Assembly: GCF_042453785.1 (NCBI RefSeq)
Contig: NC_091673.1
Coordinates: 2,797,501 to 2,861,500, forward strand
Direction: 5' to 3'
DNA from: Malus domestica
Taxonomy: Eukaryota; Streptophyta; Magnoliopsida; Rosales; Rosaceae
DNA length: 64,000 bases
The position numbers and the translations under genes are program-made. Below are positions 1 to 64,000 of this stretch, one piece after another. Within the stretch, counting starts at the first letter, position 1. Each line of letters opens with the position of its first letter. Below the pieces are notes generated by a model. The model saw only the letters and a program-made list of their open reading frames with translations, was not told where the DNA came from and did no database searches.

Positions 1-220
1 TGTCAGGAAACAGGCAAAGCTTTATGGTGAGGTTAAAGGAACTAAAAGCCTCTTTCTTAACTTGAACATAACCAGATTCCAAAGGTGCAGAATATCACTT
101 TGGTTCACAATCTTTCACATTTTTCAAATATTCCACAAGCACTTTTTTCCATCGACCTTTTCTCCCCCAAATAATCAAAAACAACAAAAATTCATCTCAG
201 GTTCTGGCAATTCCAACTTC

Positions 221-785
221 ATGGCAGCAAAGGCAAGTTCTGTGTGTTTCTCAACAGTTTACGTTTCGATTTACCAAAAAACCGGAGATTCTGACATGGC
301 TATACGTCTTTGTTTTGTGCATGAATTGCTGCAGTATTGTTGCATGGTGATGAGGCTCAATGTTGACTGCAATGGATGCTGCAGAAAAATAAGAAGAATC
401 CTTCTAAATATGAAAGGTAAGATATCTGTAGATAGAGACATCGAGGTCCTTAAATTAGAGAAGAGTTTAAACTATCGTCTTATCAAAGGAGCAACATATA
501 TGTATACATATTCTAATATGTCCGAAAACTAATAATCCGATATCTTTGTTCTGTGTTGAAGAAATAGAGACACATTTGGTTGAGAAGCAGCAACGCAAGG
601 TGAGCGTGTGCGGGAGGTTTGTACCGGCAGACGTGGCGATAAAGATGAGGAAAAAGATGAACCGTAGAGTTGAAATTCTGGAAATTCAAGAGTTTGATGG
701 CAGCACTGAACAAATGGAGCAAAAGGCTATGATTACTACTTGTAGACCACACCAAGTATATTGCTTAAAACCTCTTCATGAGTGA
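221..785 (+). CDS. HMA-domain protein (heavy-metal-associated, HIPP-like)
   Basis: Small protein with one heavy-metal-associated (HMA) fold. Proposed exons are 221-232, 335-416 and 562-785, giving about 105 aa. The sequence shows the metal-binding CxxC in VDCNGCCRK, then, across a clean GT-AG junction (G/AA rebuilding Glu), EIETHLVEKQQRKVSVCGRF and the conserved KMNRRVEILEIQEF block. The family binds transition metals or serves as a partner of other proteins. Many relatives end in an isoprenylated CaaX box, but this one ends PLHE with no CaaX, so lipid anchoring is not predicted. The start is uncertain. An ATG at 221 joined through a GC-AG intron (AAG/GCAAGT at 233) gives a tidy 4-residue first exon. 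Starts inside the 335 exon or at 296 are alternatives. The second junction is solid; the first exon is inference. Confidence 0.7.
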
Positions 786-1530
786 TATCAAAAACTTATT
801 TACTTCACGAAAAAATATTCTTTCAAAATAAGAGATCGTTTGGAAGCACTTTTGACACAACTTTAACGGTAACGATATAACTTTTTTTAAGTCCTAAAAT
901 TTTGGACGGTTGATCGGAATATCTAACGGCCCAGATTTTGCCACATTTGCTAGCCGTTATTTTCAATTTTAGAATTTTTTAATTGCTGGAAATCCAACGG
1001 CTAGAGACCCTTCCCTAACCTCAGCTAAGTGCCTGCGCGCGGACCCCAACTTTGTCTATTAGTCGACTCAATCGTCAGATTTAGCGCATTTAAAGTGTGC
1101 GTTTGGCAAAAAAAAAAATGTTAACGTGGCTGATGTCAGCCTGACGTTAGTTCTCTAATCAGTGGGTCTGGCGATTCCGCCCTGAGTATTGGATTGCCCA
1201 ACAGCCCAGAGTATATTCATGTGGGGTGGAGGTGGTCTAATATAGGCCCAATAAGTCGATCAACGGACAAAATATAGAATCAATAAATGGATACAAGAAA
1301 ATAAAACATAAAATAGAAGACCATTCAAACGCAGCGTTTGACGTTGCTGTCCCGATTCAATAAGGAAACCCATACGTCACGTTCCCAGTCTCAAATCTCA
1401 AAAGTATATATAATTTTCTTCAAAAAATCTCATAAATTAAGACGAAATATCTCGCTGGCTCACGACTCTCTGACAAAACCCCAAAAGCAGAAAAACGACA
1501 AAAAACCAGCTCCTAACCCTAGATTTCCCG
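786..1530. other. Intergenic spacer with MITE-like remnant and PRP4 promoter
   Basis: No gene is seen. The stretch 850-1160 has the flavour of a degraded MITE: it carries 'aaatccaacggcta', which recurs inside the PIF-like MITE at 43.3 kb ('ttccaacggcta'). I cannot mark clean ends. The last 300 bp should hold the promoter and 5' leader of the kinase gene. They contain a GGCCCAATAA site near 1246 and an 'aaccctag' telo-box-like motif about 13 bp before the ATG at 1531. Confidence 0.4.
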
Positions 1531-6758
<5,228 letters not shown>

Positions 6759-9700
6759 ACCCTGTTGCTGCTTTACTGACTCCAGAATTCCTATTGAGCT
6801 AGATATTTGTACATTTGACCTAATTTATACAGTTTCTAATAATTGGGCATTATCTCTCTTCTCTGTGATGGCCTGAGAGCTTTTGGCACAGTTTTGGCAT
6901 GGTTGAAGTCAAAAGGGGGTGATGTTTTGGTCAGGAGTACTCATTACTGGCGGGGGTTCTTTCAGTGGATTGTACTGTTTCTATCGTAAGACAACTAGCC
7001 AAAGGCGTCTTTTCCCCCTGTAATCATTCATGGTTGGCAAATATGAAAATTAATTACATCCATTTTAATTTTCCATCATGATTATATGTGTATTCTGAAC
7101 TTGGTTTCTGCAATTTAATCTGTGGAACAACAGGAGATATATTTATCTTCAGCAGTTGTTTACAAAACATATACTTGAATTTTTCTTTCTGTACTTTCCT
7201 CTCTTACTATGTACTTTTTTTTCTTGGTTGCTTGTATTGGAGTTCATTCTTCGGTAATTGTGGTCTTTAAAATTTAGTTTATGATTGGTAGGTTTGTTGT
7301 TGTTGTATTGGTAGGTTTGTTAAACATCCTTCACTTTCATGTCCTCTGTCAGTTGTATCTTTATAGCCACTGTTTCTTAATTATTTGGGTTCTGGAGATT
7401 CTAATTTGACTTTTCATTCAGGATATGTGATAATGCTATGAGGCAACCCTCCAGTGCTTAGATGCTTAAAAGGAACCCAGGAGAAGGTACCTTGGTTTTT
7501 CTTATTAGGAGAATATTGTGAGGGACTTAGAAATAAATGTCATTCTGATGCATGCTTTGCCTTTCTGTTGTTCCTAGATAAAGCTACTGGGTCGCTTGGA
7601 AACCTATTTAAATTGAATCTTAGTGTCACTGCTCTAGATTAAGTTGGCTTCTTTTTGGTGTGGGGATGGTTACTTTATTTACTTACTCGAGTATTAGTTA
7701 TCTGAAGTGTATGTGCATGTGCATGCATTCTGAAATGTGCATTGGAACTTCTAAATCAGGGTTCAGTTGATGCGTTGTACCATGTCATGTTTGTTTTCTT
7801 TGACGTGTTGTATTCAGACATCTATGTTTTTCTTTCAGTCTGTCTGTGCTTGAGAGCGTTGTATGTTACTTTTTGTTTGTTTGTTTTACCTTTTAAATAA
7901 ATACATATCCTAATGAGATTGCATTGCATCTGATTCATGGCCATTCTGGAGGCACTTGCACAGGAGGCATGAGGCTGCTGCTGGATCTATAACAAATTCA
8001 GAGTAAGTTAGCTTATGAATTTACTCCTTACGTGCAGTGTATTTCATTACGATCTTTAGTATTAATTTTGGTGCTTATGTTTTTAGGGTATGGCCCCCAT
8101 GCTCCTGCTCCTGCGCCATCTGTAAGTATATTTATGTCTAACTTGGTGTGCATTTTGTGTGAAGTGAAATTTAAATAAGGCTATAACTTTGACACTGGCT
8201 AAAACAGTTGTGTTAAGACTTTAGGAACCTAAAGAAAACACAATTTAATTCCTATTGAAAAATTAAAACATAACTAGCATAATTAGTTTCCCTTGAAACT
8301 GATGTACTTATGGAGGTTGCTTAACCTTATTCGATTTCGCGACATTGATCAGCACTTTTGAACACCTGGAAGGATACAATGCCATGAAATCAAATAAGGT
8401 TAAGCCACATTGTCGGCCTGCACATTCAGGGGTTGATTCTTGTTATTTGTTGGCTACTCAAAAATATTGCCTGTGCGGATGTGCTTTATTTGTTTTGGCT
8501 TCTCTGGTACACCCGACTTTAGTTTTTTCTTAACACTTCAAATCTTTTGTTGTACTTCCATAGTATCATAGCTTTACTCATATTTTTCTCTAAGCCCAAC
8601 TTCTCTGTGAGGTTATCATGAATTGAAGGATACCATTTGCTTATGATTCTGTTGTCCGTTTTGTTTGATGAGCGTGAAAGAACATGCTATTTTTCTTGCC
8701 CACCGTTTTCAATTATTACCTTGCATTGTCGTTTTATGCACATATGCCAGTTTTGGAATCATTGATAAGCTCGATTGTTATCATAATTTGGTTTGTAACG
8801 TGTTTTTGGTGTAATTAGTTATGGTTTTACTCTGGTTTTTGTTTGATGTCACCGCCAACAACTTCTCCCTGATCTAATATACTCTTAGTTCACGTTAAGC
8901 CGGGTTGATTTGTAATTGGAGATGAAACCCAAGAGGGTCTTTGATTTCTTCAATCCTTCTGGATTTGGATTGATTTTTTAGGGGGCTCGGTCCGTTTTTC
9001 TTGGTCTGGTGTTATTCTTTGTTTGTGGCTACAATAGCCAAGATTTGCTCTTTATCCCTGCTGTCTACAACGTGAAGAAAGTCATTTTTTCGATTTTCCA
9101 CCAAAGTTTTATTCGAAATTAGACGATGCAAGGGTCTGTTTCCTTTTGGTTACGGACATGCATATAGCAAGGGAATAGAGACATAATTTTTGTAATACTT
9201 AATTTACTATATAGTACGGCAACTACTGTTGATACTGTATATTTCAATCGATTCTGTAAGGAGATGGATTTGTTCTCCAACGTTTGATGCCGAAAATTGT
9301 TTAATTTTACTGAATCTTTATATATACTCTTGTTAAATCAACGAGACGTGTGCCTCGTTTAAGTTTGGCGTAGAGCTCGTTTTCAGCGGTGTCATCATCC
9401 AATTATTTAGTACTGTATTAATTGGATGATAGCATGTCCCCAAAACTCGTTCTCAGGAGTGGTGATAAATGTCAATTGCGTGGGTTAAGTGCTTTTGATA
9501 ATTTTAGGGTCACTTTTGTAGACTAGTTGGCGGGTTGTGTCTTTTGTGGTCAAATAAAAAATTGGAGGGGACCAGTTCTCTCTTACTATCTTCTAATTTT
9601 TGGACACAATCGCACAAGAGATCTCCAAGAAGCTTCATCCCCACATGCCATTATTTTCCAAATACGCAACCGAGTCCACACTAAAAAGTGCTCGCTGCCA

Positions 9701-10682
9701 CCCGACTCCTGAACGGGCAATTGGTTGGTTGGTGATTTCGATTAGCCGAGTAAACAAAAAAGCAATGGAGAATGATTGTGGAAGTAGTTCTTTAAAACTG
9801 TGGGTGGTTGCTTGACGTGCTCTTGTGCCTTGTAACTGGTAACTGAGGGGAGTGGATGATTCGACAGGGACACTCGGTTTCGCCAAACCCTCGCATGCTG
9901 TTTAAAAAAACTCCGTATAGTAGCGAATACGCTTTATTTCCGTTCACAAAACACTTAAATCATGACGAGTTTCGGGTTGAGTGATAAAATCTAGCCTTAC
10001 ATAGAAGAGCAATTTACATGAAATGAAATCAGCATCGTAAATCATACGTTGTCATGTGCAGAAAAACTCGCGTGACAATGTATTATTGGACAAGTTAGGT
10101 TGTGTATCTTCTTACACAGGAACATATAAACTATGACTTGAAAGAATCCATGTTGGGCCTAATGTTTCAAGTGACACGTGTCTAAAGAGTGTAAAATCAA
10201 CTACATTCCTTCCTTGCTCTTGATAGATTTTTAGTGTGTTCTGAACACAGACATATATGTCATATGTCATTATATAAGAAGAGTGTCACTAAGGAAAAAA
10301 ATAAAATTCTCTCTACATGTATAATGACGTATGGCGTACCATTCCGTGTTGCAGATATATTAAAAAAACCTCTCCTTGCTCCTCTTCGCAGAAATTGTCC
10401 AACTATAGACTAAATAATAAACCGCGTTTATTCAAAAACCACGTCTCCACATGGCCCGGCGTCTTCTAATTTCTATCTAGAAACTTAACCCTTAAGTCAG
10501 CAACACCTCCTCTAAAGTCCGAACGACTCATAAAAAGTCGTAGTCACCGAGTATTTCTCCATCGTCGTCAGCCCTTAAAGCAGAAAACGATCCAGGACTC
10601 GTTTGTTGCCTTGCTCTTTGTACCGCAGCACCTGGAATTATCGACCGAGAGAAAGAGGGAAGAGGAAGAAGAAGGCGAAAAA
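6759..10682. other. Long spacer, no recognisable gene
   Basis: About 3.9 kb between the kinase stop and the IST1-like start. The first few hundred bases are probably 3' UTR. Short open frames here are unrelated to any family I know. Around 7920-8123 there are two exon-like pieces bounded by AG and GTAAG-type signals (one followed by GTAAGTTAGC, the other, rich in CCTGCT, followed by GTAAGTATAT), which could be spliced 3' UTR or an unannotated transcript. An AATAAA lies near 7897. 10000-10680 is presumably the promoter of the next gene. No transposon with clean ends was recognised. Confidence 0.4.
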
Positions 10683-12574
10683 ATGGGAAGAAAGCTCGAT
10701 GCTTTGCTTGGAAGGAGTCACAAGAACACCGCCAAGTTCAAACCCACTTTGAACCTCGCTCTCTCCCGCCTTGCCGTTCTTAAGAAACAGCGCCAGGCCA
10801 AGTGCTCTCAGGCTCGATCCGATGTCGTCCAGCTCCTCCAGCAGGGTCACCAAGATCGCGCTCTTCTTCGCGTAAGTTTCCTTGTAAAATATTCAGTTTG
10901 CAGTGCAACGAGGGGGTGTTTCCTTTTGTTTGAGACTTATTTTGTAGGGGCTAAAATGTTCTCAGACAATAAAAAACACTCGACTATGTTTGACAGAAAA
11001 ACTTACAATGTTTTTGGGTTGTAGAAGCGCTTGCTATGTGCTTCAGGAAGCACCTGAATTTTTAGATTAAAAGCGCTTTATGACAATCAAAAGCGCTTAC
11101 ACAGTATGATAAAAGCATTTCTAGCAAGAATTGAAATTTTGAGGCTGAAAGATTTGGTTTTATGTTGTTGGCAGGTGGGGCATGTGATTAACGAGCAGAA
11201 TATGTTGGATGTGTTTGTCATGATAGAGGGTTATTGCAACCTAGTGATCGAAAGGGTTCATCTCATTGAACAAGAAAGGTTTGGTTTTTTTTTTTTTTTT
11301 AACTAATTGTATTCCTTGATCTAATTTGATTGATTTTGTTTCATTGGTATTGGTCTAATGTAATTACTTTTGCGGTGTCTTTGTTCACATAGGGAATGCC
11401 CTGATGAACTGAGGGAGGCAACATCGAGTTTGCTTTATGCGGCTTCAAGATGTGGGGATTTTCCGGAGCTTCAAGAGATTCGTGCGGTTCTCACTGCTCG
11501 TTTTGGCAAGGAATTTGCTTCTCGTGCCATCGAAGTGCGCAACAATTGTGGAGTCAACCTCACGGTAATGATCTGGAACAGACTGAAGTTTTCTTATTAA
11601 TTTCGATGCAAAGCTTACATGTTTGTCAAAACAGAAATTTGGCATGTTAATGATTTGTGTGTTTTTCGGTTTTTGAAGATGATGCAAAAACTGTCAACTA
11701 GGATGCCAGTTTTGGAGGTCAGAATGAAGGTGCTCAAAGAAATTGCTGCAGAGAATAACATTGTTCTGAAGCTGGAAGAAACGTCTTCTGTTTACACCGA
11801 GGTATGTAATTTGGAAGAATAACGGGAATTCGGAGAGGATTAGAACTGAGGTATCGTATTTGCTTTGAACTTCGAATATTATTCATGGTATCTGAGGTTT
11901 GCTGTGTGTGATCAATAATGCAGGATAAATCGGATGTGAACAAGGCCGGTTCAAGTGGCACGGGACCAGCAGATAATGTGCAGGCTTCTGCAGAAGAGAC
12001 GGGAAATGATGATAGGTTCTCTGGTTCGATTAAGCCAAGGAAATACAAGGATGTAGCTGATGCAGCTCAAGCAGCTTTCGAGTCTGCAGCTTACGCAGCA
12101 GATGCTGCTAGAGCAGCAGTGCAACTCTCTAGGTCTGAATCTCAAGATCCTGATGATCAAAATAGTCCCGGAAGTAAACGAGGAAAGTTATCTGACAGAT
12201 ATGAATCCTTTAAAAGTCTATCCGAATCGCAGCATGAGCGAAGTCGAGGTGAATTAAAGAGGTCAACATCTTCTTCAAGTTTAGATTCAGATGGAGATGA
12301 GGTGATTCCAATGTCCTCAGATGCCGTAGGGCAGGCCGATCTTTTAGGGAAGGATATAGTTTTTGATGAGAGTGAAAGCGACAACGAACCAAATACAACG
12401 CCCTCGTCTCATAACCAAATTCCTTCGAGGTTTCGATCTGGCTTGAAGGCGGAGTCAAGGCTTGAATATCCTGCAGCACATGTCACTGGAGGATCTGGAA
12501 GGCAAAGCCCGCCACGACTAAACATAGAGAAGGGACCATTCTCTCTGAGGACTAGACGGGTGCGTGGCTTCTGA
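10683..12574 (+). CDS. IST1-like protein (ESCRT-III / Vps4 regulator)
   Basis: Cytosolic and endosomal protein of the IST1 family ('regulator of Vps4 activity in the MVB pathway'), acting with ESCRT-III in multivesicular-body sorting. Exons 10683-10871, 11175-11278, 11393-11564, 11679-11801, 11924-12574 give 412 aa. The N-terminal helical IST1 domain covers roughly residues 1-180: MGRKLDALLGRSHKNTAKFK, QARSDVVQLLQQGHQDRALL, VINEQNMLDVFVMIEGYCNL, ELREATSSLLYAASRCGDFP and RAIEVRNNCGVN follow in family order. The last exon encodes a disordered tail beginning with a plant-typical Ala-rich helix (DVADAAQAAFESAAYAADA) and ending FSLRTRRVRGF. The start is the first ATG in a good context and agrees with the family's MGRKLDA beginning. 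It is convergent with the HOP2 gene downstream. Plants carry many IST1-like copies, so the exact member is not assigned. Confidence 0.93.
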
Positions 12575-12903
12575 GAAGAAGAATAGTCTTGTTTGTTATA
12601 TTTCCTTATCAGTTTTGCTCGTTGTGCTAATAAATTCCGTTGCATATAAATTTGATTGTTTCTTTATCTCTTTCTTTGTTTTCGGGGAAATGTAAACTTA
12701 GTAGATTCTATAAATTGCGTCGAAGCGCCATGGAGCTATAGATAAATTGCTGCATATGTATAATATATAAAGGTTTCAGTATGTAAAATTGACGACTGAT
12801 CGACTAATCAACGGATGCACAAGCCTAAGATTTTCGTTTTGCTAGTAACACGATGAAACTAATTTCCGAAAATTTGACTAATGCACGACATCATCTGAAA
12901 AAC
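12575..12903. other. Convergent 3' spacer (IST1-like / HOP2)
   Basis: 329 bp between two facing stop codons. It should contain the 3' ends of both transcripts. An AATAAA-like signal for the plus gene lies near 12630 (ctaataaattcc). Nothing else is seen. Confidence 0.5.
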
Positions 12904-14338
12904 TCAACGGAGTCTAGGCCGCTTGTTACTGCGCAGGTCACTAAATGACTGCAAACTCACACCAACATCCTCATCATACTCGATCCCGAGCTCCTCCTGC
13001 AATAGCATAACAGACTATTCACAACTTCACCATAGTTTGCGCGTAAGACGGAACATCCAAATGCAGGCATACCTTAAATTCCTTGACATCTTTCGGTGAG
13101 TTCTCAGTAATAGCATCCCACAGATCTTTGGACATCCTTCGACGCTTTCTCCACTGACTTATTTTCTCAGAGACCATTTGCTCAACCGCCTTGCGGTCTT
13201 CTGGCTTGACCAACGTAACTCCTCCGCGCAATTTTTCCAATCTATCCTCCATTTCAGCGACCTAATACAGAATTCAAAACACCAAACTTGATCCAAATTC
13301 CATACACATTATTTCCAGTCACATATTTTGACCTAATGCAAGCACAAACGTATCCAATTAACTTACCTCCTTTCTCAGTTTCGCTTCTTTGTCCCGCATT
13401 TGCTCTAGGGTCAAATTTGCCTGCAAAGTTTTAATTTCTGCAACGAAAGTGCATCGCCATATTTCACACTCAGTAAGGCAAAGTCTTAAACCGAGAATTA
13501 AGAAGTCGAAAACCAGTCAATTAGTGAAAACATGAGGTGTAGTAAGGACTGGTAAACAGGTACCTCCCTCAACCTCGCTAATCGCTCTCTTTTGTTCACC
13601 CAGCTGTTCCTGCAGTTTCTCATTTTCTTGCTTCATCCGGGTAAGCTCCTCGCTGTTTGGAATATCGAACTGGTCCTGCCTAGCCAGGTAGACCTTCTGC
13701 TTACCGTACTCCTTGAACGAAATCTTCCCATTATCCGCAAGCGCATCCAGCGCCTTTTGTATGGCCGCCTTCTTGAGGTTAAACTTTTGCAACGAATCCG
13801 CCACATTTTGAGAATTCAGCGGCCTATTTTGCTGGACAAAGATATACAAATTCACATCAGCATTCGGACGTGCACATACTGTACATAGCAAAAATCTGTT
13901 TGTTTCCCCGGAAAATATCTACACAAAATTCCGGTTTTATGCTTTGTTCCTTCAATTAATTGCTAATTACAAAAATTACAGGGAATCAAACGGAGGAAAA
14001 AAAGAAAAAAAAAAGAATAACAGCAGCTAATAAAGGAGAAAATTAATCACAGTTCGATTTTCCCACCTCCCAAACAGGCCAAAAATCGGAAGGGAAAAAT
14101 CACATTTCATCAATTTATTCGACTTTTATAGTAAAATTAGAATGTAAATCGGAGAAATGAAAGATAATTTACCTCGTTCAAGTAGTTGAGGACGATTGCT
14201 GCAACGTTTTCACAAAACCATAAGCAACAAAGAGGTTTAGCGATTCAGTAAAACGCAGATAGAAAATCAAATCGACAAAGCAAAGAATATCCTAGAGCTC
14301 CTCGGATTACCTTCGGGGTTTTCGGATTTCGGAGCCAT
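12904..14338 (-). CDS. HOP2: Homologous-pairing protein 2 (HOP2/AHP2), meiotic recombination
   Basis: HOP2 forms a heterodimer with MND1 and helps DMC1/RAD51 pair homologous chromosomes in meiosis. Exons in transcript order: 14338-14311, 14198-14173, 13831-13564, 13437-13367, 13261-13073, 12996-12904; total 224 aa, about the size of the Arabidopsis protein. It begins MAPKSENPE and continues AIVLNYLNE, QNRPLNSQNVADSLQKF (winged-helix DNA-binding part), DNGKISFKEYGKQKVYLARQ, then a coiled coil (SEELTRMKQENEKLQEQL; LTLEQMRDKEAKLRKE; EMEDRLEKLRGGVTLV), the QWRKRRRMSKDLWDAITENS block and a C-terminus GIEYDEDVGVS...NKRPRLR. All introns are GT-AG and phases agree. It shares a short upstream region with the divergent gene at 14620. 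Confidence 0.95.
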
Positions 14339-14619
14339 TGATCGGAAACTCTACGGCTCCGGCAGAGAATCTGAAACTGTACGGAAATGGCGGGAAGAAG
14401 AAGCTTCTCAGAGACTCGCAAGCTTTTGGCTCTCGATTTGAATGGAACGAAAATAATGAGTTCCCTTTCCCGATACGGCGCCGTGTCTCTAAATTAAATA
14501 GACAAATATGATTGGACAAATGTACCCCTTCATCATACCCGAATTTACGTAAGCAAACAAAATCGTTATTTTGGCGCTGAGAGGGAGGACACGTAGTGCC
14601 GTTTCATTTCTCAGAAACG
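14339..14619. promoter_or_regulatory. Short shared spacer between divergent HOP2 and plastid-protein genes
   Basis: Only 281 bp separate the two ATGs that point away from each other, so 5' leaders and both promoters must lie here or in the first introns. The layout is seen directly; a functional bidirectional promoter is inference. Confidence 0.55.
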
Positions 14620-16367
14620 ATGGCCGTCGTCAGCGCCACGTCTCCGCCTCTGCTCTGCTGCGCCGACCGCCGCGCCTTTTTTTCAACTAGGCCCTCCCTA
14701 GGCTCTCGGACCAAGACCCAATTGTGCACACAGAATCCATTTTTGGCGGCACTGGACTCCCAAACGTGGCCTTCACAACCGCCCGCAACCCTCAAAAGGG
14801 ACTCCAAATTGAAGCCGCTCGTGTGCCGCGCGGATCGCAGGAAACCCACCACCTCCGTCCAGCAGGAGAACGACGGCTCAGAACGGCTGCTTCAGATTGC
14901 TCTGTGGCTTGCTGAGGGAGTCTACATTTTGTGGCTTTTTCTTCTTCCCTATGCTCCTGTGTGTAAATTAATGTACATTTTTATATAATATGTATAATTG
15001 TCTGTATATATGTGCGTGTGTATATATATATATCATATAATCTTTTAGCTGCTAAAGATGTTGCCTTGTTTGATTTCAGGGAGACCCAGTGTGGGCTATT
15101 AGTTCGGATACAGTGAACTCTCTTGTGGGGCTCTCTCTTAATTTCTTCTTCATCTTGCCTTTTCTCAACTCCGGTATGCTCGATCAATCTGCTATTGATT
15201 TTCTGAGTTCAATTTCCATGTTTCCCGGTGACAGTATCCCAAGTTAACAAGGGGACTAGAGTGCGGAAAAATAAAAACATGTGACATAACAGCGCATGAT
15301 TGACTTAGATACTAACACAACAAAACCTCATCTTAACTAGGTAATATCTAGTAGTGGTTAATTTTAATTGATTTTGTTCTTGATGATTTCTGCGTTGAAC
15401 TTCTTGGCAGAGTAGTTGGTGTTGGTTTGATTGATGCCCCAGTTCTTCACCCGGTATGAATTTGACTTATCAAGTGAATTTGGATTTTACTACCAAGTTT
15501 TACACTTTTAAGTATCTTTTTTGACATGGACATTGGACAATTTGTGTTCTTTTGTTCTTGGACTAGATGTCTGAGGGATTATTCAACTTTGTGATTGGGT
15601 GGACATTCATGTTTGCTCCTCTGCTGTTCACGGACCGAAGGAGGGACAGATACAAGTGGTCTCTCGACGCCTTGTGGGGTTTTCAGATGTTTCTCACAAA
15701 CAGTATGCTTTCTTCCAAACCTTAATGTTTTCAATCTGTGAACCTTGTTACCTTAATCAATGAATTTTGATCAACGGGAGGGGGGATTCAAACGCAGGAC
15801 CTCCTCACGTGATTTAGAAAGAGATATCACTAGGTCAAGAGCTAATTGTTACCCGTCCTTGATTTAAATTTGCTTTGCAATGGGCATGGTTTTTAGAGAC
15901 CAGTTACATTTTCCATCAATCTGACCAATGTTGTGTATGTGGTGTGAACAGCTTTTCTAATACCTTACATGGCTATTCGGCTGAATGAGGCTGAGTCTGA
16001 CTACACTCCGAGCAAGCGCTCACAGCTTGCATCAGTGATGACTAGCGGAGCTCCCATCGTTGGACTTGCTGGTGGAGCAATATGTCTAATATCTGCATTA
16101 TGGGCTCTTTTTGGCCGGATGGATGGCGACTTTGGAAGCATTTCAGACCGATGGGAGTTCTTGATCGGTTACCTAGGATCGGAGAGGCTGGCTTATGCAT
16201 TCATTTGGGACATCTGTCTTTACGCCGTCTTCCAGCCCTGGTTGATAGGTGACAATCTGCAAAATGTTGAGAGCAGCAAGATTGGTATTGTAAATTATCT
16301 TAGATTTGTACCAGTTGTTGGCTTAGTTGCTTACCTCGTTTGTCTGAATCTTGACGAGGAACTGTAG
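14620..16367 (+). CDS. Predicted plastid-targeted multi-pass membrane protein, function unknown
   Basis: Exons 14620-14958, 15080-15173, 15413-15453, 15567-15702 and 15952-16367 give 341 aa. The first 80 residues are rich in Ser, Arg, Thr and Pro with few acids (MAVVSATSPPLLCCADRRAF and onward), as in a chloroplast transit peptide. After that come several hydrophobic segments: VYILWLFLLPYAP, LVGLSLNFFFILPFL, LFNFVIGWTFMFAPLLF, GLAGGAICLISALWALF and FVPVVGLVAYLVCLNL. A polar loop reads FTDRRRDRYKWSLDALWGFQ. I do not recognise a named family and assign no reaction. The ATG at 14620 is the first in frame and starts the transit-like region. The third exon is only 41 bp and needs the second AG of 'cagag'; using the first AG would meet a stop at once. 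The spliced frame is consistent throughout. Confidence 0.85.
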
Positions 16368-17072
16368 CTTGTACAGCAAGTAAATGTCTGACTTTAATGA
16401 GTGTAACAAAGGCAACAGAGTGTTGTACAATATGAGCATGAAGCTTCCTCTATTCTTCCCAGGAACAACGACAAAATTTACAAACCCAAAGACAAGGGCA
16501 TGAAGTTTCCCCTCATTGGGTAAAGCCACCGGACCAATAGTTTTTGGTTTGGTGCCATCCACACCACTTTTTACCTTTAACACTCTCTTTTAATTTATAT
16601 CATTTGATTATTTTCAATTCATTTGATCTGACGGCCGAAAATTGAAAGGTATGTGTGGAAGGTAGAAAGGGTGTGTTGATAGCACCACCCTAATCTTTCA
16701 AAAACGGTTTTCGCACACATTTTTTCTTCTTTGTGCACACCCATGTTTATTTTTGTTCCATATATATTTTAAATTTATCAGAGGCTCATATCATAAGATA
16801 AAATAAAATGAAAGCTAATGAAAAGTCCAAAAAAACTTTAGTTTTAATGAAAAATAACAAATAAATGTGTACTAAATAGTACCAGAGAAAGGTAAAAATG
16901 ACTAGGAGTGAGATTAAGTACGGGTCTATTTTTAACCACAAAGACGTGTTGCTAAGTAGAAAGACGTCGATTCTTCTTATAAATTTAGGCTGCTCCATTA
17001 ATGAGAAGTGGCACAGCAGGTTAAAAGGAACAGAGACTCACTTGGGCTAATTTGCGTGCAAACACAAACAGC
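16368..17072. other. Spacer: 3' end of plastid-protein gene and ALMT promoter
   Basis: 705 bp, AT-rich, without a recognisable gene. The left part is likely 3' UTR and the right part the promoter of the first ALMT gene. No transposon ends were recognised. Confidence 0.5.
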
Positions 17073-18542
17073 ATGGAAAAGCCACTTTTGGGCAGCTTCA
17101 AAGAAGCCGAGTACCAAACAGCAGAAAGCAGGTGCATGTGTTTCAATTCCATGGGGAAAATGATGATGAATTCTTGGAAGGATTTACTAGATTTTGCAGT
17201 AAATGCATGGCAAATGGGCCGTTCTGATCCCAGGAAAATCATCTTTGCAATAAAAATGGGACTGGCATTGTCCACGGTTTCTTTGCTAATATTTTGGAAA
17301 AAGTCGTATCGCGACGTTGGTCAGTACTCAATCTGGGCTATCCTCACTGTCATTGTGATGTTCGAATTCAGCATCGGTATGCATTTTTGATATCAGATGT
17401 AACGTAACAATTCAGGTCCGTTTGATAACCATTGTTTCGCTTTTAGTTTTCAGTTTTCCGTTTTCGTGCAGGAGGGACTTTCATCAAAGGATTTAACCGC
17501 GGGTTGGGGACGTTGTTTGCTGGAATGCTTGCATTCTGCTTTGCTGAGTTATCTTTGCTGGCTGCAAAGTTGGAGGAAGTTGTGATTGTCATAAGCATAT
17601 TTATCGTTGGTTCGTATTAGTACTAATTGCAAATTAATATCAAAGTTAAATCCAACCTTTTCTAACCCTTCTTCTCTGTGACGCCCTTCAGGATTTTTTG
17701 CATCTTACTTGAAGCTGTACCCAACAATGAAGCCCTACGAGTACGGCTTTCGGGTTTTCGTGTTGACATACTGCATCCTAATGGTTGCCGGGAACAGAAC
17801 AAGGGAGTACAGTGAGGCAGTTGTGACTCGACTGGTTCTTATTGGAGTGGGAGCAGCTGTTTGTTTAGTCGTTAACATATGCATATATCCGATATGGTCG
17901 GGAGAGGATCTGCATAACTTGGTGGTGAAGAATTTCAAGGGAGTTGCTACTTCATTAGAAGGTACAATTACAATATGTGAGTTTTTTTCAAGTTCTAATC
18001 AGCTTTCTGCTCTGTTAATCTGCTCAAACTTATTGCTTAGGCTGCGTTAACGGGTACCTAAATTGTGTCGAATATGAGAGGATCCCATCACGAATTCTTA
18101 CATACCAAGCTGCAGATGATCCACTGTACAAGGGCTATCGATCCGTGGTAGAATCTACAAGCCAAGAAGAAACTCTGGTATGATTTACCCCAAGTTGGAC
18201 AAGATTTGGGGTTGACTTTAGGGCCCGTTTGTATCTTTTGATTAAGAAGTACTTCTGCTAGAGGTGTTTCTCTAGAAAGCACTTCTGCGACCTGTAAGTG
18301 CTTGGGAGTTTTGATTTCCATTTGACATGTTTTTTATGAGTGCAGTTGGGATTTGCAATCTGGGAACCACCTCATGGGCGTTACAAAATGTTCAATTATC
18401 CTTGGACAAATTTTGTGAAATTAAATGGTGCATTGAAGCATTGTGCGTTTATGGTCATGGCTCTACATGGATGCATTCTTTCCGAAATACAGGTAACTAT
18501 CCGTGACGAGAAACAAAACTACATATAAATGGTACAGTTTCC

Positions 18543-18595
<53 letters not shown>

Positions 18596-19193
18596 TTGGT
18601 TTGTAATTTTGTACCACATGTAGGCACCAGCAGAAAAGAGGCAGGTTTTGCGCGACGAACTCCAGCGGGTTGGAGCTGAAGGTGCCAAAGTTTTGCGAGA
18701 ACTCGCCAAGAAAGTGGAGAAGATGGAAAAATTAGGCTCCGGAGACATACTCAAAGACGTGCAACGGGCAGCAGAGGAATTGCAGAAGAAGATAGACCGG
18801 AGATCGTATCTTCTGGTCAATTCAGAGAGTTGGGAAATTAGTGCACCACAAAATGCTTCGTCAGAGGACATGCTTGGGGACCAAGCATCTCGGCCCTTGC
18901 CTCTCTCATTCAGTGGTGGCGATGGAGTGATGAAGGAATATAACTGTGGAACATATGAAAGCGCGAGCGCCTTGTCCTTGGCCACGTTTGCTTCGCTGCT
19001 GATTGAGTTTGTTGCCCGGCTTCAAAATGTGGTTGACACGTTCCAAGAGCTCGGTGAGAAAGCAGACTTCAAGGCGTTTGTTCCGGATGCACCACCTGCA
19101 AAGAAGAAATCTGGGACTTGGCCCTGGCAGTGGCGGATTCGGTGTTTCGGGTATAAAAGTGTTATGAATGAAACCAGGGAGGGTCGGGTGTAG
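17073..19193 (+). CDS. Aluminium-activated malate transporter-like anion channel (ALMT, copy 1)
   Basis: Exons 17073-17376, 17472-17609, 17692-17961, 18041-18177, 18346-18492 and 18624-19193 encode 521 aa. ALMTs are anion channels for malate and chloride; the closest remembered relatives are the vacuolar ALMT9/4/6 group. Seen in order: [19 protein letters not shown], the first transmembrane pairs with [50 protein letters not shown], the [18 protein letters not shown] block closing the membrane part, and then a helical cytosolic half with [44 protein letters not shown] and [20 protein letters not shown]. Compared with copy 2 at 25.4 kb, the middle of the last exon is shorter. Start: first ATG in frame, giving MEKPLLGSF. 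Intron 5 holds a long AC repeat. Confidence 0.94.
18225..18325. repeat. Possible truncated MITE fragment in ALMT intron
   Basis: Intron 4 contains 'gggcccgtttgt' followed by short inverted 'aagtacttct/agcacttct' motifs, an arrangement often seen at ends of hAT-like MITEs in plants. Only one end is convincing and no target duplication was found, so this is tentative. Confidence 0.25.
18545..18593. repeat. (AC)n microsatellite
   Basis: An uninterrupted run of about 24 CA dinucleotides in the fifth intron of the first ALMT gene, about 30 bp upstream of the acceptor at 18623. It is likely length-polymorphic. Confidence 0.95.
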
Positions 19194-19440
19194 GTAAAGA
19201 TATGCCGAAACTGCTATGCTAGAGTTTCTAACACCCACAACACTTTCAACCTACTGGAAATCTTGTGGGAATTAGTTATGTTCGAATCCCTCTAACGAAA
19301 GATTTGCTTGTTACGCTATTCATTAGCACAGACGAAAAATGAGTCCATTACATTTCAAACCATCCAGTGTTTGAGAAGATCATACATGTCCAACCTCATC
19401 TGTGAACCTACCTATCACAAATCACAACACAAAATTGTAT

Positions 19441-22952
<3,512 letters not shown>

Positions 22953-22984
22953 CGTCGTTCTGCTGTTTTTTCCTCCGGCGTTTG

Positions 22985-22992
22985 AAACCCTA
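22985..22992 (-). promoter_or_regulatory. Telo-box (AAACCCTA) upstream of KRR1
   Basis: AAACCCTA on the plus strand, 33 bp upstream of the KRR1 ATG, with GGCCC (about 23051) and TGCCCA-type motifs just behind it. Telo-boxes paired with site II (TGGGCY) elements are known to mark plant ribosome-biogenesis genes, which fits KRR1. The motif match is seen; its function is inferred. Confidence 0.5.
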
Positions 22993-23303
22993 GACGTTTA
23001 AGAGAGAGACCAGTGTTGTAAAGATTAAAAAAAACCCATGGGTCTGCGTCGGCCCGTTTATCTGCCCATTCAAGTAGGAGGGAAAAAACGGCCGTCGTTA
23101 TTTTGCCGGGACACCAAGACAAAAAAAGCCGTTTACTCTTTCAGGAATTTGCCGTTTACCACCTAAATTTTTAGCTGTGTGCACAACAAATCACATCGCT
23201 ACAAATTTCAATGGAGGGACGATTTAAATATGAGACGTAGTGAGTTAAATAAAATTATCATAGTAGAGTATCTCAAATATAATAGATGCTTTTTAACTAC
23301 TTA

Positions 23304-23739
23304 GAGCATTTCTGATAGATATGTCAAATTCTAAATTAATGACTTATATGGCAATGTCAATTTTCTTTTTTTCTTCCAACCAATCTGTTTTTTTTTATTG
23401 TTGTGTTAATGATTTCCGGACTCACCTTGTTTTGTTGCTTTGTAATTGGTCATTTATTATAATCTCTTAATAAAGAACAAGACTTAGCTGCTGAATTTTC
23501 AGCAACCACTCAAAACTTGGACACGTGTCCACATATGATTGGGTATAAGCAGGAGCGGCTGCTGAATTGTTCAGCAGCCAAGTTAATTCCCTTAATATAG
23601 TTATAAAATGAAAATGGCAGCAAACACCCTTGATGCCAAATTCAATTACGAATGACACTTTCATTGTAACTTCTTCCATGCCTTCAAATTGTGTTGTGTG
23701 GTAGTCCACTTTTATTTGAAGGTTCGGATGAAGATGCTC
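23304..23739. mobile_element. PIF/Harbinger-like MITE (TTA target duplication)
   Basis: 436 bp. The left end is GAGCATTTCTGAT and the right end, reverse-complemented, is GAGCATCTTCATC, an imperfect terminal repeat of about 13 bp. TTA flanks both sides (23301-23303 and 23740-23742), the 3-bp duplication expected for PIF/Harbinger. There is no coding capacity. The interior is AT-rich apart from a short block around 23520-23580 with 'cagcagc' motifs. Confidence 0.6.
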
Positions 23740-25366
23740 TTAAGCTACAAGGTCTTTATTATAAATTTTACGTGTTAGTAGAAGATTTTATGTTCGGCTT
23801 AGTGGCTGAAAAAAAATTAAAGATTTATTTAAAGACAATATGAAAATAAAGCATTTTGTGTATTTTAACATACCACATTTAATTTCGCATATCCCTTCTA
23901 TTTCTAATAAAAGTAATGCTAGAGAAACTAACTATTTAGATCAAATTTTGTAAACTACATGACGTTGTTGTTGAGGATTGAATCATTATTTAAGTATTAA
24001 TTAACATGTTTATTTCCTATTAGTAACACATCACATAATTTGTAAATTTGATTTGAAAAGTTGGTATATCTAACATTACTCTACTAATAATATTAGTTGC
24101 TAATTATTAGACTTTACAACATATCGTGTTGTAATGTGCTGGGTGTTGTTTCTTAAAATAAAAAAAGGTTTGTGTTGGGTCATCTTTGCGTTGTGCGAGA
24201 TTATATTCTTTTCAAACAACATGTCAACTTATCGTGTGTCCAAATATACATAAAACATGTCGTTATTGAGTCTCTCGAATGAACGTTGATTTGATAAAAG
24301 TTTGAGCTTATAAACTAATTAGTATTATTTCCCTTCTTTTTTTTTTCTTTTTTTTTTATAGCTACAATCTAACTGCTAATCACGAAATATACAACTTTCT
24401 CCTTTATGTTTTGTTTATCAAATCAAACGCACGGCAGACCTCTCTCTCTCTCCATGTACAATATTTTCAAAGATCTCACAGCCATGATCTGGTTTTGATT
24501 AGAAAAATGATAAAAATATTATTATTTTAAAGGGAATAGAAAGTTTAAAACTATTATAATAAAGTATGAGAGTTAAGAGTTCGGAACCAGAATGCGTAGA
24601 AAAAGATCAACACTATGTATATTAAGATATTAAACCACATAGTATAATAAAAAATAATAAAAACAAAAACCATAAATTTTTTATTATGATAAACACTTAG
24701 TATCATAATCTAGTGACAATTCTCAATATTTATAAGTTAAAAATTTTAAATTCAACTTAAGTAAATTGCAAGTTCGGAACCAAATTATCAGGCAGCTTAC
24801 CTCAAATCTTTTATCTTAAATACATGGTTTATTTAAAAAAAATTATTCAAAACAAACTAAGGGACAAAGTGGTATGTAACTGAAAAATAATTAAGCTCGG
24901 AGGAGAGGATTCCTTTTTCCTAATCCACCAAATCAGTAAATCCAGACCATTGAAATTTAATCTAACTACTAAAGTTATTATAACTTTTAAAATAGATTCC
25001 TATTTGTAGCCGTTTGATCAAAATTTAATGATTCGGAATCCGTGATTTTGTGAATTGGAAGGAAGAGATTCGGAGGGATCTCTTTTCGTCTCCTCCTAAC
25101 ACAGTCCCCAGTTTCAACCGTTTTCCGTGAAATTTCTCGTGTCTTCCATCCATTGAACTCAACCACCTTCCAGCTCAAACTTTTCAACCATCCAAACCAC
25201 CAAACGACGTCGTACACTTTATAGATCCCCATGCCTTTATATGTTCATCACATTTACATCCCCTTCACGGTTTTGCGCTAATGTCCCTTGGACGCTGTTC
25301 CGCTCGCCATTTCTTCTTCCTTCTCTGAAATTCTTAGCTTCAAATCTCTTTATTTTCCGACGACAA

Positions 25367-28059
25367 ATGGCGGCCAGAATCGGGTCCTTCCACCACAGCT
25401 TCGCCGAGAGAAGCAAGGAACGGCTGCTCTCGCGAAAAGGGTACTCCGACTTCGGTTTCAACAGCTCCGAAGCTGGCGACGAACACGTCAAATGCGGCTG
25501 CTTCCGAAGATTCTCCGATGGGTTCAACAACTTCTACAACAATTTCCAGGACACTTTCATCAAATTGTATCAAATGGGTCGTTCCGATCCTCGAAAAGCC
25601 ATCTTTGCGACCAAGATGGGGATGTCGTTGGCGCTCGTGTCGCTGCTCATATTTTTCAAGGAGCCGCTCAAAAATGCCAGCCAGTATTCCATCTGGGCAA
25701 TCCTTACTGTCGTCGTCGTTTTTGAATTCAGCGTAGGTATTACTTCAAAGATTACCCCTTTTTTTTTTGCTTTTGCGTTTTGATCGAGATTTTGTTTGTT
25801 TATGAGATTAATGGGAAGTTTAATGTCGTTTTTTTTGCTAAAGGTGCAACCTTGAACAAGGGTTTTAATCGAGCTTTGGGTACGTTATCGGCCGGCGGGC
25901 TTGCTCTGGGGATTGCAGAGTTATCTGTACTGGCAGGAGATCTGCAGGAAGTTGTAATTGTTATCAGTGTGTTTATAGCAGGTATTCTAGTTGAAAACAA
26001 TTGATAATTTGATCATTACTCTACATCAGTTGACAAAGTTTGATACATTGTTTATGATAAACCATTTTTTTCTGAATTTTGGCTGTTGGGTTTTGTGGTA
26101 ATTAGGATTTTCTGCTAGTTATATCAAACTTTATCCGACAATGAAGCCATATGAATACGGATTTCGGGTATTCTTGTTGACATATTGTATCGTCTTGGTG
26201 TCTGGGACTTCATTATTCCTTCAGACAGCATTCTATCGATTGCTGCTTATTGCAGTCGGTGCCGGCATTTGTTTGCTTGTAAATATATTTATATACCCCA
26301 TCTGGTCAGGGGAAGATCTCCATAAGCTGGTGGTGAAAAATTTAAGGGGTGTGGCTTCTTCTTTGGAAGGTTGGTTCATTTACGACATAATGTTGTGTGC
26401 ATTTTAGTTCACACTGAATTGCAGGACTGGTTTTGATGGTTTGATCTTTTGTTCTAGGTGTTGTTAATCAGTATCTGCAATGTGTTGAATACGAGAGAAT
26501 TCCTTCAAAAATTCTCACCTATCAAGCTTCTGATGACCCGTTGTATAGTGGTTATAGATCAGCTGTGCAATCTTCAAGCCAAGAGGAAACTCTGGTATGC
26601 TGATATAAACAATTCTGCTTCTAGTCCTCTGAATTTGAACTAGAATCGCAGGAACTTTTAATTCAACTAAATCGAATTGAAATAATTTTGCAGTTAGGCT
26701 TTGCTGTATGGGAGCCACCGCATGGCCCTTATAAGTCATTCAGTTACCCCTGGGTAAACTATGTCAAAGTTGGCGGTTCACTGAGGCATTGTGCATTCAT
26801 GGTCATGGCGATGCACGGATGCATACTTTCAGAAATCCAGGTAAATATATATTATTCCTCCTCCCTGTGACTTTTCAGAATGTACATAGCAGAAGAGAAA
26901 GGATCTGTAGATAGCAGCATTAAATTCTGAATCTCCATTTATAGAGTCTAGGAGATGGATCTTGCAGTTCATGCTGTTCGTTTGAAGATAAAATGAGCTT
27001 ATGAGTATTGTAACCTTAAATCTTGAAAACGTAGCCTGGTTTTACGTGAATTATATTTTGTTTAAGGCAATAGTTATGTGTACTATTAATTTAGGCTTAT
27101 GTTCAATTTCCAAGATATTGATCATCAGCAGCCTGCAGAAGTACCGATGAGAAATTTCTACTGTTCCCTGAAAATAACGCGGAAAAGGGATTTGAAAGTT
27201 TTTGTTTTGGCTTTGTATAGAAGAATTGCATGCCATTTCCCAGCTTGCAAAGATAAGAAATTTTTCTGAACCATGCAACATGTCAAACCCTGTAGTTGAT
27301 TAAGAACACAGATTTCTTCTTAATTCTGTGTTTTTAGTTTCTCAATTGATTTATTAGTTTCTTAATTTTCAGTTTCATCATCAGGTTTTTGTGAATGTGT
27401 TTCTGTAGGCACCACCCGAAAAGAGACAGGTTTTTGGCATGGAGCTCCAGAGAGTTGGTGTTGAGGGTGCTAAATTGTTACGTGAGCTAGGAAGCAAAGT
27501 AGAAAAGATGGAGAAATTAAGTCCCAAAGACATACTTTTCGATGTGCATGAAGCCGCAGAAGAGTTGCAGATGAAAATAGACAAATACTCATACCTTCTT
27601 GTCAATTCAGAGAGCTGGGGACCTGAAATACTTCCCAAGGAATATGAAGATACTGTGCAGTTTGTCGATAAAGACAATGAAAATAAGCAGGTGGTGATCA
27701 ATTCTCTCAGTGAATATTGGGATCCTCAGAATCCAAGCACAGCCGCTGATCCTTCCGTGCAACAATGGATATCTACAGAAAGTCTGTTAAAAAAACCAAT
27801 ATCATGGCCGCGCCTCTCATTCAATGTGCATGCTGTGCAAGAGGAACCTGAAGAATCAAAAGTTTACGAAAGCGCCAGCTCTTTATCTTTGGCAACATTT
27901 GCATCGCTTCTGATTGAGTTTGTGGCTCGGCTTCAAAATCTGGTGGAAGAATTTAAAGAGCTGAGTGAGAAAGCAAAGTTTAAGGATCCTGTTGAAGCCA
28001 AGGAGGAGGTTGTTGGGTTCTGGACCAGACTATTCAGGAGTTTGCGGTTGAAGAATTAA
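25367..28059 (+). CDS. Aluminium-activated malate transporter-like anion channel (ALMT9-like, copy 2)
   Basis: Exons 25367-25736, 25844-25981, 26106-26369, 26458-26594, 26694-26840 and 27409-28059 encode 568 aa, beginning [20 protein letters not shown] much like ALMT9. Expected role: malate/chloride channel of the tonoplast. Family blocks in order: [175 protein letters not shown] and [18 protein letters not shown]. Exons 2, 4 and 5 are exactly as long as those of copy 1 (138, 137, 147 bp), showing duplication. Exon 3 is 6 bp shorter: copy 1 reads GNRTREY in the fifth membrane loop, where this copy reads GTSLFLQ. Confidence 0.95.
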
Positions 28060-29746
28060 AGAGTGTTTTTTTTATTCAGGTTGGTTGATACCTAATTATA
28101 ATTTTGATCCAAGGATTTGGAGGTAATCACCGGTCACTAAAACAAGTTTAACAAATTGATTTCTTTGTTGGGTAACGAATTACCATTACAGATTGTATTA
28201 AAAACTGGTATAGAAGGGCAGTGTGAGGTTTTCTCTGTTTTGAACTCTTCGATTTGAGAACATTTTGATGCGAACCAAGCTGGGAAAATCCTCGTTCTGA
28301 GAAAAGTCCGGTTGATCAGAGAAAATCTGATGAGACCAACTGATGGAGAAGAAAATAATTTGGAAGCGAAAACTCCGGTGAAGCATGAAACTGCGTATGC
28401 GTAATCAAATCGCATCCTAACTGATGCATCAGTGTATCATTTGTTTAAATTTTGGCCAAGCTTGGATCTCATTTGTTGTAACTTGTTAGAAGTTGATGTG
28501 TAATGTATGACTTATACTACATGAGACGTGCCTGAAGGTTTTTTCTTGGGCGTCAAGTTATGTTCAATAAGACAATGTGCTTGATTCTCTTGGTCTGTAC
28601 CGTTGGCAATGGATATTTTTGCTGTTGTATACGGCGGTTATATGTACCTCATCTATACGTTTGGTGGTCCAAAATCTAACAACGAACGGGATGCATTTCC
28701 TAAACCACATCACTTCTTATCAACAACACGAAAATTATACAAGTAAATAAAAATAAAAAACCTTTCTACTACGCTTAATAAAATAAAAATAAAAAGTTTT
28801 TATGCGTCGTAGAAACTCTTTCTAAATATGTTCTCCAAGTGTCATTTTAGAGAACACTTGTTTTTTTTAATAAATTTTTTCACATGAGAACTTCCTATCG
28901 GTTTCAAACAGGCACTAAGAATGAAAGCTTTGCTCACATGCACCCTTTTTTTTCACACGTGAAACTAAATCTCAAACGTTCACTTATGAAAAAAAAATAC
29001 GTGGAAGAGAATTTCTAGAAAGGATGATTGCGCCACGATTGGGCGAAGGCATGTGAAGCCCAATAAAAGATGGGCTAGTTCACGTTCTTCTATACTTTAT
29101 GGCCCACTAATACTTTCTGTAAAGATGGGCCCAAGAAACAAAAAAGAACCATAATAACGATACTCTCGTGTCGTCTCGTTTCCTCTCTCTCTCTCTCTTT
29201 TTCCGCTCTTAACAGATTGTCGAATCGGAGGCAGCCGGCGGGAAGGGCACTGAGATCGGTAAGGCCGTTGCCGCTTCTGAGTTTCATCGCTTTCCTCTTA
29301 GTTAATTCAAAATTTTCTGAATTTTTTTTGCTCTAACTCGATTTTTGGCATCTGTTTGATTGCTGAGAAAACTAAGTGAGAAAAATTGAAATCGAATTCT
29401 AACTTCCAATTTTTTGTTTTCGTTTCCTGAAATTTTAGAGTAATTCAGCTGAACCAATGCGTCGCTGGTTTTTGAATCCAAGATTTCATCTTCCTTCTTC
29501 ATTGTCTTTTAATCATTTTCCTTATTTCCCCCATTGATTTGAATTCTAGGGTTTGATTTAGATCTCATCGTGCTGATCTGACGCTTTACCTAATGTCGGT
29601 GTATTAATATCCTGTAAATCGTAGGAATCGAAGTAATAATCAAAACCGAATGAAAATATAGTGGTTTCATTAGTTAATATTTCTGCATATTTACTTATGA
29701 TAACTTGTTTCGGTGTTTGAAGGTTGTGGAAAAGGTTTGAATTACA
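28060..29746. other. Spacer and promoter/5' leader of the PP2A A-subunit gene
   Basis: 1.7 kb with no convincing coding gene. Up to about 28600 it may be 3' UTR of ALMT copy 2. 28700-29030 is AT-rich. 29057-29131 carries a cluster of site II-type motifs. 29160-29722 is probably the PP2A leader, including a likely 5'-UTR intron (donor GT at 29259, acceptor AG at 29721-29722). Confidence 0.5.
29057..29131. promoter_or_regulatory. Cluster of site II (TGGGCY) elements
   Basis: Four matches in 75 bp: AGCCCA 29057-29062, TGGGCT 29071-29076, GGCCCA 29101-29106 and TGGGCC 29126-29131. Such clusters bind TCP factors in promoters of plant housekeeping genes. They sit just upstream of a CT-rich stretch and the putative leader exon of the PP2A A-subunit gene. 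Confidence 0.5.
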
Positions 29747-32700
29747 ATGTCTATGGTTGATGAACCGCTATACCCAATAGCCGTTCTCATAGACGAGCTT
29801 AAAAATGACGATATCCAGCTGCGGTTGAACTCAATCCGCAGGCTATCTACAATTGCACGTGCTCTTGGGGAAGAGCGAACTCGTAAGGAATTAATCCCCT
29901 TTCTGAGCGAGAACAATGACGATGACGATGAGGTACTTCTTGCAATGGCGGAAGAGTTGGGGGTCTTCATTCCATATGTTGGGGGAGTCGAGCATGCGCA
30001 TGTTTTGCTCCCGCCCCTGGAGACCCTTTGCACTGTTGAGGAAACCTGTGTGAGGGACAAGGCTGTGGAGTCGTTATGTAGGATTGGGTCTCAGATGAGG
30101 GAAGGTGATTTGGTCAACTGGTTTATTCCTCTTGTGAAGGTTAGATAACTCATTTTCTTCTGTGCTCAAAAGTTCATTGCTTAATTTTGTTTTAGGATTG
30201 GATGGGACTGAATGGCGACTTTATTCTCGTCCTAAGCAGTATTTCCAATTGCCTCACGGCCGGGCTAGCATTCAAATTATTGCTGGGCAGTCCGTGTGAA
30301 TCTTTACATCTCTGCCATGCAGATACTTCTAAATAATTAAATTGTCAGTCTTTCGCAATTATATGGATCTTTTACTAGATATATATATATATATATATAT
30401 GCGCTATATATAATTCAAGGATGACATATGAAAGGTGTCGAATAGATTTGGATCATTCGATTTTGCATGTTCGGTGAAGGAATTTTAGTATTTTACATAT
30501 ATAATCTTAAAAGTTTCAGCACTGGCATTTATATCACAACGTCAGTTCATCACTGTCGTGCAGATGTTGCATTTTGTTACAATGTGCTTGAGTTTTGTAT
30601 CCTTTCACCCTCAGCAAATTTTTCGTCCAAATACTTATTATATTTTTATTTTTCTTCTCAGAGGTTGGCAGCTGGTGAATGGTTTACAGCTCGAGTCTCT
30701 GCATGTGGGCTTTTTCATATTGCCTACCCTAGTGCACTGGATACATTGAAGACAGAACTGCGATCAATTTACAGTCAGTTGTGTCAAGATGACATGCCTA
30801 TGGTTAGGAGGTCTGCTGCTACAAACCTAGGAAAATTTGCAGCAACTGTTGAACCCGCTCATCTGAAGGCTGATATCATGTCTATATTTGAGGATCTTAC
30901 TCAAGATGGTAACTGAATGCTGCCTTCACATTCTCAATTTTTAAAGTTAAAGCTGCCACATTTAGTTTCATATTAGATGAAGATTCGCCAAGTTATATTT
31001 CTTACAATTAGTTTCATTTTAGATCAAGATTCTGTTCGACTCTTGGCTGTTGAGGGCTGTGCTGCTCTTGGGAAGTTGTTGGAGCCCCAAGATTGTGTTG
31101 CACATATCCTCCCCGTTATTGTTAACTTCTCTCAGGTAAACCTTGTATTTAGAATGTTGAATTCTACATTTGGTTATATTCATCCTATTTTTGCTTAAAT
31201 ACTGAATGGATAGTTACAATAATAAGGCATGTGTATGGAAGCTGTTGGGCATGACACTTTGGACTGTCACTAGTAGGTTTTTTGCATTCGAAAGAATATC
31301 ATTGAATGTTTTGCATCTTAACAATTTTTCATTCCTCTGAATAGGATAAGTCTTGGCGTGTGCGTTACATGGTTGCAAATCAACTATATGAGCTTTGTGA
31401 AGCTGTGGGGCCTGAGCCTACGAGGTATTTATTGTCATACCACAGCCATGTGCTAAAATGAAGATAGTAGGAATAGGCTATTTTGATTTCTAAAGAAGTT
31501 TTTTTTTTTTTTTTAAATATTTGATTTATTGTGGTTGTCTTTGAAGGACGGACCTGGTTCCGGCATATGTGCGATTGCTTCGAGATAATGAGGCTGAAGT
31601 TCGTATAGCAGCTGCTGGCAAAGTTACCAAATTTTGCCGGATTTTAAGTCCGGAACTTGCAATTCAGCATATTCTTCCATGTGTGAAGGTGTGTTTGCTT
31701 TAATGCAAAGTTTTTCCTTTCTTAGTGGTGTTAATTTTTAACTTCAACTTATTATTTTATACTGGTAATTTCAATACTTTCCAATGACCTTTGCAGGAGC
31801 TGTCATCAGATTCTTCCCAACATGTCCGGTCTGCTTTGGCTTCAGTTATAATGGGAATGGCTCTTGTATTAGGAAAGGTGAGATTTGGTGTTATTATTTT
31901 TTTCTAATTTATAAACACAAATAATGAACTGGAGCTGATATGAGGTGTATATGACTGTTACATTAAATGAATATTTTTGGTTCGATGGCTTGTGGAGCTG
32001 AATATTTGTTGGAAAGTCCATACATCTGTGAAGAAGTTGGGAAAAAAAATGAATGAAATGTGTACAGGTCCATACTCCAAATTTGAATCCGGATGACTAA
32101 ATGGTACAAGTCAATGAATCTTAAATGACATTCCTTTCCCATAATTTTCTCACTTGAAACGTAAATGTTCTGTGCCTAGAAGGTTTTACGATTGCAGTAC
32201 AATTTCTACTAATTTACAGTGTTGTAAATTGACTCTTGTTGTGATAATAATTGAAAAGGAGCCTGCATGCCGGTGTGAGCTGCTTGTGTTTGCATGTAAA
32301 CTATTTGTCTTAGTTTTTATATATACCACGGCCTGCACATTGCCTCTTAGTTGTTTTAGTCTCAATCCTGCAATTGATGTTTTAATCATATGATCTGCTC
32401 TCTGTGATCTTTAAAGTACATTACTTGCATACATCTCATTCTTAGGGTTAATGCAGGATGCTACAATTGAGCAGCTCCTTCCCATTTTTCTTTCACTCCT
32501 GAAGGATGAATTTCCTGATGTGCGTCTTAATATCATTAGCAAGCTTGATCAAGTGAATCAGGTCAGTTTAATTCTGAGAAAGTAAATGCACTATATTTCC
32601 CCCCATTTATGCTTTCTATGATTCTGTACGTGATTTTAAACTCAATTTTTTAGACCTCAGCATTTGGTATTTTTTTGGTCTTCCTTATCAAAATATCAAA

Positions 32701-34109
32701 GGTTAGACCTTTTCAAGTGAATGCCGAAGCGTGTCATTCTTGCAGGTTATTGGAATCGATTTGCTGTCTCAATCCTTGTTACCAGCCATAGTGGAGCTAG
32801 CAGAGGATAGACATTGGAGGGTTCGACTTGCAATAATAGAGTACATACCTTTATTGGCAAGTCAGCTGGGTGTAGGGTTCTTTGATGATAAGCTTGGTGC
32901 CCTTTGCATGCAGTGGTTACAAGACAAGGTTAGTGTATTCCTACATTTTGAGTACATCTCACTTCATGATAAGCCTGAAGGGAAGAAACGTTGTTCTTTG
33001 TTTCTCTTCCCCCTTCTCTCTCTGTCTCTCTATCCCTCTACCGCCCCCTCCCCCCAAAGAAAGAAAGACAGGGTGCATACTCATTAGTGCTTTCTGCTTT
33101 GGAATCTATTGCAGGTCTACTCAATTCGTGATGCTGCTGCTAATAATTTAAAGCGTCTGGCAGAAGAGTTCGGTCCAGAATGGGCAATGCAACATATTGT
33201 TCCACAGGTTTTTTTTATGACTTTGATTAATTCAGTTGCCACAAGTTCTGCCATGGGAGATTCCAGAAATGTTGAAAATAATGTCATTGTTTTGTCCTGA
33301 ATTTACGGCTTTTATCTTCCTGGAAATTAGAATTATAGGTTTAGAATGGTTTTATGTAGGAAGATTTGCCAGCAACCACCTTTCTCATCACATTATTTTT
33401 TATTTCTTGTGGACGTTTGAATATACTAGTTAAAATTCACCGAAATTGTGGACAAGACAGCTTATGGCTTTTAAAGTTTGGTCGCTTACCACATTTTCGA
33501 CTTTGTAGTTTTCATCATTATTTTATTCTTTAAGGGTTATGTATATACTCTACTCTCAAAATTTTAGGAATTTGTCATTTGGGCAGGTCCTTCAGATGAT
33601 AGACAATCCACACTATTTGTATCGAATGACAATTCTTCGTGCAATCTGTCTCCTTGCCCCGGTTATGGGTCCAGAAATCACATGTTCAAAACTGCTGCCA
33701 GTGCTCATCAATGCGACAAAGGACAGGTATATACACACTATGAATTCTGTGTACCAAATAGGAAAGATACGATGCTGGTGGAGTTATTCCATTCACTGGC
33801 ATAAATTCTTTGTTTTTTCCTCAGAGTACCGAACATCAAATTCAATGTCGCAAAGGTGCTGCAGTCCCTTATCCCCATAGTTGATCAGTCTGTAAGTATC
33901 TATTCGAGTCCTTTGTAATTTGTTATTTCATGTATTCACTTTCTCTGTCTTCTTTCTTCCCGGGCTTAAATTTTCCTTGACGTTGACAGGTGGTGGAGAA
34001 AACAATTCGTCCCTCTTTGGTTGAGCTCAGCGAGGACCCAGATGTTGATGTCCGGTTTTTCGCTAACCAGGCTCTTCAGGCAATTGATCATGTCATGATG
34101 TCAAGCTAG
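29747..34109 (+). CDS. PP2AA: PP2A 65-kDa regulatory (scaffold) subunit A
   Basis: Scaffold subunit that bridges the catalytic C and regulatory B subunits of protein phosphatase 2A (RCN1/PP2AA family). Exons: 29747-30139, 30662-30908, 31023-31135, 31345-31424, 31547-31688, 31797-31877, 32457-32561, 32746-32928, 33115-33207, 33587-33726, 33825-33891, 33990-34109; 587 aa, the standard length. The protein is HEAT repeats from end to end: [170 protein letters not shown] and [20 protein letters not shown]. Start at the first ATG of exon 1. The beta isoform is plausible but was not separated from alpha. Intron 1 contains an AT repeat near 30379. Confidence 0.96.
30379..30400. repeat. (AT)n microsatellite in PP2AA intron 1
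   Basis: A short run of TA dinucleotides, followed by an imperfect 'ctatatata' copy. Simple repeat, probably polymorphic. Confidence 0.8.
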
Positions 34110-35322
34110 AAGAGCCTGAAGAGTAAGCGTCTAGGGGGTTCATTGCTCATGTTGAAGATGGAAGGCATCATTTCTGCGAACTCAGAGTACGTCGTTAATG
34201 TGTTCCTCCGTTGCCGGGAGCGTCTGAGAGTAAGCGTGTGCTATTAATTTGTGCCTAACTGCCGGACCGTTTTCGGATTCCCGCGATTTTACGTTATGCC
34301 GTCGTATATGGGTAAAATGTGTAATATTAGCATTGAGAATTTGTGTCATGTTCTGCAATATTTGTTATGATGGGTCTTCATCGGTAGGAAAGTATTGTCT
34401 TAGGTTTGAAGAACCTTTTTATTTGTTGGTGAATATATCGTTATATATATTTTTTTTATTTAATATTTTGTTGGTTGCAAGAACATTCGAGATCTCCTTA
34501 ATTCATCACTTAATATTGAGCTTCTGATTTGTAAACAATTTAAACTTGTGAATTAAAATTAGAGAAATGCCAAGGTAGCTTGTAAAGTGAGACTCTTTAT
34601 GGACTTCCTGCCACTTTACATTTTAACGTTAATTTTTATGTCAACGTTATAAAACATTGTGCTAAAATCATGAGATGACAATCTCCTACGGTTTGTCTTA
34701 AAATTATATTCAATTTGAGGTCCCATATACATAACACCTATTACAAGGAAAAATCGTGGTTGAAATCGGGAAGAGATACTCGTTTTGTCACTAATTCATC
34801 ACGCGATAATTTTTTATTGAATGACTGATTCACTTTTTGAACATGTGGCAAGCATCGATGCGCCAGATGATGTGTTACTCGGTCTAAATTGATTGCAAAA
34901 GAGAATATAATAGAATCTCTCATCTCCTGCATTAATGCAAACTAATTAGTTACATGAGATAAGTACCGAGTCTAAGTTACACGGTAGAATCTCTCGCCTC
35001 TTTGATGCGTCTTCAAAGAGTAATGAAGCTGCCAACCCACGTGACAATGGAGTTTGGTGGGTAACTTCAGCAGAATGTGAGTGAATGGTATTCGACTATT
35101 CGAGAGGTCCAAACTGACGATACTGTAGGCGGTGGACGGTGGAGTTGTGAGAGGATGAAAGACCTACAGCCCTGGGGGTTGAGGCACTGTAAACAGTTAA
35201 CCTACGACCGATGGTTCGCACCTGGTGCCCCATCCCCCACCAACCACCAAATAATAATTGAAATCTTGGTTTTGCTGCATTGCAATCAGTTTGGTTTGGT
35301 GCGTTGTGCATGCGACATGGCC
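34110..35322. other. Spacer downstream of PP2AA
   Basis: 1.2 kb. The first 300-400 bp is probably the PP2AA 3' UTR. No coding gene or element with recognisable ends is seen in the rest. The last 200 bp (35140-35320) is less AT-rich and leads into a good TATA box. Confidence 0.45.
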
Positions 35323-35330
35323 TATAAATA
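35323..35330 (+). promoter_or_regulatory. Candidate TATA box
   Basis: TATAAATA in the context GGCCTATAAATACAACC, a near-ideal plant TATA box. It is followed about 50 bp later by the first ATGs of the candidate small gene. Confidence 0.45.
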
Positions 35331-35381
35331 CAACCATAGAACTACAAGGATGTTAAATTCACCCAAACCTAGCGTTATTCC

Positions 35382-36143
35382 ATGGATCATCTTCACGACA
35401 TAGAAGTGGCAGAAGAAGAAGGAGAACATATGAGAAGTATGCAGGTATTTCATAAATTACATATATATAGGGACAGATCCGTGACATCATTGTTTTTTTC
35501 AAAACTTTTGACACACGTTTTTGTGAAGCCCACTCCGTAATGTATTTTAACGATTTGAATCGACTATCTTTTAGATTTTCCCTCAAAGATCATCTCTACA
35601 AAAAATCACCTAAATTTGAAATAGTTACCAAACGGGTCCACTCCGTAATATATTTCATGTCATGCAACTTTTTTTTTTTCTTCACTTTTTTTAAAAATTA
35701 AAAACTATAAATTGAAATAGTTATCAAACAGACCCTTAAATACGCATGATGAGAAAATTACCAGTACTTCTCGGTGTGGGATAACACTCGCAAAGTATTG
35801 TAGTTTTGGTAACTTTCAGATTAAAGAATATATGATGATCGATCTAGCAATATCCAGTTAAATTTTATGCAGGTTGGAGGAGCTAGGGCATGGGAACATC
35901 GAATTACACAGTGCAATATGATCTGCGTTGTTCCTTTTTAAGTTCTACAATATTCAACTCATTAACATTTGTTTTTGCAGCAAACGACTCGGCAGTAAAT
36001 TCATATGGAGCACTCATTTGAGCAAGAATGCACAACTGATATTAATAGGCGAAGGTTCCCATCTGCAGCCCCGCGAAGAAACCTCAACCACGAAGTTTCA
36101 CGAGGGGCGGCGGAGGCGTATTTTGGTCTTCAACTGTCAGTAG
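35382..36143 (+). other. Candidate small spliced transcript, function unknown
   Basis: Downstream of the TATA box an ATG at 35382 opens MDHLHDIEVAEEEGEHMRSM and meets a good donor (CAG/GTATTT, 35445). Candidate acceptors follow at 35872-35873 and 35980. Three small readings are possible: direct joining to 35981 gives a 26-aa peptide; use of a middle exon ending before GT at about 35914 leads into the open frame ending at 36143 (Arg-rich end, FHEGRRRRILVFNC); an independent ATG near 36004 opens a frame ending YFGLQLSVG. A shorter upstream ORF starts at 35350. I recognise no family, and the long intron resembles repeat-derived DNA ('cactccgtaat' twice). It could be a small-peptide gene or a non-coding RNA. 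Confidence 0.25.
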
Positions 36144-37958
36144 GCTAGCCGTGACTATGAGGAGGATATGTGAGTGTATGTATATATGCATGATTTTGTT
36201 TTGATGGTTATCATAAACTCACGTTAACAAATGTTTGCTAAACTTGGCCAGCGCCCCACCAACCCCCCGCATCAACCACCACACCATAATCCCTACTCTC
36301 TTTTGTCCAACGCAGTGATTGCTAATAATAAGGATTTAAAAGAGCATTTCATATCAAGAAGATCAAGATAAAGTCCGATGATGTTAATCTTGTTATGGAG
36401 GCCATTGTTGATCCTTGGCCATGCTTCACGCAAAGAAGAAACATATTTAGTCCTGAGTTAATTATGGTGTATGGATGTCCATTCCAATCTAATCAAAGCT
36501 TTTTGCGACAAACAATTGAAACCATATGGTTGTGTGATTGATTTTTCGGCATTACCCTAAACCCATTTTCCATTGGGATCAAATTTGGTGTTGGAGAAAT
36601 TTTTATGGGTGCCTATAACTCACATGTTATAATTTGAGCAGAATAATAACGTCACGTGATTGTGTTCTAGATGCACTAAAAAATTACTCATAAATTTAAT
36701 ATCCTGACATTACTCTAAAATAAATCTTACTTCATAGTTTATATCTCTCCCACACACATAAATTTACCATCTTACCACCTCTTTTCTTCGATGCTTCACA
36801 AAACTCCCAAGTTCCTATCTTTCAATATAATCCATCTCTGAAATGCAAACCAGGGTAGGCCAAACACCCCTAGAGTTCAAGCACTACTACTCCTCCTCCT
36901 CCTCCTCTTCATAGGGTTGCAAAATAGGTGGTGGCGATTAGCGCCACATGGCAGCGCCAATCGCCAATAAGCATCGGAGGCTGCCAAGCTCAGCAGAGAC
37001 CGAGGTTGCTTCACCATATGGTACTTCTCCGAACTGGTCCTCGCCTCTCTCCCAAAAAAGGATTGTAGCAAAATTTTACCTTTAACAATCAAAGTCTCAA
37101 TCGAATTTTACTGATTCAAGTGATGGTGATCAACAGAAAGTGATTCGAACACAGAACTTCGCGTGTACGGAGCGTCGGGAATTAATATAACAAAGTCTCG
37201 TGGCCGCATTATGGGCTGTATTGGCACCCGCACTATCACCCACCATGAAGATTCTGGAAAAGTTGCATTTCCTTGACCACCATGCATTATTAATTGTATC
37301 TTTTTTGTTTTTTTTTAGGCAAGATCAAGCTTACCAATTTTTGTCCTTTTGTGCTTCTGTCCAATTTGTAGCAAAAATGTTGCTAAACATGAACAAATAC
37401 TTGACCATCCAAATATAAGCACGTACCATAGCAAATCGATGCTCTTAATTGATCTTTACCTTCGTTTACGTTAAAAATTCTATGAATATGGCCGAATTCT
37501 ATGGATAATTGATTTTATTTTTCATGTAAAAGTGACTGTCTGCACTAAATTAATCTAAACTACGAAAAAAGAAATTTGAAATAAAATAATTAATTAATTA
37601 AAGCCCCTAAACTTGCTAATTAAAGATAGTTAATTGTCATTAGTCATCCACATTATCTATCGTGAACAGTGCAGACGAATTTAATAAGCATAACGAATTG
37701 ACATGTTCTTAACTTACGTGCATGACATATTCTTGAATTTGGATTCATTTGCAGGCAGATAATGTGCAAATCAGCATTTCTGCATCTATATCCATTTTTG
37801 ACCACAAACGTAGTATTTTGTGTTCTTCGATCTCTCCCAAACTTTGTATATAAATCCCGAACTTTTCCCTTCAACAACCCAACTCACCATTTCCTGATCA
37901 GACATCCCAAAACAGAAAAAGCACTTTTGATTTCAGTACTATTGATCAATAATTCAAC
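36144..37958. other. Spacer, no recognisable gene
   Basis: 1.8 kb. It holds a (CTC)n-like run near 36889-36910 and AT-rich DNA. I saw no gene. The last 200 bp is the promoter of the small gene at 37959, with a TATA box at 37847. Confidence 0.45.
37847..37855 (+). promoter_or_regulatory. TATA box of the 139-aa gene
   Basis: TATATAAAT, about 112 bp upstream of the ATG at 37959. Position and sequence fit a core promoter with a leader of roughly 80 bp. Confidence 0.5.
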
Positions 37959-38489
37959 ATGGAAATGCTCACAAACGCTAATCTTGCATTCGAGGATGAA
38001 AGTGCTTATGTCGACGACGATGATGTCTTTTTTGCCGAGATTAGAAGCCAGATTTTGGCGTTGACATCTGACAATGAAGATTTTCCGGACTCGAAAAGCG
38101 CAAAATATAACTCATTTAGTAGCAGTGTCACCAAACGTCCTGCAGGTCACACTATTTCATCATCACTTGGATATATAAGCTGGTTGGGAAATAAGAACAG
38201 TAGTAATTATGCAGTACCAGCTTCCCTTGCAAAGTTGTGGGAAAACAGCAATGTTACTGGGACTGGAGTTTTTATCCCACAAGCTGTAAAATCCAGAAGA
38301 GATTGCAGGCCAAGTAAATCACTCTAATCCTTTCTTAATTACGATTACTCTTTCCGCATAGAAAAAGAAGGATTTTATTCAATTTTAATTTATCAGTGAC
38401 TAATTTTTGTCTGGTGTCCGGCAGGAAGGATGAACAACGACAGGAGAAGAACTTACAAGCGAGTGGAGAACATGAACAAGCAGTCATGA
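37959..38489 (+). CDS. Unnamed plant protein with GTGVFIP motif
   Basis: Two exons, 37959-38313 and 38425-38489, encode 139 aa. The intron is GT-AG, phase 1 (A/GA rebuilding Arg). The N-terminal half is acidic (AYVDDDDVFFAEIRSQILAL) and Ser-rich. The C-terminal half carries PASLAKLWENSN, then GTGVFIPQAVKSRR and RPRRMNNDRRRTYKRVENMN. I recall short plant proteins with the same GTGVFIP...RPxRMNN arrangement, but no function or name. No signal peptide or membrane segment is visible. The basic C-terminus could act as a nuclear signal or bind nucleic acid, which is speculation. A TATA box lies 112 bp upstream. Confidence 0.75.
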
Positions 38490-39444
38490 GCACAAGTTTG
38501 CCAACCTCAAATAATGTCACGGCCCAGAGTGTTTCAAAACAAAACAGATTACCGACGGGGGAAAATTTTGCAGTATAAACACTGCAAGCATCATGTGCCA
38601 TAAGGGAACTCGGGAAGATTTAATTATATACCATTTTCAGGATGTATTAGTTACAATTACTCTAAAATACTACCTCATTGTAACCCAATTTATTTATTTG
38701 GTCGTATCAAATAACAAAACACAAAGGAATATGCCATATTTCGCCGTTTTGATTAGGGTAGTGATTTTTTCTTTTCGTGCAATCCTCTTTGTTTTCTTGC
38801 CTTCGAATTGAATAAATCAAAACAAAATCAGAAGGGCCAAAGGAGAAAACAAAAGTTCGGAAATCAATACACTTTTTTAAGGGAACATTAACAAAAAGTT
38901 CCCGATACTGTTCACTTTAATGAAAAACCACATGTTTACACTAAAAAATCAGCCCTAGTACTATTCACTTTACCCTTTATTTTGTCATTATCGTTAAAAC
39001 TCAAAATTTTCAAATCATTTTCATTAGTTTTCCCCTTTTTTACTATTAGGCGAGATTTTTGTAAAAGTCAAGGAATGAAACAACTAGCCACTTCCTACAA
39101 TTCAGGTTCTCCAAAAATGATTCCAGTCCCCACAGACTATCTGATGCGATTAGTATAGAACATAATGCTAAAATGAGTATACATCCATCCATTTATGCTA
39201 AAGAGGACATATTCTTTTACCTTAATTACATGCTAGGAAATCACCAGTCGACCTTTCCTAATCATCGACGTTTCGAAAAGCATCATAAGGAAAAAAAGGG
39301 GGTCCGAAAAGCCCGAATCTGCAATTTTGATGGTTAACCATCTTCATGGTCTCAGCACTAGAGCTGGTTTACTAATAAGGGGGGAAATACCTAACTTTTT
39401 TTGTAGGTCCTAAGGTGGGGCGGTCGAGCTGATAGTGAACAACA
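38490..39444. other. Convergent spacer with a small MITE
   Basis: Between the stop codons of the 139-aa gene and the TGA factor gene. A 156-bp MITE lies at 38880-39035. The remainder holds the two 3' ends and no other recognised feature. Confidence 0.5.
38880..39035. mobile_element. 156-bp MITE with terminal inverted repeats
   Basis: The left end reads AGGGAACATTAACAAAAAG; the right end reverse-complemented reads GGGGAAAACTAATGAAAATG. The same 7 bp, TTTTTTA, flank both sides (38873-38879 and 39036-39042). The interior has two 'ctgttcacttta'/'ctattcacttta' copies. It resembles a very common dispersed repeat I associate with Rosaceae genomes. Superfamily is uncertain; the T-rich duplication makes its exact length ambiguous. 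Confidence 0.6.
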
Positions 39445-42400
39445 TTAGTCCCTGGGACGCGCTTGCCATAAAGAACTGAGTGCTCGGAGACGAGAGAAGT
39501 AGTCACTGATGACAAGAAGGGCGCGAGCTGCTTGGCGAGTGGTCAGAATCCGATGCAATTGTTGCAGAGTTTGCTGTCTCAAAAGGTCGGCCTAACAAGT
39601 AAAAAAGGTGTGCAAGTTAGTTTTTGTATATCAAATGTATGTGCATAAAGATATGATAAGCGCGCTTGGTTACCTGGTGAAGGAAATTCTCAAGTGTGGC
39701 CAGCTTTCCCATAGCAATTGCCATTTGGCCCATGTAGTCCGCGACATTATCAGAACCAGTGGGGCAATGAATCGGCGAGGAAAGTGTTTCCACAAGAGAT
39801 TGTTGCAAAGCTTCCATCCCTTGTGACAAGGCATCTTCAGCCTGTTGGGAGGATTGCTGCAGATTGCATATTCCCATCAACTGCTGATCTGTTAAAGGTT
39901 CGAGGTGGTTCCCAAGTATCTGAATATCCAATGATAAAATCACGATTAAAGATAGGCCTACGGTGAAGTATATACAACTTAAAAAACAAAATCAAATAGA
40001 AGATCACCTTGAGAAGTTCAGACGAGCGGAATCCACCCAACCACATAAAACACCTTTCAGCAGGTGTCTTCCACATTCCAGAGAGCATGTGAAACACATC
40101 AATCTTTGCAGCAATGCTCTTCAACCTGAATATCTCATCATAATGTGTCATTACGCTGTCAACGAGAATCCGCAATTCATTATCTCCCATATGGGAATTC
40201 ACAGCTGATCGCATATCATGTATCAGCCGCTGATGTTCTTCAAGCCAGCGTGCATACTCCAAGTTGAATGTTAAGGCCCCTGACAAGTACAATCAGTTAT
40301 CAGAAACCATTGGATCAGGACATGCTTTTCCAAATATCATATCATATATTCTCTACAAGTTACCCCGAACTGCAAGCGATTGTTCATTGAATGCAGGAAA
40401 CAAGAAATTGGAAAACCTTTACAGCATTTTATGCTTCGTTTTCTTTAATTAACAAAACTAACTAAAATCTTCATGGATCCAACTGAAATAACTTACCATT
40501 TCCTGCCACTGAATGACCATGATCCCCTGGAAGTCCATCTGCAATATATATACCCTGCATTGAAACACCACCAGAAGAAATGAATAATTACATATATGCA
40601 TACACACACACATTACCGATGAAAAATACAAAGTCGTTCACCTGCTGGCGGGCTCGCTGAAGCTCTTGCTCTAGCTGCGAAAGCCTAAGTCGACTATTTT
40701 CCAGCTGCTGGACATATGCCTATGTATCCAAAACCAAAACCTATAAATGATCCAAATATGTTCCATTCATTAACTTAAGACAATGTAACATTTTCATTCA
40801 ACAGTTCAAGGTTGAAGAGGCTCGGTAAATTTGTGGGGAACATCAATTAACTAGAAGGGCATCAAAAGGTAAGAAAAGTAGAGGAAGGGAGCAGAAAGTA
40901 AATGGTTAAAAGGGTAAAATCCCACCAAAAGAGAAGTGAAAAAGGGGAGGGAGGCTACAAAAAAAAAGCCTTTGCTATTAAAGAGAATGAGAAGGCTGAG
41001 AAGCATTTAAGGCTAACCTAATTTTTATAGACCTGGCAGTGAATCTTCAGGTTTGATACCAAGATTTTGTCTCAACATAGCTAAAAGATTTAGACGCTGG
41101 GTTACAGACCTACACCGCGGTAAACCATGTGTTTTAATGCTCTCACGTGACGTTACGTAATTAGTGTAAGATGTCACGGCCTAACAAGGTGTAGGGAAGC
41201 CTCTCTCGATGAAATTAAAAAGAAAAAAGACATTCAAATACGTGCCGATGGAAGGTAAAGATGTATACTTTCTTCCTTAGTCGACTCTTCCTTGCTGCTT
41301 CTCTGTTCTGGGCCAGCCTACGTAGTGTCTGTAGATAAGTTAGCTTAATGGGATTAGCATTTAAGATCGAAAATTACTTTCTAATTAATAAAATCACTTT
41401 GATCAATAATCCAAATATCCTAACCTTTTGGTCACCAGTAGTTCTTTCCTTTGCCTGCTCTGTGGAATCCACTACCATTAGTGCTCCATGCTGCACTCCA
41501 TGAAGCTAAAACAAAATCGTATCTCACATTAATCCACTGACACTAAAAAATTAGAAAGCTAAATAAAGTTTACAGTAAAATATGCAGATTTAAAGCAAAT
41601 CAACTTAAGATATGGGCCAAGTTATTAAGGTACTAATTGAATTGAAAACATTCTGGAAGCTATCTTTTTAACTGACAAAGCGATATTCTAAATTACTATA
41701 ATTTATAGGAGGGAGATTCGAACTATAATGCAAAGGAGGTGAGGCGTGGGCACAGTTCTAGCCAACTGACCGAACAAACGTCTTGAAGCTTGAAACAACA
41801 TGGATGATAATCCAAAATTCCAAATTTCAAAAGATTCTCAATTCCACTAAGCCTATAGAAAGATTCCTATGAAAAAGTATGGTAGCAGTCTAGCAGACAC
41901 ATATGCTCATGAAACAGAGACCAAGAGAGAGATGGTGATACATGGTTTTTGTCATCGGTGTCAACATCCGTCGAAGTGTCAGTCTGCTGGCTGTTGTCAG
42001 CCATGGCTGAATTATCACCCCAATTCTCAAAGTGTCCGTTTCCAGACGACGTCGTCCCTTTCTGCTGCTGGTACATGTATGGCTGCTGCTGTCCTGTGTC
42101 CACACACCCTCCTCCTCCTGTTCCGGTTATAGTTGATCCTATGTCCAAACACCCGCCAACGTTCAAGGTCCCGTACTGCAAGCTATCAGGTACACCGCCA
42201 ACATTGTTTGCTTTTAAGCTGAACATGGAGCCTACACCAGATTAAAACCCATATATTAGAGAGAGAAAGAGACAGAAAGGAGGAGAGAGAGACAGAGAGG
42301 ATACTTGGGCTTAAAACAACAGCATCATCGTGAGGGAAGGCGGTAGCGGACTGTTCAAGCTCTCCAAGATCCGTAAAACGCGTTTGGTTCCGGTCACTGT

Positions 42401-42621
42401 CGTCTCCCCTGTTTTTTCACATCGCAGAAAAAACAGAGCAATTGGGTTTATCTTTTACTGCTAAATTTCAAGACTTTATGTTTTTTACGCACAACCCATT
42501 TCTCATACGCCAAAAAACGTAAACATAACCAGTAAGAAGACGGGAGAACGATAGACCTGAAATAGAAGGAAGAGTGGGAGTAGAATTCTGGGTTTGTTGA
42601 CGCTGCTTTGAAGCTCTGCAT
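39445..42621 (-). CDS. TGA2.1-like bZIP transcription factor (clade II TGA)
   Basis: TGA factors bind TGACG (as-1) elements and work with NPR1 in salicylic-acid and xenobiotic responses. Exons in transcript order: 42621-42557, 42408-42305, 42231-41942, 41505-41425, 41328-41269, 40719-40642, 40554-40497, 40279-40008, 39919-39674, 39591-39445; 466 aa. A long N-terminal extension (MQSFKAASTNPEFYSHSSF; TRFTDLGELEQSATAFPHDD) ending QTDTSTDVDTDDKN separates TGA2.1-like proteins from the short TGA2/5/6. The basic region at 181-200 (LAQNREAARKSRLRKK) leads into the zipper (AYVQQLENSRLRLSQLEQEL). The DOG1 domain follows: FNLEYARWLEEHQRLI, SGMWKTPAERCFMWLGGFRS, QLMGICNLQQSSQQAEDALS, MGQMAIAMGKLATLENFLHQ and ILTTRQAARALLVISDYFSR, ending SLWQARPRD. 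All phases agree. Confidence 0.95.
41144..41160. promoter_or_regulatory. Cluster of ACGT cores in a TGA-factor intron
   Basis: CACGTG (41144-41149), TGACGT (41148-41153) and TTACGTAA (41153-41160) overlap in 17 bp inside an intron of the bZIP gene itself. These are classic bZIP targets, and TGACG is the TGA-factor site. Binding and autoregulation are inference. Confidence 0.35.
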
Positions 42622-42886
42622 TTTTTTTACTGATTGGGTGGTGATTCCTTCTGCCTGTATCACTTTAAAGCAAAGAAAAGGTAAAAAACGAAGATCTTCA
42701 AACGACCTTTTACAGTGGAGAAGGGGGAGAGACAGAGCAGGGTGAGTGAAGTCAAGAAAATCTTGATGTAGCTTTAAGAAGAGGATAGCGTATCAGGACA
42801 CCCTTTTTAATAAATTTTAAAACAACAGGCTTTTTATTATTGCTTTCTGACTTGGGATTTTAGCTTCCCAATACCCCCAGAGCGAG

Positions 42887-42914
42887 AGAGCGAGAGAGAG
42901 AGAGAGAGAGAGAG
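42887..42914. repeat. (GA)n microsatellite
   Basis: GAGCGAGAGAGCGAGAGAGA-type tract about 270 bp upstream of the TGA-factor ATG, in its promoter or leader. GA tracts are common there in plants and can bind BBR/BPC proteins. Confidence 0.75.
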
Positions 42915-43340
42915 GGGCCTTACGTTTCCTCAGTCTCTCGCTTTAGAGCGTTTCGAACACTCTCTCCAGTCTTGGCCTTTTCACTCTGCTACAAGCCTAC
43001 AATCTCTGCTCTGTTTATGCTTATTAAGCAAAGCAAAATCCAATGTATTTTGAAAACCCAAATCGAGAAAATGATGTAAAAATTGAGGAGGAGCGTGGGA
43101 CAACTAGTCCACTTGGCCCAAGACAAATAAGACCCCTATGTTGTTGATTCTTTTAGCTCCAGGGTCTCTTCCTGTACTCAAGAGTATAGAGTAGTAGTGT
43201 TTAGGGTTCTTTCTCTTTTCTTCTCTCGAGAAGAACTTTTAGGAAGAGGAATTCAAATCAATCATGTATTATTAGCACATCAAAATTTATGATTGTGTGT
43301 GATTAGTTTGAAATATTAATGTAGTGTCATGTTATCGTAA

Positions 43341-43905
43341 GAGCACTTTCACCAGAGGCACATTAGGCCGGCAGCCAGTCAAAAAATCAGGCTGGGACTT
43401 AGTTAATCCACTCTAGCCCACAAACTTGTCTGGCACCCAGGCCAGCCCAAACTTGACTGACCAAGGGATCGGCCCCTTTTTTGTTTTGCGCATGGCGCGT
43501 GGAGTTCACGCGGCCGTGGGCAAGAGTACCCAACAGCCGTTAAGAGGCGGGGCCCGTAGCGCAAGCGCACTCACATCTCACCCCGGGTAGGCGACGCGGC
43601 CCACTGTCTGCCGTTGGATTTCCAACGGCTAATTTTTCTAGACCGTTGTATTTCCAACGGTAAAAAATTTGAATTTCACTTTTGATCTGGACCATCCAAT
43701 CACAGATCAACAGTTCATGTTTTTCTCCCAAAATTTTATTCTTTTATAAAAAAATTAATAAATTTTAAATGGGTTAGGTGCCAGTGCATTTTTTTAGGGA
43801 TGGAGATGCCCTTGGCCTATTACTGTTCATTAGGGTCTATCACTGTTCACTAAGTGGATAAATGCGATGTGTGCTAGCACATTTGTGTTAGCGGTAGAAC
43901 TACTC
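43341..43905. mobile_element. PIF/Harbinger-like MITE (TAA target duplication)
   Basis: 565 bp. Left end GAGCACTTTCACC; right end reverse-complemented GAGTAGTTCTACC. TAA flanks both sides (43338-43340 and 43906-43908). The interior is GC-richer than its surroundings and holds repeated 'ccaacgg' motifs (43618-43663). There is no coding capacity. Confidence 0.6.
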
Positions 43906-44137
43906 TAAGAGAGAAACTTTTGTGAAACACTGAGATTTCATCGCGGTATCCTAAACAAAAAATGCAAGCCAAACAAAAAAAGTTAAAATTTGTATCTAAA
44001 GTTTTTTATTTTTTTTTTGGGTAAACTGAGGAATCCATTCCAGTGCCAAGAGACCAAAACTAAACCCCAAAAGCTTACACAGAAGCAAACAAATAAACAA
44101 CCACTAACACAATGCAGAAGGGTTCAACAAGAAGGAC

Positions 44138-44145
44138 GTTGCAGC
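44138..44145. repeat. hAT target-site duplication, left copy
   Basis: GTTGCAGC, identical to 50817-50824. An 8-bp duplication is the hallmark of hAT insertion. Confidence 0.9.
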
Positions 44146-44160
44146 CACAGTAGAAAATAT

Positions 44161-44194
44161 CGATAATATCGGCGAAATATCGCCGATATTATCG
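44161..44194. repeat. Perfect hairpin at the hAT left end
   Basis: A 15-bp perfect inverted repeat (CGATAATATCGGCGA and its complement) around a 4-nt AATA loop, starting 16 bp inside the element. More ATATCGCGATAT palindromes follow to 44310. It may serve transposase binding or form a cruciform. Confidence 0.85.
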
Positions 44195-44799
44195 TTTTTT
44201 GGGGACCCCGATATTTTAGTAACTATCCAACTAGTTTTCGGCATAATATCGCGATATTATCGATAATATCGATAATATCGCGATATTTTCGAAACTATCG
44301 CGATATTTGGTATGGACACGTCGGAGAACACGGCCGGAGCAAATAATCCGAAACCCTAAATCCCCAAATGCTAATTTCCAGCCTAATGAACTGAATCTAC
44401 AATACATGATTCCGACAAGAACGATTTCATTACAAAAATCAACATGTTTACAAGCCGAGAAGAACGATTTGAGTACAAAAATCAAAGCAAATGAACCGAT
44501 CCCTAAATCCCCAAATTCGGATTCAAAGCAACTGAATTGAATCCCTAATTCCTAAATCCCTAAAATCTATTTCAGTACAAAAATCAAGCAACATGCAGAT
44601 AAATCGCAATCTGTACAAAAATAGAACCCTAATTCCTAAATCCCTAAAATCAATTTCAGTACAACAAAGGTGTGCAACATGCAGAAAAATTGAAATCTTT
44701 ACAAAAATTTAAAGTAATACAGGGGAAGAAGAGAAGTAGGAGCCTGGAACATCGTCTTCCTCACGAATCCAAGACGGCTGGGACAAGTTCGTGGTCCTC

Positions 44800-44960
44800 A
44801 GTGGTGTCGACGGCTTGGACTACGGAGACAGAGGGAGACAGGGAGACACGGAGACACGGACGGTTAAGGAGTGGTGTCGACGGCTGGGTTTAGGGCGGGT
44901 GAGATGGGAGGAGCAGAGGGAGACAGGGAGACACGGAGACACGGAGACACGGACGAGGAC
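44800..44960. repeat. GA-rich duplicated segment in hAT leader
   Basis: The phrases 'agtggtgtcgacggct' and 'gggagacacggagacacgga' each occur twice about 70-110 bp apart, showing a small tandem duplication, with further 8-bp GAGACACG repeats. Low-complexity GA DNA continues to 45240. Confidence 0.6.
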
Positions 44961-45566
44961 TGAGAACTTCTCGGTGATGATGTCTCTGTGTGTGTGTGTG
45001 GAAGAAGTGGAGAAGGGGGAAGGGAGGGAGAAGACTGAGAACTTCTCGGTGAGAGCGAAGGCTCAGACCGACCTCAGAGAGAGAAGAGAGAAGAGAGAGA
45101 CTGAGAGGATTCGAGAGAGACTGAGAGGAGAGAGACTGAGAGGATTCGAGAGAGACTGAGAGGATTCGGGAATAGGGTAGTACGTGTGTGGTGTGCGTGT
45201 GTGGTGTGGTGGGGGGGGTCTCGAAGTGTGTGTGTGGTGGAGTGTGTGAGTTATTCAGTCTTTTTGACTGTCTGAGTGATGGCATGTTAGAAAAAAAAGC
45301 ATCCAATGCTCCAAATTATTGAAAACCAAATCATTCCAAACCTATGTCTACCTCTCTGATACAATGATCCAAAGAACTTTTTGCAATTTCAGAACATGCA
45401 CAACAAATACTACTGCTTTAATAATGAAAGCGTGTGACAGTCTTTCATATGCAAAACAGTGTCAATGTCTTTCACATGTAAAACAGTGTCAATGTCTGTT
45501 ATATACTTACATTCTTTCATCATCAGAGGCATTCACCGAATTTTAACTTACATTCTTCTTCCCATA

Positions 45567-46144
45567 CCATTTTCAAAACCATTCCAGATCCTTTCCAACG
45601 CCAAGCAACACAAAGGCTTCCATATTTAAGGTCAGTTTACAAACTTAAATTTATATTATTGTAATTTATACAAAAACAAATAAATTTGTGTGCACTCGTA
45701 TGTTAATTTTTTTAAGTAATTACTTGCATGTTAATTATGTTAATTTTTGTAAGTAATTAAGTAATGTTAATATTAATTGTTTTAAGTAATTAAATAATGT
45801 TGTATAATTATTCCCTAGGATAATTTTAATGTTATTTATTATTTTATTTTCCTTACCATTTTCAAAGTCATTCCAGATCCATTCCAAAGCTTGAACACAA
45901 AGGCTTCAATATTTAAGGTAAGTTTACAAACTTAAATTTATATTATTGTAATTTATACAACAACAAATAAATTTGTGTGGACTCGTATGTGAATCTTTTT
46001 AAGTAATTAATACTTGCATGTTAATTTTTGTAAGTAATTAAGTAATGTTAATATTAATTGTTTTAAGTAATTAAGTAATGTTGTATAATTATTCCCTAGG
46101 ATAATTTTAATATGTTTAATATTATTTATTATTTTATTTCCCTT
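45567..46144. repeat. Tandem duplication of about 288 bp in hAT leader
   Basis: Two copies start with ACCATTTTCAAA (45567 and 45855), and a third start (ACCATCTTCA) lies at 46145. Both carry the same order of blocks: 'cattccagatcc', 'aaaggcttc', 'tttacaaacttaaattta', 'aattattccctaggataatttt'. The copies differ by scattered substitutions and small gaps. Confidence 0.75.
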
Positions 46145-46149
46145 ACCAT

Positions 46150-46320
46150 CTTCATTATCAAATTGGATTATTATTCATTAATATTAGGTTTTTTTATTAT
46201 CAAATTGGATTATTATTCTTTAATATTAGATTTTTTTATTATCAAATTGGATTATTATTCTTTTATATTAGGTTTTTTTATTATCAAATTGGATTATTAT
46301 TCTTTTATATTAGGATAATT
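46150..46320. repeat. 42-bp tandem repeat, about four units
   Basis: TATCAAATTGGATTATTATT recurs at 46156, 46198, 46240 and 46282, an exact 42-bp period, separated by 'aatattaggtttttt'-type spacers. Confidence 0.85.
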
Positions 46321-47060
46321 TTTTTATCAAATTGGTGGATTATTCATTAAATTGGATTATTATCAAATTGGATTATTATTCATCACCATGTTTTATATTA
46401 GGATAATTTTTTTATCAAATTGGTGGATTATTCATTAAATTGGATTATTATCAAATTGGATTATTATTCATCACCATGTTTTAATTTAGGATAATTTTTT
46501 TATCAAATTGGTGGATTATTCATTAAATTGGATTATTATCAAATTGGATTATTATTCATCACCATGTTTTATATTAGGATAAATTTTTTATCAAATTGGT
46601 GGATTATTCATTAAATTGGATTATTATCAAATTGGATTATTATTATCAAATTGGATTATTATTCATCACCATGTTTTAATTTAGGATAATTTTTTTATCA
46701 AATTGGTGGATTATTCATTAAATTGGATTATTATCAAATTGGATTATTATTCATCACCATGTTTTATATTAGGATAAATTTTTTATCAAATTGGTGGATT
46801 ATTCATTAAATTGGATTATTATCAAATTGGATTATTATTATCAAATTGGATTATGATTCATCACCATGTTTTAATTTAGGATAATTTTTTTATCAAATTG
46901 GTGGATTATTCATTAAATTGGATTATTATCAAATTGGATTATTATTATCAAATTGGATTATTATTCATCACCATGTTTTATATTAGGATTTTTTTTTATC
47001 AAATTGGATTATTATTCATTAAATTGAATTATTATCAAATTGGATTATTATTCATTAATA
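46321..47060. repeat. 88-bp minisatellite with 107-bp variants
   Basis: The marker TATCAAATTGGTGGATTATT occurs at 46325, 46413, 46501, 46589, 46696, 46784 and 46891. Spacings are 88, 88, 88, 107, 88, 107. The long units hold one extra 19-bp subunit (ATTATCAAATTGGATTATT type). The array ends just upstream of the transposase start. It shares the core word ATCAAATTGGATT with the preceding 42-bp array. Confidence 0.9.
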
Positions 47061-47230
47061 TTAGGTTTTATTATTCCATATTATTTGTATAATTACTTAA
47101 CTTTTTACAATCATTTTCTTTACTTTGTATTTAATTCTTCTGTAGAATAACTTTATTATTTAGGTTCTCTTATTTTTATCAAAAAATAATTGTCTAATTT
47201 TAATGAAAAATAAATATAGGTACGTTTAAG

Positions 47231-50200
47231 ATGTCAAGTAAACGTGATCCAGCTTGGGAACATGGGGACCCAATAGACGGAAACAAACATGGCACAATTT
47301 GCAAATATTGTGGTCGGGTAATGAAGAGTGGCGGAGTGACACGACTGAAGTATCATCTTAGTGGATTAGATCCATCAAAAAATGTCCAACGATGCGATAA
47401 TGTCCCCCCAGAAGTGAAGGCATTCATCAGCACATTATTAAAAAATAAAAAACAGCAGAAGGAAAAGATGACACAAGGAATGGAAAATATTCGAGCTGGG
47501 CTACGGGGAGAAGTCTATGGCCAAGCGGTTGACAGTGATGAGGATGACGATGAGGACGAATGTGATGATGACATGGGACCTGAAGAACGACGCAGTTTGA
47601 AACAAGCATTACGTGCCTCCAAACAGTCAGCATGGGAAAGAGAACACCTTCATAAAATTCCTAATAGGGGACAAGGTTCCGGGACAAGTGGTGGTGCACA
47701 AATGAGACGGGGAGGCAGTCTTAGAGAATCACAACCAACACCACCAATAGCCCCAAGTTTATATAAGTCATCCAACGCACGTCAAAAGAGTGTTTGGAGT
47801 TATTTCAAGGGAGGTAATGTGAAGGAGGGAATGGGGCGTCTAATTAGCAAGTTCTTTATCTATGAAAATGTCCCTGCTGCGAAGGCTTCATCACATCATT
47901 TCAAAAATATGGTAGTGGGATGTCAACAGGCCGGTGTTGGAGTACAACCTCCCACTCCCTATGAGATAAGAAACAAATATTTGGATATGGAGTATAAAGA
48001 CATTGGCGAGTATGTTAACAAGTTGAGGTCAAAGTGGGAAACTAATGGTTGCACAATCATGTGTGACGGATGGACCGGCCCGACCAGATTATCTATCATC
48101 AACTTCATGGTATACTCCAAGGGCAAGACAATTTTTCTGAAGTCTGTTGATGCTTCAGACCATATAAAGAATTACAAGTATATTTACAAATTATTGAGGG
48201 ATGTAATCATGGAGGTGGGAGAGCATAATGTTGTCCAAGTCGTGACCGACAACGGTTCTGCATTTGTCAAAGCTGGAAAAAAGTTAATGAAGCATCATAA
48301 TGTGTTTTGGACATCATGTGCAGCACATTGTATTGATCTTATGTTTGAGGCAATGGGAAAGAGAGAGAATGTTGCTACTGTGGTCAAAAGAGCTAGAACG
48401 ATCACTAATTATATTTACAATCACGGTTGGTTGTTGGCAAAGATGCGTGAATTTTGCAGAGGAGAAATTATTCGTCCAGCTACCACTCGATTCGCCACCA
48501 ACTATATTGCATTAAACAGCCTACTCAAGAAGAAAGCAGGGTTGAAGCAACTATTCACTAGTGACGATTGGGCCAACCACAATTTCAGCCGCTCAAATAC
48601 AGGTCGTATGGTGGAAAGTATAGTGCTTGATCATGCTTTTTGGAGTCAAACAGAACATGTGTGTCAAGTGTTTGAACCTCTTTACAAAGTTTTACGGATC
48701 GTTGACACAGAAGTGTATCCTACTATGGGGGCTGTATATGAATTGATGCGTGTAGTGAAGGATGAATTGGAAAGAAAACATGGTGCAAGGTGGGTCGTAA
48801 AAATAATTGAAGACCGATGGTATAAAACATTATACCACGATTTGCATGCAGCAGGTATAAATTATGTCATAATTTGCAATTCATTTCTTTAGTTGCATAA
48901 GTATTATTTATCTTATTAGAGTATGTGTTTCTTTGAACAGCATATTATTTGAATCCCCGATACCAATACAGACCCGGTGTTGGAGATGATGGTAACCTTA
49001 TACGTGCTGTACATAATGTATACAATAAATTAGACCCTGCATCACCAGCAGTTGGCCAATTTGGAAATGAGGTACACAATTACTTAAATTATAATAATTA
49101 CTTTGTTGGATTAAACTAACACAATTTATTGTATTCAGCTAACATGGTTTAAAGATGCAAGAAGAACATTTGGAGAACCAACATCAGTTGCTGCTCGAAC
49201 AAATATGTCTCCTAGTGAGTATAAACATATTTCACTATAAGTTTATAATAGAATTTGTTGGAGTTATTAGGCTTATCAACATTATTTTTCATTGTAGCTG
49301 AATGGTGGATCATGTATGGGACCGATGCACCAACTGTGAGAAAGTTAGCAATAAAAGTATTATCACAAACGGCTTCCTCATCTGCTTGTGAAAGAAATTG
49401 GAGCACATTTGCACTCATCCACACAAAGCAAAGAAATAAGTTGGCTCATAGTAGCTTGGAAAAATTAGTTTATTGCTACTACAACATGAAGCTTCAAATT
49501 CGAGATAAGGAAGCAGAAATCGATCATGTCGACCGTGGTGACCCACTAGATGTGTTTGATATTGTTGGTGAAGATGATGATACGGAGGGTAACCAACTTT
49601 TTCAATGGATTAGACCTCTTCATTTAGATGATGATGAAGGCAACCCAGCTCCCAGAGTTGCTGAAGAAGCACGTAATGAAGGGATAAATGTAGAAAGAGT
49701 ATTAGAGGAGGAGGTGGGATCTAGCAGCACTGACTCTTTCGAAGAACTTTTGCAGCCAAGACCAAGCAACACTGGAATTCCACCTTTTTCCAATCCTACA
49801 CAACCACAACATCGTGCTGATACTAATGATAGCTCTAGTACAAGATCAGGAGACTCACCTACCACCGGAGGTGGGAATGATGAAGGACATAGTGGAGCTG
49901 GAGGTAGTGGAGCTGGAGGTAGTGGTGGTGGATATGGAAACTATTATGGACCACCACCTCCCGGATATATGAGCCCCTTCACTGGTGAGGCAAACTTCAC
50001 GCATGCAACCCAGGATGATGACCATGGCAGTAGGCGGGCAGGACCAGGAATTGGTGCCATAGGGAAGGACTATACTCGCAGAGAAAGAGGCAAAAAGATT
50101 TTGTCAAGTCAAGAAGATGACTCGTTATCTAGAACTTCAGACTCTGTTGGATTGGGAAGTAGTAACTATGGTTATCCTTATAACCAACCATTTCCCTACC

Positions 50201-50457
50201 CTTCATATCCCATTCCTGTTGGGATGGAATCGAGCGACTCATGGAATCAATCCCAGCCTCAATCTTCAAATGATTTTTCTTATGGACAACCTCAACCAAT
50301 CTCGGATCCATATGGGTGGCATATTAACAATTACATGCAAAACTATTTTGGGGATTTATCATTTGATAACTACTCTTCACAATACACTCATTCTACACAT
50401 AGAGATGATGAAGATAGTGACAAATTTGAACCTCATAGGAACTCTATGTGGTTCTAA
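47231..50457 (+). CDS. hAT transposase, BED finger + DUF659 + hATC, 996 aa
   Basis: Exons 47231-48854, 48941-49071, 49139-49214 and 49298-50457, all GT-AG, phases matching, 996 aa. The N-terminal BED-type zinc finger covers about residues 8-60 (AWEHGDPIDGNKHGTICKYC, then RLKYHLSG and RC). A linker with an acidic run (DEDDDEDECDDD) follows. The RNase H-like core with DUF659 features contains CDGWTGPTRLSIINFM (D279), VVTDNGSAFVKAG (D340) and FWTSCAAHCIDLMFEAMGK. The hAT C-terminal region reads TASSSACERNWSTFALIHTK (E642) and KLAHSSLEKLVYCYYNMKLQ. The three acidic residues expected for cut-and-paste catalysis are present. After residue 685 comes an unusual 310-aa tail: acidic, then Gly/Ser-rich (GAGGSGAGGSGGGYG), then Tyr/Pro/Gln/Ser-rich, with a basic RRERGKK patch. 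The start ATG follows the minisatellite leader. Confidence 0.92.
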
Positions 50458-50724
50458 AGTGTAAAATATTGTACTAATTCATTATATATAAATGATTATG
50501 GTGTGTTTAGACTTCTTTCATTAATTACTACATATTTTCTACACTCATAATGTTTGTCAGATCGCTATATAATCAACTTGATAATGTTAAATCCATCATG
50601 CAATGCATTTCCTTCCAATTTTTTGTGATAAACTAATAGATAATTGACTAAATAAACATCCTACAAAGTTTCAATAAAAATTTCCAAGTTTTTCTTACAA
50701 TTTCCGTGGTTTCCATGTAATTTT

Positions 50725-50808
50725 TATCGATATCGATATTTTACCGATATTTCCATCGATATTTCCGTGTTTTCGGACTACCGATATTTCCGATATCACC
50801 GATATTTT
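50725..50808. promoter_or_regulatory. Right subterminal ATATCG-rich repeats of the hAT element
   Basis: About eight CGATATTT/CCGATATT words lie in the last 90 bp of the element, mirroring the left subterminal region. In the hAT elements studied (Ac, Tol2) such short repeats bind transposase; here that is inferred. Confidence 0.7.
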
Positions 50809-50816
50809 CTTCCTTG

Positions 50817-50824
50817 GTTGCAGC
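50817..50824. repeat. hAT target-site duplication, right copy
   Basis: GTTGCAGC, matching 44138-44145 base for base. Confidence 0.9.
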
Positions 50825-52953
50825 AAAGCGAAGGCGTCGCCCTCTACACTGCCAAAAGGAGAAACTAATGAGAACAGGGTAAGCCATCATTGTTTAAGAC
50901 AAAAATCAACTAAGATGGAGGTCGATTGACCCAAACAACATTACACATCTCCAAATTACAAAATAACGCAAAAGAATCCACTGCCATATTGACCAAGTTT
51001 GAGTTGTCATATTAGTACTTAAAGCGTAGGCAAGGCATTCTCCACTGTAGGGAAAGAGTAGACAGTAGTGTTTAGATCTCTTTGCATTAAAACAGAGATC
51101 CCTACGACGCTGCGTCGAATTAATCACCCATTATTATATGAAAATGTTAAAACGCATAACCGTGCGCGAGATAACGACACAATTTCACGTCTTCTCTTTG
51201 GGTAAAAAAGTTTCTGTCCTCTCTTTCTCTTACCTCTCTCAGTCTCTCAATCCATCTATCTCTATAGACTGTATACAATTATTATTTACTAGTAGGACTG
51301 TAAGTCCTGCAGCTGCAATATACGTACGAATCATGGGGAAGGGTGTCAGCGCGCGAAAAATGATGGATGCGAAAATCAGATTATTTTGTAGATGAGGCCA
51401 AAAATAGAACGAGATCCTCTCACGATCTTTTTATGTGGATCCTAGGTATTCTTTGTTCGTATTCGTTTATAGTATATCGTTTGATCAGAATTATTATAAT
51501 TTTTTTATTTAAAATTTAATATAAACAGTATTTGACAAAAATTGATGCACGATATATGATAAACGGACAGGGAATGATCCTCATTCCCAAAAATATAAGA
51601 GTAGTATAACATTAAAATAATTTAATCATTAATCAATTCCTAATTATTTTTTTAATTATTAAGGGGTTGCTTGCTTGAAAGGAATGGCAAGACAAGCAGC
51701 AGTTGTGGTTTTAGCCGTAGAAGTGTGTGGCAGACTCAGCAGGAACACCAGAAGCCTCTCTTGTCCTGTATTTCTTGTTGTAAATATATTAGGGGTGTAA
51801 GTAGATTAACACATATTTGCGTTTTTGGATTTGCATTACATTTATTGTGCGTCCCAAAGCCGAAAAGAATATGACGCATTTCATACGGCAATCGTACGCT
51901 TTGATGGCGTGTCCCTTTCACTCTTTCTGCCGCTGGTTTTTCGTCTTTTCTGTGTTTTTCTCTCTTGATGCTCTCTGCTCGCTCTGTGGTACCGGTTGGT
52001 GATTCAATGTGTGTGCCCCTCACGTGACCTAAGGGATCTATGGATGATACGGAAAACTGCTTCTCTAAGAGCAATTCCATCCATAGAGCCCTTTCCCCTG
52101 GCAATCCACTATTCAATCCACCATATTAAACAGTAACTGCCTTAAATGAATAGTAACTACCATTAATGAACAATAATTAACATTTACATCTCCACCCTTG
52201 GAACCCTCCCCCTGACAATAAGCAATTAAAATAATAGTTTTTTTTGTTTGTTTAAATAATAAAAAACCCTCTCTCTCTGACACAAAAAAAATAAAAAATT
52301 GCAAAGCCCTCGGGCCACAAGCCCGTCGACTCCCCACCCCCCTTCGCTCGGGCTCCCACCCTCAGTCGGACCCTTCCCCGCTGGAGCTGCTCCCACCGGC
52401 CCTCAGGCCCTTTCTCCTCCCCTGTCACCCGAGCAACCAGCATCCGCTGGAGTTGCTCTAAGAATCACTTGTAATCATAAGTGTTTTTTTTTTATCAAAG
52501 TACTTATTCTGTGTTTTGATTTTTCAGATACAAAGATAAATATTTTAGATAAAAGACATGCAATCTTTGATTGCATGTAACAAATGCAAATCAAAGTGTT
52601 ATCTTTCCATGAATTGATAATTCAAAAGTTACATACAATCAAGACATCAAAACAAAAAAGCCAAGTTATGAACAAAAACAAGTGATACCTCCAACGGGTA
52701 CATCCGGTTAACGGAAGTAACAAATCCATCAGAAGAAGAACCTTTGAGAGCCTGAGAGCAAGGAAAAACGGAGTTGCTTCCTCAGTCTCATTGTTCTCTT
52801 CTCAACTCTAATCCAACGACGTGAACGTATATATGGTCATAGCTCTGCCTAACCAATTAACTTCAAACAAAATTTTCTACCTATCACATTTTCCCTCTTT
52901 TGTGAGTGACAAAGATCCTATAACAGTGTACATGTTTTATCGCAGGTAACTTT
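50825..52953. other. Spacer between hAT element and choline-transporter-like gene
   Basis: 2.1 kb with no gene recognised; open frames are short and unrelated to known families. A PIF/Harbinger-like MITE lies at 52069-52458. The final 200-400 bp should contain the 3' UTR of the minus-strand gene. Confidence 0.5.
52069..52458. mobile_element. PIF/Harbinger-like MITE (TAA target duplication)
   Basis: 390 bp. Left end GAGCAATTCCATCC; right end reverse-complemented GAGCAACTCCAGC, an inverted repeat with few mismatches. TAA flanks both ends (52066-52068 and 52459-52461). The right third is GC-rich (52310-52450), unlike the AT-rich left. There is no coding capacity. Confidence 0.65.
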
Positions 52954-55752
52954 TCAGGCGGGGAGTGTTTCTTGTGTGTGGTTATCAAGGTGATGGTGGG
53001 TCAACACTTCCCTCGCTCGTGAGCTCCTATGTTGAAGACGCTGGTGTAGCATCTCCGACATCTGGTTGAAGAACTCAGCATCCCACCTGCGAATCAACAA
53101 GGGGTCTTCTGCATAACAAATATAAATAGATGTAACGGCACTTTCCACAACCACCATCGCCAGCCCCACCTGAAAATACATGATCCATGCTAAGGTTTTC
53201 TACGCTCAAGAAAATATGAACAAAATTACAAGACGATCAAAGGTCAAAATCCATCTCAACTTGAACAAAGATCCTGATTCAAGAAACTTACCAAGACCAT
53301 TCCCATCAACATTGCAGTGGACCCCACCATAACCACTCTGTCCCTGTACTTAATCCATGTCCAGATCCCGGCGGAAGTTCCAGTAATAAGCCCGCCCAAA
53401 ACTGTTCCCATCAATAAAACCGCACCTGAACAATCGTAGGCAACAAGAGCCTCCACTCCAGTAGACTGAAATAACTCCCAGGCATCCCTCGCTGAATGAT
53501 TGAATCCTTTGCCAGAAACAGCTATCTGTAGGGAACGACGTCACTCACAAATAACTACTTCTACACAACTTAAACAAAACGGCAAGAACTAAGTGATGGT
53601 CACTTAGGGTTGAGATAGCACCACTGGAAAACGAGGATGATCAGTTTTAGGCAAATAATGTTGTGATTAGATACAAGGAGAGCAACATGTGAAGGGAAAA
53701 TCAAGTTGTTAAACTTCAAATATAATCAGCCAACCTGCCTTGTACTAGAAGTCTCACATTTAAAATTATGACCCCTCTGTTTTTTACTAAAATAAATATT
53801 ACTGTTGTTAATATTTAGGGTAACAATTTTGGTGTTCCTTTTAACAAGATGCAAGGATTGGTATTTGTTGTTGAATTTTGCCAATTGCATACAAAGGTTG
53901 TGAGGTTACTATGCAGCATTACTTGCAGTGCACCAGCTCTTTTTGGACAAAAATATGTTGCTTTAATCTCAATTGAAAATTAAAACGACAGCGTTTGTTA
54001 ACAGAAAACTACCTGCACATAGGCATACTTGTTAAAGAAACGGACAAGAGTCTCCACTAGATGAAAGAGAAAATCAACACAGCAAAGTAGACACTCGTTG
54101 TTGCCTATCTTGGACCGGACTCCCCTGATCTGAAATATGTTTCAAAATTGTAAGAACTAAGATACTCATTCTCAAACTTAAACAGAAATATAAGGAAATC
54201 ATCGTTCAGAAAAGCAAACACATGTCTGTGTACCTTCCACCGCAGTGTCCGAATGAAAGCTGTGAAAAGTGAACCATAGCAGATACTGCCAAAAGAAGTT
54301 GTGACTGCATACCGAAGAGACTTCATCAGTGAGTTTGGAGGCATTGATGGTGCCTCCCTACCACCATGGATAAGAACAAGAAACATCATCCCAGACACTA
54401 TAACATGCACAGTATTACAGAGTACTGCACCCGTCCAAAATAAGCTTATAGAGAGAACCTAAGTACATGTGTGACAGCATTAATAACGTCGTTAGCTGAG
54501 GCATTTTAATTGTTATATCGCATCCATATACCAATAACAATAATGAAAGAAGAGCAAAACTTGCCAGCTCACCACAAGAAGCCACCAGCGTCCACCATCT
54601 CCAATGCTTGACGCTACAACACCAGCTGCCCCGAAGGACCATAATACCATCCATAAAAGCATAATAAGCATGAAAGCATATGCTACTCTCATAACTTCAC
54701 GAAGACTCCATACCATCTTGACAGCTGCTTGCAGCACCAGCATGGTAAAGGGAAGTCTATTGATTAACAATGAAGTCAGAAAGACTGCAAAGGGATCTGA
54801 TCATTCCATTTCTAATTAGATATAAATTAAGACAATCCACAAGTGCAAAGAATTGTTCCTCTTGCAGCTCAATAATGGTCCAGAAAAACAAAATTTCGAA
54901 GTCATACCTGTCCACAATTGAAAGAACATACATGAACTGCAAAACAGCACCAATCGCAAATGCAACACCCCAGAAAAATTGTTCCATCCAGAACAATAGA
55001 ACACTAATCACAGCAAGATAAGTAGTCAAGATGTGAACCGCAACCTTCATCATGTGAGTCGCTTGAGAACGGAGGAAAAACAACCATGTCCAACCAAGAA
55101 GTGTCCCAACTCCCCCGGCAAGAGCATAAAGCAGCCAATAGTTCTCCGTCAACCCCCTTTCATTTTCCAAAAATCTCTGGGTGTACCTATCTATGTTTAG
55201 CCTATCTGTTTTCTTAAACCTATTGGTCCCCAGAACCGTAAGAGCACATCCCACCAAAATCAAATGAATCAGAAACACTCCCAACCAGAAAATGTCACGC
55301 CATCGACGCGATGGCTCAGCTGCCAGGGCTTGACCACCATCCACGCTCCTCCGACTCGAGACTACATTCTATAATCAACAGAAACCAAACAACAGCGATA
55401 AAATTCAGAAGCTTTCGACATCAATTCGAGCTAAACCATCAAATTCAATCAAACCAATCAAAAAGTTAAGAACTTTTCAATCATAACATAGTCAATGGAA
55501 CTGAATTTAACTTAAGTAAGCTTTAAAACATAAACAATTACAGTTTACACACGAAAATTGAACTGAAATTTCCAAGCACAGCGAAAAAAATTGAGCAAAA
55601 AGCTTTATTCTTTGCAGGAATCAACGTGGTTGGAAACTTCAAAACTAAATTTAAAAACTTCAGGCGAGTGATGCAGTTACCGGATCAGCGGTGTTGATGG
55701 AGGAGGAGGTGGAGGTGGAGGAGGCGGAGGAGCTGTGACAGATGTTGTTCAT
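52954..55752 (-). CDS. Choline transporter-like protein (CTL/SLC44, PNS1-type)
   Basis: Polytopic membrane protein of the choline-transporter-like family. Plant members act in choline or lipid handling and vesicle traffic at the TGN and plasma membrane; the substrate here is not shown by sequence. Exons in transcript order: 55752-55681, 55368-54908, 54756-54573, 54458-54234, 54129-54013, 53525-53292, 53169-52954; 502 aa. A short Ser-rich N-terminus (MNNICHSSSASSTS) precedes RRWRDIFWLGVFLIHLILVG (first membrane span). Then come LFFLRSQATHMMKVAV, AYAFMLIMLLWMVLWSFGAA, FWTGAVLCNTVHVIVSG, the family signature SLRYAVTTSFGSICYGSLF, FNKYAYVQIAVSGKGFNHSA with RDAWELF, and FNQMSEMLHQRLQHR near the end. 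The KYAYV..A..G..F..SA block is diagnostic for CTL proteins. The start ATG lies in a separate first exon; a GTG at 55344 in the next exon is not the start. Confidence 0.93.
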
Positions 55753-56159
55753 GCTGAGAGGGACAAAACGACGCGCATTGCCGGAGAGAAAGAGAATTTG
55801 AGGGGCTTTCGTGCAGAGAGAGAGAGAGTGCGTGAGGAACAAGGCGAAGAAGGAGAGGGAGGTCAATGGAGGGGTTTAATAATTTTCAGGGTTTGGTAAT
55901 CGATTAATTAAATTAAATAAGGAAATAATACTAAAAAAAATGTAAAATTGGGGAAAACGAAGATAAATGGAGGCGAAGAAACTGAAACTCAACGGCTAAA
56001 TCAGTAAAAAAAGAACTAGCTTTTCGGCGTTCGGCTTTCGGCTTTTGGCTTTTGGGTTAAGGTTTGAGGTTTGACCAATAGAAGAAGCTAGTGTCCTGAT
56101 TAGCAATATTGTGAAATGTGCGGGGTGTTTGTCGTAATATCGACGTCCCAATGTGACTA

Positions 56160-56515
56160 TCTAGAAGCTTCCAGACAAGTTCGTTGGTGGGACAGTGGCA
56201 GACAATGAATTCGGCTTTTTCCTCTTTGAGAATATATTACCCACGACATAGAAGAAAATAGTGGGAATTGCAAGTTTTGTTCCTTTTGGTTGTACCACAC
56301 TATTGGAGTAGTCAAAGTACCACAATGCTTCAACAAAACTCCTATATGATGTGGGATCGGGCAATTGCCTTCCCTCAGTTGTGAGCACTTGATTGTGTGG
56401 CTTACTAGATGTGGAACAAGGCTTGCAAGTATCCATACCTTCCTTATGTATGAGATCTTTACCATACTTAGCTTGATTCGTAAAGATATCACCATTTTTT
56501 TGTTAGGTTTCAAAT
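56160..56515 (-). mobile_element. Ty1/copia retrotransposon fragment (fossil)
   Basis: On the minus strand, conceptual translation shows copia polyprotein words from the reverse transcriptase / RNase H junction, such as DPTSYRSFV and 'MDTCKPCST'. It is a broken remnant of about 350 bp, with several breaks and no LTRs nearby. It is unrelated by position to the larger copia element at 59.1 kb. Confidence 0.6.
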
Positions 56516-56714
56516 CTGATTTACAACTACTACTTAGTACTACAGTTTAATAGTATTCTTCTTTACTTGTAAATGAGATGTCTTAGGTTTGATTATCGCC
56601 AAAAACGAATTTGAACCACATTATTGCTAGTCCATTGTGAGGCTTTGCTTGTTCCCTCATCCTTTTAGTGTAAATAATATCGTTTGTCTAAAAAGAAAAA
56701 AAATTGACTAACCA

Positions 56715-57135
56715 CTCGTTTTATTTCATTCTAATCATTTACCAATGCATCAAATGTTAGAGTTTGGTAGAGCTGAGAAGCTATCTTAATTGAATATTGC
56801 ATGATTTTTAAATGTGAATAATCTTTTTTTTTTTTTACTTACAAATTATAATCTGACATGTTTGTGGAAAGAACTCAATTAAATCACAAATAAATAATTT
56901 CATATATGTTTTGTGTAGACAAGGTTGTTTGTAAAAAAAATAATGACTGACTACTAGTTTCATTTCAATCCAATCATTTACCAATGCATCAAATGCTAGA
57001 GTTTGGTAGAATCGAGAAACTATTTTAATTGAATATTGTGTGACTTCTTAAATGTAAAGAATCATTTTTCTTTACTTGCAGATTATAATCTGACATGTTT
57101 GTGGAAAGAACTCAATTAAATCACAAATAAAAAAA
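56715..57135. repeat. Two diverged copies of an AT-rich 240-bp segment
   Basis: Copy 1 is about 56735-56905 and copy 2 about 56975-57145. Shared words in the same order: 'tcatttaccaatgcatcaaatg', 'agagtttggtaga', 'aattgaatattg', 'aatctgacatgtttgtgg', 'aatcacaaataa'. Family unknown. Confidence 0.65.
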
Positions 57136-57622
57136 ATTCATATACGTTTATCAAATTGTGATTTGATCTTGTTTATGACGAGGAATGTATCATTATATAT
57201 AATAATGAGCCAAGTATTTTCCATTTCAATTGTTACGATAGACGGAAAACAAAATAGACAGTGAGCTGGTTTCCTCTCCGGTAATTGATTTAGATTGTTG
57301 TATCATTTTCTCAAAAGCCGGCCCAATTCAAAATCAGTGGAAAAGGACCCGTGACCACCAAATGATCAACATTTTACAAATTTAAAATTAGTAAAAATAT
57401 GACTATTGAAGGATACTTGGATTTCACGTTTCAATTTTTTTAATTTTTTTTTTGTGCAATTCAAAACTTTGAACGCTTCAATTCAATGGCAACTACGTTA
57501 TGAGTTTAAACTAAACTCCAAATAAAATCACTAGTCAATAAAAAAAACATTGACGGGCTTCATTGACTTAGCATTCTTTTGGGCCAAACTTGGACTTATA
57601 CATGGTACGGCCCATAACCTTA

Positions 57623-58610
57623 GGCCATCTCCATCCGATTCGACCAAAGGGTCATAAGACTAAAAATAATCCGTTTTGACATGAAAACCGTCTCTAATCG
57701 AGAGCTAGGCCAAGGGGCTCGTGATCCCCACCCGGCCAAAAATAGGAGAATTGGCCAAAGGGTTGGCCAAGAGCAACCAGCCCGCTAGCCCTATAGCACA
57801 TCCCTCTAGCGCCAGAATGTCAAGCTTGACATTTTGCCAACCCTCAAACTCAGCCCATTTGAATGCCAACGGCGCCAACTAGCAACGTCTAACTGACGTT
57901 AGATTACTGTTGGAATTTATTTATTTATTTTTTTGACGGATTTTTTTCCTATAAATACCTTCCTACATCATTCCTCACATACTTCTCATTATTCCATACT
58001 ACCTTATCTCATTTTATTTCAATTCTTCACATTCTATTCTCTTACCTCTTCCAATAATCTTTCCTTTAATTTTTTTCAATAATTTTCAAATGGTCACACC
58101 GGCAATGAAATGAAGGGTTTGGACTCGAAAAGAAGATGAAATATTTCAGGGCTTATAGATGGGTCTCAGAAGATAGTGTCAAGGGTAGTTCTTAAACAAG
58201 TGAAGGTGTTTGGAGGTGTGTGAATTCTACCCCAATATCTAGTCAATTTATTAACATTGGAAGCTGAAGATAAGAAGTGCCAGGTAAATAAGAATCTTAT
58301 CTAAAATTTGCACAACTAATTATATCTCGACACGTGGCACTCGAAATCCTATCCAAAAAATGATTGAGATTATATAAAGATAAGAAATCCAGAGATTTAT
58401 TTATTTGGCGACAAGTGGCACTCAAATATGTCTGAAAACCTTATTTTAATATGGTAGTTTAATTTAAGGAACCATATTAATTCAATTAAAATAATCAATT
58501 ATGTTTGACCTATGGTCCATTGGCCCCTCGGTTGGAGATAGTTTTTTGTCAAAGGGCAATGTTTGGCCTATGGCCTTTTGGTCCCCTCAGTTAGAGATAA
58601 TATATAATAT
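57623..58610 (+). mobile_element. Non-autonomous DNA element(s), GGCCATCTCCA end, with internal TATA region
   Basis: Begins GGCCATCTCCATCC after TTA (57620-57622), the same end as the element at 58651. The interior contains 'ttttttcctataaataccttc' near 57940-57961, a promoter-like stretch also found inverted at 59060-59072. On the right, two tandem, degraded reverse copies of the end (CGGTTGGAGATA near 58531 and CAGTTAGAGATA near 58589) appear. A PIF/Harbinger-type non-autonomous element is likely, but the right boundary is not clean. Confidence 0.4.
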
Positions 58611-58650
58611 GGTATTGCACTGTTCATTAAAATAATTTCTTGCAAGGTTA

Positions 58651-59125
58651 GGCCATCTCCAACCGAGGGCTGGCCATATGGCTCGTTTTAGCCCTCTGGC
58701 CCTCCAAGATTTTCCAAGATATTAATATTTTAATGAACAGTACATGACCATATTTGCCTTCGTTTCCAACCGAGGGTCAGAATGCTCGTTATAGCCCTGT
58801 CACAAAAAACCGTCTCCAACTGAGGGCCAAAGAGCCATAGGGCCAAATATAATTTATTATTTAAAAACTACAATTTAAATATAAGTTTGTAAAATAGAAG
58901 TTATATGAAAAAAAAATATGAACCAAATTTTGTAAAATATAAGTTTGAAAATTATCGAAAAAATTGAAGGATAGATTTTTGAAAAAGGAAAGAAAATATG
59001 AGAATTGAAATGGTGTATGAATGGTGAAAATTTTGTGAGGAATGGTTAATGAATGATTTAGGTATTTATAGGAAAAAAATAGAATTTTTTTTTTTAAAAA
59101 AAAAAGGCCCAATAAACCTAAATAT
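58651..59125 (-). mobile_element. Second GGCCATCTCCA-type element, interrupted by a copia insertion
   Basis: Starts GGCCATCTCCAACCGAGGG after TTA (58648-58650). Its inner part is oriented opposite to the first copy: the 'cctataaatacct' region is on the minus strand at 59060-59072. No right terminus is found before the LTR begins at 59126, so the retrotransposon seems to have landed inside it; the rest would lie beyond the window. Confidence 0.45.
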
Positions 59126-59384
59126 TGTTGTGGTCTATTTTTATCTAACAAAATAGAGAGGGTCGGCGGCAGTGGGAGAGAGAAGAGAGATGTGTGTTTG
59201 TAGAATTGTAGGGGAATGTGTGTGTTGTTATCTCTCCTACATTGTGCCTTTATTTATAGTAGTAAAGGAAGAGAAGATATTCCTTCTCCTCCAAGTAATA
59301 CAAGTTGTAATAGGAAAGGATAACTAGAATCAAATCTAATCTAGGATTTACACAATCATACTTATTCTAGGAATGTTTACAACA
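59126..59384 (-). repeat. 3' LTR of the copia element
   Basis: 259 bp bounded by TGTTGT...ACAACA. Read on the minus strand it begins TGTTGTAAACATTCC. A TATAAATA-like promoter word (tactataaataaagg) lies near 59250. Size and ends fit a compact copia LTR. Confidence 0.8.
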
Positions 59385-59393
59385 CTCCCCCTT
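59385..59393 (-). other. Polypurine tract of the copia element
   Basis: AAGGGGGAG on the minus strand, touching the LTR. This is the expected plus-strand primer site and confirms the LTR border. Confidence 0.75.
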
Positions 59394-59989
59394 GAATGTG
59401 CAAATACTTAAGGTAGATTTAGCATCATGCAGAAATTGAGAAAGTCAACTCGTCGGCACTGATTCCAAGGAACAACGCTTATTCTCAATAAGGTAGGAAC
59501 TTGCATAAGTAGTAAGTCTCACTAAAAAAAACCCTAAGGCTATGGCAAAAACCCAAGTAGGGACAAAATCCATAGTCTAAGGAAAAATGTGTGAGAAATA
59601 CAAAGTCAAAAGAAACGTCTACAGGACGTCATCAGGGATATGACCAGCCCAAGGTGGGTGCCTCGTTAAAACCTAGTTAGGTAGCAAAAACCCAGTGGGA
59701 AAAATGCTCCTAATAGTAGGAAAAAAGAGTACATTAAGATCAAGCAAGTATCCAGAAGATACTCCCCATGAGTTTGACATAATTCCAAAGAGAAATAGCA
59801 AAGTTACAACTCAGAAAGTTTACGCATACCAATTCCATGAACAAGCTTCTGAAACGTCGCCTTCGGTAGTGATTTGGTGAAGAGGTCGGCCAGATTGTCT
59901 TGTGATCGGATTTGCGTGACTTCAATCTTCTGATGCTCTTGTTGTTGATGTGTAAAGAAGAACTTCGGCGCAATATGTTTGGTGTTGTC

Positions 59990-61530
59990 TCATTTGATGT
60001 AACCATTCTTGAGCTGTTCGATGCAAGTTGCGTTGTCTTCAAAAATTGTCGTCGGGGCATTAACAGCGGGATGAAGATCACATGAGCTTCGAATATGGCC
60101 CATTACTGCTCTCAACCAAAAACATTCCCAAGTTGCTTCATGTAAGGCGAGAATTTCAGCATGGTTAGACGAAGTGGCAACTAAGGTCTGTTTAGTTGAC
60201 CTCCAAGATATTGCGGTGCCTCCAACGGTAAAGACATAACCCGTTTGAGAACGCGCCTTGTGCAGATCAGATAAGTATCCAGCGTCGGCATAACTAACAA
60301 GGCGAGAATCAACCCGATGAGCATAGGGTGCGGCATCACTCGAGGATTCATAGGGATAGAATAAGCCCAAATCCGTAGTACCCTTAAGGTAACGGAAGAT
60401 GTCTTTCACGCCAGTCCAATGTCTGCGTGTTGGTGCATTGTTGTATCTTGCCAAAAGATTAACAGCGAAGGAGATGTCGGGTCTAATGCATTGAGCTAAG
60501 TACAATAAAGCGCCTATCGCACTTAGATAAGGAACTTCAGGCTCCAAAATCTCTTCATCATCCTCCTTCGGATGGAAGGGATCTCGCTTTGCATCTAGCG
60601 TACGAACGACCATAGGAGTACTCGAATACTTCGCTTTATCCTCATTAAAACGGCGCAACACCTTCTGGGTGTAGTTCGATTAATGTACTAAGATTCCATC
60701 CGAACAATGCTCTATCTCGAGACCGAGACAGTATCGAGTCTTTCCTAGATCTTTCATCTCAAATTCCGACTTCAGGTGCGAAACAGTTCTCGCGAGCTCT
60801 TCAGGAGTTCCGATGAGATTCATGTCATCGACATATATTGCAACAATCGCAAATCCGGAATGTGACTTCTTAATGAACACACAAGGGCATAGTTCGTTGT
60901 TCACATATCCCTGACTAGTCAAATACTCACTCAGACGGTTATACCACATTCTTCCGGATTGTTTCAAACCGTATAGTGAACGCCTCAGCCGAATTGAGAA
61001 CGTGTTCCGGGGTTTGGAAATATTTGAACCAGTCAATGTAAGTCCTTCGGGAACTTTCATATAAATTTTCGTAGCAAGATCCCTATAGAGATACGCGGTT
61101 ACTACGTCCATCAGCTGCATATCCAGTTTTTCGGAAACTACCAAACTGATAAGGTATCGAAAAGTAATCACATCCATAACGGGTGAGTAAGTTTCGTCAT
61201 AGTCAATCCCGGGGCGTTGTGAGAAACCTTGTGCTACAAGACGAGCTTTGTAACGCACAATTTCGTTCTTCTCATTACGCTTCCGAACGAAAACCCACTT
61301 GTAGCCAACGGGCTTCACATGTGGAGGAGTAGGAACTACAGGTCCAAACACCTTACGTTTTGCAAGTGAATCAAGTTCGACTTGGATTGCTTGTTTCCAG
61401 TTTGACCAATCAGCTCTACGTCGACATTCATCAACGGAACGCGGTTCAATGTCATTGCTCAACATGATCTCAATAGCTACTGTAAATGCTAATGCATCAT
61501 CGACAATCATCTCATTTCTACGCCACACAT
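59990..61530 (-). mobile_element. Copia reverse transcriptase and RNase H region (part of fossil element)
   Basis: Reverse transcriptase words such as YKARLVAQGF, YDETYSPV and the YVDDMN active-site box, followed by copia RNase H words (YLKGTTDLGLFYP, SYADAGYLSD, ATWECFWLRA). Part of the element above. Confidence 0.85.
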
Positions 61531-63390
61531 CATCTAACTAGCATAATAGACCGAAATCTCACGATTATCGGGAGGAGGATTCGTCTCTTCAAGGACGCTT
61601 CCATAATCTAGAATTTCCTCATGAGTTGGGTAAAATGAGTAAGCGATAGTCAGATTCACGGTAGGCTCTTCAGGACCTTGTGCCGTGGTTTTTCTCTTCC
61701 GGGGGTGTGAATCCTTTGAACCAAGGGGTCTACCACGCTTTTGTGTAGGGGCAGATGATTGGCTAGCCGCTAATGTACGTGGATCACCAGAATTGGCGTC
61801 CCGGGCTTTCAGAAGGGTAGTCTGTCGTACATTTGGTACATCTATCTTTGCAGGCGTATTCGCAGCTGGAATATGTGATCTTGTCACGCGCGCTAGATCG
61901 ATGAAAGCATCTGGCATGCTCTGAGCTATGCTCTGGAGATCTAATATGCGCTGCACTTCAGCTTCAGACTGAGCGGTGCGGGGATCTAAATGAGACAAAG
62001 TGGGAGTCGTCCACGATAATTCGCGTCGTTCATTCGGAACGTTGACGTTCTTATCTCCCCTTAACGGCGGGAAGATTATCTCATAGAAGTGACAATCCGC
62101 GAAACGAGTGGTAAACAGATCGCATGTCAAAGGTTCTAAGTAACGAATAATCGAAGGAGAATCATATCCGACATAGATTCCCATCCTTCGCTGAGGCCCC
62201 ATTTTTGTACGTAAGGGCGGCGAAATTGGCACATAGACCGCACAACAAAAAACGCGCAGATGCGATATGTATGGTTCGCATCCGGTGACCAACTGAAGGG
62301 CACTAAATGGTTGTGTCGCAACAGGCCTCAGGCGGACCAACTTTGCTGCGTGCAATATTGCATGGCCCCAAGCAGCGATCGGGAGCTTGGTACGTATGAC
62401 CAATGATCGAGCAATCATTTGTAAACGCTTAATGAAAGCCTCTGCCAGGCCATTCTGGGTGTGAACATGGGGTACATGATGTTCAACTTCAACCCCAACC
62501 GACATGCAATAGTCATCAAAAGTTTTAGATGTGAATTCTCCAGCATTATCCAATCGAATAGATTTGATCGGATAATCAGGGTGGTGAGCCCTGAGCTTGA
62601 TAACCTGAGCCAACAGTTTGGAGAATGCAGCGTTCCTTGTGGACAAGAAGCACACGTGTGACCAACGTGTAGAAGCGTCAACCAAAACCATAAAATATCT
62701 AAATAGTCCACAGGGAGGTTGAATCGGTCCACAAATGTCCCCCTGAATCCGTTGTAGAAAAATGGGAGGATTCGAACGAATCTTGTCATAAGAAGGCTTA
62801 GTAATAAACTTTCCCATAAAACATGTTTGACATAAGATTTCATGGATCGAACCTAAGCTTCGGGTTAGTGGATGCCCGTGTGAAGTTTTGAGGATACGGC
62901 GCATCGCTATTCGTCCAGGATGTCCCAAACGATCATGCCAAAGTGTAATTTCGTGCGCGGTCCCTGTGGTAGGGCCGGCCACATAGTGGCATTCGATGGG
63001 GCGTATGGTCGTAGTATACAGACCACTCGGATTACGCTCCATCTTCTCTAGAATACACTTCTGGCCATATTCGTAGGAAGTTACACACAAAAATTCAACT
63101 CCATTTTCTACGTGGGTTTCAGCGTGGTAATTGTTATCTCTAATGTCCTTGAAACTTAGTAACGTTCTTCCGGAACGTGGAGAATAGAGTGCCTCAGCAA
63201 TGGTCAAGATTGTACCATTGGACAACATTATACGTGCCTTACCGTATCCTTCTATCAGGTTGGATGGGCCTGAGAGGGTTGTCAGAGGTGCATTCTTAGG
63301 TACGAAGTTAGTGAAATAGATGCGTTCACGCAAAACAGTATGCGTGGTTGCACTATCTGCCAGACAACTAACTTTCCCACTAGTCATACC
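61530..63390 (-). mobile_element. Copia protease and integrase region (part of fossil element)
   Basis: Aspartic-protease-like start (ADSATTHTV), the integrase zinc-binding region (WHDRLGHPGRIAMRRI), the integrase core (GDICGPIQPPCG, RLDNAGEF, HTQNGLAEAFIKRL) and a long variable C-terminal part up to the reverse transcriptase. Confidence 0.85.
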
Positions 63391-63639
63391 TAGAATGAAA
63401 AATTAATTTGAATTGGTCACATGCATAAAAGTTTATAAAAACAAGTATCAATTCAAAATAATTTCATTTATTCAAGGATTAAAACTGAATATCCAAAATA
63501 AATCGCCAACTAACAATCCAAAACATGAAGGAAAATTGTTCAAAATCAACCAAAAAACAAGGTGGGGTGCGGCAACTATGTGGAATTCGGCCCCAATTGT
63601 CTTATTTCAACTAAAAAAAAGTCTATGTCTAAGATTCTA

Positions 63640-64000
63640 ATCTTCCATAGGAGTGGTATCCTCCTGAAAGTCAGAAACCTCCATTTTTGTAGTCTCCGGT
63701 TCGTCCACTTGCATGAAGTTTGATTCAAACTTCTTACGACGAGAATGATATTCATCTACAACCTTTTTGGGAGCACGGCAAATACGGGACCAATGGTCCT
63801 TTGAACCACAACGATAGCACATATCGTCATTCATTGTGGCAAGTGCTTTGCCCTTATTCTTGAAGTTCGGGGCCTTAGGAGCGAGGTTTGGGCGCTTCTG
63901 GGCTTTGTTTCCTCCCTTGGATGAGCCTTGACTCTGTTGACCTTGGTGGGATGGCTTCTGGCTGCCCTTACCACGCCTCTTTTGGCGTTTTGGGTGCTGA
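63640..64000 (-). mobile_element. Copia gag C-terminal part with zinc knuckle (part of fossil element)
   Basis: CCHC-type knuckle CYRCGSKDHWSRIC preceded by a Lys/Gly/Gln-rich basic stretch, as at the end of copia gag. Continues past the window edge. Confidence 0.8.

Follow-up and report, generated by a model that had tools for sequence, protein, structure and literature searches.

A probable autonomous-type hAT transposon of apple from a young family in which left arms and transposase appear to have recombined

A stretch of 64,000 nucleotides of the Malus domestica genome (contig NC_091673.1), here called the window, contains an element of hAT type at positions 44146-50816 (6,671 bp; the span 44138-50824 also counts both target-site duplications). 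It is very probably a full-length cut-and-paste transposon of the autonomous type from a young and large family whose arms and coding part recombined. In this family, at least three old and strongly diverged left arms (A, B1 and B2/C), each comprising a left end, a promoter-side region and a leader, are joined to one transposase and right-end module.

The ends of the element consist of the following features:

44138-44145, no strand: left target-site duplication GTTGCAGC, present as a single copy at the matching place of the paralogous host repeat L039
50817-50824, no strand: right target-site duplication GTTGCAGC, an exact copy of the left octamer
44146-44172, plus strand: left terminal inverted repeat of arm type A, starting with CACAGTAGAAAATATCG, 22 of 27 positions agreeing with the right end
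44146-44345, plus strand: subterminal DNA of the left end, in which 11 ATATCG/CGATAT motifs were counted, putative transposase binding sites
50617-50816, plus strand: right terminal repeat with the adjoining subterminal region, which hardly varies among family copies and holds 8 ATATCG/CGATAT motifs in its last 100 bp

An exact 8-bp duplication, terminal repeats agreeing at 22 of 27 positions and ATATCG-rich DNA at both ends had been described in the initial annotation, and all three were recovered. The two octamers are letter-identical, the score of 22 was reached by one of 2,000,000 random position pairs within the window, and 11 copies of the motif were counted within the first 200 bp and 8 within the last 100 bp, with none in the 6,371 bp between. 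The terminal inverted repeats of hAT elements are short and begin with CA and a G at position 5; the ends in the window start with CACAG and CAAGG and thus show the same letters. In the closed family copies the terminal repeats match at 19-23 of 27 positions, L025 being the only one whose left end has A as its fifth letter. Furthermore, three paralogues of the host repeat (L039, L040 and L042) run uninterrupted through the insertion site, where L039 holds exactly one GTTGCAGC and the other two a changed octamer. The paralogous host repeat therefore shows an empty site, as cut-and-paste transposition requires.

The transposase gene is predicted to consist of four exons:

47231-48854, plus strand: exon 1, with the BED finger (aa 6-43), DUF659 (aa 241-391), D279 (48065-48067) and D340 (48248-48250)
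48941-49071, plus strand: exon 2, predicted frame
49139-49214, plus strand: exon 3, start of the hAT dimerisation domain (aa 606-674)
49298-50457, plus strand: exon 4, with E642 (49390-49392) in CERNW, the end of the dimerisation domain and, from 49498, a low-complexity tail (aa 678-996)

The four-exon frame of 996 aa proposed earlier could be verified, with GT-AG introns of 86, 67 and 83 bp and a single terminal stop. The same holds for the proposed domains: zf-BED, DUF659 (E 2e-52) and the hAT dimerisation region PF05699 (E 4.1e-14) pass the Pfam cut-offs, and the candidate catalytic residues D279, D340 and E642 were placed in Hermes order. The E642 stretch was aligned to Hermes with significance, and both Asp stretches keep the same order but are not significant by themselves. 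For pN/pS, comparisons inside arm groups and between them gave 0.14-0.36 for aa 1-240 and aa 241-677 and 0.88-0.99 for the tail (L015 left out and L022, of unknown arm, counted with arm A). Transversions alone, likewise without L015, gave 0.13 and 0.22, and a set of 217 codons from 20 rows, 19 of which were chosen by their ends, gave 0.32. As judged from these substitution ratios, the BED and catalytic parts of the transposase appear to be under purifying selection.

The 651 Mb genome was searched for relatives, and all family counts are lower bounds. The last 20 bp of the right end were found exactly in at least 81 places, and the right subterminal region is 99-100% identical in 40 of 40 scored places (window included) among 1,362 candidates. 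The window-type left end was found in at least 19 places (17 identical, two with an A at position 6; reversed control 0), and exon 1 in at least 80 scored places with 95-100% aa identity. The expected family copies with the same ends do therefore exist, and the many near-identical copies reject a lone or ancient element. Exact 8-bp duplications close 15 of the 20 long copies that were fetched, while the other five were not closed within the fetched 10 kb. Together with those of ten short copies and the window, they comprise 26 different octamers leaning to nTnnnnAn (18 have T as second letter, 16 have A as seventh), the target duplication of Ac-like hAT elements.

The nearest fetched copy differs from the window at 8 of 5,762 sites, the repeat array left out. 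A complete frame is present in 12 of the 20 fetched long copies and a broken frame or splice site in eight, in a sample that was drawn from the best exon 1 matches and hence flatters both intactness and the pN/pS of exon 1. With this reservation, the earlier remark that most hAT copies in plants are broken fits this family poorly. The proposal of a structurally complete, recent and possibly autonomous element agrees with the near-identical copies bearing their own duplications, the 8 differences in 5,762 sites, the apparent purifying selection and the paralogous empty site.

There is a nearly even chance that the family was amplified lately and is now silenced, so that the window copy is intact only through its youth and nothing moves today. 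C-to-T changes per site are about 2.5 times more frequent at CG/CHG than at CHH sites, an excess that is expected if the copies were methylated and silenced, and the eight broken copies point in the same direction. Against this stand the few differences in the nearest pair and the constraint on the catalytic part. Silencing of the family is compatible with the structural reading of the element.

Upstream of the transposase, the left arm of the window copy is composed of three segments:

44304-45551, plus strand: arm-specific segment that differs strongly from arms B1 and B2/C and is probably the promoter region
45552-46145, plus strand: 5′ leader region, internally duplicated (unit of about 300 bp, 88%), with between-arm matches of 80-89% and a probable leader exon and intron
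46146-47054, plus strand: AT-rich tandem array, copy-variable, probably inside a 5′ leader intron ending at the AG at 47218-47219

Donor-like AAG|GT sites are found in the leader region at 45630/45631 and 45917/45918, and repeats related to the AT-rich array also precede the ATG in other arms. For the arm-specific segment, no blastn match of at least 80 bp at E 1e-8 to arms B1 and B2/C could be found. A more sensitive search aligned arm A with B1 at about 62% identity over 470 bp (E 1e-19) and with B2 at 63% (E 4e-13), with reversed-sequence controls at E 0.02 (B1), 8.5 (B2) and 4e-7 (self). By these identities, the idea that the left arms are wholly unrelated was rejected.

Copies with strongly diverged left arms share about 99% identity in the transposase and right end. 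Divergence between arms A and B amounts to about 0.30 for the first 200 bp, is 0.43-0.64 across 44346-45645 and falls to 0.083 in the leader; the initial 300 bp of exon 1 differ by 0.022, and values of 0.004-0.026 hold from there to the right end; the profile of A vs C is similar. Fixed differences between arms are confined to 47216, 47347 and 47353 (L022, of unknown arm, placed with arm A), and five sites beyond 47375 still have a different majority letter from one arm group to another. Such a profile might arise without any recombination if the left arm, which is mostly non-coding and contains tandem repeats, merely evolved faster than a constrained coding part. This is extremely improbable, since the first intron in the coding region and the final 359 bp, which are also non-coding, differ by 0-1.5% in every group comparison, the introns differ by just 0.4-0.7%, and haplotypes cross arm classes with both AU tests rejecting congruence. 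Lax constraint alone was consequently rejected on the divergence profile and the two tests.

Four coding haplotypes are spread over the arms in 40 typed copies (41 attempted; L062 gave no match), the arm assignment among the 80 exon 1 places leaving out 29. In the right part, from which L015 and L022 were omitted for tree building, arm A as one clade was rejected by the AU test (p 5e-59), and supported branches force at least three changes. This tree still partly clusters the arms, with four changes, a number as low being reached in 22 of 500 shuffles. In the left part, based on 16 closed elements, haplotype I as one clade was rejected (p 1e-72). As transposase haplotypes cross arm classes, arm and coding part appear from these trees to have recombined at least three times. 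Among the crossing combinations, L028 is the single copy with haplotype III on a B2/C arm, and L014 and L055 are the two with II on a B-type arm. Arm A identity is 96-100% with haplotype I, 90-95% with II and 86-90% with III. The haplotype is constant inside finer arm groups, as if a few recombinants had each founded a lineage.

One recombinant type is the combination of arm B2 with haplotype I, which was found in L019 (ACTACACG) and L027 (ATCACAAT), the arms being 99% identical. The presence of this combination at two places with different exact duplications implies that at least one recombinant type transposed after it had formed. The frame of L019 is broken by stops at codons 682 and 717 and that of L027 is open; broken frames, L019 included, indicate that recombinants may have been moved in trans. 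High-copy repeats are difficult to assemble, and large inserts have to be crossed to reach the arms of L014 and L028, which would suit an assembly that wrongly joined arms and coding parts. Such an artefact is nevertheless very improbable, given that L019 and L027 are each flanked by an exact duplication of their own and that arm/haplotype combinations recur at several places.

A further alternative is conversion in place, by which old elements with diverged left arms did not move, and a few source copies replaced the sequence of their transposase and right halves, so that recombinants hardly needed to transpose lately. Homogeneity does peak at the coding part and right end, and arm identity inside a class falls to 82% (A), 74% (B2/C) and 86% (B1) with exon 1 at 96-100% aa. 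However, 15 of the 20 long copies have exact duplications, the near-identical B2 arms at two sites mean that this type moved, short copies were amplified with exact duplications, and the constant haplotype in finer arm groups suits founding recombinants better than ongoing overwriting. Conversion in place is therefore regarded as rather unlikely, and recombination followed by transposition is preferred.

The initial annotation had also expected smaller non-autonomous relatives with the same ends. Short relatives with exact paired ends were found (14), and all ten that were fetched close with an exact 8-bp duplication. They keep the right end of the window copy but bear a different left arm, so that the expectation holds for one end only. 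Six of them (L029, L030, L032, L034, L036 and L038) consist of roughly the left 1.0-1.1 kb of an L019-type copy and 370 or 432 bp of its right side, with the transposase deleted; in three short copies aligned to L019, the deletion junction has a 5-bp overlap as aligned. The interior of the 2.0-kb class (L031, L033, L035 and L037) gave no match to L018, L019 or the window. An origin of the short copies from the arm type of the window was rejected, as 18 of 19 arm A left ends are located in copies 6.4-7.1 kb long, the remaining one being unpaired.

Under the preferred reading, the transposase would bind the ATATCG-rich subterminal repeats, and one transposase would mobilise long and short copies alike. 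After excision, gap repair may copy another family member, and a template switch during this repair would be the main route to an exchange of arms; unfinished copying in the same process could yield the internally deleted short copies. For Anopheles P-elements, gap repair from ectopic sequence has been proposed as a source of short elements (PMC1562414). A more speculative idea, which we hold to be improbable, is that the family renews itself through exchange of the complete left arm (left end, promoter region and leader), its one transposase and right end being retained. In that case the joint would be formed by the AT-rich array of the presumed leader intron, and a change of arm might allow escape from the silencing of one promoter.

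In the apple genome, this hAT family is young, present in high copy number and rich in open transposase frames. In a clonal crop, transposon activity can be looked for as differences between clones, and the crossing of arms and haplotypes provides a natural recombinant set for asking how DNA transposons change their control regions. Among the matches listed for the literature on apple, DUF659 and DNA-transposon exchange, which covers subscription papers thinly and includes no repeat database, no description of this family or of a comparable exchange in hAT elements could be found.

In the available part of its description, MarorhAT-10 of the fungus Marasmius oreades (3,396 bp) has DUF659 and a hAT dimerisation region and is accompanied by short non-autonomous families with similar ends, and new insertions were observed (PMC9674265). 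The apple family shares the domains and the short relatives; unlike it, MarorhAT-10 is fungal and shorter, and arm exchange is not among the features described in that part. The new insertions imply that activity is possible for a transposase with these described features (PMC9674265).

Ac/Ds and the Ac-like hAT group resemble the apple family in their 8-bp duplications with a tendency to nTnnnnAn, their short imperfect terminal repeats, their motif-rich subterminal ends and the pairing of an autonomous-type element with internally deleted partners. The subterminal motif of Ac of maize is AAACGG, whereas the apple family has ATATCG, a DUF659-type transposase, several diverged left arms and numerous full-length copies. 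Hermes differs in being an insect element with a 612-residue chain. Its likeness (PDB 6dww and others) was detected through the dimerisation stretch by phmmer (E 2.7e-6, first 725 aa searched), the Asp stretches aligning weakly in the same order. LINE-1 lineages repeatedly took up new 5′ UTRs, and the apple family is like them in outcome, with one enzyme module behind different 5′ control regions; the swapping of left arms, if true, would be a renewal of similar manner. LINE-1 is a retrotransposon with another mechanism, and the likeness is one of resemblance, not of membership.

The hAT element at 44146-50816 is complete, measures 6,671 bp and is flanked on both sides by an exact 8-bp target-site duplication:

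44138-44145, left target-site duplication GTTGCAGC, exact
50817-50824, right target-site duplication GTTGCAGC, exact

This duplication, the terminal repeats agreeing at 22 of 27 positions and the ATATCG-rich subterminal DNA on both sides were all confirmed as reported in the initial annotation. Of 2,000,000 pairs of window positions drawn at random, 1 equalled the terminal match. There are 11 copies of the motif ATATCG/CGATAT in the first 200 bp and 8 in the last 100 bp, with no occurrence in the intervening 6,371 bp. The four-exon frame was reproduced as predicted, with three GT-AG introns (86, 67 and 83 bp) and a 996-aa product. Pfam detected the expected BED domain, DUF659 (2e-52) and the hAT dimerisation region (4e-14). 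Using the first 725 aa as a query, phmmer matched Hermes at 2.7e-6 via the dimerisation stretch. This stretch contains the CERNW glutamate, and the two proposed aspartate stretches align weakly with Hermes, in the same order.

The window corresponds to C13:2797501-2861500 in a genome of 651 Mb (19 contigs), and family matches were located on C1-C17. The genome search by ends proposed in the initial annotation was carried out as a pattern search and revealed 81 right ends and 19 window-type left ends (17 identical; the other 2 have A at position 6), with 0 hits in each reversed control. A degenerate left-end pattern without mismatch found 57 places: 19 of the window's type A, 31 of type B, 4 of type C and 3 others. 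Right ends could be paired with 18 of the 19 type A ends (all spanning 6.4-7.1 kb), all 4 type C ends (6.5-7.0 kb), 25 of the 31 type B ends (14 at 1.3-2.1 kb, 8 at 6.1-8.2 kb and 3 at 15-21 kb) and none of the 3 others. In 40 scored places (1,362 first-look candidates) the 208-bp right end shows 99-100% identity, and exon 1 has 95-100% amino acid identity in 80 (763 candidates), the window included in both; these counts, like those of the left and right ends, are lower bounds. Allowing up to one mismatch, 487 places fit the degenerate left-end pattern, CATGG- and CAAGG- types among them, and the family therefore seems to be part of a larger clan of ATATCG-ended elements.

Twenty long copies, the best exon-1 matches other than the window, were fetched, of which 15 are closed at identical boundaries by an exact 8-bp duplication; L014, L015, L017, L022 and L028 do not close within the fetched stretch. 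The gene is intact (ATG, six splice dinucleotides, no early stop) in 12 of the 20 and fails in 8. All 10 short copies fetched from the 14 paired close exactly. No two of the 26 duplications, that of the window included, are the same; 18 have T at position 2 and 16 have A at position 7. By the features tested, the element is assigned to the hAT superfamily, with a DUF659-type transposase and an Ac-like target tendency.

The nearest fetched relative, L009, shows 8 differences in 5,762 sites when the AT-rich tandem array upstream of the ATG (46146-47054) is left aside, in agreement with the recent origin claimed earlier. With an assumed rate of 5e-9 to 1.5e-8 changes per site per year, the two copies would have split about 45,000-140,000 years ago. 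The joined flanks (44002-44145 and 50825-50994) form a host repeat of ~310 bp, and nine further places match across the joint at 80-90%; three aligned places are uninterrupted there. At L039, which is 90% identical to the joined flanks, a single GTTGCAGC is present and the element is absent. L039 is an empty site of the paralogous rather than the orthologous kind. The host repeat starts with a T-run, resembling the A-tail of a retroposon on the opposite strand.

Several copies appear to carry large inserts. In L022 (C17:10527261-10537260) the right-flank octamer is GTTGCAGC, as in the window, in different surrounding flank DNA, and a left-end match 16 kb distant likewise starts aligning at the octamer's first base. 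A retrotransposon appears to be nested in this copy, since a 793-codon frame, a Ty3-type polyprotein by eye, ends ~2.6 kb upstream of the transposase ATG. In L028, L014, C3:18898574, C5:44292841 and C11:26749602, a distance of 15-21 kb separates the left and right ends or arms; upstream of exon 1, L028 has a frame that resembles gag by eye, and in L014 no frame of 150 codons was found. Elsewhere in the window, three adjoining minus-strand frames (59990-63402) resemble, by eye, Ty1/copia polyprotein pieces (integrase, reverse transcriptase), and a 423-codon stop-free plus-strand frame (2323-3594) with long Arg/Asp/Glu/Ser repeats resembles, also by eye, an RS-type splicing-related protein.

Left arms fall into the classes A (window), B1 (L018) and B2/C (L019, L027, L021, L026, L017). 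Arms A and B differ by ~0.3 over the initial 200 bp, by 0.43-0.64 over 44346-45645 and by 0.083 in the leader, compared with 0.022 for 300 bp downstream of the ATG and 0.004-0.026 from there to the right end. A and C differ similarly, and B and C by 0.11-0.15 over 44146-45645. In a sensitive comparison, the arm-specific segments prove to be remote homologues, those of A and B1 sharing ~62% identity over 470 bp. The 80 exon-1 places comprise 26 A, 17 B2/C and 8 B1 arms and 29 without assignment; the lowest within-class arm identity is 82% (A), 74% (B2/C) and 86% (B1), with exon 1 at 96-100% amino acid identity in the same places. Judged from this divergence, the left arms are old, whereas the coding part and the right end are young.

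For aa 1-240 and 241-677, pN/pS lies at 0.14-0.36, both within arm groups and between them; for the tail (aa 678-996) it is 0.88-0.99. As the copies had been picked by exon-1 similarity, a recount was made on the window together with 19 copies picked by their ends (20 rows, 217 codons), which gave 0.32. If only transversions are counted, the three parts yield 0.13, 0.22 and 0.88, respectively. For this reason, function seems to have been preserved in the DNA-binding and catalytic parts while the family spread, whereas the tail sequence has not been maintained. This tail (49498-50457), with pN/pS near 0.9 in an otherwise constrained protein, is rich in Gly, Tyr, Pro and Ser. C-to-T changes per site amount to 0.13 at CG, 0.14 at CHG and 0.05 at CHH, and the excess at CG/CHG suggests methylation of the copies at some time. 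In the same gene (48540-49440, 20 rows), introns diverge by 0.4-0.7% and synonymous sites by 2.8-3.1%, a ~four- to sevenfold difference that may be partly due to base composition (AT-rich introns) and cytosine methylation.

Among 21 aligned genes, the last fixed arm-group difference is located at 47353. The arm groups keep different majority letters at 47375, 47542, 48137, 50010 and 50095; at other positions both groups segregate for the same variants. Coding haplotypes were typed at 11 sites in 40 copies (41 tried; L062 gave no match), with L052 and L060 each one site off and L015, L044 and L059 partial. Arm A occurs with haplotypes I (5), II (12) and III (4), arms B (B1 and B2 pooled) with I (3), II (2) and IV (5), and arm C with IV (5) and III (1). 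Haplotype III was also found in L022 (arm not assigned) and in two copies with left end D (CAGTG), which may be a diverged A because the arm of one of them, L061, is 85% identical to arm A. For L014 and L028, whose arms lie beyond large inserts, the arm was assigned by same-orientation matches 16-17 kb from the right end rather than by a closed duplication.

Each finer arm group keeps to one haplotype. A-type arms joined to haplotype I match the window's arm at 96-100%, those joined to II at 90-95% and those joined to III at 86-90%; B1 arms at 98-100% carry IV, B1-like arms at 84-85% (L014, L055) carry II and the B2 arms of L019, L027 and L057 carry I. A few recombinants thus seem each to have founded a lineage. 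On 48540-50480, a single arm A clade is rejected by the AU test (p 5e-59) and supported branches require at least three arm changes, with arms partly clustered (22 of 500 shuffles as low). In the left-part tree (16 copies) a fully supported branch separates A from B/C, and the AU test rejects a haplotype I clade (p 1e-72). Together, the trees and haplotypes document reticulation of arms and coding part. The combination of arm B2 and haplotype I evidently transposed after its formation, since L019 and L027 have different, exact duplications; L019 has stops at codons 682 and 717, and L027 is open.

The smaller relatives with the same ends postulated in the initial annotation share the right end, but their left arm is B2, not that of the window. 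L029, L030 and L034 retain ~1.0 kb from the left end of an L019-type copy plus the final 370 bp, and L032, L036 and L038 retain ~1.1 kb and the last 432 bp (junction overlap 5 bp as aligned); these right parts are 99.7-100% identical to the window. L031, L033, L035 and L037 retain 493 bp and ~362 bp, the right end at 93-96% identity, and their interior has no match to the long copies compared. From these left and right ends, an origin of the short copies from arm B2, with the right end in common with the window, is deduced. In this 2.0-kb class the non-matching interior measures ~1.15 kb and the copies contain stop-free stretches of 222-228 codons; L031 contains an internal 225-bp direct repeat.

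The structure, spread, duplications, empty site, constraint and reticulation of the family are thereby established. Most likely, the transposase binds the ATATCG-rich ends and would act on several arms, because a single haplotype occurs with several arms. Excision gaps would be mended from other family copies, copying that changes template close to the array or early exon 1 would join a new arm, and incomplete repair would give short copies. The main rival is gene conversion in place, which may operate alongside the favoured gap repair.

In a literature search with partial coverage, none of the matches listed concerned this family or left-arm exchange in hAT elements. The element is ordinary in kind; to our knowledge, it is less usual among such elements for so many full-length copies to be open and for left arms to be exchanged. 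The family's duplications resemble those of Ac in the tendency towards T at position 2 and A at position 7, and the transposase resembles Hermes in the dimerisation stretch with the CERNW glutamate and, weakly, in the ordered aspartate stretches. DUF659 and the hAT dimerisation region are also described for the fungal MarorhAT-10, of which new insertions have been observed (PMC9674265).
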